Shown piece after piece: positions 1 to 37,351 of a stretch of DNA of 37,351 bases (position 1 is the first letter of the stretch; every line of letters starts with the position of its first letter). The notes beneath the pieces are model-generated. The model had not been told where the DNA came from and did no database searches. It saw only the letters and a list, made by a program, of their open reading frames with translations. Made by a program: the position numbers and the translations under genes. The stretch is taken from the IMG/VR virus record IMGVR_UViG_3300042879_002662, positions 1-37,351 of that record. One strand, written 5' to 3'. The DNA comes from a virus.

Positions 1-127
1 ATCATGACACTGCTGATGCCTTCTGCTGGGATTACAACGTGCCCGATGACGGACTCCGCGTGGTCAAAGATCGCCTCGTCAGAAAGTCAGCCTTCTACTG
101 GCGGCACCGCGTCCACGAGGAGCTGAC
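1..127. repeat. terminal direct repeat, left copy (circle overlap)
   Basis: These 127 bases recur without mismatch at 37225-37351. The reading frame of the glycosyltransferase gene runs on across the join, so the window is a closed circle written with an overlap. A length of exactly 127 equals a common maximum assembly k-mer, so I read it as an assembly overlap and not as biological terminal redundancy. Confidence 0.93.
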
Positions 128-1325
128 GCCTGGCATCGCCGAGCCGCGCTTCGTCATCATCCCGCAGGCCGTCATCACCCACATGCCACGCGGCACCCGC
201 GCACCCAATGACGAGCGAAACCTCACGCTGCTGCAAGCCATGAAGGACGACGGCAGCATCACCGCCGGTCATCGCTTTCACCTGGTGAATAGCCTGCGGG
301 CCGTGGGTCGCTCCGAGGAGGCCGTCACCGAAGCCACGCAGCTGCTGCAAGGCTCCGACCTCGGCATCCCCGAGCGTTACGAGCTGCTCATGTCGCTCGG
401 CCAAATGTGCCCCGATCTCAAGAACCAAGGCCAGCTCTACCTCCAAGCCCTCGCCACCGATCCCGCTCGCCGCGAAGCCTATGGCGAGCTCGCCGTCCAC
501 GCCTGCCGGACGGGTCGCTTCGGGCAGATGCTCGCCTGGACCACGGCCATGCTCGCGCTGCCCAAGCCTCCCGGCTACCTCTGGAGCCACCGGGCGCAGT
601 ATTACGGCTGGGCTGGCATCCAACTGCACGCCGTGGCTCTGCGACTCAATGGTCGCCGCACCACCGGCGATGTCCTTCAGTTGAATCATTTTAAAAAGCA
701 CGGGGCCAAGATCAGCCTCCTCCACGCAACGCGAGGCCGCTCCAAAAAGGCACTTCAGACCCAAGCCCTGTGGATGGCCCGAGCCGCCGACCCCGATGCC
801 ATCGAGCACGTGTTTGGACTCGATGCCGATGACGAGCAAGCCCTGCCCCTCGCCGCCAATCGCGCCGTCATCGTGCCGCCTGGTGGTGGCTGCGTGGCCG
901 CATGGAACGCAGCCGCCGCTGCCTGTCACGGTCAGGTGATGGTGCAGATGAGTGACGACTTCGAGCCACCCATGCACTGGGACAGGCTCATCCTCGATCG
1001 CCTCGGCGATCTCTCCCAGCCCACCGTGCTGGCCGTGTCCGATGGGAGCCGCACCGATGCTCTGCTGTGCATGGCCATCCTCACCCGCGCCCGCTACAAG
1101 GCGCAAGGCCACCTCTTCCACCCCGAGTTCAAGTCCATGTATTCCGACAACTACTTCACCCACTGCGCCTATCAAGACGGCTGCGTGATCGAAGCGCGGG
1201 ACATTATCTTCGAGCACCTCCACCCCGCCTTCGGCAAAGCCAAGATGGACGAAACCTACGCCACCAGCAACGCCCGCGAACGCTACACCGAAGGACTCGA
1301 AATCTTCAACCGCCTGGTTTCATGA
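1..1325 (+). CDS. two-domain glycosyltransferase with TPR-like middle (3' part of the gene that starts at 36840)
   Basis: Joined with 36840-37224 this gives one 569-residue protein in one frame. The first catalytic domain lies mostly in the 36840 part and continues here. Then come helical TPR-like repeats (around residues 200-330: repeated pattern of short helices such as NSLRAVGRSEEAVTEATQLL). A second GT2-like domain follows from about residue 365 (KISLLHATRGR), with an SDD motif near residues 446-448 that would bind the metal and sugar nucleotide. The stop overlaps the next glycosyltransferase by ATGA at 1322. Two catalytic modules around a TPR linker suggest a processive or two-step glycosylation enzyme. 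The acceptor is unknown: virion proteins or the host surface are both possible. Confidence 0.85.
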   Translation, partial: HDTADAFCWDYNVPDDGLRVVKDRLVRKSAFYWRHRVHEELTPGIAEPRFVIIPQAVITHMPRGTRAPNDERNLTLLQAMKDDGSITAGHRFHLVNSLRAVGRSEEAVTEATQLLQGSDLGIPERYELLMSLGQMCPDLKNQGQLYLQALATDPARREAYGELAVHACRTGRFGQMLAWTTAMLALPKPPGYLWSHRAQYYGWAGIQLHAVALRLNGRRTTGDVLQLNHFKKHGAKISLLHATRGRSKKALQTQALWMARAADPDAIEHVFGLDADDEQALPLAANRAVIVPPGGGCVAAWNAAAAACHGQVMVQMSDDFEPPMHWDRLILDRLGDLSQPTVLAVSDGSRTDALLCMAILTRARYKAQGHLFHPEFKSMYSDNYFTHCAYQDGCVIEARDIIFEHLHPAFGKAKMDETYATSNARERYTEGLEIFNRLVS

Positions 1326-1885
1326 ACACCCCCAAACTCTCCCTTCTCACGCCCGCCATCTGGTCGCGAAACCCGCCACGCTTCGATCACCCCGACATCG
1401 AGCACCTGGTGGTTTTTGACAATCGCCGCCGCTCGATCGGGCTGAAACGCCAGGCGTGCCTCGACATCGCACGCGGTGACTACATCGCCTTTGTCGATGA
1501 CGACGATGCCATCACCGAGGACTACCTCGAAGAGATCCTCGCTGCCATCGAGACCACGCAAGCCGATGTCATTACCTTCGACCAGCTCGCCGTGGTCAAT
1601 GGCGAGCATGCCCGGATCAACATGGTCCACGGTCAGGCCGATGAAGCCTTCATCGGCTCCCCCGGTGCCACCGATTGCCCAGTGGTCAAACGCGGTGCCT
1701 GGCACGTCTGCGTCTGGAAGCGGGAGTTGGTCAAAGACTGCCTCTTCCCCGACTCCAACTATGGCGAGGATCTCGTCTGGGCACAGCAGGCCCGCACCCG
1801 CGTCCGCACGCATCACCACATCCCACGCGTGCTGCATGAGTATCACCACAGCACCGCCACCACCGCCGCTCCGCCGGAGCTTTGA
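1322..1885 (+). CDS. short GT2-family glycosyltransferase
   Basis: 187 residues, starting in an ATGA overlap with the preceding glycosyltransferase, so the two are probably translationally coupled. The motif GDYIAFVDDDDAITEDYLEE (residues 52-71) is the nucleotide-sugar/metal-binding aspartate cluster of GT-A fold family 2 enzymes. The preceding RRSIGLKRQACLDIA helix is also typical. It is shorter than usual GT2 enzymes (about 230-300 residues): the N-terminal strand that binds uridine is reduced and the acceptor half is small. It may work together with the upstream two-domain enzyme. A strong hairpin terminator follows at 1919. The sugar and the acceptor cannot be told from the sequence. Confidence 0.82.
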   Translation: MNTPKLSLLTPAIWSRNPPRFDHPDIEHLVVFDNRRRSIGLKRQACLDIARGDYIAFVDDDDAITEDYLEEILAAIETTQADVITFDQLAVVNGEHARINMVHGQADEAFIGSPGATDCPVVKRGAWHVCVWKRELVKDCLFPDSNYGEDLVWAQQARTRVRTHHHIPRVLHEYHHSTATTAAPPEL

Positions 1886-1918
1886 CACCAGCTTAGACGT
1901 GTTAGTGTATTCATCGGG

Positions 1919-1956
1919 AACCGTCGCCCTTTTGGTTGGGGGCGGCGGTTTTTTTG
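1919..1956 (+). terminator. rho-independent terminator after the glycosyltransferases
   Basis: An 11-bp stem is formed by 1919-1929 and 1940-1950 with one G-T wobble. The loop is 10 nt and the stem is followed directly by a run of T (1949-1955). It separates the glycosyltransferase genes from the connector gene at 1979, leaving only about 22 nt between terminator and next start codon. Confidence 0.85.
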
Positions 1957-1959
1957 GCT

Positions 1960-1966
1960 TTGACAC
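1960..1966 (+). promoter_or_regulatory. TTGACAC element, 12 nt before GTG 1979
   Basis: TTGACAC sits directly after the terminator at 1919-1956 and exactly 12 nt upstream of the GTG start. There is no Shine-Dalgarno. The same heptamer at the same spacing precedes four other late starts. Because it lies between a terminator and a start codon only 22 nt apart, a promoter role is attractive, but the required leader would be almost absent. Confidence 0.5.
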
Positions 1967-1978
1967 CCGGCACCCATC

Positions 1979-2368
1979 GTGCCGCTCATCCCTTCCGCCT
2001 CCACGATTGCCAACCTTTTCGACGCCGTCGAGCAGATGGTCCAGCCCCTGGGCGAGTCCATGCGCGGTGAAAAAGCGGTGCTTATCTATTCCGGCTCTGG
2101 TTTCATTACGATGCACGCTGCGGCCCTCTGGAGCCAACTGCCCGAGCGGGATGAACTCGAACCCGGAGGCTTTGTCCTTCAAGAGAAAATCGCGTTCAGC
2201 ATTCGGAAGGACATCATGCCCACGGCCCTCGCCAAACGCGCTCGCATCCGTTGCTCGCTCAAGGGTCTCGAAGGCAAAACCTATCTCATCGAAGCGGTGA
2301 AACAAACCACCGGCGACCGCATCGCCTGGCTCTTCGAAGCTCGCCGGGATCAAGGAGGTGACGCCTGA
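1979..2368 (+). CDS. putative head-tail connector / head completion protein
   Basis: 129 residues from a GTG start, chosen because the TTGACAC element lies 12 nt upstream as in other late genes and because there is no usable ATG nearby. The protein is compact, mixed alpha/beta, with no recognisable motif. It is the first gene after the capsid and glycosyltransferase block and precedes the tail-terminator and tail-tube genes. This is where lambda-like phages place their small head-completion proteins (FII class). The assignment rests on gene order only. Its end carries a perfect Shine-Dalgarno for the next gene. Confidence 0.6.
   Translation: MPLIPSASTIANLFDAVEQMVQPLGESMRGEKAVLIYSGSGFITMHAAALWSQLPERDELEPGGFVLQEKIAFSIRKDIMPTALAKRARIRCSLKGLEGKTYLIEAVKQTTGDRIAWLFEARRDQGGDA
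2352..2361 (+). promoter_or_regulatory. perfect Shine-Dalgarno for gene 2368
   Basis: AAGGAGGTGA, complementary to the usual 16S rRNA 3' end over ten bases, ends 6 nt before ATG 2368. It is notable because most late genes in this phage have no Shine-Dalgarno at all. Confidence 0.85.
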
Positions 2369-2643
2369 TGACCTCTGCGCTCGAACTCCTCGAAGCCCTC
2401 GGCTACGAGTCTGCCGGCACCGATCCCGACGATCGCCAGCTTACGCAGTGGACCTACCAGCGCACGCTCCCCCACGTCGTCATCTCCCTGCCTGCTGACG
2501 CCTGCGTCATGGATGTCCACTATGCCATCTACGACGCCGGACGCCGCGCCGAGTGGCAGGCCATCAAGGAAGCGCAGGACACCTATGCGCGAAAACTCCG
2601 CGTCTTCGGCGGCACCGAGATCATCCTCCCGACCCCGCCATGA
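2368..2643 (+). CDS. small head-tail junction protein, function unknown
   Basis: 91 residues. The start is fixed by the full-length Shine-Dalgarno at 2352-2361 and overlaps the previous stop by one base. The stop overlaps the next start by ATGA. No family recognised: there is an N-terminal helix (LELLEALGY) and a C-terminal charged helix (residues about 55-77). Position between the connector and the tail-completion genes suggests a structural or assembly role in the neck. Confidence 0.6.
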   Translation: MTSALELLEALGYESAGTDPDDRQLTQWTYQRTLPHVVISLPADACVMDVHYAIYDAGRRAEWQAIKEAQDTYARKLRVFGGTEIILPTPP

Positions 2644-3476
2644 AACTCAAGGTCCGAAAGATCGACGTGCAACGCGAGATCCAGCGTCTCCGCGCCGCCA
2701 CGGGTGCCGACTACAAAGCTGTCATGCGCGACCTAATGAAGACCGAGGGCCGCTTGCTCGTCAGCAGCTCGGGCAAGACGCCCGGTCTCGTGCAGGTCAC
2801 CGCTCCGCACTCCCAGAGCGTGCGCGGCCTCAAGGCCCGCGTGCAAGGCGAGACCGCGGTGAGTTCCGACATCAACAAGGTCTATGGCTCGCCGCAGGTT
2901 TTGTTTTCGCTCCTTGAAGCAAAAGCATCCAAAGCCGCAGCCAAAGGTTTTTGGGCGGCGGTGGTGCAGAGTGACTGGGCGGCAGCCAATGAAATCAGCG
3001 TTCGCATTCTGGGACAGCGACTCCGTGAGTTTGACGATGGAGCCGCGCACGATCGCCTGCGGGATAAACGCACCGGTCGAGTCCACGAAAAAGTGCCCAG
3101 CTACTTCGTGGCGCAGAAGCCCAAGGGCCGCAGCACCGCCGCGCCCTGGGTGGCGGCTTACATCAAAGAAAAAGCCGCCAAGGTCGGCACGCTCGCCGCT
3201 GCCGTCGTCAAGAGTGCCGAGTCCGTTCTGGGCCCACTCAAAGGCGTCCCGTCGTTTGTGCGCAGGCACGCACGCAAAGGCGGCGGCACCGTGGATCTCA
3301 CCGAAAGCAAAATGGGTTACGAGGTCACCGTGGCCAACCTCAACCCGCGTATGCAGTCGGACCTCCAGCGCAAGTTCAACTCCGTGCTCGGCTACCGACT
3401 CAACGCCCTCCAGAAAAAGCTTCCGTTCATCGTCCGCAGCATCGAGAAAAAACTGGCCGCTCAACTCAAAGACTAA
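2640..3476 (+). CDS. putative tail-completion / minor tail protein
   Basis: 278 residues, beginning in an ATGA overlap with the previous gene. Lys/Arg- and Ala-rich, largely helical, with basic stretches around residues 160-185 and 215-230 (VRRHARKGGG). Lambda-like phages place a protein of about this size (gpZ-type) just before the tail terminator. The following gene looks like that terminator, so I infer a tail-completion role. No catalytic motif is visible. Confidence 0.55.
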   Translation: MKLKVRKIDVQREIQRLRAATGADYKAVMRDLMKTEGRLLVSSSGKTPGLVQVTAPHSQSVRGLKARVQGETAVSSDINKVYGSPQVLFSLLEAKASKAAAKGFWAAVVQSDWAAANEISVRILGQRLREFDDGAAHDRLRDKRTGRVHEKVPSYFVAQKPKGRSTAAPWVAAYIKEKAAKVGTLAAAVVKSAESVLGPLKGVPSFVRRHARKGGGTVDLTESKMGYEVTVANLNPRMQSDLQRKFNSVLGYRLNALQKKLPFIVRSIEKKLAAQLKD

Positions 3477-3481
3477 CGCCC

Positions 3482-3958
3482 ATGCCCCTCATCAACGCCG
3501 AGACCAAGATCCCCCAGCTGCTGGCCGACTACGTGGACAGTCGCCGCACCGCGCTGGCCATCCCCGCAGCCACCGCGCTGCCTTTTTTCGCAGGCGTCTC
3601 GGGCGGCAGTAAAAAATTTCCCTGCGTCGTGTTTCACTGCCCCGACTTCGACATGAGCCAGCACCCCGAGCGCATGAAACTGAATGTGGAAGTGGCTTAC
3701 GAGGAGTCGGCCAGCACCGCCGAGAGCGAAACGGAGAACGCCACCACCGCAAAGATCCGGGCTGCCCTGGCGGATATCGCCTCGTGGAATGCCTACATCG
3801 ACGGCCTGACCTCGGGCGAGCGCACGGGTTGGCTCATCCGGGGCACGCGACTCATGTCTGGCGGCACCGAGATCAATGCTGACCGCCAGACCCGCCGCCG
3901 TTTCACGCAGATCGAGGTCCGCGTGATGTCGAGCGAGACCGTCTTCCCCGCCGCGTGA
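3482..3958 (+). CDS. putative tail terminator protein
   Basis: 158 residues. The start is 5 nt after the previous stop, with no Shine-Dalgarno. Size, mixed alpha/beta composition and place directly before the tail-tube candidate match gpU-type tail terminators, which cap the tail tube and join it to the head. This is inferred from synteny, as no signature motif can be read by eye. Confidence 0.55.
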   Translation: MPLINAETKIPQLLADYVDSRRTALAIPAATALPFFAGVSGGSKKFPCVVFHCPDFDMSQHPERMKLNVEVAYEESASTAESETENATTAKIRAALADIASWNAYIDGLTSGERTGWLIRGTRLMSGGTEINADRQTRRRFTQIEVRVMSSETVFPAA

Positions 3959-3959
3959 T

Positions 3960-3966
3960 TTGACAC
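3960..3966 (+). promoter_or_regulatory. TTGACAC element, 12 nt before ATG 3979
   Basis: TTGACAC lies exactly 12 nt upstream of the tail-tube start, in the 20-nt gap after the previous stop. No Shine-Dalgarno is present. Same spacing as at 1960, 10090, 32527 and 34473. Confidence 0.5.
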
Positions 3967-3978
3967 GCTGCCAGCAGC

Positions 3979-4365
3979 ATGGCAGCACCCGCAGCAGTTC
4001 ACACGCATGGAACCATCACTTTGGTGGATGAACCCGCAACGTCTTCGGTCATCCAGGCCGAGAGTTTCACCTTCACCGGCACCCGCGAAGAGCGCCGGAC
4101 CAACCGCGCCAACGGCTCGGCCCGTCGCATCCAGAAGCGCAGCCCCGAGGCGAAGATGGTGCTCACCGGCTACCTCATCGGGGCCACGGGCCTCGCCATT
4201 CAAGAGTGCGGCACCGAGATCACCGCGCTGGCTAATTTTAACGCCATCCGTCGCGGGTGCGACTTCGCAGTGGGCACCATCCTCCTCGATGAAGTCGAGG
4301 ACTCCCTCAGCATCGAGGAAGACGACATGACCACCCTGAGCATGACCTGGCACGGCCTGCTCTAG
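3979..4365 (+). CDS. putative major tail tube protein
   Basis: 128 residues, preceded by a TTGACAC element at the standard 12-nt distance. The N-terminal half is Thr/Val-rich (THGTITLVDEPATSSVIQAE), as expected for beta-strand-rich tube subunits. The C-terminal half holds acidic strands (DEVEDSLSIEEDDMTTLSM). It lies between the tail terminator and the tail-assembly chaperones, the usual tube position. Shorter than lambda gpV (246) but in the range of small tube proteins. Confidence 0.6.
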   Translation: MAAPAAVHTHGTITLVDEPATSSVIQAESFTFTGTREERRTNRANGSARRIQKRSPEAKMVLTGYLIGATGLAIQECGTEITALANFNAIRRGCDFAVGTILLDEVEDSLSIEEDDMTTLSMTWHGLL

Positions 4366-4402
4366 TCCGTTTGATTTCCCGACATCCCCCAAGTAAAAAA
4401 AA

Positions 4403-5197
4403 ATGATCCAAGCCTGGTCCATGGTCGAGTCCCTCGACACCGCCGCCGCCTTCCGCAGCCTCGGCATCCCCGTCATGAGCGACAAAACGCTCGACCTCGC
4501 CCGAGGCAAAGACTGGCACCGCTGGTCCGTCTGCCGGGGCATCAATCTCCCAGGCACCGATGTCCCAGCCGATCCCCTCATCCGCGCCGTGCGTCACAAC
4601 GAGCTGGAAAAGATCGACCCCTGCCACCCTATCCTCGACAGCCTTGGCGTGCTGAAGATCCGGCACCAGCTCATCGATGCCATGCACAATGGCACCTCCT
4701 ACCGCATCAACCTGAGCGTGAAGCCCGGTGCCGTGCTCGAAGTGGGGCATGAGCCCTCCTTGGTGCAAACCCCGCCTCACGTGGAAACCGGAGACCTGAA
4801 GCTCTCCGCCTGCCTCATCCGCCTCGGGCTCCCCATTGCCAAGATCACCGGCACCCCACCCATGGCCCGCATCACGCTGGCCACACCCGGTTACGCCATT
4901 CACCCCCAGAAGGCCATCAAAGGCGAGATCCTCGTCGCCGCCTTCCGCCAGCTGCCGCGCCACACCTGGGCGCACGTCGCGCCGCAGCTCGACGGCCTCC
5001 GCCTCACCGCCACCCTCGCCCGCCTCCGGCACCTCATGCACACCCTGTGGATCCGCGATCAGCTCCACGACTACATCCAAGGACGCCGCCAGCAAGTCAT
5101 CCTCACGGCCCCCCACACCCGCCGCCACGTCCTCATGCCCGACGACGCCTCCGGCGGCATGATGGACCGAGTCGCAAAATTCATGGGCGTGCCTTAA
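4403..5197 (+). CDS. tail-region protein, function unknown
   Basis: 264 residues. ATG follows a run of nine A residues and has no Shine-Dalgarno. No motif recognised. The sequence is His/Arg- and Leu-rich with no signal peptide or membrane segment. Genes between tube and chaperone usually encode minor tail or assembly proteins. The C-rich third codon positions match the late genes and support that it is coding. Function is open. Confidence 0.6.
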   Translation: MIQAWSMVESLDTAAAFRSLGIPVMSDKTLDLARGKDWHRWSVCRGINLPGTDVPADPLIRAVRHNELEKIDPCHPILDSLGVLKIRHQLIDAMHNGTSYRINLSVKPGAVLEVGHEPSLVQTPPHVETGDLKLSACLIRLGLPIAKITGTPPMARITLATPGYAIHPQKAIKGEILVAAFRQLPRHTWAHVAPQLDGLRLTATLARLRHLMHTLWIRDQLHDYIQGRRQQVILTAPHTRRHVLMPDDASGGMMDRVAKFMGVP

Positions 5198-5259
5198 CGA
5201 TACAGCGCACTCACAGAAGGGGCGGGAGCGCGGCCCCGATAACACTCAAGACTAAATCT

Positions 5260-5514
5260 ATGGATACACCTATCGAAAACACAGCGGCCCCTTCTGTTGA
5301 AGTGCCGCGCCTTGTTCTACCGTTGGCGGTAACTTACCGAGAACTGCATGAAGACGCTGCTGGTATGGGCCTCGATGACTCGTTCTTTGCTGTCTCAAAA
5401 ATCGACCCAAACGCAGCGGTGAAATGCAACTGCGCATGGGATGAAGGCCATGAGGCACACTGCGACATCGTGGCCGCAAATCGCATCCTAATGAGTCGGC
5501 AGAACAAAGATTAG
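5260..5514 (+). CDS. small Cys-containing protein, unknown
   Basis: 84 residues. The start at 5260 is the first ATG after the non-coding gap 5198-5259. Contains a Cys/His cluster, CNCAWDEGHEAHC (about residues 55-67), which could bind a metal. Its composition is less C-rich than the flanking tail genes, and it sits between two tail genes, so it may be an inserted accessory gene. Confidence 0.6.
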   Translation: MDTPIENTAAPSVEVPRLVLPLAVTYRELHEDAAGMGLDDSFFAVSKIDPNAAVKCNCAWDEGHEAHCDIVAANRILMSRQNKD

Positions 5515-5517
5515 CCA

Positions 5518-5585
5518 CAGAACCAACAACCGAGAACCAAGAACCAAGAACCAAGAACCGAGAACCAACAACCCAGAACAAAAAA
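5518..5585 (+). repeat. degenerate GAACCAA repeats forming an A/C-rich leader
   Basis: The 72-nt gap before ATG 5587 consists of about seven degenerate copies of a 7-nt unit (AGAACCA / GAACCAA / AACCGAG). It has almost no T and no Shine-Dalgarno, and it should stay unstructured. Similar but shorter A/C-rich leaders precede 19366 and 23108. It could be a ribosome-standby or S1-binding leader for the highly expressed chaperone gene. Confidence 0.8.
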
Positions 5586-5586
5586 C

Positions 5587-6093
5587 ATGCCCAAACCCAA
5601 AACACCCGCCGTCTACCTCGACCCCGGCGAAGAATCCACCCCCACCGCCGCCGCCCCTGCCGTCGAGCAAATCACCTTCCAGGAAGGCATCTTCCACCTC
5701 CAAGGCACCCCGCTCAGCCCCTTCGCCGTCGACCGTGAGTCCGCCTGGCACCTTCACCGCGCTCAGCTTTCGGCACCTCCCGTGCAGCAGCTGGGCACCC
5801 TCGGAGAGTGGGGACAGGACGCCATCCGCATCCTGTGGTTTTGCGCTCACGAACCCGCAGACTGGATCAGCGCCCCGATGGGCCAGCGGGTCGATGGCCA
5901 GTGGGTCCGTTACACGCCCGAGCAGCGAGCCGCCAGCCTGGAGATCAAGATGACCCAGTGGTCCCAAAGTGCCCTCGCCGGGTCAGCCTTGCCCGAGGTC
6001 GTGAATCTCGCCCTGGCCATCCTTGCTAGTGCCAGCAAAAACCGCGCCGTGCCCATCGCCAGCGGCAAAGGAGGAACCCCCTCGGGAAACTAG
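5587..6093 (+). CDS. tail assembly chaperone, unshifted (G-type) product
   Basis: 168 residues ending at TAG 6091-6093. It lies just upstream of the tape measure gene, where nearly all long-tailed phages encode an assembly chaperone made in two forms by frameshifting. The last two codons (GGA AAC) form the slippery heptamer at 6084-6090. The protein has an acidic/Pro-rich N-terminus and a helical C-terminal half (EQRAASLEIKMTQW). It would coat the tape measure during tail-tube assembly. Confidence 0.8.
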   Translation: MPKPKTPAVYLDPGEESTPTAAAPAVEQITFQEGIFHLQGTPLSPFAVDRESAWHLHRAQLSAPPVQQLGTLGEWGQDAIRILWFCAHEPADWISAPMGQRVDGQWVRYTPEQRAASLEIKMTQWSQSALAGSALPEVVNLALAILASASKNRAVPIASGKGGTPSGN

Positions 6094-6329
6094 CCCTGCC
6101 CGCGCTTTCGGCTCAATACGTGAGCCTTATTGCGCGGGCCTGCCCGGGTCTTTTCACGGAGGACTTCATCCGTTTCCACCTGCCTCAAGAACGAGGCTGG
6201 GCCTACATCCACGCCTGGCAGGTCGAGGCAGGCCAGCGCGTGCAATGGCGCGACGACCGCAACCCTGGCGTGCAGTGGTGGCAGGACATCAAGAAGAAGC
6301 TCAGCAGCCTCCGCACCGAGGAACGCTGA
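5587..6329 (+). CDS. tail assembly chaperone, -1 frameshift (GT-type) fusion
   Basis: Slipping back one base on GGGAAAC at 6084-6090 continues translation at CTA (6090) for 79 more codons to TGA 6327-6329. The result is a fusion of about 247 residues. The -1 frame is open across the junction (GKLALPALSAQYVSLIARAC) and the segment alone lacks a good start: only GTG at 6120, inside the predicted RNA stem. The C-terminal part (TEDFIRFHLPQERGWAYIHA) is the T-like domain. The canonical position before the tape measure and the conserved mechanism in long-tailed phages make this the most secure recoding call in the window. Confidence 0.83.
6084..6139 (+). other. programmed -1 frameshift signal
   Basis: Slippery heptamer G-GGA-AAC (6084-6090) in the correct phase, then the zero-frame stop TAG. 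After a 7-nt spacer comes a nested stem-loop: outer arms 6098-6105 and 6132-6139 (8 perfect bp, GCCCGCGC), inner arms 6110-6115 and 6121-6126 (6 perfect bp, GGCTCA) with a 5-nt loop. The geometry is that expected of a stimulatory structure. Confidence 0.87.
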
Positions 6330-6341
6330 CGGGCCTCAGCA

Positions 6342-6348
6342 TTGACAC
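6342..6348 (+). promoter_or_regulatory. TTGACAC element before tape measure gene
   Basis: The same heptamer as before other late genes, here 15 nt and not 12 nt upstream of ATG 6364. It lies 12 nt after the chaperone stop. No Shine-Dalgarno is present. Confidence 0.4.
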
Positions 6349-6363
6349 AGCGACCCTCATCGA

Positions 6364-7500
6364 ATGGCAAAGGTAAAACTCGGACTCGACGACAGTGAGC
6401 TTAGGTCTGGCCTCGCAGCGGCGGGGGCCAAGCTGAACGCCTTTCAGCAAAAGACCGTCTCCGATTTTGGAAAAGTCAGTGCCTCGCTCAACAATGCGTT
6501 CGCCCTCGCCGGTGGCATTGCCGGTGTGCAGGCCCTCGGCACTCAGGTGGTGGCTCTGCTCGGTCACTTCGATGACATTGTCGATGGAGCTAAAAAACTG
6601 GACATGTCCGTGGAAAGTTTCCAGCGCATGAAGCTGGCCGCTGAGCTCAGCGGTGCTTCCATTGATGGACTCAGCGGGGCGCTGTTGAAGATGACCGCCG
6701 AACTTCAGCGCGGCGGTGCCGGAGGTGAGAAGATCCAGAAGGCCCTAGCCAACCTCAACATCGACGTCGCCGCTTTTGTGGATGCCAAGCCCGAGGAAAA
6801 ACTCCGACTCCTGACCGAAGGTTTCCAGAAAGCCAGAGAAAGCGGCAAGGGGCTGTCGGAGATCCAAGACCTGTTTAAGAAGCAGTTCATCGACCTCATC
6901 CCGCTGCTGACCACCGCCGCCGAGGAGATGAATAAGATCTCCAAAGAAAAAGTCGTCAGTGAAGAAGACGCCAAACGTCTCGCCGATGCCAATGATCAGC
7001 TCGACACCTTCAAGAACCGCCTCACCGTCATCGCTGGCACCAATCTTTCCAAGCTAATCGAATCCTGGGATTCAATCACAGCGGCGATTGAGCGCGCCAC
7101 GGGTGTGGCAATTTCATTCGAAGGCATCATCGGTGCGGCTTCAAAAGGAACCCTCACCCAGCTCAAAGAGGTTTACGACACCTTGTTTAATCAGGAACCA
7201 CCCGACGCTGAATCCGGTCCCAAGCCAACCTACTCGACCATCGAGGATCTGGAGAGAGCCAAGAGAGAAGCAGACGCCAGCGCACCGGTGGCAACCCCAA
7301 ACCCTCAGTCCGCAAGCTCGCTGCCAGGGCTTTCCGCCGCTGGCGTCAATCCAGAAGATATCACCACCCCCCAGGTGGCCGCAACCAATCAGCAATCCGG
7401 TGCCGCCAGTGCCAACGCCAACCGCCGACGCTACGACGCCGCCACCCTCAAGGCCCTGGAGGAAAACAACAAAATCCTCGCCACCCTCGCCGCCTACTAA
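6364..7500 (+). CDS. tail tape measure protein (short)
   Basis: 378 residues, directly downstream of the frameshifting chaperones. Mostly helical, with a hydrophobic Gly/Ala segment (about residues 44-65, NNAFALAGGIAGVQALGTQV), long amphipathic helices and a disordered Pro/Ser/Ala-rich C-terminal third, all typical of tape measures. N-terminal KVKLGLDDSELRSGLAAAGA resembles the start of many phage tape measures. It is unusually short: at about 1.5 Angstrom per residue the tail would be only some 55-60 nm. Regulated with the late genes, with a TTGACAC element 15 nt upstream. Confidence 0.8.
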   Translation: MAKVKLGLDDSELRSGLAAAGAKLNAFQQKTVSDFGKVSASLNNAFALAGGIAGVQALGTQVVALLGHFDDIVDGAKKLDMSVESFQRMKLAAELSGASIDGLSGALLKMTAELQRGGAGGEKIQKALANLNIDVAAFVDAKPEEKLRLLTEGFQKARESGKGLSEIQDLFKKQFIDLIPLLTTAAEEMNKISKEKVVSEEDAKRLADANDQLDTFKNRLTVIAGTNLSKLIESWDSITAAIERATGVAISFEGIIGAASKGTLTQLKEVYDTLFNQEPPDAESGPKPTYSTIEDLERAKREADASAPVATPNPQSASSLPGLSAAGVNPEDITTPQVAATNQQSGAASANANRRRYDAATLKALEENNKILATLAAY

Positions 7501-7506
7501 ACCGCC

Positions 7507-8328
7507 ATGCCCGCCCCGACTGCCATTCACTACTTCGGAGACACCAGCCTGGAACTGGGCGAAGATCCACGCATCATCCGGCGGCTGGATGGGTTTGACG
7601 AGGGTCAGTTCACGTTTCACGGAGGATCGCAGATCTCTCTGGAGCCTGGAAGCGCGGTGCCCGGTTACATTAACTTTTTTGTGGTTGAGAACACCACCAC
7701 CATTTCCTCTGGCGACTACGAGCACCAAGTGCGCGCCATCGGCTTCGCTGGCACCAGCGCCAGTCGTCGCATCAGCAAGCAGGCCACCGACACCGAAGAT
7801 GGCTTCGACACCGGCACCGAAACGTGGCTGGTGAGGAAAGGCACCAATCTCGCCCTCGGCAGATCTCACCTCGATCACCCGCAGCTTTACGCAGTGTCCC
7901 GCGCCCATCGGAATGCGCCCATCGATCAGTTCGAGATCATCGAGCTGGGTTTCCTCGGGATGAAGAGCGGCACTAAACCGGACCGCTACAAAACCACCAC
8001 CTCATCCCGGGAGCTGAATTTTGACGACAAGACGTTCGAGGGCCGCACAGGCAAATGGCGGATCATGATCGGAGACCCAGTCATGGTGCGCAGCTACCTC
8101 AGTTTGCAAGAACCCAATCACAAACGCGTCGCCCGTCCAAATTCAGGGCCTCCCGCTTATTTCCCAAGTGCCATTCCTCTGGGTAACATCTTCGACCAAA
8201 AAGATGAGCCGACGTATCAGTTTCCATCGGGCCAGGTGCTGGCCTCTATCGACTCCGACCAGGTGCCGGGGAAACCCGTCTGGTTCGTCACCGAAACCTA
8301 CGTGCAGCGCGATCTCGTCACCGTATGA
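7507..8328 (+). CDS. distal tail / tail-tip protein, unknown family
   Basis: 273 residues, start 6 nt after the tape measure stop, no Shine-Dalgarno. Rich in beta-type composition (Thr, Val, Phe, Gly). It has no motif I can name. The place right after the tape measure is that of distal tail proteins, which close the tube tip and anchor the baseplate or fibres. Ends with an ATGA overlap to the next gene. Confidence 0.6.
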   Translation: MPAPTAIHYFGDTSLELGEDPRIIRRLDGFDEGQFTFHGGSQISLEPGSAVPGYINFFVVENTTTISSGDYEHQVRAIGFAGTSASRRISKQATDTEDGFDTGTETWLVRKGTNLALGRSHLDHPQLYAVSRAHRNAPIDQFEIIELGFLGMKSGTKPDRYKTTTSSRELNFDDKTFEGRTGKWRIMIGDPVMVRSYLSLQEPNHKRVARPNSGPPAYFPSAIPLGNIFDQKDEPTYQFPSGQVLASIDSDQVPGKPVWFVTETYVQRDLVTV

Positions 8329-8915
8329 GCCTCGAAGGAGACCTCCTGATGCCCCCGCGTGGCCCGCTCAAGTGGCGCTGGCTGACGGAGATGCTCACCA
8401 AGCTCAGCAAGGCCGCAGGCATCCTCTCCCCCGATGGCTCCGTCCAGATCAACCCCACCACCGGCGGCGTCACGCTCTACACGCCACCCAAGCCTTCCAC
8501 TGGGTTGGACATTCGGCCTGTGACCGATGATGTTTGGGAAGTGCCTGCTCTCACGGTGGACATTGAGTTTATCGAGTTCTTTGAGCTACCCAAGCAAACC
8601 GTCATCATCCAGAAAAACCAGTTCCTGTGTGTCAAGGTCGAGTATCACCTCAACCCCACGGCCATGGCTTTACCTGCTATTTTTCGAAACTCTGTGTTTC
8701 TCAGTGACCTCGTGGGCTCACCTGACGTCAGTTTGGTATCCATCAGCCAAACCACCCTTACTGCGGCCCAGGCAGCTGCACCCGGTGGAGGTTCATCCCA
8801 AGGCATTATCTACATTCCCTTGGCCGTGCGTGAGGGATCTTTGGCCGTGCTGTGGCGGGCTGACAATGTAGCTCTCTCTATTTTTCACGGGCAGTTTAAA
8901 TTCAGCGTGGCATGA
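8325..8915 (+). CDS. tail-tip protein, unknown
   Basis: 196 residues from the ATGA-overlapping start. An internal ATG at 8349 has a Shine-Dalgarno-like GAAGGAG (8334-8340) at 8-nt spacing and may be the true or a second start, giving 188 residues. The N-terminal region LTKLSKAAGILSPDGSVQIN loosely resembles the next gene (KLRDLARGLGILSQGLPVLT). The two could be distant paralogues that build one tail-tip assembly. No enzymatic motif. Confidence 0.6.
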   Translation: MSLEGDLLMPPRGPLKWRWLTEMLTKLSKAAGILSPDGSVQINPTTGGVTLYTPPKPSTGLDIRPVTDDVWEVPALTVDIEFIEFFELPKQTVIIQKNQFLCVKVEYHLNPTAMALPAIFRNSVFLSDLVGSPDVSLVSISQTTLTAAQAAAPGGGSSQGIIYIPLAVREGSLAVLWRADNVALSIFHGQFKFSVA

Positions 8916-9496
8916 TGAATCGAGGCGCATGGATACCCGGTAGGATCGCGGCGGCAAAGCTGCGGGACTTGGCACGCGGTCTGGGCATCCTCTCTCAGGG
9001 ACTGCCCGTGCTCACCCTTTCTAATGGCACGCGCCTCATCACCGCTGAGGCTGAGCAGTCTGACCCTTTTCCGATTCAGTTTGACCGTCAGACTCGGGCT
9101 CTGACGTTACCCTCGCTTTACCTCGACTTTTTTACCTGGCAATACATCGCGCCTCAAACCGTTTTTGGCGGTCCTTCTAGCACGCAGGACCGCTGGCTCC
9201 GTATGGTGGTTAGTGCCACTTATTCACTCGGTGACTATTGGGACTTTGACCCACCCACGGGTGAGTCCACCGTCAGCGCCAGCATTGGGCTTTGCCGTTT
9301 TGAGTGGGTAGACGCAAAATTGCCCCCGCCCCCGGACCCACCGTCAGACATCGTGCTTGTTAGCTCCGCGCCTGGCATCGTGGAGGATGTCGCGGGTGAC
9401 TACTATTTCTGGTTGGTCCGCATCACCGATGGCGTGATCGTGTATAAACCCCAATCCGCCTTATTGAGAGGCTGGCCCATGGATAACCGCGCATGA
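8912..9496 (+). CDS. tail-tip protein, unknown
   Basis: 194 residues, ATGA overlap with the previous gene. The N-terminal helix RIAAAKLRDLARGLGILSQ is followed by beta-rich sequence and a Pro-rich turn (KLPPPPDPPSD, about residues 136-146). Similar size and N-terminal pattern to the preceding gene. Its place among the tail-tip genes before the fibre suggests a baseplate or receptor-binding accessory role. Confidence 0.58.
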   Translation: MMNRGAWIPGRIAAAKLRDLARGLGILSQGLPVLTLSNGTRLITAEAEQSDPFPIQFDRQTRALTLPSLYLDFFTWQYIAPQTVFGGPSSTQDRWLRMVVSATYSLGDYWDFDPPTGESTVSASIGLCRFEWVDAKLPPPPDPPSDIVLVSSAPGIVEDVAGDYYFWLVRITDGVIVYKPQSALLRGWPMDNRA

Positions 9497-10086
9497 CCCC
9501 TGACCCCCGAGCTTTTGTGAAAAACATCACCTTTGAGACGGTGATCCATGCGTTTCGAAAAAGCACCGGAGTCACCGTGCAAGGAGGAAATGTGGCCACG
9601 CTGCCCCAAGGTCAACGCTCTGTCGATTTTAAGTTGGAATCCAACGACACCCCCTTCAAAGCAACGGGAACCAGTGGCCTCATCCGCCTGGAGCGCGGCT
9701 TTGTCAGTTACGCGGGGCGGACGTATTATTTCCCCTCGGCCATTTACAGCGGCTCCTCGCCTGGCGGTGTATTTTTAAAACTCGATAGCAGCTACACCGC
9801 CTTCGAGGATGTGACGGATGAACCTTGGAGCGTCATGCCTAACGACTACGCCCCTCTGCTCGTTTGGAGATCGATGACTGGATTGGGCGAATATTCGCTG
9901 ATCCGAAATCCAAAGGACGACGATTACACCACCGACGACTACGAAATCACACTTTCGGGCACAGCGACGCTTTACATCCCCATCGCCGGATGGTCAGGCT
10001 CTCGGGTGATCAACTTCATCAACCGCAATTTGTTCCTCATGCCGCAAAACACCGGAGCCATCGACTACACCCTCGGCTGGGGCTGA
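9493..10086 (+). CDS. tail-tip protein, unknown
   Basis: 197 residues, again with an ATGA overlap. Beta-rich, with an acidic Tyr/Asp segment near residues 140-155 (KDDDYTTDDYEI). It is the third gene of about 195 residues in a row. Ends before a TTGACAC element that starts a new group of genes. Function unknown: structural by position. Confidence 0.58.
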   Translation: MTPDPRAFVKNITFETVIHAFRKSTGVTVQGGNVATLPQGQRSVDFKLESNDTPFKATGTSGLIRLERGFVSYAGRTYYFPSAIYSGSSPGGVFLKLDSSYTAFEDVTDEPWSVMPNDYAPLLVWRSMTGLGEYSLIRNPKDDDYTTDDYEITLSGTATLYIPIAGWSGSRVINFINRNLFLMPQNTGAIDYTLGWG

Positions 10087-10089
10087 GGT

Positions 10090-10096
10090 TTGACAC
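10090..10096 (+). promoter_or_regulatory. TTGACAC element, 12 nt before ATG 10109
   Basis: TTGACAC ends exactly 12 nt upstream of ATG. The following bases (GCGACCGCCAGCATGGCAG) resemble those after the copy at 3960 (GCTGCCAGCAGCATGGCAG), so the similarity extends through the start codon. No Shine-Dalgarno. Confidence 0.5.
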
Positions 10097-10108
10097 GCGA
10101 CCGCCAGC

Positions 10109-10744
10109 ATGGCAGTCAGCACGCTCAACTCGGATCTCCACGTCGTCGGCAATCTCACCCTCAGCGGGGATCTCCCCATCTACCCGCGCTCCCGGCTGGA
10201 GCAGGAGGGCAGCATGATCCAGCAGCTGCCCATCACCGAGTGGAGCGTCTGGGACGCTTTCGCCACCCGCCTCGCCGTCACGGCCCTCAGTGCCGACGAC
10301 CTCTCCCTGGTGGGCGGCACTTTCGGCAGCGATGCGCCTTTCATCTCCACGCTCGATGTGAAAGGAGTGGGCTGCACCAAGAAAGCCCGCATCCTCTTCC
10401 AGCTGCCGTGCGAATACGTCACGGGCGCATCCATCTTCATCCGCGCCTTCGCAGGCATGAAGACCACGGTGAGCGACGGAGCCTGCACCATCGACTTTTC
10501 CGCCTACAAAACGGGCATCACCACGAGTGGCACCCTGGTGGATGCGGGGGATCTCGTAACCACCGCCGCGCAGAGCATCAAGTTCCTCAGCTGGGCCAAC
10601 TACGATTTCGCGATCAACCCCGCCGGACTCGTCGCCGGAGATTGGCTCGACATCCAACTCACCATTGCCGTGACGGACGCCGCCACACCGACTGCCACCA
10701 TCGCAGGCTGCCGTCCCTCCATCGCTCTCACCATCAAAGGTTAG
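10109..10744 (+). CDS. baseplate/fibre-associated protein, unknown
   Basis: 211 residues with an N-terminus typical of tail-fibre-type beta structure (STLNSDLHVVGNLTLSGDLP). The rest is Thr/Ala-rich beta sequence. First gene of the group that leads to the large fibre, and preceded by the TTGACAC element. Likely a fibre-attachment or accessory tip protein, inferred from place and composition. Confidence 0.6.
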   Translation: MAVSTLNSDLHVVGNLTLSGDLPIYPRSRLEQEGSMIQQLPITEWSVWDAFATRLAVTALSADDLSLVGGTFGSDAPFISTLDVKGVGCTKKARILFQLPCEYVTGASIFIRAFAGMKTTVSDGACTIDFSAYKTGITTSGTLVDAGDLVTTAAQSIKFLSWANYDFAINPAGLVAGDWLDIQLTIAVTDAATPTATIAGCRPSIALTIKG

Positions 10745-10756
10745 TCACCACCCACC

Positions 10757-11314
10757 ATGACACCCGCCAAGCGAACGATCTACATCGACACCGCCTCTGG
10801 CGCGGTCTCCTCCAGCATCGGCGGGCAAGCCGTGGTCGATCCCCAGTTCATCCTCCGCACCGGGGCCAATCTGGAGATCGCCTTCGTGACCAACGGGGCC
10901 GTGGTCGAGCTGCAAGCCAGCAGCACCGGACGTTTCGTAATCAAGGAGCTCGGCGATGGCGACGGTGCCGCGCTCTTCCTCGACACCGCCTGGGACAAGA
11001 CCGGCACCGGCACCAGCACCCGCTACACCTTCACCGGCGAGATGGATGGCACCGCCCTCCGCGCCTCCCTCGCCAACGGCCTCAGCAAGCAATACGGAGC
11101 CTCCGTGCTCTTCAAAGAACCCGCTGACACCTACGACTCCGCCAGCCTGCCCTTCCTCGTCACCGTCAACCAAAACTACCACCGCAGCGACGACGCCGCC
11201 CCCCTGGTCTCTGCCGATGTCACGCTGGTCCTGAACACCGACGCCACCGCCTTCGAAGCCTTCGTCAGCGGCGTCTCCAAAGGATTCATTCACCTCTCCA
11301 CCGTCGCCCCATGA
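10757..11314 (+). CDS. baseplate upper/fibre adaptor-like protein
   Basis: 185 residues, all-beta composition (RTIYIDTASGAV, LEIAFVTNGAVVELQASSTG, YTFTGEMDGTALRASL). The pattern of a short N-terminal strand followed by a beta-sandwich about 90 residues long, next to the fibre gene, resembles small baseplate or receptor-binding adaptor proteins. Stop overlaps the fibre start (ATGA). No direct family assignment. Confidence 0.58.
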   Translation: MTPAKRTIYIDTASGAVSSSIGGQAVVDPQFILRTGANLEIAFVTNGAVVELQASSTGRFVIKELGDGDGAALFLDTAWDKTGTGTSTRYTFTGEMDGTALRASLANGLSKQYGASVLFKEPADTYDSASLPFLVTVNQNYHRSDDAAPLVSADVTLVLNTDATAFEAFVSGVSKGFIHLSTVAP

Positions 11315-14300
11315 TGAAACTGATCCTCGCCCTTTTCGCCCTCCCCATCGTCGCATTCGCCCAGGGCAGCACCAACGACTACCTGTTCTACCAAAAACCC
11401 GCGACCGGCCCCCTGGTGCCTCGCGCCGTGACCCCCACCGCAGGCCGCTTGCTCGGCTGGCCAACCTCCATCAATTCACCCACTGCCATCACCCTCGGCA
11501 CCGGATTGTCACTCAGTGGCAGCACCCTCAACGCCACCGCCAGCAGCGCATGGGCTGACATCACGGGCATCCCTGCGGCGGTCACCAACTTGAGTGGCAC
11601 CAACACGGGCGACCAAACCATCACACTGACGGGCGATGTGACAGGCAGCGGCACTAGCACATTTGCGGCTACGATTGCCAATGACGCAGTGACTTTTGCA
11701 AAGATGCAGGAGATCAGCGGCACGCATCTTGTGGGCAGGCACGCGAGTGGATCTGGCAACATTCAAGAAGTCAGCGTCGGTGATGGTGTGGAGTTTCAGG
11801 GTTCCGGCATCCGCCGCAGCGCATTGACGGGTGACGTCACCGCTTCGGCTGGAAGCAATACGTTAACGCTGGCAACGGTGAACAGCAATGTCGGCAGTTT
11901 TGGCAGTGCCACCGCTGCCCCTGCCGTCACCGTCAATGCTAAAGGACTTGTCACCGCCGTCACCACCAACACCATCACGCCCGCCGTCGGTAGCATCACG
12001 GGACTCGGCACGGGCATTGCCACCGCCTTGGCCATTAACAGCGGCACCGCAGGCGCACCCGTGTTGCTCAATGGAGCCCTCGGCACTCCTTCCAGCGGCG
12101 TGGTCACCAATCTGACCGGAACCGCTTCCATCAACATCAACGGAACCGTGGGTGCCACTACCCCGAACACAGGTGCTTTTAGCAGTGTGGTCATCAATGG
12201 CGCGTCTCTAACGGCGGAAATTCCAAATTTTGCAACCACGTCCTCGACGATCAATTATTTAGGAGTGAAGACCACTGGCACCGGGGCCAACATCGCGGCG
12301 GGGATCTTCATGGAGAACTCGACGGCACATGGGATTTTGTACAAAGCCGGAACGGGTTACGGAACCTACAAAAACATCACTTCTAATGACCTGGGCTTTT
12401 ACAACAACAACATCGGCGGCAACATTTCGATCCTCAATGATCACACCTCCGGCAACATCAACCTCGCCGCAGGCGGATCGTCCACGGCTCATCTCACCAT
12501 TGCATCCACGGGCGTAGTCAATGTGGCCAACCTCACCACCAACGGCGTCGTTACGGCGACCAGTGGAAACGGAACCCTCACTACGGTAGCACCAGGCACT
12601 TCCGGCAACGTCCTCACCAGCAACGGCACCAGTTGGACCAGCGCCGCTCCGGCAGGCGGTAGCGGCAGCGGCGATGTCGTCGGACCTGCATCCGCCACCG
12701 ACAACGCCATCACCCGTTTTGATGCCACCACGGGCAAGCTCATCCAGAACAGCGGCATCACCATCGCCGACGGAGCCAGCGGCACTTTGAGCGGCAGCAA
12801 CAGCGGAGACATCACCATCACCGACACCGACACCATTGACCACACTTTGACGGGGCAGGCACTCAGCAGTGCAGCACGGTTGCAGATGTCCCTCACCAGT
12901 GACGCCAGCGGCATGAAGTTGGTGGGCGACTCCGCATCACCCGGCAACAGCAAAGTTTACGGCACCGATGGCAGCGGCACCAAAGGCTGGTATGCGGCAG
13001 GCAGCGGATCCGGCGACATGACCAAAGCGGTCTACGATTCGCAAAATCTTAGCCTCATCAGCGGACTGCAAGGCACCGGACCCGTGGGAGTCGGAGGAGG
13101 CACGGGCGGCTCGCTTGATATGTCTGGCGGCAATTCTGGACTGACACCCAACTCTCCCGGCGCTGGATCGGGCGGTTCTGGTGGCAGAGTTTGGACGTAT
13201 GGCGGCAATGGCTACACCAGCGACCCCTCCGGCACGGATTACAGTGGTGGAGTTGGAGGAGAAATTAACACCAGCGGTGCCGATGCGACAAACAGTGCTT
13301 CAGGCGGTGCCGGCGGATTTATTAACACGAGCGCAGTCGGGGCGCAGCCGGGTGGATATATCGACACAAGTAGCAACACCGTTGGCGGCGGCAGCATCGA
13401 CACCAGCAATGGCGGTGGCAGCATCAACACCAAAGGCGTGGGATCAATCGAGCTTGGAGTCATTGCGACCCGCACCACGTTGGTTGGCAGTGCCACCGCA
13501 GCGCGGACGATTACACTCCCCAACGTCACGGGAACGGTAGTGACCACCGGAGACACAGGCAGCGTGACCAACACCATGCTCGCCGGGTCCATCGACCTGA
13601 CCACGAAGGTCACCGGAGCCCTACCCATCGCCAATGGCGGCACTGGGCAAACGAGTCAAACCAACGCCTTCGACGCCCTCTCTCCCACCACGACCAAGGG
13701 CGACATCATCGCCAGCAACGGAACCGACAACGTGCGCGTCCCTGTCGGCGGCACCAATGGCCATGTGCTCACGGTGGATTCGGCTCAAGCGACGGGCATC
13801 AAGTGGGCAGCAGCGGCCGGTGGCGGGGCAGATGTCAGACTCTACACGGCGGATGACACATGGACCAACCCCAGCCCTAGCACCCCCAAGCGTGTCTTTG
13901 TGCGAATGGTGGGTGGCGGTGGGGGTGGTGGCAGCGGACGCAAGGGTGCGGCGGCGTCCGTGACGTGGGGAGGCGGTGGCGGTGGCGCAGCGGCAATCGT
14001 CGAATTCTGGGCGCTAACCACTGACCTTAGCAGCACGGAGTCGGTGGTGGTTGGAGCGGGGGGGACCGGGGGTGCCTCGCAAGCGACTAACTCCACCAAC
14101 GGCAACCCCGGAGTCATTGGTGGCGACTCCACCTTTGGAGGCATGACAGCCAAGGGCGGCAATTTCGGTGGTGCCGGAACTAACGCAGCAGGAGCGGGAG
14201 GCGCGGCGATCTCAAACGCCTCCAGCATCGGGCTTACAGTGCTGGCCACAAACGCTGGGGGGTCATCATCGTCAACAATCGGCGGCAGTGCTACGGCGGT

Positions 14301-14652
14301 TAACCCTAACATTCCGACTGGCGGCGGTGGCGCGGGTGGTCTCGACGCCGCAAACAACCAACGAGGCGGAGGATCAGGGGGGGCGATGGGTGTATCGGCA
14401 GCCGGGGGGCAAATCGCTGGTGGCACTAACGGCACTGCCGCGACTAACGGCGGCAACGGCAACGCCGGACGAGGCAGCGGCACCGGAGGTGGTGGCGGGG
14501 GGTCTGCCAATGCCGCAAACGCTGGAAACGGCGGCAACGGTGGCGGCTTTGGATCGGGTGGCGGTGGCGGTGGCGCAGCGCGGGATGACAGCGGCGACTC
14601 AGGCGCAGGCGGCAACGGAGCACCGGGTTACATCCTCATCATCACTTACTAA
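11311..14652 (+). CDS. large tail fibre / adhesin with Gly-rich C-terminus and N-terminal signal peptide
   Basis: 1113 residues. N-terminus MMKLILALFALPIVAFAQG is a clean Sec signal (cleavage expected after AFA, residue 17), very unusual for a phage fibre. The body has many fibre-type repeats (LTGDVTGSGTSTFAATIAND, GALPIANGGTGQTS near residue 770) and a block of short Gly/Ser/Thr turns around residues 590-715 that looks like a beta-helix. From about residue 865 a Gly-rich domain (VRMVGGGGGGGSG and many GGxG runs) resembles the polyglycine adhesin tips known from T-even gp38-type proteins. Probably the receptor-binding fibre. The signal peptide is discussed as a finding. Confidence 0.8.
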   Translation: MMKLILALFALPIVAFAQGSTNDYLFYQKPATGPLVPRAVTPTAGRLLGWPTSINSPTAITLGTGLSLSGSTLNATASSAWADITGIPAAVTNLSGTNTGDQTITLTGDVTGSGTSTFAATIANDAVTFAKMQEISGTHLVGRHASGSGNIQEVSVGDGVEFQGSGIRRSALTGDVTASAGSNTLTLATVNSNVGSFGSATAAPAVTVNAKGLVTAVTTNTITPAVGSITGLGTGIATALAINSGTAGAPVLLNGALGTPSSGVVTNLTGTASININGTVGATTPNTGAFSSVVINGASLTAEIPNFATTSSTINYLGVKTTGTGANIAAGIFMENSTAHGILYKAGTGYGTYKNITSNDLGFYNNNIGGNISILNDHTSGNINLAAGGSSTAHLTIASTGVVNVANLTTNGVVTATSGNGTLTTVAPGTSGNVLTSNGTSWTSAAPAGGSGSGDVVGPASATDNAITRFDATTGKLIQNSGITIADGASGTLSGSNSGDITITDTDTIDHTLTGQALSSAARLQMSLTSDASGMKLVGDSASPGNSKVYGTDGSGTKGWYAAGSGSGDMTKAVYDSQNLSLISGLQGTGPVGVGGGTGGSLDMSGGNSGLTPNSPGAGSGGSGGRVWTYGGNGYTSDPSGTDYSGGVGGEINTSGADATNSASGGAGGFINTSAVGAQPGGYIDTSSNTVGGGSIDTSNGGGSINTKGVGSIELGVIATRTTLVGSATAARTITLPNVTGTVVTTGDTGSVTNTMLAGSIDLTTKVTGALPIANGGTGQTSQTNAFDALSPTTTKGDIIASNGTDNVRVPVGGTNGHVLTVDSAQATGIKWAAAAGGGADVRLYTADDTWTNPSPSTPKRVFVRMVGGGGGGGSGRKGAAASVTWGGGGGGAAAIVEFWALTTDLSSTESVVVGAGGTGGASQATNSTNGNPGVIGGDSTFGGMTAKGGNFGGAGTNAAGAGGAAISNASSIGLTVLATNAGGSSSSTIGGSATAVNPNIPTGGGGAGGLDAANNQRGGGSGGAMGVSAAGGQIAGGTNGTAATNGGNGNAGRGSGTGGGGGGSANAANAGNGGNGGGFGSGGGGGGAARDDSGDSGAGGNGAPGYILIITY

Positions 14653-14653
14653 C

Positions 14654-15037
14654 ATGATCCGCATTGCACACATCAAGGATGGCAAGATCACCAACGTGTC
14701 TCTGGCGCGTGATGATGCCGAGTTAGCCGCCGGAACCATGCTGGAATCTGAGGCTCTCGCCGCAGGTTACGAGCGCGAAGTTTTACCCGTTGCGCCGGAC
14801 CCGCTCCCCGATGCCGAGAAATACCAAGTCCTCGATTGGCTCGATGATCACGGCATCACATCCGCCGATGTGGACGCCGCATTGCAAAGCATCGCGGACG
14901 AAACGCAACGCCGCAAGGCTCTGCTTCGCTGGCACTCGGTCAACCGCATCCCAGCAGACAACGCCTTTGTCCTCCACGTCGCGGCTCAACTCAACATCGA
15001 TCACGTCACGGCATGGTCGCAGATCCTAGCGAAATGA
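14654..15037 (+). CDS. small protein after the fibre (fibre chaperone/assembly candidate)
   Basis: 127 residues; the start is 1 nt after the fibre stop. N-terminus MIRIAHIKDGKITNVSLARD is the beta-hairpin pattern often seen in small proteins encoded next to Gly-rich fibres. The C-terminal half is helical (residues 60-127). A role as a fibre chaperone or tip protein is inferred from position. Overlaps the lipoprotein gene by ATGA. Confidence 0.6.
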   Translation: MIRIAHIKDGKITNVSLARDDAELAAGTMLESEALAAGYEREVLPVAPDPLPDAEKYQVLDWLDDHGITSADVDAALQSIADETQRRKALLRWHSVNRIPADNAFVLHVAAQLNIDHVTAWSQILAK

Positions 15038-15399
15038 AAACACTCCTCCTCCTCACCCTGCTCACGTTAGCCTCATGCACCTCACAACCACTCGTCACCG
15101 AGTCCGACACGGGTCGCGTCTATCCGGCCTCGCATCTCGATAGTTTGCGCGGCATGGCAAGCGGCAAGCGCGATGCGGAGCAAATGCAATTTGCTGATGC
15201 CATCATCGCAAAAGCTGGCGTGCCTGAAATCGACGCTTCCGGCACCGTTTACCCTGGCACCGTCAAGGTGCTCCGGTGGGAGGGCAAACATACCGCCCTC
15301 CGCCTGGTGCGTTGTGCGGACGGCTCGGAATTTTGGCAAGGGCCGAATCCGCCAAGTGGATTTTACGGCTCAAAACTGCAAACCCAATACCTCCATTGA
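15034..15399 (+). CDS. phage lipoprotein, first of two
   Basis: 121 residues. MKTLLLLTLLTLASC is a lipoprotein signal with lipobox L12-A13-S14-C15, so the mature protein should be lipid-anchored in the envelope. The rest is soluble and has no motif I recognise. Starts in an ATGA overlap and ends in a TTGA overlap with a second lipoprotein gene. In the lysis block it could act with the spanin-like protein, but its length is greater than usual outer-membrane spanins, so an entry-exclusion role is also possible. Confidence 0.7.
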   Translation: MKTLLLLTLLTLASCTSQPLVTESDTGRVYPASHLDSLRGMASGKRDAEQMQFADAIIAKAGVPEIDASGTVYPGTVKVLRWEGKHTALRLVRCADGSEFWQGPNPPSGFYGSKLQTQYLH

Positions 15400-15557
15400 A
15401 ACGCAAAAACCAGCGACTCCTGCTCGCCGTCGTGGCTACGTTCGCCTTCATGCTCTCCTCATGCAGCCTGATCATCGGTCTGCGCCAAACCTCGCCTAAC
15501 GGTTGGACACCCACAGCAGTCGAGCGGTGGTGGATGGAGCAACAACCCAAACGCTAA
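15396..15557 (+). CDS. small lipoprotein, o-spanin candidate
   Basis: 53 residues from a TTG start that overlaps the previous stop (TTGA), the usual coupling seen along this operon. Basic N-terminus, then a hydrophobic stretch and lipobox L20-S21-S22-C23. The mature part is only about 31 residues, as in Rz1-type outer-membrane spanins. It ends in a Trp/basic tail (VERWWMEQQPKR). Lies upstream of a membrane-anchored coiled-coil protein (15953) that could be its inner-membrane partner. Confidence 0.6.
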   Translation: MKRKNQRLLLAVVATFAFMLSSCSLIIGLRQTSPNGWTPTAVERWWMEQQPKR

Positions 15558-15561
15558 CACC

Positions 15562-15864
15562 ATGGGGAAACCACTCGATTCAATCCTCGCAACTCCGCCC
15601 CTGACCAAACTGCCAGGGGTGCCTCGCGTTTCCCCAGGGGCGCAGGAAGCCATCGCCAGCGTGGCCGCCCTCGCTGCGCAGCAGGCCGCCGATCTGCCCG
15701 AGTCCGCCTCGCCCTTTGAGGCCCTTTCAGCAGCGATCGAACCGTTCAGTTTTTCATTCAGTGTCGATCCCACTGCCGGGCTCCTCGCCGTCACCTCGCC
15801 TCACGCCCTACACACCGAGGTGCTCAAGATCGGTGGTCAAATCAAAACCACCTTCCACTTTTAA
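15562..15864 (+). CDS. unknown protein in lysis block
   Basis: 100 residues, Ala/Pro-rich and without signal peptide or membrane segment. The residues SFSFSVDPTAGLLAVTS in the middle suggest beta structure. Codon third positions are C-rich as in the other late genes, which supports coding. The stop TAA shares its last base with the start of the 30-residue gene at 15864. Function unknown. Confidence 0.55.
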   Translation: MGKPLDSILATPPLTKLPGVPRVSPGAQEAIASVAALAAQQAADLPESASPFEALSAAIEPFSFSFSVDPTAGLLAVTSPHALHTEVLKIGGQIKTTFHF

Positions 15865-15956
15865 TGCACCCCTTGCAGCACTTCGCACTGGTCCTCGCCC
15901 TCGGGCTGCTCATCGCGCTGTCGCTGCGGATCATTTCCCAACTCCCCAAACCATGA
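15864..15956 (+). CDS. 30-residue single-span membrane peptide
   Basis: Small gene read directly from the sequence: ATG 15864 overlaps the preceding stop by one base, and its TGA overlaps the next ATG (ATGA at 15953). The product is essentially one hydrophobic helix (FALVLALGLLIALSLRII) with short flanks. Tight coupling on both sides and C/G-rich third positions argue that it is real. It could be a holin partner or antiholin-like peptide. Confidence 0.55.
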   Translation: MHPLQHFALVLALGLLIALSLRIISQLPKP

Positions 15957-16180
15957 CCCTCGAATCTGCTCTCCTCGCTGCCCTTTCTGCCGTCACCGGT
16001 GCCCTCATTTTCATCGCCCGCTTGTTGTGGAGTGAGGTGATGGACTGCAAGACCGATCGCCTTCAACTGCGCGAGGAAATCGAAACGGTAAAAGAAGAAG
16101 TGGGTGAGCTGCGCGGCACCCAAAAAGCCTACCGCGCCTGTCCTGCGCCCGCCTGTCCGTTCAAACCCTTTCAGCCATGA
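15953..16180 (+). CDS. membrane-anchored coiled-coil protein, i-spanin or holin-accessory candidate
   Basis: 75 residues: an N-terminal membrane helix (about residues 5-25, LLAALSAVTGALIFIARLLW), then a charged coiled coil (residues 32-58, QLREEIETVKEEVGELRG) and a Cys/Pro tail. This N-in anchor plus periplasmic coiled coil is the shape of Rz-type inner-membrane spanins, though it is shorter than Rz. Overlaps both neighbours by ATGA. Confidence 0.6.
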   Translation: MTLESALLAALSAVTGALIFIARLLWSEVMDCKTDRLQLREEIETVKEEVGELRGTQKAYRACPAPACPFKPFQP

Positions 16181-16497
16181 TCTTCCGACGCACCCCCACG
16201 CGCCGCGCCCAGATCCCCGGCACCACCCTCGACTATCCCCGCGCCCGCCTCAGCCTCTTTGACAAGCTCGCCTTTTTAGCCTCCCTCCACAAACTCTTGA
16301 CCGAAATCAAAATGAAAAAAGCATCTTGGAAAACCACCCTTGGCGGCATCCTCGCCGCCTCCGGCCCCATCGCCAAAAACATCCTCCCCACCGAATGGGA
16401 CTGGGTAGGTGACGCCCTCATGTCCATCGGAGCCCTTGTCCTCGGCCTCGCCGCCCGCGACAACTCCGTCTCCAGCGCAGCCGCAGGCGTCCAATGA
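16177..16497 (+). CDS. holin, probably with two starts
   Basis: 106 residues from the ATGA-coupled start at 16177. A second in-frame ATG at 16312 gives a 61-residue form, MKKASWKTTLGGILAASG... ending in LGLAARDNSVSSAAAG, which matches the pattern of small phage holins known in many prophages. It has one or two hydrophobic segments. The 45-residue extension is clearly coding by its C-rich third positions and carries several Arg near the start. A long/short pair recalls the antiholin/holin pair of lambda S, but that is inference. Confidence 0.65.
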   Translation: MIFRRTPTRRAQIPGTTLDYPRARLSLFDKLAFLASLHKLLTEIKMKKASWKTTLGGILAASGPIAKNILPTEWDWVGDALMSIGALVLGLAARDNSVSSAAAGVQ

Positions 16498-16919
16498 GCC
16501 TCGCCCTTTACAATCACGCGCTCAAAGACCTCGGCCTCGCCGAAACCCCAGGCACCCGCAGCAACCCGCGCATCAAGGCTGCAATTAAAGCCTCTGCAAC
16601 GTGGCTGAATGATGACGACTCCCAAACGCCCTGGTGCGGCTGCATTCGCGGCCTCTGGGGCCTCGAAACCGCCACCGGCACGCCCCCCTCGCATTTCCGC
16701 GCCGCCAGCTGGGCCAAGTGGGGCAAATCCATCCCCCTCGACCCACTCCTGTGGCAACGCGGCGACACCGTCGTCATGGGCCGCAGCGGCGGCAACCACG
16801 TCGCCCTCTTCAGTCACCTCGGCAAAAACAACCGCGTCTACTGCCTCGGCGGCAACCAAAGCAACGCCGTCACCATCACCAGTTTCTCCCTCTCCGGCAT
16901 CTGGGCCGTAAGACGCTAA
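16494..16919 (+). CDS. endolysin, NlpC/P60-CHAP-like cysteine peptidase (TIGR02594-type)
   Basis: 141 residues, ATGA overlap with the holin gene. The order DSQTPWCGC (catalytic Cys about residue 45), W-rich middle, GDTVVMGRSGGNHVALFSHL (catalytic His about residue 102) and GGNQSNAV at the end is the signature of the TIGR02594-type phage peptidoglycan hydrolases. It would cut peptide stems or cross-links of the cell wall at lysis. No signal peptide, so it needs the holin for release. Last gene of the late operon. Confidence 0.82.
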   Translation: MSLALYNHALKDLGLAETPGTRSNPRIKAAIKASATWLNDDDSQTPWCGCIRGLWGLETATGTPPSHFRAASWAKWGKSIPLDPLLWQRGDTVVMGRSGGNHVALFSHLGKNNRVYCLGGNQSNAVTITSFSLSGIWAVRR

Positions 16920-16922
16920 AAC

Positions 16923-17085
16923 GTGACGCAGGGCGTGACGCGCCTGCCTTTACTGGGCAAGAGTCATCAGTTCGAACCCTGTATCGCGCACCATCTTGGA
17001 TTGACTCTCCCCACGTAAGAGTGGGTGATTGAGGGACACGGGTGGACGGGTTGAGACAGAAAGGGCGTGACGTGGAACGTGACGC
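16923..17085. other. attP: putative attP with flanking GTGACGC pairs
   Basis: The core 16969-16993 looks like the 3' end of a tRNA gene: T-loop TTCGAAC (16971-16977), CCTGT, then ATCGCGC and ACCA (16990-16993). The rest of a tRNA is absent. On the left GTGACGC occurs at 16923 and 16935. On the right GTGACGT occurs at 17067 and GTGACGC at 17079. Each pair is spaced 12 bp, like arm-type integrase sites. The integrase gene follows at once. Confidence 0.72.
16928..16950 (+). terminator. possible terminator after the lysis genes
   Basis: GCAGGGCG (16928-16935) can pair with CGC-G-CCTGC (16939-16947): eight base pairs with one bulge and a TGA loop, followed by a short T run (CTTTA). It overlaps one of the GTGACGC repeats of the att region, so the symmetry may serve integrase binding instead. 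Confidence 0.35.
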
Positions 17086-17099
17086 GGTTAGCGTGGGGG

Positions 17100-18254
17100 A
17101 TGAAGGTGCGAGAACGAATTTATAAAGGGGGACGTGTGGCTTGGCAGCTGGATCTGGGAGTGGTGGATGGGAAACGGGTGCAAAGGGCCTATGAAACGAA
17201 AGAATCGGCGATGACGGCGATGCGGGATGCGCGGGCGGCAAGGCGCAAACATGGAGACCAGGCGGTGATGCTTTCGGCGGGGGAGGTGGCGGAGGTGGTG
17301 AGGCTGAAGGAGGAGCTGGATCGATGCGGGGCGACGCTGGGGGAGGCGGTGCGGTTTTTTCTGGCGACGTCGGGTCGGGTGAAGTTGCAAGCGGATGCGG
17401 TGCTGCTGCCGGAGTTGGTGCGGCGGTTTATTGCATCAAGGACGACGGCGGGGTGCGGTCGGCTTTATACGAACCAGCTGAATGTATCGCTGGGGTCGTT
17501 GGGGCGCATGTATTCGATCCTGCCTGCGTCACAACTGACGCGTGACGCGGTGGAGCGATGGTTGGCCGGCAATGGGTGGGCTGCGAAAACGCGCAACAAT
17601 TACCTGGGCGATGCGCGGGCTCTGTGTGCCTGGTCGGTGGAGCAGGGGTGGATGCTGGTGAATCCGTGCGTGAAGATCGCCAAGGTGAGGGAGATCCGAG
17701 AGGAGATTGAGACGCTAACTCTGGCTCAATGCAAGAGGCTGCTGGATGCGGCCGTGCAGGATCCGGCTGTGTGTGGCTATGTGGTGCTGTCGCTTTTCTG
17801 TGGGATCCGGAGAGCGGAGGTGGGGCGCATGAGTTGGGACGCGGTGGATCTGGAGCACAAGACAGTGATCGTGGCTGAGAAACATGCGAAGGCGACGCGG
17901 GCGCGGTCGCGTCGGGTGGTGGATCTGCATGGGAATGCGATCGCTTGGCTGCGGGCTTGCTATGGGGCCTCTTTGCCGACTGGGAAGATCTGCCAGGGGA
18001 GGTTTGGCGATGTGTGGCTGGCGTTTCGAAAGCCGGTGATCGGCGTGGACGAGTGGCCGCATAATGCGATGCGGCACACGTTCGCTTCGATGCACTATGC
18101 CATGTGGGAAAACGAGGCGAAGCTCCAGGTGCAGATGGGGCACGAGAGCGCCTCGATGCTGCATCGGAATTATCGGGCGATTAAGACGCGCACGGAGGCT
18201 GCGGCTTTTTGGGATCTGCGACCGGATAAGCCAGCGAAAAGGACACCGAAATGA
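17100..18254 (+). CDS. int: tyrosine-type integrase
   Basis: 384 residues from ATG 17100. An in-frame GTG at 17067 is possible but lies inside the GTGACGC repeats. The basic N-terminal part (1-55) would bind arm sites. A SAM-like core-binding domain covers about 100-195 and the catalytic domain 205-370. Catalytic residues visible: R237 in CGIRRAE, K264, R325 in NAMRHTFAS, H348 in MGHES and Y358 in HRNYRAI. The usual His of HxxR is Asn322, with His321 beside it. Integrates the phage at attB, probably in a tRNA gene, with attP directly upstream. Confidence 0.92.
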   Translation: MKVRERIYKGGRVAWQLDLGVVDGKRVQRAYETKESAMTAMRDARAARRKHGDQAVMLSAGEVAEVVRLKEELDRCGATLGEAVRFFLATSGRVKLQADAVLLPELVRRFIASRTTAGCGRLYTNQLNVSLGSLGRMYSILPASQLTRDAVERWLAGNGWAAKTRNNYLGDARALCAWSVEQGWMLVNPCVKIAKVREIREEIETLTLAQCKRLLDAAVQDPAVCGYVVLSLFCGIRRAEVGRMSWDAVDLEHKTVIVAEKHAKATRARSRRVVDLHGNAIAWLRACYGASLPTGKICQGRFGDVWLAFRKPVIGVDEWPHNAMRHTFASMHYAMWENEAKLQVQMGHESASMLHRNYRAIKTRTEAAAFWDLRPDKPAKRTPK

Positions 18255-18331
18255 TGGAAGGATTGCAAATGATCGGCTGCGTGCTGCTGGGTCTGTTGCT
18301 CATGCAATGGGTGAGAAGCTCGCGGCCTTAA
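18251..18331 (+). CDS. 26-residue membrane peptide coupled to integrase
   Basis: Small reading frame seen directly in the sequence. ATG 18251 overlaps the integrase stop (ATGA). The product is nearly one hydrophobic helix (QMIGCVLLGLLLMQWV) with a basic C-terminus (RSSRP). It fits the overlap style of this phage and lies in the otherwise empty gap between the convergent genes. Function unknown, and it may also be chance. Confidence 0.4.
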   Translation: MMEGLQMIGCVLLGLLLMQWVRSSRP

Positions 18332-18342
18332 AACGCACGGCG

Positions 18343-18690
18343 TCACTTGTGCCGGAAAGCGGCGACTTCGCTCTGGATCTCGTAGACCACGAGCGAGAAG
18401 TTGGTGCCGTGTTTGGCTTTGGCTTTGGTGATGATCTGGATGATCACACTGGAGGGCACTCCGTGCGCTCCGAGGGCTTGGTAGTGCGAGAGCACATCGT
18501 AGGCGTTGAATTGGGAGTCCATCTCATAGACCTGCAAGCTGAGATCCGTGGGATGTTTGGCCACTGCATTTTCTTTGACGGCGGCGATGACGGCTGGAGG
18601 CATCGGGAGCGATGGCTGCAACGCGTTTGCAGGGCAGGCCATGAGAATGAGGAATCCGAACCCGAAACAAAGAAGAGAGGAAGCGTGCAT
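18343..18690 (-). CDS. exported protein with two ~30-residue repeats, lysogeny-linked accessory gene
   Basis: 115 residues. I chose the start at 18690 because it begins a Sec signal peptide (hydrophobic residues 5-19, ending ANA at 21-23, cleavage before L24). The mature protein holds two similar units, about residues 34-64 and 82-112. Each contains AKHxT(D/N)xSLxVYE followed by a helix with Ser and Ala (YEMDSQFNAY, YEIQSEVAAF). It is on the minus strand 38 nt downstream of the RHH regulator and so probably expressed in the lysogen. Candidate lysogenic-conversion or superinfection-exclusion factor acting in the envelope. No family assigned with certainty. Confidence 0.7.
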   Translation of the reverse strand: MHASSLLCFGFGFLILMACPANALQPSLPMPPAVIAAVKENAVAKHPTDLSLQVYEMDSQFNAYDVLSHYQALGAHGVPSSVIIQIITKAKAKHGTNFSLVVYEIQSEVAAFRHK

Positions 18691-18728
18691 GCGTGGAGTT
18701 AACAGGGTAGGCAGGTCGAGGTCAATGA

Positions 18729-19073
18729 TCAAATCACGGGTGCCTTCGTGATGGGCTCAAGGATGTGGGCCTTGCGCATGACGAGGTAGGTGGGCAAGGG
18801 CGCGGCTGCGTTGCGGACATCGATGCTGCCTTTGCGCTTGCCACCGAAGGAACCTTTTTCAGAGAGAAGGGCGATGTCGTCCTTTTGGTGGGCGCGATCC
18901 ACAATGGCTGCGGCGATGTCGTAGTTGCATCGCTTGAGATCCTCAAGGCCGATGCGCATGGCGAGCTTCATGACGTCCTGTTTGCTGAGATGGACCAGGG
19001 CAGCCACCTTTTCAATTTTTTCGGCGAGGTCGTTTGGGATCGCAATGGGGGTGGGTTTGGAAGAGGCGCTCAT
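18729..19073 (-). CDS. RHH (MetJ/Arc-type) DNA-binding regulator, putative lysogeny repressor
   Basis: 114 residues. Residues 7-47 (PIAIPNDLAEKIEKVAALVH, then LSKQDVMKLAMRIGLEDL) fit a ribbon-helix-helix fold: one beta-strand then two helices. It is clearly related to the divergent protein at 19150 (shared LSKQDVM and IPNDLAEKIE / MPAELEARIE). The C-terminal 60 residues are extra and may bind an inducer or partner. It is transcribed away from the early operon, with the exported protein gene behind it. The place beside integrase and opposite the early operon is that of a phage repressor. RHH proteins in this role are uncommon. Confidence 0.7.
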   Translation of the reverse strand: MSASSKPTPIAIPNDLAEKIEKVAALVHLSKQDVMKLAMRIGLEDLKRCNYDIAAAIVDRAHQKDDIALLSEKGSFGGKRKGSIDVRNAAAPLPTYLVMRKAHILEPITKAPVI

Positions 19074-19079
19074 GAACTA

Positions 19080-19149
19080 AAATGCACCTGATATAAATTT
19101 CTTCAAGTTTGTTGTTGCAATGATATAAGATTCTTATATCATCCCAATC
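19080..19149. promoter_or_regulatory. divergent promoter-operator of the two RHH genes
   Basis: The AT-rich gap holds a perfect 10-bp inverted repeat, ATGATATAAG (19120-19129) - ATT - CTTATATCAT (19133-19142), and a further direct half-site TGATATAA (19089-19096). The palindrome TTGCAA (19115-19120) can be the -35 for both directions. Rightward: -10 TATCAT at 19137-19142 with 16-bp spacing. Leftward: -10 TTTATA 17 bp away on the other strand. Binding by either RHH protein would block both promoters. Confidence 0.75.
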
Positions 19150-19332
19150 ATGAGCGACAAGAAAAAGCCAAACACGAAGAGACCGGTGCCCATCTCCATG
19201 CCTGCTGAATTGGAGGCCCGCATCGAGACCACCTCCACCCTCGTCAAGCTGAGCAAGCAAGACGTCATGCGCCTCAGCATGGAGCGCGGCATCGACGTGC
19301 TCATCGCGCAGCTCACTGGCACTGCAGCCTGA
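19150..19332 (+). CDS. RHH (MetJ/Arc-type) DNA-binding regulator, putative Cro-like partner
   Basis: 60 residues, basic start (DKKKPNTKRP), then strand PVPISMP and two helices (AELEARIETTSTLVK, SKQDVMRLSMERGIDVL), the whole being a minimal RHH domain. It is a paralogue of the minus-strand protein at 18729 without its C-terminal extension. First gene of the early operon, 8 nt after the operator palindrome. By analogy with CI/Cro pairs it could repress the opposite gene and its own promoter. Confidence 0.72.
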   Translation: MSDKKKPNTKRPVPISMPAELEARIETTSTLVKLSKQDVMRLSMERGIDVLIAQLTGTAA

Positions 19333-19365
19333 CCCTTTCCCGAAAACAACCAAACCCAAAAAGCG

Positions 19366-19671
19366 ATGACGATGAATACAACGACCAGAAGAGCAACAGG
19401 GACCACACGTGCAGCCGTTGGGTTGTGTGGCGAACAGATGAGAGTGGGGGCTGCGAGTGCATACCAATCGCGGGATGCGGAGGTGCTGGCAGCGGGCACC
19501 TTCGCCGCTCGTGGCGTGGTGTCGGTGCAATGCACCCAGCGCACGCGTGACACGCTGCGCCGTGCGGGCCTGAGCCGCTGTGTGATGTTTGCGCGTTATG
19601 AGGTGCGCGTGGTGCGGGATCGGTTCAATCGGCTCCAGCTGGCCCCAACGAAGGGAGGGAGCGAGTCATGA
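19366..19671 (+). CDS. unknown early protein
   Basis: 101 residues, basic (many Arg and Thr), no recognisable motif. A second ATG at 19372 is possible. The leader (19333-19365) is A/C-rich with CAACCAAACCC and no Shine-Dalgarno, like that of 23108. The following gene starts in an ATGA overlap after a GGGAGGGAG sequence. Early-operon small genes at this place in other phages often counter host defences or redirect host enzymes. Nothing here proves that. Confidence 0.5.
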   Translation: MTMNTTTRRATGTTRAAVGLCGEQMRVGAASAYQSRDAEVLAAGTFAARGVVSVQCTQRTRDTLRRAGLSRCVMFARYEVRVVRDRFNRLQLAPTKGGSES

Positions 19672-19871
19672 TCTCTTTTAAGGTCGAGAGTGATTTTTTC
19701 AAGGCGCAGCTGATGTCGGCGGCGCTGGTGGCGAGCCCTGATCTGGCTCTGCGGTATGAGGCCGAGGTGGAGCTGGAGCGCCTCCGCGAACTGCGGATGC
19801 GGCTGCGGGCGCAGGGGCTGAGCGGCCTGAAGGCCGAACTACGAACAAGGAAAGGAGACGCGAGACCATGA
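19668..19871 (+). CDS. unknown small early protein (coiled coil)
   Basis: 67 residues. The Shine-Dalgarno-like GGGAGGGAG upstream and an ATGA overlap decide the start. One long amphipathic, charged helix dominates (LRYEAEVELERLRELRMRLR, residues 27-46). No known family. Confidence 0.55.
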   Translation: MISFKVESDFFKAQLMSAALVASPDLALRYEAEVELERLRELRMRLRAQGLSGLKAELRTRKGDARP

Positions 19872-20053
19872 GCTGGAGAGCCAAGATTTTTGATGCGGTG
19901 TCGGGTCGCTTTTTGGCGGCGGTGACGGTGGCGGCGGAGTCGATGGCGCAGGCGGAGCGGGTGGCGATCAGTCGCGCCTGCTTGGCGCTGCGGGGAGATC
20001 CCAGCCGGATGGACGTGCGGCACTTGCACCAGGTGACGGGAGGTGCCCGATGA
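19868..20053 (+). CDS. unknown small early protein
   Basis: 61 residues, strong Shine-Dalgarno (AAGGAAAGGAGA) and ATGA overlaps on both sides. Predicted strand (KIFDAVSGRFLAAVTVAAES) followed by a helix (MAQAERVAISRACLALRG). The next gene has a similar strand-plus-helix plan (VSISVLPDRRQGFEVEATSS, then MEALREVLG), so the two might be related. Confidence 0.55.
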   Translation: MSWRAKIFDAVSGRFLAAVTVAAESMAQAERVAISRACLALRGDPSRMDVRHLHQVTGGAR

Positions 20054-20235
20054 ATTTTGCGGTATCGATCAGTGTGCTGCCGGATCGGCGGCAGGGTTTT
20101 GAGGTGGAGGCGACGTCCTCGATGGAGGCTCTGCGCGAGGTGCTGGGGCGGGAAATGGTGGCGACTGCGCTGGCCCGAAAGGGTGAGGCTGGGCTGATCA
20201 TCAGTGTGCTGAAGAAGAAGGAGGCAGGCCAATGA
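20050..20235 (+). CDS. unknown small early protein
   Basis: 61 residues, ATGA overlaps on both sides. Beta-strand start (NFAVSISVLP) and a central helix, C-terminus Lys-rich. Its end carries AAGGAGG, the Shine-Dalgarno of the next gene. No family recognised. Confidence 0.55.
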   Translation: MNFAVSISVLPDRRQGFEVEATSSMEALREVLGREMVATALARKGEAGLIISVLKKKEAGQ

Positions 20236-20435
20236 GCGAGGACTTTCTGCTGACTTGGGACGATCTGGCGACGCGTTGGCGGATCGAGGGTCCGACGCCT
20301 GGGGCGAGGATGAAGACGGTGCGCAGACGGGCACGGGATCTGGGGGTGAAGCCCTTCACGCCACCGCGCACACGGCCTGCGCTGATCCGCCCTGCGGATG
20401 TGCTGAGAGCGGAAGAGAGGGGGGCGCGGAAATGA
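20232..20435 (+). CDS. excisionase-like / MerR-type small DNA-binding protein
   Basis: 67 residues with strong AAGGAGG upstream. LTWDDLATRWRIEG (residues 7-20) looks like the first helices of a winged helix-turn-helix of the excisionase/MerR class. It is followed by a basic segment RMKTVRRRARDLG and a C-terminal LIRPADVLRAEERG that would bind the minor groove or end the wing. A small winged-helix protein in the early operon of an integrase phage could be the excisionase. Alternatively it is a transcription regulator. Confidence 0.55.
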   Translation: MSEDFLLTWDDLATRWRIEGPTPGARMKTVRRRARDLGVKPFTPPRTRPALIRPADVLRAEERGARK

Positions 20436-21058
20436 GTGAGGAGATGGCAACGGTGGATGCGTTGGTGGCGTCGTGTGCGGGCCTCTTGGTGTCTTTGGCG
20501 CGGCGTTACTGGCGGGCGGAGTCGGGCATCACGCTGGATGAAATGATGCACGAGGCGCGGGTGTCGGTGTGGAGATCGGCGGTGCGGTGGCAGTCGTTTG
20601 AGGAGCGCACGGGCAAGTTTTCGAGCTATGCGTGGAATCGAATCCGGCATGATCTGTATCAATTCTGCTGCGACATGTCGCAGACGATTCGGGTGCCACG
20701 TCAGGCGACGCACGAGCGGAGACGCGAGATGCTGGTGCCCACGGTGAGTCTCGATGAGGTGCTGCGCGATGGGGACTCGACGCGCTACGATTTTATCCAG
20801 GCGACTGAGGAGCCGGGTGTGTATAGCGAGGATGAGGTGGAGTGGGTGCCCGATGTGATGGCGACGCTGCCGGAGCGGGAGCGGTGGGTGCTGAGGGAGC
20901 GTTTTCTCAATGAGCGCACGCATCAGAGTCTGGCCACGGAGCTGGGCATCACGCGTGAGGGTGTGAGGCAGCGCGAGCTGCTGGCCCTGCGGAAGCTGAG
21001 GAAACGGTTGGAGGCTCAGCGCAGCCTGGCTGCCACAGGAATGGGGGTGGCAGCATGA
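20432..21058 (+). CDS. phage-encoded sigma-70-family factor
   Basis: 208 residues, ATGA overlap start. Region 2: LDEMMHEARVSVWRSAVRW and FEERTGKFSSYAWNRIRHDL (residues 35-75), which contact core polymerase and the -10 element. An IRVPR segment at 86-90 is typical of the start of region 3. Region 4: LPERERWVLRERFL and LGITREGVRQRELLALRKLR (residues 146-190), with the VRQ motif of RpoD-like factors, not ECF type. A sigma factor inside the early operon would redirect host RNA polymerase to phage promoters, most likely the late genes. The TTGACAC elements before late genes are candidate targets. Confidence 0.85.
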   Translation: MSEEMATVDALVASCAGLLVSLARRYWRAESGITLDEMMHEARVSVWRSAVRWQSFEERTGKFSSYAWNRIRHDLYQFCCDMSQTIRVPRQATHERRREMLVPTVSLDEVLRDGDSTRYDFIQATEEPGVYSEDEVEWVPDVMATLPERERWVLRERFLNERTHQSLATELGITREGVRQRELLALRKLRKRLEAQRSLAATGMGVAA

Positions 21059-21255
21059 GTGCGAGCCCCTACGGACGCCATGATGTGCATGTGCACGGTG
21101 GAATGCCCTCGGGTCGTGTGACGAACCCGAAGCGAGTCGCGGAGATCGAGCGGGACTCGGCGGAGCTGGTGCGGCTCCAGCAGGAGGCGCGGGCGAGACT
21201 GCTTGGTCCTGAGTATTCATTGCAACAACCGACAAAGGAGGAGGAGACACGATGA
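21055..21255 (+). CDS. unknown small early protein
   Basis: 66 residues, ATGA overlap with the sigma factor gene. His/Gly-rich start (YGRHDVHVHGGMPSGR), then a charged helix (KRVAEIERDSAELVRLQQEA). No family recognised. Its end holds AAAGGAGGAGGAG, the Shine-Dalgarno of the next gene. Translational coupling to the sigma factor suggests a linked role, for instance an anti-sigma or co-activator, but this is only position-based. Confidence 0.5.
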   Translation: MSASPYGRHDVHVHGGMPSGRVTNPKRVAEIERDSAELVRLQQEARARLLGPEYSLQQPTKEEETR

Positions 21256-21494
21256 TCGCTGACTTGGAGGCACTGGAGAATCGACAGGCGTCCGCGCATG
21301 AGTGGTGGGTTTTTTCCACGGCGCTGAAGCAGCGGTGGCTGATGCTTTGCTGCGAGAAGACGGGGCAAACGGGATCGGTGCGTGATCCGTCGACGGAGGA
21401 GTGGGCCGATGCTTTCACGGCTCCGAGTGCGCCTTACCGCTGGCACCAGGATGCCCGCGTGCACATTGACCCTGAACTGGAGGAGAGACCATGA
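21252..21494 (+). CDS. unknown small early protein
   Basis: 80 residues with a very strong Shine-Dalgarno. Trp-rich N-terminal half (HEWWVFSTALKQRWLMLCCE) and acidic C-terminus. No motif known to me. Overlaps both neighbours by ATGA. Confidence 0.5.
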   Translation: MIADLEALENRQASAHEWWVFSTALKQRWLMLCCEKTGQTGSVRDPSTEEWADAFTAPSAPYRWHQDARVHIDPELEERP

Positions 21495-21988
21495 TCCGAA
21501 TTTTGATTGAGGATGGTTTTGAGGTGATCGTGGATGCGGTGGTCGATGTGCCGAAGCGCAGAGTGGTGTCGCTTCTGGTGGAGACGTCGCACCCGCTGCG
21601 GAGCATTTATCTGGCGGAAAGTATGCTGGCTTTGGAGCTGGAGACCTACATGGCGGATCGGGCGAGTGGCACACCGTTGCCGAGCCGTGAACAACAAACG
21701 CAGCAACTGACGCCGGAGATGATGGCGCGGGCCATGGGACTTCTGCCGTGCAAGGCGGAATGGGACACGGCCTGCGAGATGTGCGATGAGGCGAGCCTGG
21801 ACTGGATGAGATCCAAGGGACAGGTGCTGAGTGGGTGGTGCAATGCTTGCCTGCCCACGGCCTATGACGACCACCTGATTGAGCAGGCTGAGATGGATCG
21901 CCTGGTGGAGGCGGATGACGGGCTGAAGCCCGAACTACGAGCAGGGACAAGACCGGATGCGCCGTCGTGCGAGGGAGGGTGCGAGTAG
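21491..21988 (+). CDS. zinc-ribbon-type early protein
   Basis: 165 residues, Shine-Dalgarno GGAGGAGAG upstream. A beta-rich start (residues 1-32) is followed by a helix. Then comes a four-cysteine site, C95xxC98 and C117xxC120 (CEMC and CNAC), spaced 18 residues like a zinc ribbon or treble clef. Could bind nucleic acid or a host protein. No family assigned. Confidence 0.55.
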   Translation: MIRILIEDGFEVIVDAVVDVPKRRVVSLLVETSHPLRSIYLAESMLALELETYMADRASGTPLPSREQQTQQLTPEMMARAMGLLPCKAEWDTACEMCDEASLDWMRSKGQVLSGWCNACLPTAYDDHLIEQAEMDRLVEADDGLKPELRAGTRPDAPSCEGGCE

Positions 21989-21989
21989 C

Positions 21990-22265
21990 ATGAGCATCAT
22001 CTCACTTATAGCGGAGGCCGACGCTTGCAGGGCGGATTTGATCGAGATCTCGCGGGAGATGCTGGACATTTCGAGTCGGTTGAGATCTTTGGCGACGGGG
22101 CAGGATTTGCCCGAGGAGGACGCGATCGATGACCTCAAGATCAAGGGCACGCTCGTGAAGATGTCCGACAGCCTGGGGCAGATGCGGAGGCTGAGACTGG
22201 CGACGCGGCTCAACCGGAATGCGGGGCTGAAGGCTCGGGTGGAAATGGAGGCGTCAAGAGCATGA
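21990..22265 (+). CDS. helical coiled-coil early protein
   Basis: 91 residues. The start at 21990 is chosen because GAGGGAGGG lies upstream and the previous gene ends 1 nt before. Almost entirely helical (ADACRADLIEISREMLDISS, then LVKMSDSLGQMRRLRLATRL), probably an oligomer. Overlaps the next gene by ATGA. Function unknown. Confidence 0.5.
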   Translation: MSIISLIAEADACRADLIEISREMLDISSRLRSLATGQDLPEEDAIDDLKIKGTLVKMSDSLGQMRRLRLATRLNRNAGLKARVEMEASRA

Positions 22266-23065
22266 GCTGGCACGACATGGAGGCCGCAGCTGAGCACGAG
22301 GCTCTGCGCCTCTGGCTGGCGGAGGAGCAGGAGACGGTGGACACCGAGGCGGTGTCGGCGGCAGGCTTTCTTTTGCGCGTGCTGGGCAATGCGGTCACGG
22401 GTCGGCCTTCGGTGGAGGAGATGGGGTATCGGGTGTGGATCATGGCGTCGAGATACGCTCCGGCGATCTGCCCAAAGAGTGGTCGGGCCGATCTCCTGCA
22501 GATGCGGCGGATCGCGACGCTTTGCAATGGGGCGCTGAGCCTAGGCGAGATGGACACGGAGCGGGCGCTGGCGGTGTTTGAGTTTGTGCTGGGCAGATGT
22601 CACGCGGCGCGGTGCATGGGCAAGCGGGCGTGCATTCTGGCCTATGGCATCTGCACGACGCCGGAGGTGCGGGCCGCGCTGCCGAGCATGGAGAGCATCG
22701 GCGAGCTGTGGGGGCTGCGGGCGCGGAACAAACGGAGCGCGGTGAGTGCGGCGGCGGCGAAGATGTTATCTGAGACGCAGGAGAAGACGCGGAGGCGCGG
22801 GCTGCATCTGCAAGAGGTCGAGATGTGGTATTCGAAACGGGCGCAGACGCGGGAGAAATACAGGCAGGCGGCGATGGGCAATTCGAATCGCTCGGCTCCC
22901 CAGGCGGAGGACGACGTCGATGAACAGATCCAAATCGAGGCGAGGGAGATGCGGCAGGGCATTCCGGTGCGGGCGGAGTATGCGGGGCTCAGGGCCGAGG
23001 TGCTGCGGGCGAAGATGAATGCGCTGCATGAGCAGGCGGAGGCGCGGCGACTGGCGGCACTGTGA
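22262..23065 (+). CDS. unknown early protein with possible helix-turn-helix
   Basis: 267 residues, helical, Ala/Glu/Arg-rich. ESIGELWGLRARNKRSAVSA (about residues 143-162) could be a helix-turn-helix resembling those that discriminate DNA with RSAVS. The C-terminal third is a long charged helix. Comes directly before the ParB-like gene. It may be a replication initiator or regulator, but I cannot name a family. Confidence 0.55.
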   Translation: MSWHDMEAAAEHEALRLWLAEEQETVDTEAVSAAGFLLRVLGNAVTGRPSVEEMGYRVWIMASRYAPAICPKSGRADLLQMRRIATLCNGALSLGEMDTERALAVFEFVLGRCHAARCMGKRACILAYGICTTPEVRAALPSMESIGELWGLRARNKRSAVSAAAAKMLSETQEKTRRRGLHLQEVEMWYSKRAQTREKYRQAAMGNSNRSAPQAEDDVDEQIQIEAREMRQGIPVRAEYAGLRAEVLRAKMNALHEQAEARRLAAL

Positions 23066-23107
23066 GGAATTTTCAAGGCAACGAATCAAAACCAAACGAA
23101 GAAAACG

Positions 23108-24520
23108 ATGAGCACAAAAAAAGCAAAGACGATGATGATGGGTGAGCCTGTGATGAGATCACGGGCGCGACTTTTGGAGTGGGACAAGAACCCGAGGCAG
23201 GGGGTTTATCAGGGCATCGCAGCCCTGATGGAAAGCCTGACCGCAGTGGGCCAGCAGGATGCGATCCACGTGTGGGAGAGACCGGAGGGCGATTACATCC
23301 TCAAGGGGCATCGACGGCATGAAGCGATGTCGAGACTGGTGATGAATGAGGGACTGACCAAGTGGGAGCAGTGTTTGCAGGTGGTGCATCACTTTGAGAC
23401 CGAGGAGCAGGCTTATCTGTTTTTGCTCCAAGATCACGGGCACACGGTGGCGCTGGATGCAGCGGAAAAAGTGGTGGCGACGCAGACGGCGCTGAGCATG
23501 GGGATCTCCAGTGATGCGGTGGCGGCGGCGATGGGTGTGACGGTGGAGCGGGTGCAGCTGTGGTTTGCGTTTGGGAATCTGCCGGCGGCGGCGCGTCGGG
23601 CCATGGGCGACGGGGAGCTGAGTAGCAACACGGCGGAGATCTTGATCAAGGTCTCGAAGGACAAGATGGCGGAGGCGGTGAGTGCGGTGCTGCGGGATGA
23701 GGCGACGGGGACGGCGATGAGCCATGGCCAGGCGAAGGCTTTCTTGGAGTCCAAATACCTGCTGCCTGCGAAATGGGAGATCGAGTGGCGCGAGCTGGAG
23801 CCGCGACTGAAAAAGAAGCTGACGGTGATGGATGGGCACCAATACGTGGCGTGGGAGAGTCGCGCTGATTTTGTGCTCGGTGAATCGGGCCACCCAGATG
23901 GGCAGTATGAATTTGCGGATGCGTTCATGCGGAATGGCAAGCAGTGGGGCGTCAGAGCGAAGGAGTTGGGCGTGCCGGTGTTTGTCGTCCCGGCGCCACG
24001 GAACAAGGATGGGTATGTGTTGCTGGTGTCCTCAAAGATGATCGCGGCGGCGGAGAGCGTGGTGCCGGAGCTGCCGAGGAATGGAGAAGAGCAAGATCAA
24101 GAGCAAGATCAAGAGCAAGAGCAAGATGAAGAGCGGGAGACGGAGGGACAGGGAGACGAAGAAAATAATGACGACCGAGAATGGGTGCCGAAGCTCACGA
24201 TGAATGGACCTGCGGTGAAGCGGTTGATGGGGCAGATCGCGGAGGCTCTAAGCGCAAATCCGGCGAAGGGTATGACGTGCGGCGTGGCGGAGCTGGCTTT
24301 GCCTCACTTGGTCATGGAGGCTCACGCATCCCGGGTGCTGCGTGCGTGGATGGGGGAGATGGCTCCGGCGGATCTGCTCATCCACGTGCAAGAGGACAAG
24401 AAGCAACGCGGTCAGATCCGCTGGGCTCTGCTGTTACTCTGGTGCGTGATCGGTAAGTGGGTGGAAGATCCCGAGGCGGTGCTGGGAAAACTTGCTGAGG
24501 AAATGGGGGTGGAGTTGTGA
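23108..24520 (+). CDS. ParB/Srx-domain protein
   Basis: 470 residues. The N-terminal ParB-like fold has YILKGHRRHEAMSRL (about residues 62-76), equivalent to the conserved GxRR box that binds nucleotide. A helix-turn-helix follows (MGISSDAVAAAMGVTVERVQ, about 131-150). A Glu/Gln/Asp-rich linker (about 326-360) encoded by a DNA repeat separates a helical C-terminal domain (365-470). The A/C-rich leader before it lacks a Shine-Dalgarno. No ParA is present, so a role in replication, transcription or as a ParB-type nuclease is more likely than partition. Confidence 0.78.
   Translation: MSTKKAKTMMMGEPVMRSRARLLEWDKNPRQGVYQGIAALMESLTAVGQQDAIHVWERPEGDYILKGHRRHEAMSRLVMNEGLTKWEQCLQVVHHFETEEQAYLFLLQDHGHTVALDAAEKVVATQTALSMGISSDAVAAAMGVTVERVQLWFAFGNLPAAARRAMGDGELSSNTAEILIKVSKDKMAEAVSAVLRDEATGTAMSHGQAKAFLESKYLLPAKWEIEWRELEPRLKKKLTVMDGHQYVAWESRADFVLGESGHPDGQYEFADAFMRNGKQWGVRAKELGVPVFVVPAPRNKDGYVLLVSSKMIAAAESVVPELPRNGEEQDQEQDQEQEQDEERETEGQGDEENNDDREWVPKLTMNGPAVKRLMGQIAEALSANPAKGMTCGVAELALPHLVMEAHASRVLRAWMGEMAPADLLIHVQEDKKQRGQIRWALLLLWCVIGKWVEDPEAVLGKLAEEMGVEL
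24087..24132 (+). repeat. 12-bp in-frame tandem repeat (GAGCAAGATCAA)
   Basis: About two full and two shortened copies of GAGCAAGATCAA encode the EQDQ-type linker of the ParB-like protein. The unit is a multiple of three, so slippage would change linker length without changing frame. Confidence 0.85.
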
Positions 24521-24798
24521 GCCAGGCAGACCCCAATGAGGAGTGGATCAAGGGCTACGAAAAGGGGCACAAGGAAGGCTATGAGGCCGGACTGGCAGCG
24601 GCCCAACCGCTGGCCACGGATCTGCTCGCGCTGCGGGTGCCGTGCTCGGCATCGATGCTCGGGGCGGTCCTCAAGGCATTCAGTCGGAGTTACCCGAAAG
24701 GGACCATGAGGCAGATGGGCCAGTGGGTGCGTTTTGCGGCGGATGATTCGGCTGGGGATGTAGTGGGAAAAGCAGAGGAATCAAAAACGAAAAACTAA
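24517..24798 (+). CDS. unknown early protein, GTG start
   Basis: 93 residues beginning at GTG 24517, which overlaps the ParB-like stop (GTGA). N-terminal acidic and Gly/Lys helix (EEWIKGYEKGHKEGYEAGLA, residues 8-27) is a pattern often seen in small phage proteins. The C-terminal part is helical (MRQMGQWVRFAADD). Function unknown. Confidence 0.55.
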   Translation: MSQADPNEEWIKGYEKGHKEGYEAGLAAAQPLATDLLALRVPCSASMLGAVLKAFSRSYPKGTMRQMGQWVRFAADDSAGDVVGKAEESKTKN

Positions 24799-24807
24799 AA
24801 AAAGATC

Positions 24808-25071
24808 ATGAGTGAAATAAAATACGACTGTTACGACTTTAACGAAATCAAGGAGAAGACGGGGTGTGATGATGTGGCCGCAGCGATATTAGTTCTCGCC
24901 AAGTCGGTCCGAGATGCAGCTCCTTTTAATCAGTATAATTCCCAACACTTCGGGCATGAACTGGCGTGTGCGCTGAAAAACGTCTTCGAAAATTCTGAGA
25001 TTAAGATCTCACCTACGTTTGGAGCATTCGATGAAATCGCTTCTGCGATCAGGGAGGGCGTGGCATCATGA
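24808..25071 (+). CDS. unknown accessory protein
   Basis: 87 residues, poor Shine-Dalgarno (AAAAAAAGATC). Base composition is clearly more AT-rich than the neighbouring early genes (for example the codons of EIKYDCYDFNEIKEKTG), which suggests recent acquisition. It is acidic and alpha-helical without a motif I know. Overlaps the next gene, also AT-rich, by ATGA. The pair looks like a mobile accessory unit. Confidence 0.55.
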   Translation: MSEIKYDCYDFNEIKEKTGCDDVAAAILVLAKSVRDAAPFNQYNSQHFGHELACALKNVFENSEIKISPTFGAFDEIASAIREGVAS

Positions 25072-25328
25072 GTTCTACTTTGCCGCCACCGAGCGTCATC
25101 GTTGAAGCAATGGGCTACTGCAAAGATTGCCTTTTTTGGGACTGGTTTTACACGAACGATAAGCAGCCGCATGAAAGTTACGGATTGTGCAGACGGTATG
25201 CGCCACGTCCGATGACCCAATCAAAGCCCCCGTGTGATGGCGAACGAAACGTCGAATGGCCAAACACTCTGGACAATGAGTTTTGCGGTGAGTATCGGCC
25301 TTCTATCAGGCAGGCAGAAAAGGAATAA
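25068..25328 (+). CDS. small Cys-rich zinc-binding-type protein
   Basis: 86 residues. Cysteines C18 and C21 (YCKDCLFWD), C41 (GLCRRYAPRP), C56 and C73 (EFCGEY) have the layout of a recurrent family of small phage and bacterial proteins with CxxCxxW, CRRYPP and WCGEY motifs that probably bind zinc or an iron-sulphur group. Part of the AT-richer pair. Lies just before the primase. Biochemical role unknown. Confidence 0.65.
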   Translation: MSSTLPPPSVIVEAMGYCKDCLFWDWFYTNDKQPHESYGLCRRYAPRPMTQSKPPCDGERNVEWPNTLDNEFCGEYRPSIRQAEKE

Positions 25329-25339
25329 ACGCGTTTCCG

Positions 25340-26605
25340 ATGACTGCTTCGATCGATCTTGCCAGCCTGCGTGAACGCGTGCGCGATGCCACCGACCTGG
25401 TGGCACTGGTGGGGCGTGTGGTGAAGCTGAAGAAGGATGGCGTGGCGTGGAAGGGGCTTTGCCCGTTTCATGCGGAGAAGAGCCCGTCTTTCGTGGTGGG
25501 AGGTGCTGGGAGCCGCGCTGCGAGGTATCACTGCTTTGGCTGTGGAGCTGGCGGTGATGCGTTTCAATTTGTGATGGAGACCGAGGGGCTGGATCACAAG
25601 ACGGCGGTGATGAGTCTGGCGCAGGCGGCGGGGATTTACGTGGGGGAGATCAAGTATGAACGGCCCAAGGCGGGGATCTTGCGTCAGCCGGAAAAGCGGC
25701 TTGAGACGGAGGAGGTGCTGAAGAAACCGTCACTGCCGCCACTCTTTAAACTCAAGCGGGAGGAGTGCGAGCTGATCGCGCATCATCGGGGACTGGACGC
25801 GGAGGCGGTGTGGATCGCGGCTCGGGTGTTCAATCGTGCGGCGGGCTGTGCGTGGCCGCAGTATCGTCGGGGGAGATCGGGCGAGTGGATGCCGAGATGC
25901 GAGGTGCATGGCTATGCGTGCAACCTCGATGAGCCGAACTGTGAGGTGGGGGAGCATCACGCCAGCTGGTGTGCGATCGATGAGACGCGCAACGTGGCGG
26001 AGTTTCGGAGGCTGGATAATCAGCCCTATCAGCGGAAGGACGATACGCCGATCAAGACGTGGAGCACGGCGGGCAAGAGCTGGCCCCTGGGGGCAATGCG
26101 TGCGCCGGACATGAGGCGCGTTTTGCTGGTGGAAGGTGGACCTGACATGCTGGCGGCTTATCATTTTCTGCGTCGGTGGAATCGGGTCCAACAGGTGGCG
26201 GTGGTGTGCATGCTGGGCGCGAGCAATCGCATCCGGGAAGATGCGCTGCCGTTTTTCAAGGGGTGCCGCGTGCGGATCATGGTGGATGCGGATGTGCCGA
26301 AGGACAGTGAGCAGAAGGCCAAGCGGAAACTGGTGGGTGCTGAAGCGGCGGTGCGGTGGAGTGATCAGCTGAGGGAAGCGGGGGCTGCGGTGGAGACCTT
26401 TTACGTGGGTGATGTTTACGAGAAGGCCAGCGTGAAGAGCTGGCATGAAGGCGATCTCCGCGCTGCGGAGGTGCAGGTGATTTCTGAGGGCTTTCGCAAG
26501 GCGGATGGCTCGGTGGTGAAGGATCTCAACGATCTGGCGCTGTGTGCGCCGGATGTGGTGGGGTGTGATGATGTGCGGCAGGCAATGACGGTGTGGGATT
26601 TTTAA
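25340..26605 (+). CDS. DnaG-type primase (CHC2 zinc finger + Toprim)
   Basis: 421 residues. The CHC2 zinc finger is C41-x2-H44 ... C65-x2-C68 (CPFHAEKSPSF, YHCFGCGAGGDAFQF) and binds template. A middle part with further Cys/His (residues about 190-220) is followed by a Toprim domain: E265-G-G-P-D269 (LLVEGGPDMLAAY) and D316-x-D318 (IMVDADVPKDSEQK), which hold the catalytic metals. It would make RNA primers or act as a phage replication primase with the ATPase encoded downstream. Shorter than DnaG, lacking the helicase-binding C-terminus. Confidence 0.9.
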   Translation: MTASIDLASLRERVRDATDLVALVGRVVKLKKDGVAWKGLCPFHAEKSPSFVVGGAGSRAARYHCFGCGAGGDAFQFVMETEGLDHKTAVMSLAQAAGIYVGEIKYERPKAGILRQPEKRLETEEVLKKPSLPPLFKLKREECELIAHHRGLDAEAVWIAARVFNRAAGCAWPQYRRGRSGEWMPRCEVHGYACNLDEPNCEVGEHHASWCAIDETRNVAEFRRLDNQPYQRKDDTPIKTWSTAGKSWPLGAMRAPDMRRVLLVEGGPDMLAAYHFLRRWNRVQQVAVVCMLGASNRIREDALPFFKGCRVRIMVDADVPKDSEQKAKRKLVGAEAAVRWSDQLREAGAAVETFYVGDVYEKASVKSWHEGDLRAAEVQVISEGFRKADGSVVKDLNDLALCAPDVVGCDDVRQAMTVWDF

Positions 26606-26609
26606 CATT

Positions 26610-28190
26610 TTGAGTGCGCAAAAAAAAGAACCGTCGAAGAGACGTGGGAAAGTGGTGAAGACGGGTGATGGTCCAGCCACCTTTGAGGCAGGAGCTGCGG
26701 CTGCGCCTTTGCTTTTCGATGCTGAAGAAGTATCGAAGGAACTCGGTGCCTGGTGGCTGAGCGGCAAAGATTCCTTTTTGATGAAGGATGGCGAGGGCCG
26801 CTGGCATGTGTGGGGTCAGCAAAGCATCATCGACGCCATGCGGGATCTGCCCGGGCGTCTGATCGCCATCAAGGCCCGAGAGAGCGAGACGCTGAGTGAG
26901 GCGAAGCGGGTGCTGCTGTGGATCAGGAGGAACCGAGCGGTGGAGGCGGCGATGACGGCTCTGCCTGGGTATGTCGAGGGTGTCTATGATTTGCCTGGGG
27001 GTGAGCGGGTGCTGGTGAAGAGATCGCCGGTGACGATCGATCCGCTGCCGGGTGAGTGGCCGGTGATCCGACAGATCATCGAGGGGATGCTGGGGCCTGA
27101 TCTGACCATGCCAGGGTCGATCGATCAGACGCCTTGGTTTTGGAGCCTGTGCAAGTGCTGGTATCGTGCCTTTGTGAGTGGATCGCCGGAAGGCTGGAAG
27201 CAGCGGCACGCGGTGATCTTCACGGGGCCTGCGGGTTGTGGGAAGAACCTCGTGCAGGAGTTAATCCTGACCGCGCTGATCGGGGGACGGTATGCTGACC
27301 CGCTGAAGTTTTTGATGGATGAAGATCAGTTCAATGGTGACATGATGGTGGAGCATTGGCTGCTGTCGGAGATCCCCAGCTCGCAACGCACCGAGGATCG
27401 GGTGCAGTTCGCGGAGAGGATCAAGCAGATCGTCGCCAACAGGACGATGCGGGCGCGACTTATGCGCAGCGAGCCTAGCACGATCCAGCCGTTCGTTTGT
27501 CTGAGCGTGAGCGTGAATGATGATGAGGACACGCTGAGGTCGCTGCCTGTGGTGAGCAGTGGGTATGGCGACAAAATCAACATTTTCCACTGTCGGCGCA
27601 GTCAGCTGCCGATCCTCGGGACAAAGACCGAGGACGGTGGTGATGAGTCGGATGATACCTTTACACGGGAGAAAGAGATCCGGCGTGTGATCGCGGCTGA
27701 GATGCCCCATTTTATCCACTGGCTGTGCAATGGGTGGGAGATCCCGGAGGAGCTGCTGCAAGGCACCGAGGACAACGAAAACCCGAAACGCTTTGGCTTC
27801 CGTTCGTTCCATCATCCGGTCATCAAGGCTGAGCTGTTCGAGGACACGCCAGCGGCTCAGCTGCTGCGCTTGATCGACCTCGCGGACTTCAGCACCAACA
27901 TGGTGGATGGTCCGTGTAAGCTTTGGAATCTGCCGGATCAGAACGTGGACAAGACCCGATGCACCTGGCATGAGCGAGGCGAAACGCTTCAGCAGCTTTT
28001 GACAGGCGAGACTGACTGGGCCTGCTCGGTCTCAACCATGGCCAAGAAGCTCTTCCAACACAACTCATGCAACCGCCTACTGGGCAGGCTGGCATCTGAT
28101 CCCGTCACGGGCGGCCCGATGGGTCGAGTCATGAAGGCAGACACACGCCTCTGGAAGGGCTGGAAGATCGGCCCACCCGTCAGCAAATAG
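26610..28190 (+). CDS. SF3-like replicative ATPase/helicase (DUF5906-type)
   Basis: 526 residues from TTG 26610, the only start in the short gap after the primase stop. Walker A lies at residues 206-213, TGPAGCGKN, with Asn in place of the usual Ser/Thr after Lys. A Walker-B-like acidic site is in HWLLSEIPSS (about 250) and a sensor-type stretch follows (QPFVCLSVSVNDDEDTLRSL). This order matches the virus-type SF3/DUF5906 helicases, commonly next to a CHC2/Toprim primase. Probably the unwinding partner of the primase. Last gene of the early operon. Confidence 0.8.
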   Translation: MSAQKKEPSKRRGKVVKTGDGPATFEAGAAAAPLLFDAEEVSKELGAWWLSGKDSFLMKDGEGRWHVWGQQSIIDAMRDLPGRLIAIKARESETLSEAKRVLLWIRRNRAVEAAMTALPGYVEGVYDLPGGERVLVKRSPVTIDPLPGEWPVIRQIIEGMLGPDLTMPGSIDQTPWFWSLCKCWYRAFVSGSPEGWKQRHAVIFTGPAGCGKNLVQELILTALIGGRYADPLKFLMDEDQFNGDMMVEHWLLSEIPSSQRTEDRVQFAERIKQIVANRTMRARLMRSEPSTIQPFVCLSVSVNDDEDTLRSLPVVSSGYGDKINIFHCRRSQLPILGTKTEDGGDESDDTFTREKEIRRVIAAEMPHFIHWLCNGWEIPEELLQGTEDNENPKRFGFRSFHHPVIKAELFEDTPAAQLLRLIDLADFSTNMVDGPCKLWNLPDQNVDKTRCTWHERGETLQQLLTGETDWACSVSTMAKKLFQHNSCNRLLGRLASDPVTGGPMGRVMKADTRLWKGWKIGPPVSK

Positions 28191-28674
28191 CTGACCCAAC
28201 CGCCCCCCACATGGGGCTGAGGCGTCTGGAGTTTCGGCTTGTTACGGGGGTGTGACCCCTTTCAAAGTCACTGCCGTCACGTGTAAACCCCAAAGGCTGA
28301 GCGGGTTAGCTATGCTGTGACGATTGTGACGGAATCCTGCTGGCCTTCATTCTAAGCAAGCGCGTTTCCTTAACGGAGAAGGGATTGTAAAAATGAAGTT
28401 TAGATTTCAGCAGTCATTCAGTCACAAAAAGCTCGAGCCTTAGTCGCATCGCAATTCCAGCGTGACGCATCGGGCGTCACCGTCCGTCACGGTGCGTCGC
28501 ATTGTCGTCATACCCCACCCGGCAAAGGAATCTTTTTGATCACCCACCGCCCCCTCAGGGTTAGACGTCCCATTGAGAAAATCCGCGATGTCGTGACATC
28601 GGCAATGCGTCACGGTTTCGCGTCAGCCGTGACGCTTTTGAAATTGACATGGCGCACTTTTCGAAAGTGCGACA
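28191..28674. other. 484-bp non-coding region with many GTGAC/GTCAC sites (pac/cos or origin candidate)
   Basis: No credible gene. I count twelve GTGAC/GTCAC pentamers here, against fewer than one expected in this length at equal base frequencies. Larger symmetries: GTGACGC-N5-GCGTCAC (28462-28480), GATGTC-GT-GACATC (28587-28600), and CGTCACGG-N11-CCGTGACG (28608-28634). An AT-richer stretch lies at 28341-28440. Between the replication genes and terminase, this fits a packaging site and/or replication origin. A hairpin at 28202-28217 (5 bp) has no T run. Confidence 0.7.
28653..28671 (+). promoter_or_regulatory. hairpin just before the small terminase start
   Basis: CGCACTTT-TCG-AAAGTGCG: 8 perfect base pairs with a 3-nt loop, ending 3 nt before ATG 28675. 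It would block ribosome access if formed in mRNA, or act as a DNA operator. A TTGACA (28644-28649) lies just upstream. Confidence 0.65.
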
Positions 28675-29382
28675 ATGAACGGAAGCAAGGACAGGGCATT
28701 CGCAGCGGTGATCAAGGCTTACGCCACGACCACCGGCGTCTCATTGCGGACGGCGCAGAGGCACGCCACCTCTCAGCACCCTGACTGGAAGAAGTTCGCC
28801 CAGGTGACCATGGTGGCGGCGGTCTCGCGGAAGTCGGATGAGCCGCTGTCGAGCAACGAGGCCACGGTGCTGGCTTACGCGTCGCCGCTGGCACCGCCGC
28901 CGCCGCCGCCCTCCATCGGGCTGGATCAGTCGACGCTCGCGGAACCGGAGCGCATGAAAAACGCAGCCTGGCTGATGTGGGCGGAACATTTCGCCATGTG
29001 GAGAGAGTGCCTGGGCGGCACGGAAAAAGGAACAGGCCGCGTCATCCCCCGCGATGTGGCCATGGCCGGTGCCCAGGCGGGCCTGCTGATGAAGCTCCGG
29101 GCTGACTTTGAAAAAGCCCAGGCGAAGCACACGCAGTGGGAAGTCGACCAACGTCGGCTCATCCCGGCCAATGAGTTCCACGCCTATCGGTCGGGCTTTC
29201 TGATCCCGCTCCGAAACATGCTTTCCAACATGCCAGCCGAGCAGGCCATCCTGGTGAACCCGGCCAACCAGCAGCAGGCCATCAAAGGTGGCACCGAGTA
29301 TCTGCTGAATCGCCTCATGCCTCAGATCCAGCAGTGCATCGACGCGCTCGACCAGCTCACCCCGCACCTGAACGCGGCATGA
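28675..29382 (+). CDS. terminase small subunit
   Basis: 235 residues. The N-terminal 50 residues look like a DNA-binding helix-turn-helix (VIKAYATTTGVSLRTAQRHA, residues 12-31), as in Nu1-type small terminases. A Pro-rich linker (APPPPPPSIG, about 73-82) separates a helical oligomerisation and large-subunit-binding part. ATGA overlap with the large terminase. The GTGAC-rich region directly upstream is the expected target site. Assignment from neighbours and domain plan. Confidence 0.75.
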   Translation: MNGSKDRAFAAVIKAYATTTGVSLRTAQRHATSQHPDWKKFAQVTMVAAVSRKSDEPLSSNEATVLAYASPLAPPPPPPSIGLDQSTLAEPERMKNAAWLMWAEHFAMWRECLGGTEKGTGRVIPRDVAMAGAQAGLLMKLRADFEKAQAKHTQWEVDQRRLIPANEFHAYRSGFLIPLRNMLSNMPAEQAILVNPANQQQAIKGGTEYLLNRLMPQIQQCIDALDQLTPHLNAA

Positions 29383-31196
29383 GTTCCCGCATCGCCTCCT
29401 ACCTGCGGGAAGACTTCGCCTTCTCCACGCCCCCAAAAGTCACCGAGTGGTGCGAGCAAAATCTGGTCCTGCCTGCAAAGATGGCACCGGCGAGCAGTGG
29501 CCCGTTCTCCATCCGCCGCCGCCCCATGATGCGCTCGATCCTCGAATGCGGCCACCCGCAGTCGGGCGTCCGCTCACTCACCGTCACCGGCGGCTCGCAG
29601 ACACTCAAGACCACCTCGATGATCCTCGTCATCGCCTACCGCATCGCGCACTCACCGATGCCCACGCTCATCCTCGGAAACGCCGAAGACTGGCTGCGCG
29701 TCGAGATCTCCGACAAACGCCTCGGCGCACTCATCGAGGAAAACAACGCCCTCCGCATCCACAAGCCCTTCGACCGCACCCGCTTCCGCGCCCTCTACAT
29801 GGAGATGAGCGGAGCACCCATCGTCTTCGAGGGGATCAACTCCGACACCTCCACCTCCGGCTCGACTCAGGGCATCGTCTACATCTGCGAAGGGGCCAAA
29901 GTGAAACACCACGACTCCGAGCAAGCCCCCGAGGCCCACCCGATCAGGTTGGCCTTCGAGCGCACCAAAGAATTTCGCGGCCTTGAACTCCAGATGATGG
30001 ATTTCACGCCGAACACCCCCAACCACATCGCGTGGAAGATCTACGAGCGCGGCACCCAGACCCACTTCCACGTGCCGTGCCCTCACTGCGGCCACTACTT
30101 TCCCTTCGAGTTCGAGGTCAAAAAAAACGCCGACGCCGATGCCGATGAAGACATGGAAAGCATCCTCGAAGCGGAGCAGGATCGCGCCGTCTCCGACACC
30201 TACCGCTCCCTCATCTGGTCGCCCGATGCCCGCCGAGCGGATGGCTCGTGGAACATCGATCGCGTCCGCGAATCAGCCCGCTACGTCTGCCCGAAAAACG
30301 GATGCCTCATCACCGACGACGACAAGCCAGGCATGATCGACCGCTACGAAGAAGTGCATCACAACGCCAACGCCGCGCTCTCCGATCGCTCCTTCCGCAT
30401 CCCCAGCTTCTACGCGCCTAAAGTCAGCTTCGGAGACATGGCCAAGGAGTTCCTCGAAAAAGGAGACCTCATCACCACCGGCCTGCAAAATTTCTACAAC
30501 TCGTGGCTCGGCCTCCCCTGGTCAGTCATGGCCTATAACATCACTGAGCGTCACATCGCCCGCCTCACCGGCACCCATGCACGGCGAGTCATCCCCTCCC
30601 AGCCTGCGTTCACCGTGCTGACCGCTGACCCCGGCGAAAAAGCCACGCACTGGGCCGTCATAGCCGTCATGCCAAATGGCGATCTCCTCTACATCGACTG
30701 GGGCTCGGTCACCTCGGAGCGCGATCTCATCGCTCCCGATTTCCTCAAAGCTCGCGGCTACTACCTCGCAGGCACCAGCAGCGTCATCTATCCCTCGGTC
30801 GGTTACTCCGACAGCAGCTGGAACACCGAGGAGGTCTATGACGTGTGCGATGCCTCCGGCGGATTCCTCTGGCCCGTCAAAGGAGATCCGCGAGCCACCG
30901 GCACGTGGAACGAGACCCGCGCTGCGTCACGAAACAAAGACGTCAAGCTCTACACCTACTCCGACACCCAGCTCAAAGACGAGTTCTACGGTCGCCGCAT
31001 CCAAAAAGGCAAAGGCCCCAAAATCATCATCCCCACCGATGCCGACATGGAGCTGAAGACCGGACTCATGGGCCAGATGAAAGACCGTCAGACCAACCTC
31101 TGGAAACGCGTGCAGAATGACCACTTGGGCGACTGCGGAAAATACGCCCTTCTCGCCTCTCAGATCGCCCGAAAAGCCAAGTTCATCGATTTCTGA
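29379..31196 (+). CDS. terminase large subunit (lambda gpA-like family)
   Basis: 605 residues, ATGA start. ATPase: Walker A-type GGSQTLKTT (residues 71-79). The acidic segment VYICEGAK (about 165-172) takes the place of Walker B, with Glu but no Asp before it. A zinc knuckle-like CPHCGHYFPF and CPKNGC region lies in the middle. Nuclease domain, RNase H-like: catalytic Asp D417 (TADPGE), D491 (VCDASGG), D585 (LGDCGKYAL). It cuts concatemers and drives DNA into the prohead through the portal. Gene order TerS-TerL-joining protein-portal-protease-capsid is lambda-like. Confidence 0.9.
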   Translation: MSSRIASYLREDFAFSTPPKVTEWCEQNLVLPAKMAPASSGPFSIRRRPMMRSILECGHPQSGVRSLTVTGGSQTLKTTSMILVIAYRIAHSPMPTLILGNAEDWLRVEISDKRLGALIEENNALRIHKPFDRTRFRALYMEMSGAPIVFEGINSDTSTSGSTQGIVYICEGAKVKHHDSEQAPEAHPIRLAFERTKEFRGLELQMMDFTPNTPNHIAWKIYERGTQTHFHVPCPHCGHYFPFEFEVKKNADADADEDMESILEAEQDRAVSDTYRSLIWSPDARRADGSWNIDRVRESARYVCPKNGCLITDDDKPGMIDRYEEVHHNANAALSDRSFRIPSFYAPKVSFGDMAKEFLEKGDLITTGLQNFYNSWLGLPWSVMAYNITERHIARLTGTHARRVIPSQPAFTVLTADPGEKATHWAVIAVMPNGDLLYIDWGSVTSERDLIAPDFLKARGYYLAGTSSVIYPSVGYSDSSWNTEEVYDVCDASGGFLWPVKGDPRATGTWNETRAASRNKDVKLYTYSDTQLKDEFYGRRIQKGKGPKIIIPTDADMELKTGLMGQMKDRQTNLWKRVQNDHLGDCGKYALLASQIARKAKFIDF

Positions 31197-31212
31197 ACAA
31201 ATAAATCCAGCC

Positions 31213-31443
31213 ATGAGCCGCCCCAAGATAAATCCAAATATTAAAAAGCTAAACGTGTGCATCACGCTGACGCCAATCGTGATCGCGCTGGCGAAAAACA
31301 AATGCTTTCAAGACGGTAAAAGTCTGTCTGCAAAAATTGAGGAGATGCTGGCTGCCTACGTCTGCGATGACCTCAAGACACCGAATAGGAAGGTGAACGA
31401 ACCAGCTCTGCCAACGGCGAGCGCATTACCTCCGCAATCATGA
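31213..31443 (+). CDS. third ribbon-helix-helix type protein (accessory)
   Basis: 76 residues from ATG 31213. KKLNVCITLTPIVIALAKNK followed by GKSLSAKIEEMLAAYV fits an RHH strand-helix-helix (residues 10-50). AT-richer than the terminase gene before it. First gene of an insert between terminase and the head-joining gene. Could regulate the insert or the nearby late promoter. Stop overlaps the next start (ATGA). Confidence 0.6.
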   Translation: MSRPKINPNIKKLNVCITLTPIVIALAKNKCFQDGKSLSAKIEEMLAAYVCDDLKTPNRKVNEPALPTASALPPQS

Positions 31444-31775
31444 CAGATACCATTCGAGCCGTTGGCAGCAGCGCCATTGTTCGCCCTGGTGTTGGTGGCG
31501 ACTATATCTCAGCACCAAGCTACAAGCGATGCTTGGACGTGCTCGCCTATCAACTCGGTGTGCAGGCAAGGCATCAAGGCCAGCCTCCATTCTGGTCTGG
31601 TCGCAACTATCGGAAAGACAAACGAACGTGCTGGCGGCATGGATATGTGGATCAAGGGCGATGCATCAACTGCCCGGTCTGCGGTGGAGCGGGCGGAGAA
31701 TGGCACTGGCTCACTAAAGACTGGCAACAATGCACTCGCTGCGATGGACGCCGCGTGGTGAGGGCGAACGCATAA
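31440..31775 (+). CDS. zinc-finger accessory protein (DnaJ-type cysteine motif)
   Basis: 111 residues. Cysteines C75-x2-C78-x2-C81-G-G-A-G-G and C98-x2-C101-D-G-R form a DnaJ-like zinc site (CPVCGGAGG, CTRCDGRR). The N-terminal 60 residues are of unknown fold. Between an RHH protein and a DNA methyltransferase, so possibly a DNA-binding accessory of the modification module. No direct evidence for that. Confidence 0.6.
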   Translation: MTDTIRAVGSSAIVRPGVGGDYISAPSYKRCLDVLAYQLGVQARHQGQPPFWSGRNYRKDKRTCWRHGYVDQGRCINCPVCGGAGGEWHWLTKDWQQCTRCDGRRVVRANA

Positions 31776-31779
31776 GGTC

Positions 31780-32472
31780 ATGGACGCGGCATCATTCAAG
31801 CTCGAACTCGCCCAGGACGCGCCCGCCGCGTTCCATGCACCGTCTTGTTCTGTGTCTTTGGATGTTCGCCTCGGTGACTGCATGGAGATCATGGCGACCT
31901 TCCCTGATGGCTACTTCGACCTCGCAATCGTTGATCCGCCCTACGGCATCGGGCAGCATGGCGGACACTCAAACACGCAGCACACGGTCAGGGCAGCGTG
32001 GGACAATGAAACACCGCCGCAAGAATACTGGAACGAACTCTTCCGCGTGAGTCGCAATCAAATCGTGTGGGGCGGGAACTACTTCGAGATGCCGCCGCGC
32101 CGTGGCTGGATCGTGTGGGACAAGCGGCCAATGCCTCCGAGCTTCGCATCCTGTGAGCTGGCATGGACAAGCTATGACCGCAACGCGGCGACATGGAGCG
32201 GGAAAACGGGGAACGAAGTGCCGGTGGCTGACAGAATCCACCCGACGCAAAAGCCCGTGAAACTCTACGCATGGCTGCTGGCAAACTACGCCGAAAAGGG
32301 GCAGCGCATCCTCGACACGCACATGGGAAGCGGAAGCATCGCCATCGCAGCGCACTACGCCGGGGTGAATCTCACGGCGTGCGAGATCGACCCCGGCTAT
32401 CACGCCGCTGCTGTGGCTCGCATTGAACGCGAGACGCGGCAGGCGGATTTCTTCTCTTCACAGAACAAATAG
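31780..32472 (+). CDS. DNA methyltransferase (N6-adenine/N4-cytosine, beta-class order)
   Basis: 230 residues, preceded by TAAGGT. Motif IV DPPYGIG (D52-Y55) comes before motif I-like DTHMGSGS (179-186) and HPTQKP (154-159), which is the order of the beta class. It transfers methyl from S-adenosylmethionine to an exocyclic amine of A (or C). No restriction enzyme is nearby, so it is an orphan phage methylase, probably protecting phage DNA from host restriction or marking packaging or origin sites. Target sequence unknown. A strong hairpin follows its stop. Confidence 0.87.
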   Translation: MDAASFKLELAQDAPAAFHAPSCSVSLDVRLGDCMEIMATFPDGYFDLAIVDPPYGIGQHGGHSNTQHTVRAAWDNETPPQEYWNELFRVSRNQIVWGGNYFEMPPRRGWIVWDKRPMPPSFASCELAWTSYDRNAATWSGKTGNEVPVADRIHPTQKPVKLYAWLLANYAEKGQRILDTHMGSGSIAIAAHYAGVNLTACEIDPGYHAAAVARIERETRQADFFSSQNK

Positions 32473-32476
32473 CTCA

Positions 32477-32506
32477 GCAGCAGACGGCTTTGCGGCTGTC
32501 TGCTGC
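32477..32506 (+). other. hairpin after the methyltransferase gene
   Basis: GCAGCAGAC (32477-32485) pairs perfectly with GTCTGCTGC (32498-32506), with further wobble pairs inside. There is no T run after it, so it is not a standard terminator. It may limit read-through or protect an mRNA end at the edge of the cargo insert. Confidence 0.6.
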
Positions 32507-32526
32507 AGCGGAAGTTCACCGCAGCA

Positions 32527-32533
32527 TTGACAC
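32527..32533 (+). promoter_or_regulatory. TTGACAC element, 12 nt before ATG 32546
   Basis: TTGACAC ends exactly 12 nt before the start of the head-joining protein, after the methyltransferase hairpin and at the beginning of the head gene block. No Shine-Dalgarno. Confidence 0.5.
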
Positions 32534-32545
32534 CCGGGCACGACC

Positions 32546-32890
32546 ATGCCCGTCTCCGTTTCAGATCTGCGCCAGGAGTGGCTCTTCCTCGCCCGCAACC
32601 TCTACCCCGCCACCGACTACGCGGCCCAGAAGGCTTATCTGTGGAAGGAATACACCGCGCTCACCGCCGCAGGCGATGCCGAGGGCACCGCCGCCTCAAA
32701 GGACGGAGCCAATGGAGCCTTCCAGTGGCGTGGGGCCACGCCCGAGGAAAAGCGGCTCGCCTTGCGTGGAGCCATCGAGCACCTCGAAGGACTCATCGCC
32801 GGTGAAGTCGCCAGCCAATACGCCAAGCCCTTCGGCTTCAAATTTGTGGGCACGCCACACGAAACTTTCGAAACCTCTGAATACCTATGA
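32546..32890 (+). CDS. putative head-tail joining protein (gpW-like position)
   Basis: 114 residues, mostly helical (residues 5-45 and 73-98), between terminase and portal. This is the place of gpW-type proteins that stabilise filled heads, although gpW is shorter (about 68 residues). Preceded by a TTGACAC element. Stop overlaps the portal start (ATGA). Inferred from synteny. Confidence 0.6.
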   Translation: MPVSVSDLRQEWLFLARNLYPATDYAAQKAYLWKEYTALTAAGDAEGTAASKDGANGAFQWRGATPEEKRLALRGAIEHLEGLIAGEVASQYAKPFGFKFVGTPHETFETSEYL

Positions 32891-34476
32891 GCCGCAAAAA
32901 GGCCACCGCACCGACCGGAAAAGCTCCGGTCTTTTCCCCGACCAACGCCCTCGGCCCCACCACCGGCACCGTCCGCGTCGCTCCGCAGCGCATGTGGAGC
33001 AACAAATCGCTGGAGGGCATGGCGAAAAATCGCAACCGCGTCGAGGTCTCACGCTTCCTCCAGGACGAAATCCCGGTGGTCAAATACGCAGTCCAAACCC
33101 TGCCCAAAGAAGCCATCGGCAAAGGTATCGGGCTCAAATCCATCTCCACGAACCCCGAGTTCAAAGCCGCTGCCACCGCGTTCTTCGGCAAGTGGGCCAG
33201 CTCCACCGCCTGCGATCTCCGCAAAGAAAGCACCTTCTACCAGCTCCAGCCGCGCTGGCTCAGTGCCATTCTCGGCGACGGTTCCTGCTTCGTGCAAAAA
33301 GTGAAGGGCGATGAAATGACCCGCACCTGGTCACTGGCCGACAAATCCAAACGCCGAGTCCAATTTCAAACCTTCACCCGAGACCAGGCGTGCTCGCCCT
33401 CCAGCGCCATCGACAAAGAAGACCGCTGGAACGATGGGCTCCTTTATAACAACTTCGGCCAGCTGGCGAAGGTCCGCATCTGCCTCGATGGCGATCCCTA
33501 TTCACGCGACTCCAGGTTCGTGGATCTCGATGCCAATTTCATCAGCCACCTGAAGGACAATTTGCGCTTCAATCAGCAGCACGGCACGCCCGCCATCTTT
33601 ACCAGTGGCAATGACCTGCTCGATGCCCTCGACCTCAAAGCCGTGCGGAAACACTCGGCCAAGATTCGCGCCTCCCTGCTTGGCGTCACCACCACCACCG
33701 GCGGTGAGGTGCCCAATGCCATGAAGCAGGTCATGAAGAACACCCAGTCGGGAGTCCCGGCGGTCGATACCGGAAAACGCTTCGTCGAGATCCACGACGG
33801 TGCGGTCATGATTCCCCTGGGCATGAATGAAGACATCAAGTTTTTCACCAGCGGCGAGGCCGTGAATTTCGCCCAGCTGCTGGAGCAGCTCACGCAGCCC
33901 TTCATCTATAATTTCGGCCTGCCGCCGGAGTGGATATTCTCCATGGGCAGTCTCGGCGGTGCCAGTGCGCGTGCCATCCTCGACAAAGTGCGCCGTGCGT
34001 ATGAAAACATGCGCGGCCTCATTTATCCGCACCTCCAGTGGTGCTGGGAGTTCGTCATTGCCGATGCCATGCTGCCCGGTGGACCCTTGGAGAAATTCGC
34101 CACCGTCGATGACTGGAACGAGATCGACTTCGTGTGCGATCCCGATCCCAGCGTCGACCTCGGTCGCGATCACAAAGCGGACATGGACCGCTGGGACAGC
34201 CACCTGATCACGGCGGAAGATTACATCGAGCAGCGCAGCGCCATGTCCGGCGTCTCCGTGCGCCACGCGTCCATCGATGAAAAGCTCGACAATGTGCGCT
34301 ACGCCATCGCCCAGGCGACCGGCAGGCCCATCACCGAGGTCATGATCCCCGAGTCCATCGCCATCATCATCGGCCTCGGGCCAAAGGTCACCCAAGCAGC
34401 CAGTGGTCTCGTGGGCAGTTTATCGGCTGAGGCCATCGCCGACGAGCTAAGTGCCAATGACGACCCGGAAGATTGA
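32887..34476 (+). CDS. portal protein (lambda gpB-like)
   Basis: 529 residues. The N-terminal linker is low complexity. The body has the features of lambda-type portals: an alternating fold around residues 30-260, a helical clip/wing (LLEQLTQPFIYNFGLPPEWI, about 338-357), then GGASARAILDKVRRAYENMR (the stem/crown helix region, about 361-380), and a C-terminal helical tail. It forms the dodecameric ring through which the terminase pumps DNA. Followed by the protease and capsid genes. The TGA stop forms part of the TTGACAC element of the next gene. Confidence 0.85.
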   Translation: MSRKKATAPTGKAPVFSPTNALGPTTGTVRVAPQRMWSNKSLEGMAKNRNRVEVSRFLQDEIPVVKYAVQTLPKEAIGKGIGLKSISTNPEFKAAATAFFGKWASSTACDLRKESTFYQLQPRWLSAILGDGSCFVQKVKGDEMTRTWSLADKSKRRVQFQTFTRDQACSPSSAIDKEDRWNDGLLYNNFGQLAKVRICLDGDPYSRDSRFVDLDANFISHLKDNLRFNQQHGTPAIFTSGNDLLDALDLKAVRKHSAKIRASLLGVTTTTGGEVPNAMKQVMKNTQSGVPAVDTGKRFVEIHDGAVMIPLGMNEDIKFFTSGEAVNFAQLLEQLTQPFIYNFGLPPEWIFSMGSLGGASARAILDKVRRAYENMRGLIYPHLQWCWEFVIADAMLPGGPLEKFATVDDWNEIDFVCDPDPSVDLGRDHKADMDRWDSHLITAEDYIEQRSAMSGVSVRHASIDEKLDNVRYAIAQATGRPITEVMIPESIAIIIGLGPKVTQAASGLVGSLSAEAIADELSANDDPED

Positions 34477-34479
34477 CAC
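34473..34479 (+). promoter_or_regulatory. TTGACAC element, 12 nt before ATG 34492
   Basis: TTGACAC overlaps the portal stop codon (TGA 34474-34476) and ends 12 nt before the protease start. No Shine-Dalgarno in the gap. Confidence 0.5.
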
Positions 34480-34491
34480 CCGCCGCGCATC

Positions 34492-35574
34492 ATGCGCTCC
34501 TGGTTCAAAATTCAAAACGCTGGCTCCGACTCCCTCACGATCGACATCACCGATGAGATCGGCTACTTCGGCGTGTCCGCCAAAGACTTCGCTGCCCAGC
34601 TGAAAGCAGCAGGCACCCCCAAGAACATCACGCTCAATCTCGACACCCCAGGGGGAGATTGTAACGATGGATTCACCATCTACGACGCGCTCAAAAACTC
34701 CGGCGCATCGATCACGGTGAACATCACCGGCATGGCAGCATCCATGGGCAGTGTGATCATGCTGGCCGGAGAGAAAATCCGCATCGCTGAAAATGGCCGC
34801 GTCATGATCCACCGCGTCACCGGCGGGGCTGTGGGCAACGCGGACGAAATGGACGCCGCTGCCAAGGTCATCCAGCAATTCGAAAACCGGATCGTCGCTC
34901 TCTACACTGAGCGCACCGGCATGCCCGAGGACGAGATCCGCGACCTCATGAAAGCTCAGATGGGCACCTGGTTCTTTGGCGAAGAAGCCATCGACGCAGG
35001 CTTTGCCGATGAACTCATCAAAGGCACCCAGGCACGCGCCTTCAAAGCCGAGTGGGCTGCAAAATTCACCATGCTCCCCGCCGCATTATTTGACACGCGC
35101 CAAGACGAAACGCCCACCGCGTCCATCTCCACTCAAATCACAATGACCAAAGCCATCATCGCCCTCGCTGCACACGCTGGCATCGCTCTCTCGGGCGATG
35201 AAACGGAAGATCAAATCTGCGCTGCCATCGCCGCTCACAAGCCCGAAGCCGCCAAGTTTGAAATGAACCTCGAAGACGCGGAGACCAAGAAGATCTTCGA
35301 CACCGCAGTCGGTTCCGGCATTGCCGCCGCGCTGCCCGCCGCCGTCGCTGCTGCCACCCAGCCGCTGGAAGAAAAGATCGCCGCGCTCTCCGCCTTGGTC
35401 ACGCACGGTGCCGCTGGTTCCGCGCAAGGTGCTCCTGCCACCTCCGGTGCAGGCACCGCCGCCAAAGGCTCCGCGCTCGACCAGTTCAACGCCATCGAAG
35501 ATCCCGCTGAGCGTCAAGCCTTCTACAACAAGAATCTGGTGGCCATCAAGGCCGCAATGAAAAACGCAGCCTAA
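34492..35574 (+). CDS. prohead protease (ClpP/S49-like) with C-terminal scaffold region
   Basis: 360 residues. Protease part 1-190: NLDTPGGDCNDG (49-60) as oxyanion-side motif, catalytic Ser84 in GMAASMGS (80-87) and His107 in VMIHR. The third catalytic residue cannot be assigned with confidence. EEAIDAGFADELI (about 165-177) is the typical end of the domain. From about 215 the sequence is Ala/Glu-rich and low complexity, as in lambda gpC-Nu3, where the C-terminal part is the internal scaffold. It cleaves scaffold and itself during head maturation. TTGACAC lies 12 nt upstream. Confidence 0.85.
   Translation: MRSWFKIQNAGSDSLTIDITDEIGYFGVSAKDFAAQLKAAGTPKNITLNLDTPGGDCNDGFTIYDALKNSGASITVNITGMAASMGSVIMLAGEKIRIAENGRVMIHRVTGGAVGNADEMDAAAKVIQQFENRIVALYTERTGMPEDEIRDLMKAQMGTWFFGEEAIDAGFADELIKGTQARAFKAEWAAKFTMLPAALFDTRQDETPTASISTQITMTKAIIALAAHAGIALSGDETEDQICAAIAAHKPEAAKFEMNLEDAETKKIFDTAVGSGIAAALPAAVAAATQPLEEKIAALSALVTHGAAGSAQGAPATSGAGTAAKGSALDQFNAIEDPAERQAFYNKNLVAIKAAMKNAA
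35143..35574 (+). CDS. nested scaffold protein from internal start (candidate)
   Basis: ATG 35143 is codon 218 of the protease gene, in frame, and begins MTKAIIALAAHAGIALSGDE, after a low-complexity linker. The product would be 143 residues: acidic, Ala-rich, helical, with a C-terminus (ERQAFYNKNLVAIKAAMKNA) like capsid-binding scaffold tails. Lambda makes Nu3 scaffold in the same way. No Shine-Dalgarno is visible, and a TTGACAC copy at 35090 is too far away to share the 12-nt rule. Confidence 0.5.
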   Translation: MTKAIIALAAHAGIALSGDETEDQICAAIAAHKPEAAKFEMNLEDAETKKIFDTAVGSGIAAALPAAVAAATQPLEEKIAALSALVTHGAAGSAQGAPATSGAGTAAKGSALDQFNAIEDPAERQAFYNKNLVAIKAAMKNAA

Positions 35575-35618
35575 CCCTCCACCTCCACCTCTGACCCCAC
35601 CCTTCACTCCAAAAATAT

Positions 35619-36515
35619 ATGGCCACCCTCTTCAATGACCGTCTGTTCGCCACGCAAGCCTTCCAGCAAGTCGTGGACATGCTCGCCCCCCTGAACGCTT
35701 TCTCCACTGACCTCAGCTCCCTCGCGGGCCGTCAGGGTGAGAGCATCACCGTGCCGCTCTTCGGCTCGGCCACCGCCACCACCTACACGCAGGCAGCTGA
35801 CGTCATGGAAGGCACCGGCGGCACCATCACCGCCATCACCGTCACGCTGAACGCTCGGAAGATCGTTCCCGTGGACGTCACCACCCAGCAGCTGGCGGAC
35901 TCCGCCAACGCTGGCAACTACGACGCCTACGCGCAGCAAATGAGCGCCGCGCTGAGCACCCTGATCTTCCAGGACATCCTCAGCATGTTCACGGTCGCCG
36001 CTTTCGGTGCCCCCACCACCACCGCCAGCGCCAACTTCAAGCTCGACGCCGTGCTCGCCGCTCGCGTCGCCTTGAACAACAAGAAGTGCCCTCGCGCCAA
36101 TCGCACCTTGCTGCTCGATGACAGCGTCGAGGCAGGTTTGTTCAGCGACACCAATCTCGTGCTCGCTCTGAATCGCGGTGGCAATCAAGCCATCAACGAG
36201 GGCGACATCGGACGCGTGCTCGGCTTCGACATCATGACCCCGAGCGCCTTCCCGCTCAATGGCATCTCCCTCATCGGGATCGCCGTGGGTAAGGGTGCCG
36301 CCGCTGTGGCCTTCCGTGGCCTTCAAAACTTGCTCCCCGAGCAGGAATACGAAGCCTTTGAAGTGCTGACCGATTCCGCCACCGGAATCAGTGCGCTCTA
36401 CACGCGCCACTGGAATCGCGCCGCTGGCAAGTATTTCATGAACATGCAGGCCCTCTACGGCTACGCACGCGCACTGACTCTTCAGGGTCACTGCATCACC
36501 ACGGCCACGACCTAG
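35619..36515 (+). CDS. major capsid protein
   Basis: 298 residues following the protease/scaffold gene. Features of an HK97-fold capsid protein: helical N-arm (LFNDRLFATQAFQQVVDMLA), then GESITVPLFG and beta-rich E-loop-like sequence, and long P-domain-like helix (DAYAQQMSAALSTLIFQDIL). The end, TRHWNRAAGKYFMNMQALYG, fits the A-domain. ATG is preceded by AT-rich CCAAAAATAT without Shine-Dalgarno. It is followed by two terminators. High expression is expected. Confidence 0.8.
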   Translation: MATLFNDRLFATQAFQQVVDMLAPLNAFSTDLSSLAGRQGESITVPLFGSATATTYTQAADVMEGTGGTITAITVTLNARKIVPVDVTTQQLADSANAGNYDAYAQQMSAALSTLIFQDILSMFTVAAFGAPTTTASANFKLDAVLAARVALNNKKCPRANRTLLLDDSVEAGLFSDTNLVLALNRGGNQAINEGDIGRVLGFDIMTPSAFPLNGISLIGIAVGKGAAAVAFRGLQNLLPEQEYEAFEVLTDSATGISALYTRHWNRAAGKYFMNMQALYGYARALTLQGHCITTATT

Positions 36516-36536
36516 TCTTCGCCCTCGCCTCGCCAC

Positions 36537-36572
36537 CCCGCCCTCGTGTTTGTGCCACGAGGGCGGGTTTGT
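36537..36572 (+). terminator. strong terminator 1 after capsid gene
   Basis: Perfect 12-bp stem: 36537-36548 pairs with 36556-36567 (CCCGCCCTCGTG), 7-nt loop, then TTTGTTT. Confidence 0.9.
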
Positions 36573-36598
36573 TTCACCCAGTTCAAAACTTCGGTTTT

Positions 36599-36636
36599 AC
36601 CCGACGTCGCCCGCACTTGGCACGTCGGGTTTTTTA
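36599..36636 (+). terminator. terminator 2 after capsid gene
   Basis: Stem ACCCGACGT (36599-36607) with ACGTCGGGT (36622-36630), perfect over 9 bp, followed by a T run (36630-36635). In tandem with the first terminator and only 7 nt before the next start at 36643. Confidence 0.87.
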
Positions 36637-36642
36637 TTCCCC

Positions 36643-36825
36643 ATGAAAGCAGAACTTCAAAGAATCCAAAATGAACTGGAACCGGTTCACACCGTCCTGA
36701 CCAAACTCATGATGAGATGCGTGAATGAATTCACGCCTGCCATCGATGAGGCAATCGATGACGCTGAAGAGAGACTCCATACGTGCCGCAATGAATTACA
36801 GCGGTTGATCTCACTGGCTGAATAA
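36643..36825 (+). CDS. small coiled-coil protein, unknown
   Basis: 60 residues from ATG 36643, immediately after the tandem terminators. MKAELQRIQNELEPVHTVLT and the acidic AIDEAIDDAEERLHTCRNEL are two amphipathic helices likely to form a coiled coil. No Shine-Dalgarno. The frame differs in composition from the capsid gene (more A/T). It may be an accessory linked to the glycosyltransferases that follow 14 nt later, or a read-through-limited structural factor. Confidence 0.55.
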   Translation: MKAELQRIQNELEPVHTVLTKLMMRCVNEFTPAIDEAIDDAEERLHTCRNELQRLISLAE

Positions 36826-36839
36826 AAAGGTTTTACATT

Positions 36840-37351
36840 ATGATCTCCACCTCTCCACCTCTCCAAGTCTCCGCGTCTCGCCCTCCGATCAGTCTCTGCC
36901 TCATCGCAGGCAATGTCGATCAATACATTCAGCGTTTCCTCGACTCCTTCGCTCCCCTGGTCGATGAGATCGTCATCGTCTCCGCCATCGGTGCGCAGGC
37001 ACCCGACCGCACCAGCGTCATCGCCTTCAATCACCCCAAGGTGAAGCAGCAGACCATTTATTCCAACGCCCCCGAGAACGCAGCTTGGCCCCATGTGGAC
37101 AACTTCGCCGCCGCTCGCCAGCGGGCCTTTGATCTCGCTTCCCACGAGTGGGTGCTGTGGGCTGACACCGATGACGTCATCGACCCCACTTCCATCTCGA
37201 TCATTCTGGAAACTTTCGCCGCGCATCATGACACTGCTGATGCCTTCTGCTGGGATTACAACGTGCCCGATGACGGACTCCGCGTGGTCAAAGATCGCCT
37301 CGTCAGAAAGTCAGCCTTCTACTGGCGGCACCGCGTCCACGAGGAGCTGAC
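36840..37351 (+). CDS. two-domain glycosyltransferase, 5' part (continues at 1-1325)
   Basis: Begins at ATG 36840, runs through the circle join and ends at 1325; only the first 385 bp (36840-37224) are unique. The first GT2 domain is complete here up to its key motif: SLCLIAGNVDQYIQRFLDSF (18-37), DNFAAARQRAFDLA (87-100), then WVLWADTDDVIDP (105-117) with the metal-binding D109-T-D111-D112. This N-x-A-x-A-R-x-x-A pattern with ADTDD is typical of GT2 enzymes fused to TPR repeats. It sits between capsid and connector genes in the late operon, so it may act on virion proteins. Confidence 0.87.
   Translation, partial: MISTSPPLQVSASRPPISLCLIAGNVDQYIQRFLDSFAPLVDEIVIVSAIGAQAPDRTSVIAFNHPKVKQQTIYSNAPENAAWPHVDNFAAARQRAFDLASHEWVLWADTDDVIDPTSISIILETFAAHHDTADAFCWDYNVPDDGLRVVKDRLVRKSAFYWRHRVHEEL
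37225..37351. repeat. terminal direct repeat, right copy (circle overlap)
   Basis: Identical to 1-127. For a linear annotation of the circle one copy should be dropped. Confidence 0.93.

Follow-up and report, generated by a model that had tools for sequence, protein, structure and literature searches.

Two small genes diverge from each other across a 76-bp gap (19074-19149) in the DNA analyzed here, a viral stretch of 37,351 nucleotides (IMG/VR record IMGVR_UViG_3300042879_002662) that is called the window below. Their products are termed protein A and protein B (Table 1). An earlier note, made from the letters of the DNA, had described two divergent open reading frames across a gap of this length, and both have been confirmed. 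The same note had traced the pair to a duplication on the basis of a shared SKQDVM. BLASTP aligns A with B over 43 residues with 47% identity and 72% positives (E 4e-13), so that the similarity exceeds this hexapeptide, and a duplication origin is supported. The window record contains two members of the A/B family only, A and B themselves, and neither has a match in Pfam or NCBIfam.

Table 1. Genes and candidate control elements around the A-B gap, in window coordinates.
Feature	Position	Strand	Description
Tyrosine integrase	17067-18254	+	395 aa, on the A side; Pfam PF00589 E 1.5e-10, PHROG integrase E 1.1e-32
Protein A	18729-19073	-	114 aa, ATG; RHH-like N-terminal core (about residues 4-46) and C-terminal extension; proposed lysogeny-side repressor
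O2 (candidate)	19089-19103		half-site TGATATAAATTTCTT; 32 bp from the matching O1 arm; over the proposed -10 of A
Proposed A promoter	19092-19120	-	-35 TTGCAA (19120-19115), 17 bp, -10 TTTATA (19097-19092); read by eye
Proposed B promoter	19115-19142	+	-35 TTGCAA (19115-19120), 16 bp, -10 TATCAT (19137-19142); found by scan; O1 fills spacer and -10
O1 (candidate operator)	19120-19142		23-bp palindrome ATGATATAAGATTCTTATATCAT; separated from the B start codon by 7 nt
Protein B	19150-19332	+	60 aa, ATG; RHH-like core without an extension; opens the rightward early operon; putative Cro-like partner

A direct repeat of 127 bp at the ends of the record would fit a complete or circular genome, and no tRNA gene, a possible integration site, was found in the window. 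The genes downstream of B have no informative Pfam or PHROG match, and no toxin or ParA-like gene was recognized beside the pair in scans with these two collections. Directly downstream of A lies a gene (18343-18732, minus strand) whose start overlaps the A stop; its product of 129 aa begins like a signal peptide, contains an internal repeat (AVAKHPTDLSLQVYEM.. / AKAKHGTNFSLVVYEI..), has no informative family match and is possibly co-expressed with A in the lysogen. The early operon encodes a phage sigma-70-like factor with regions 2 and 4 (20450-21058, plus strand), Sigma70_r4 being found among the 12 records described below only in the window and its closest relative, as well as a ParB-like protein (23108-24520, plus strand), with no ParA recognized among the scanned genes.

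The pair and its family in related viral records

A search of viral contigs with profiles yielded 11 further IMG/VR records. The 12 records including the window, some of which may be fragments, represent about eight lineages (window/L004; L013/L014; L016; L012; L023; L024; L026; L032/L033/L034). By the family profile, each of the 12 contains exactly two A/B family members, and these are divergent in every case, with gaps of 76-89 bp once the start codons are placed. An integrase is found on the A side throughout, recognized by Pfam in 10 of the 12 records and by PHROG in L012 and L026. In a maximum-likelihood tree of the cores, calculated from 57 columns, A-type and B-type proteins lie on opposite sides with a support of 94/96, which falls just below the program's own star threshold. 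Since the two types are split in this way, a single old duplication probably preceded the parting of the lineages, which would be the simplest history. Conservation across eight lineages argues strongly that the arrangement is functional.

Family alignments bear out that the longer protein has an extra C-terminal part, as had been noticed in the window: A-type proteins carry an extension of variable length, and B-type proteins stop soon after the second helix. In the closest relative of the window, A is five residues shorter at its end, and 161 bp covering the gap and its flank (19075-19235) are identical within a surrounding block of about 92% identity. Of three close pairs, two show purifying selection on B, with 4 and 6 synonymous changes versus no amino-acid change.

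A short motif, L[KR]VA[DE], is common to the A-type C-termini of L012, L013, L014, L016 and L024, where it follows a variable linker; the tails of these lineages otherwise differ, and the motif could be an interaction or degradation signal. In L013 (5016-5471), L014 (5012-5467) and L016 (4847-5509), a GYF-2-domain-like membrane protein, with a zinc ribbon in L013 and L014, is encoded between integrase and A, in the place of the 129-aa gene of the window.

No homologue of A or B was found by the tblastn criterion in two scans of bacterial genome contigs, nor in named phages and plasmids. The hosts are therefore inferred solely from terminase and integrase, which match those of Akkermansia phages.

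The A/B family very probably belongs to the ribbon-helix-helix (RHH) proteins. This assignment is drawn from the pattern of a short hydrophobic strand followed by two helices, from weak profile matches and from a structure model of B. The leading matches of family members, although weak, are to RHH_1 and to CopG-like and Arc-like PHROGs, with E-values in the relatives of 0.0015-0.0023 for RHH_1 and 0.0009 for the CopG PHROG. Thus, the RHH label of the earlier note gains some profile support, but no family member seen passed the curated RHH cut-off (best E about 0.001-0.002); as the RHH superfamily is very divergent, a missed cut-off lowers the odds of membership without excluding it. The model of B is of moderate confidence (pLDDT 70), with an extended N-terminus and helices at 19-32 and 36-45, and that of A is poor (pLDDT 54). 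Fold searches gave nothing significant, CopG and Arc being among the insignificant matches. A sequence search of solved structures likewise gave no significant match, the top one with the B profile being pRN1 ORF56 (E 0.15), and the RHH proteins VapB26 and ORF56 were matched weakly. Another RHH-like open reading frame (MSRPKINPNIKKLNVCITLTPIVIALAKNKCFQDGKSLSAKIEEMLAAYV; 31204-31443, plus strand) lies between terminase and portal; it is outside the A/B family and has no Pfam or PHROG match.

Candidate operators and promoters in the gap

The gap contains a candidate operator, O1, whose two perfect arms of 11 bp flank a single base (ATGATATAAGA-T-TCTTATATCAT). The perfect 10-bp inverted repeat reported previously is thus real, but the length of its arms was understated. 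All 10 pairs of a 21-mer are matched in O1, for which dinucleotide shuffles of the gap give a P of about 0.002. The third half-site reported at 19089 is also real: a 15-mer there (TGATATAAatTTCTT) matches one at 19121 (TGATATAAgaTTCTT), 32 bp apart, and forms the candidate O2, a weak palindrome. No further occurrence of the half-site with at most one mismatch was found in the window.

When the start codon of B is taken as the common reference for the gaps, the best palindrome is centered 17-21 nt upstream of B in all eight lineages: ATGATATAAGATTCTTATATCAT in the window, ACTGTATGCGTTTTGCATACAGT in L013, ATTGTATGCGTTTTGCATACAAT in L016, TCTGCATAGGTTTTCTATGCAAG in L012, ATCGTATACGAAACGTATACATT in L026, TTAGTAGTCATTTTGACTACGAT in L024, GTCATATACGTTTCGTATATTTC in L023 and ATTATATATGAAACGTATATTCG in L033. 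The pooled score of 52 out of 56 pairs compares with a shuffle mean of 31.3 (sd 1.6, maximum 38; 1000 shuffles), and it still exceeds all shuffles when L013 or the window is left out. Palindrome tests on single gaps are mostly not significant outside the window, the significance appearing only in this pooled, position-anchored test. A palindrome of about 20 bp adjoining the protein's own gene is a trait of the RHH superfamily, and the predicted operator O1 has it in all eight lineages. In seven of the eight lineages, a copy of an O1 half recurs 30-32 bp away on the side of A, with only 5/8 matching bases in L026, and no half-site was found at the expected distance from O1 in L024. The pooled score of these copies is 50, as against 33.7 for shuffles (sd 1.7, maximum 41; 500 shuffles), with a peak at 31 bp. 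As about 31 bp corresponds to three helical turns, O1 and O2 would lie on one face of the DNA.

An operator consensus common to the lineages was considered and rejected, the identity of the O1 half-site being not above that of other positions in the aligned gaps. Differing sequences at a kept position and spacing are what would be expected of a repressor and an operator that co-diverge. The Arc operator half-site may bear some likeness to ATGATATAAG, which is given no weight here.

Promoters were proposed on both strands. TTGCAA is its own reverse complement, so that a leftward A promoter can share the -35 hexamer of the B promoter. Of the overlapping promoters that, according to the earlier note, can share this hexamer, the rightward one was recovered by a scan, whereas the leftward one has a weak -10, TTTATA being a poor match to a consensus from which host promoter preferences may differ. 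Across lineages, a TTG triplet begins 16-17 nt before the O1 center in seven of eight, and a TA-rich -10 candidate lies within the right arm of O1; L012 deviates in its promoter and in its start spacing.

Shine-Dalgarno matches of 5-7 bases precede several early genes of the window, whereas B has no such match in any lineage, the longest being 2-3 bases. Many late genes of the window also have no match, so that its absence by itself proves little. The -10 of B ends about 7 nt before the ATG, which would place the start of the transcript at or beside the ATG, and B is probably translated from a leaderless mRNA.

A proposed switch and its alternatives

We consider it likely, judging from sequence, that the A/B locus, built from two RHH paralogues, serves a temperate phage as its primary switch between lysis and lysogeny. 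A role in lysogeny is suggested by the integrase next door, by the position of B at the head of the early operon and by the missing alternative repressor. As to the last point, the statement in the earlier note that genes of the CI/Cro type are absent holds for HTH_3, HTH_19 and S24: no repressor gene of these kinds was found in the 12 records, in which repressors of other classes may exist. The nearest annotated phages, Moulinsart and Chantilly of Akkermansia, which have a related terminase, a related integrase or both, carry HTH genes.

How might such a switch work? A and B would bind O1 and O2 as dimers through an N-terminal beta-strand ribbon. A on O1 would shut the promoter of B and the early genes to give the dormant state; B on O2 would shut the A promoter to give the lytic state, and B on O1 would also limit its own operon. 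Mutual repression fits this layout, in which O1 overlaps the likely promoter of B and O2 that of A. Such a circuit could be bistable, as suggested in the earlier note. With a common -35 hexamer, the polymerase could not serve both promoters at once, which would sharpen the either-or choice. A switch needs two distinct sites and two affinities, and we infer that both exist here. The two RHH cores seem to recognize one type of site, so that the C-terminal extension of A probably sets it apart from B in affinity, in oligomeric state or in the way it responds to an inducing signal.

The pair might instead be an accessory (secondary) immunity circuit that tunes one early or antirepressor-like gene, with an unrecognized primary repressor encoded elsewhere. 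Mnt and Arc do so in P22, in which immI is not essential for lysogeny (PMC11016777), and the many window genes without a family match, including many early ones, together with the further RHH-like open reading frame between terminase and portal, would leave room for it. However, immI of P22, a secondary immunity region controlling the antirepressor, is located inside the late operon (PMC8022706), whereas the present pair stands beside the integrase with B heading the early genes, and none of the 12 records has an HTH_3, HTH_19 or S24 gene. We therefore regard an accessory circuit as unlikely.

Another explanation makes A the sole repressor and B an RHH protein of an excisionase-like or early architectural kind, related to A without regulating it. 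B is indeed small, close to the integrase and free of a C-terminal extension, but sites of the same kind are found both near B and near A in the gaps, B stands at the front of a long operon and not of the integrase gene, and it is under purifying selection in most of the close pairs, which makes this explanation distinctly improbable. Antitoxins and partition proteins often have RHH domains, and a ParB-like gene is present in the early operon, so plasmid-type control by antitoxin, partition or copy-number RHH proteins was also weighed. Against it stand the lack of a recognized toxin or ParA-like gene beside the pair, the presence of an integrase and the facing of two paralogues, which is not an antitoxin layout, and we give it very little credence.

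Beyond the primary switch at this locus, which we favor, a wider claim has in our view about an even chance: in environmental temperate phages, probably of Verrucomicrobiota, two RHH paralogues would be the sole switch between lysis and lysogeny, their promoters would have a -35 in common, the B transcript would have no leader, mixed A/B dimers might form, and operators and proteins would have co-diverged into many separate immunity groups. If true, the circuit of a P22 accessory module would serve elsewhere as the main immunity switch, independently of HTH repressors and LexA-like induction. Paired divergent RHH genes with an integrase would then be a searchable signature for temperate phages whose immunity genes are missed by annotation. 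The lineages would also provide a natural set of toggle switches with operators that differ at a fixed spacing, useful for studying the evolution of repressor specificity and immunity groups.

Comparison with known systems

As in lambda CI/Cro, the locus has divergent regulators, overlapping promoters and two kinds of operator site in the proposed layout, with one gene on the integrase side and the other heading the early operon. The lambda regulators are HTH proteins, in contrast to the present locus, where HTH_3, HTH_19 and S24 were not found; A and B have no LexA-like autocleavage domain, so that the inducing signal must differ from that of lambda.

F55 of the archaeal virus SSV1 belongs to the RHH class. 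It has been described as the chief viral factor by which the lysogenic state is maintained (PMC9608457), and this small regulator sets a precedent for the maintenance of lysogeny by a small non-HTH protein. F55 differs in being a single protein with no facing paralogue, which acts at repeated 11-nt sites in several promoters of the archaeal type.

An RHH pair as the main switch of a phage was not found in the open-licence literature. Mnt and Arc of P22 are homologous and divergently encoded; Mnt exceeds Arc in length and has a C-terminal part. The targets of Mnt are arc and ant, both of which it represses, and mnt is in turn repressed by Arc (PMC11016777). Control of each other's genes by two small RHH repressors is what is proposed here, a likeness of layout; two paralogous divergent genes, one with an extra C-terminal part, are found here as well, the RHH fold being provisional. 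No ant-like gene was recognized, and no CI/C2-type repressor was found beside A/B. A mutually repressing RHH pair, as proposed for A/B, is thus already precedented by Mnt/Arc. The present pair differs in its location: it lies at the boundary between integrase and early genes, in the place of a main immunity region, and not among late genes next to a separate region of primary immunity.
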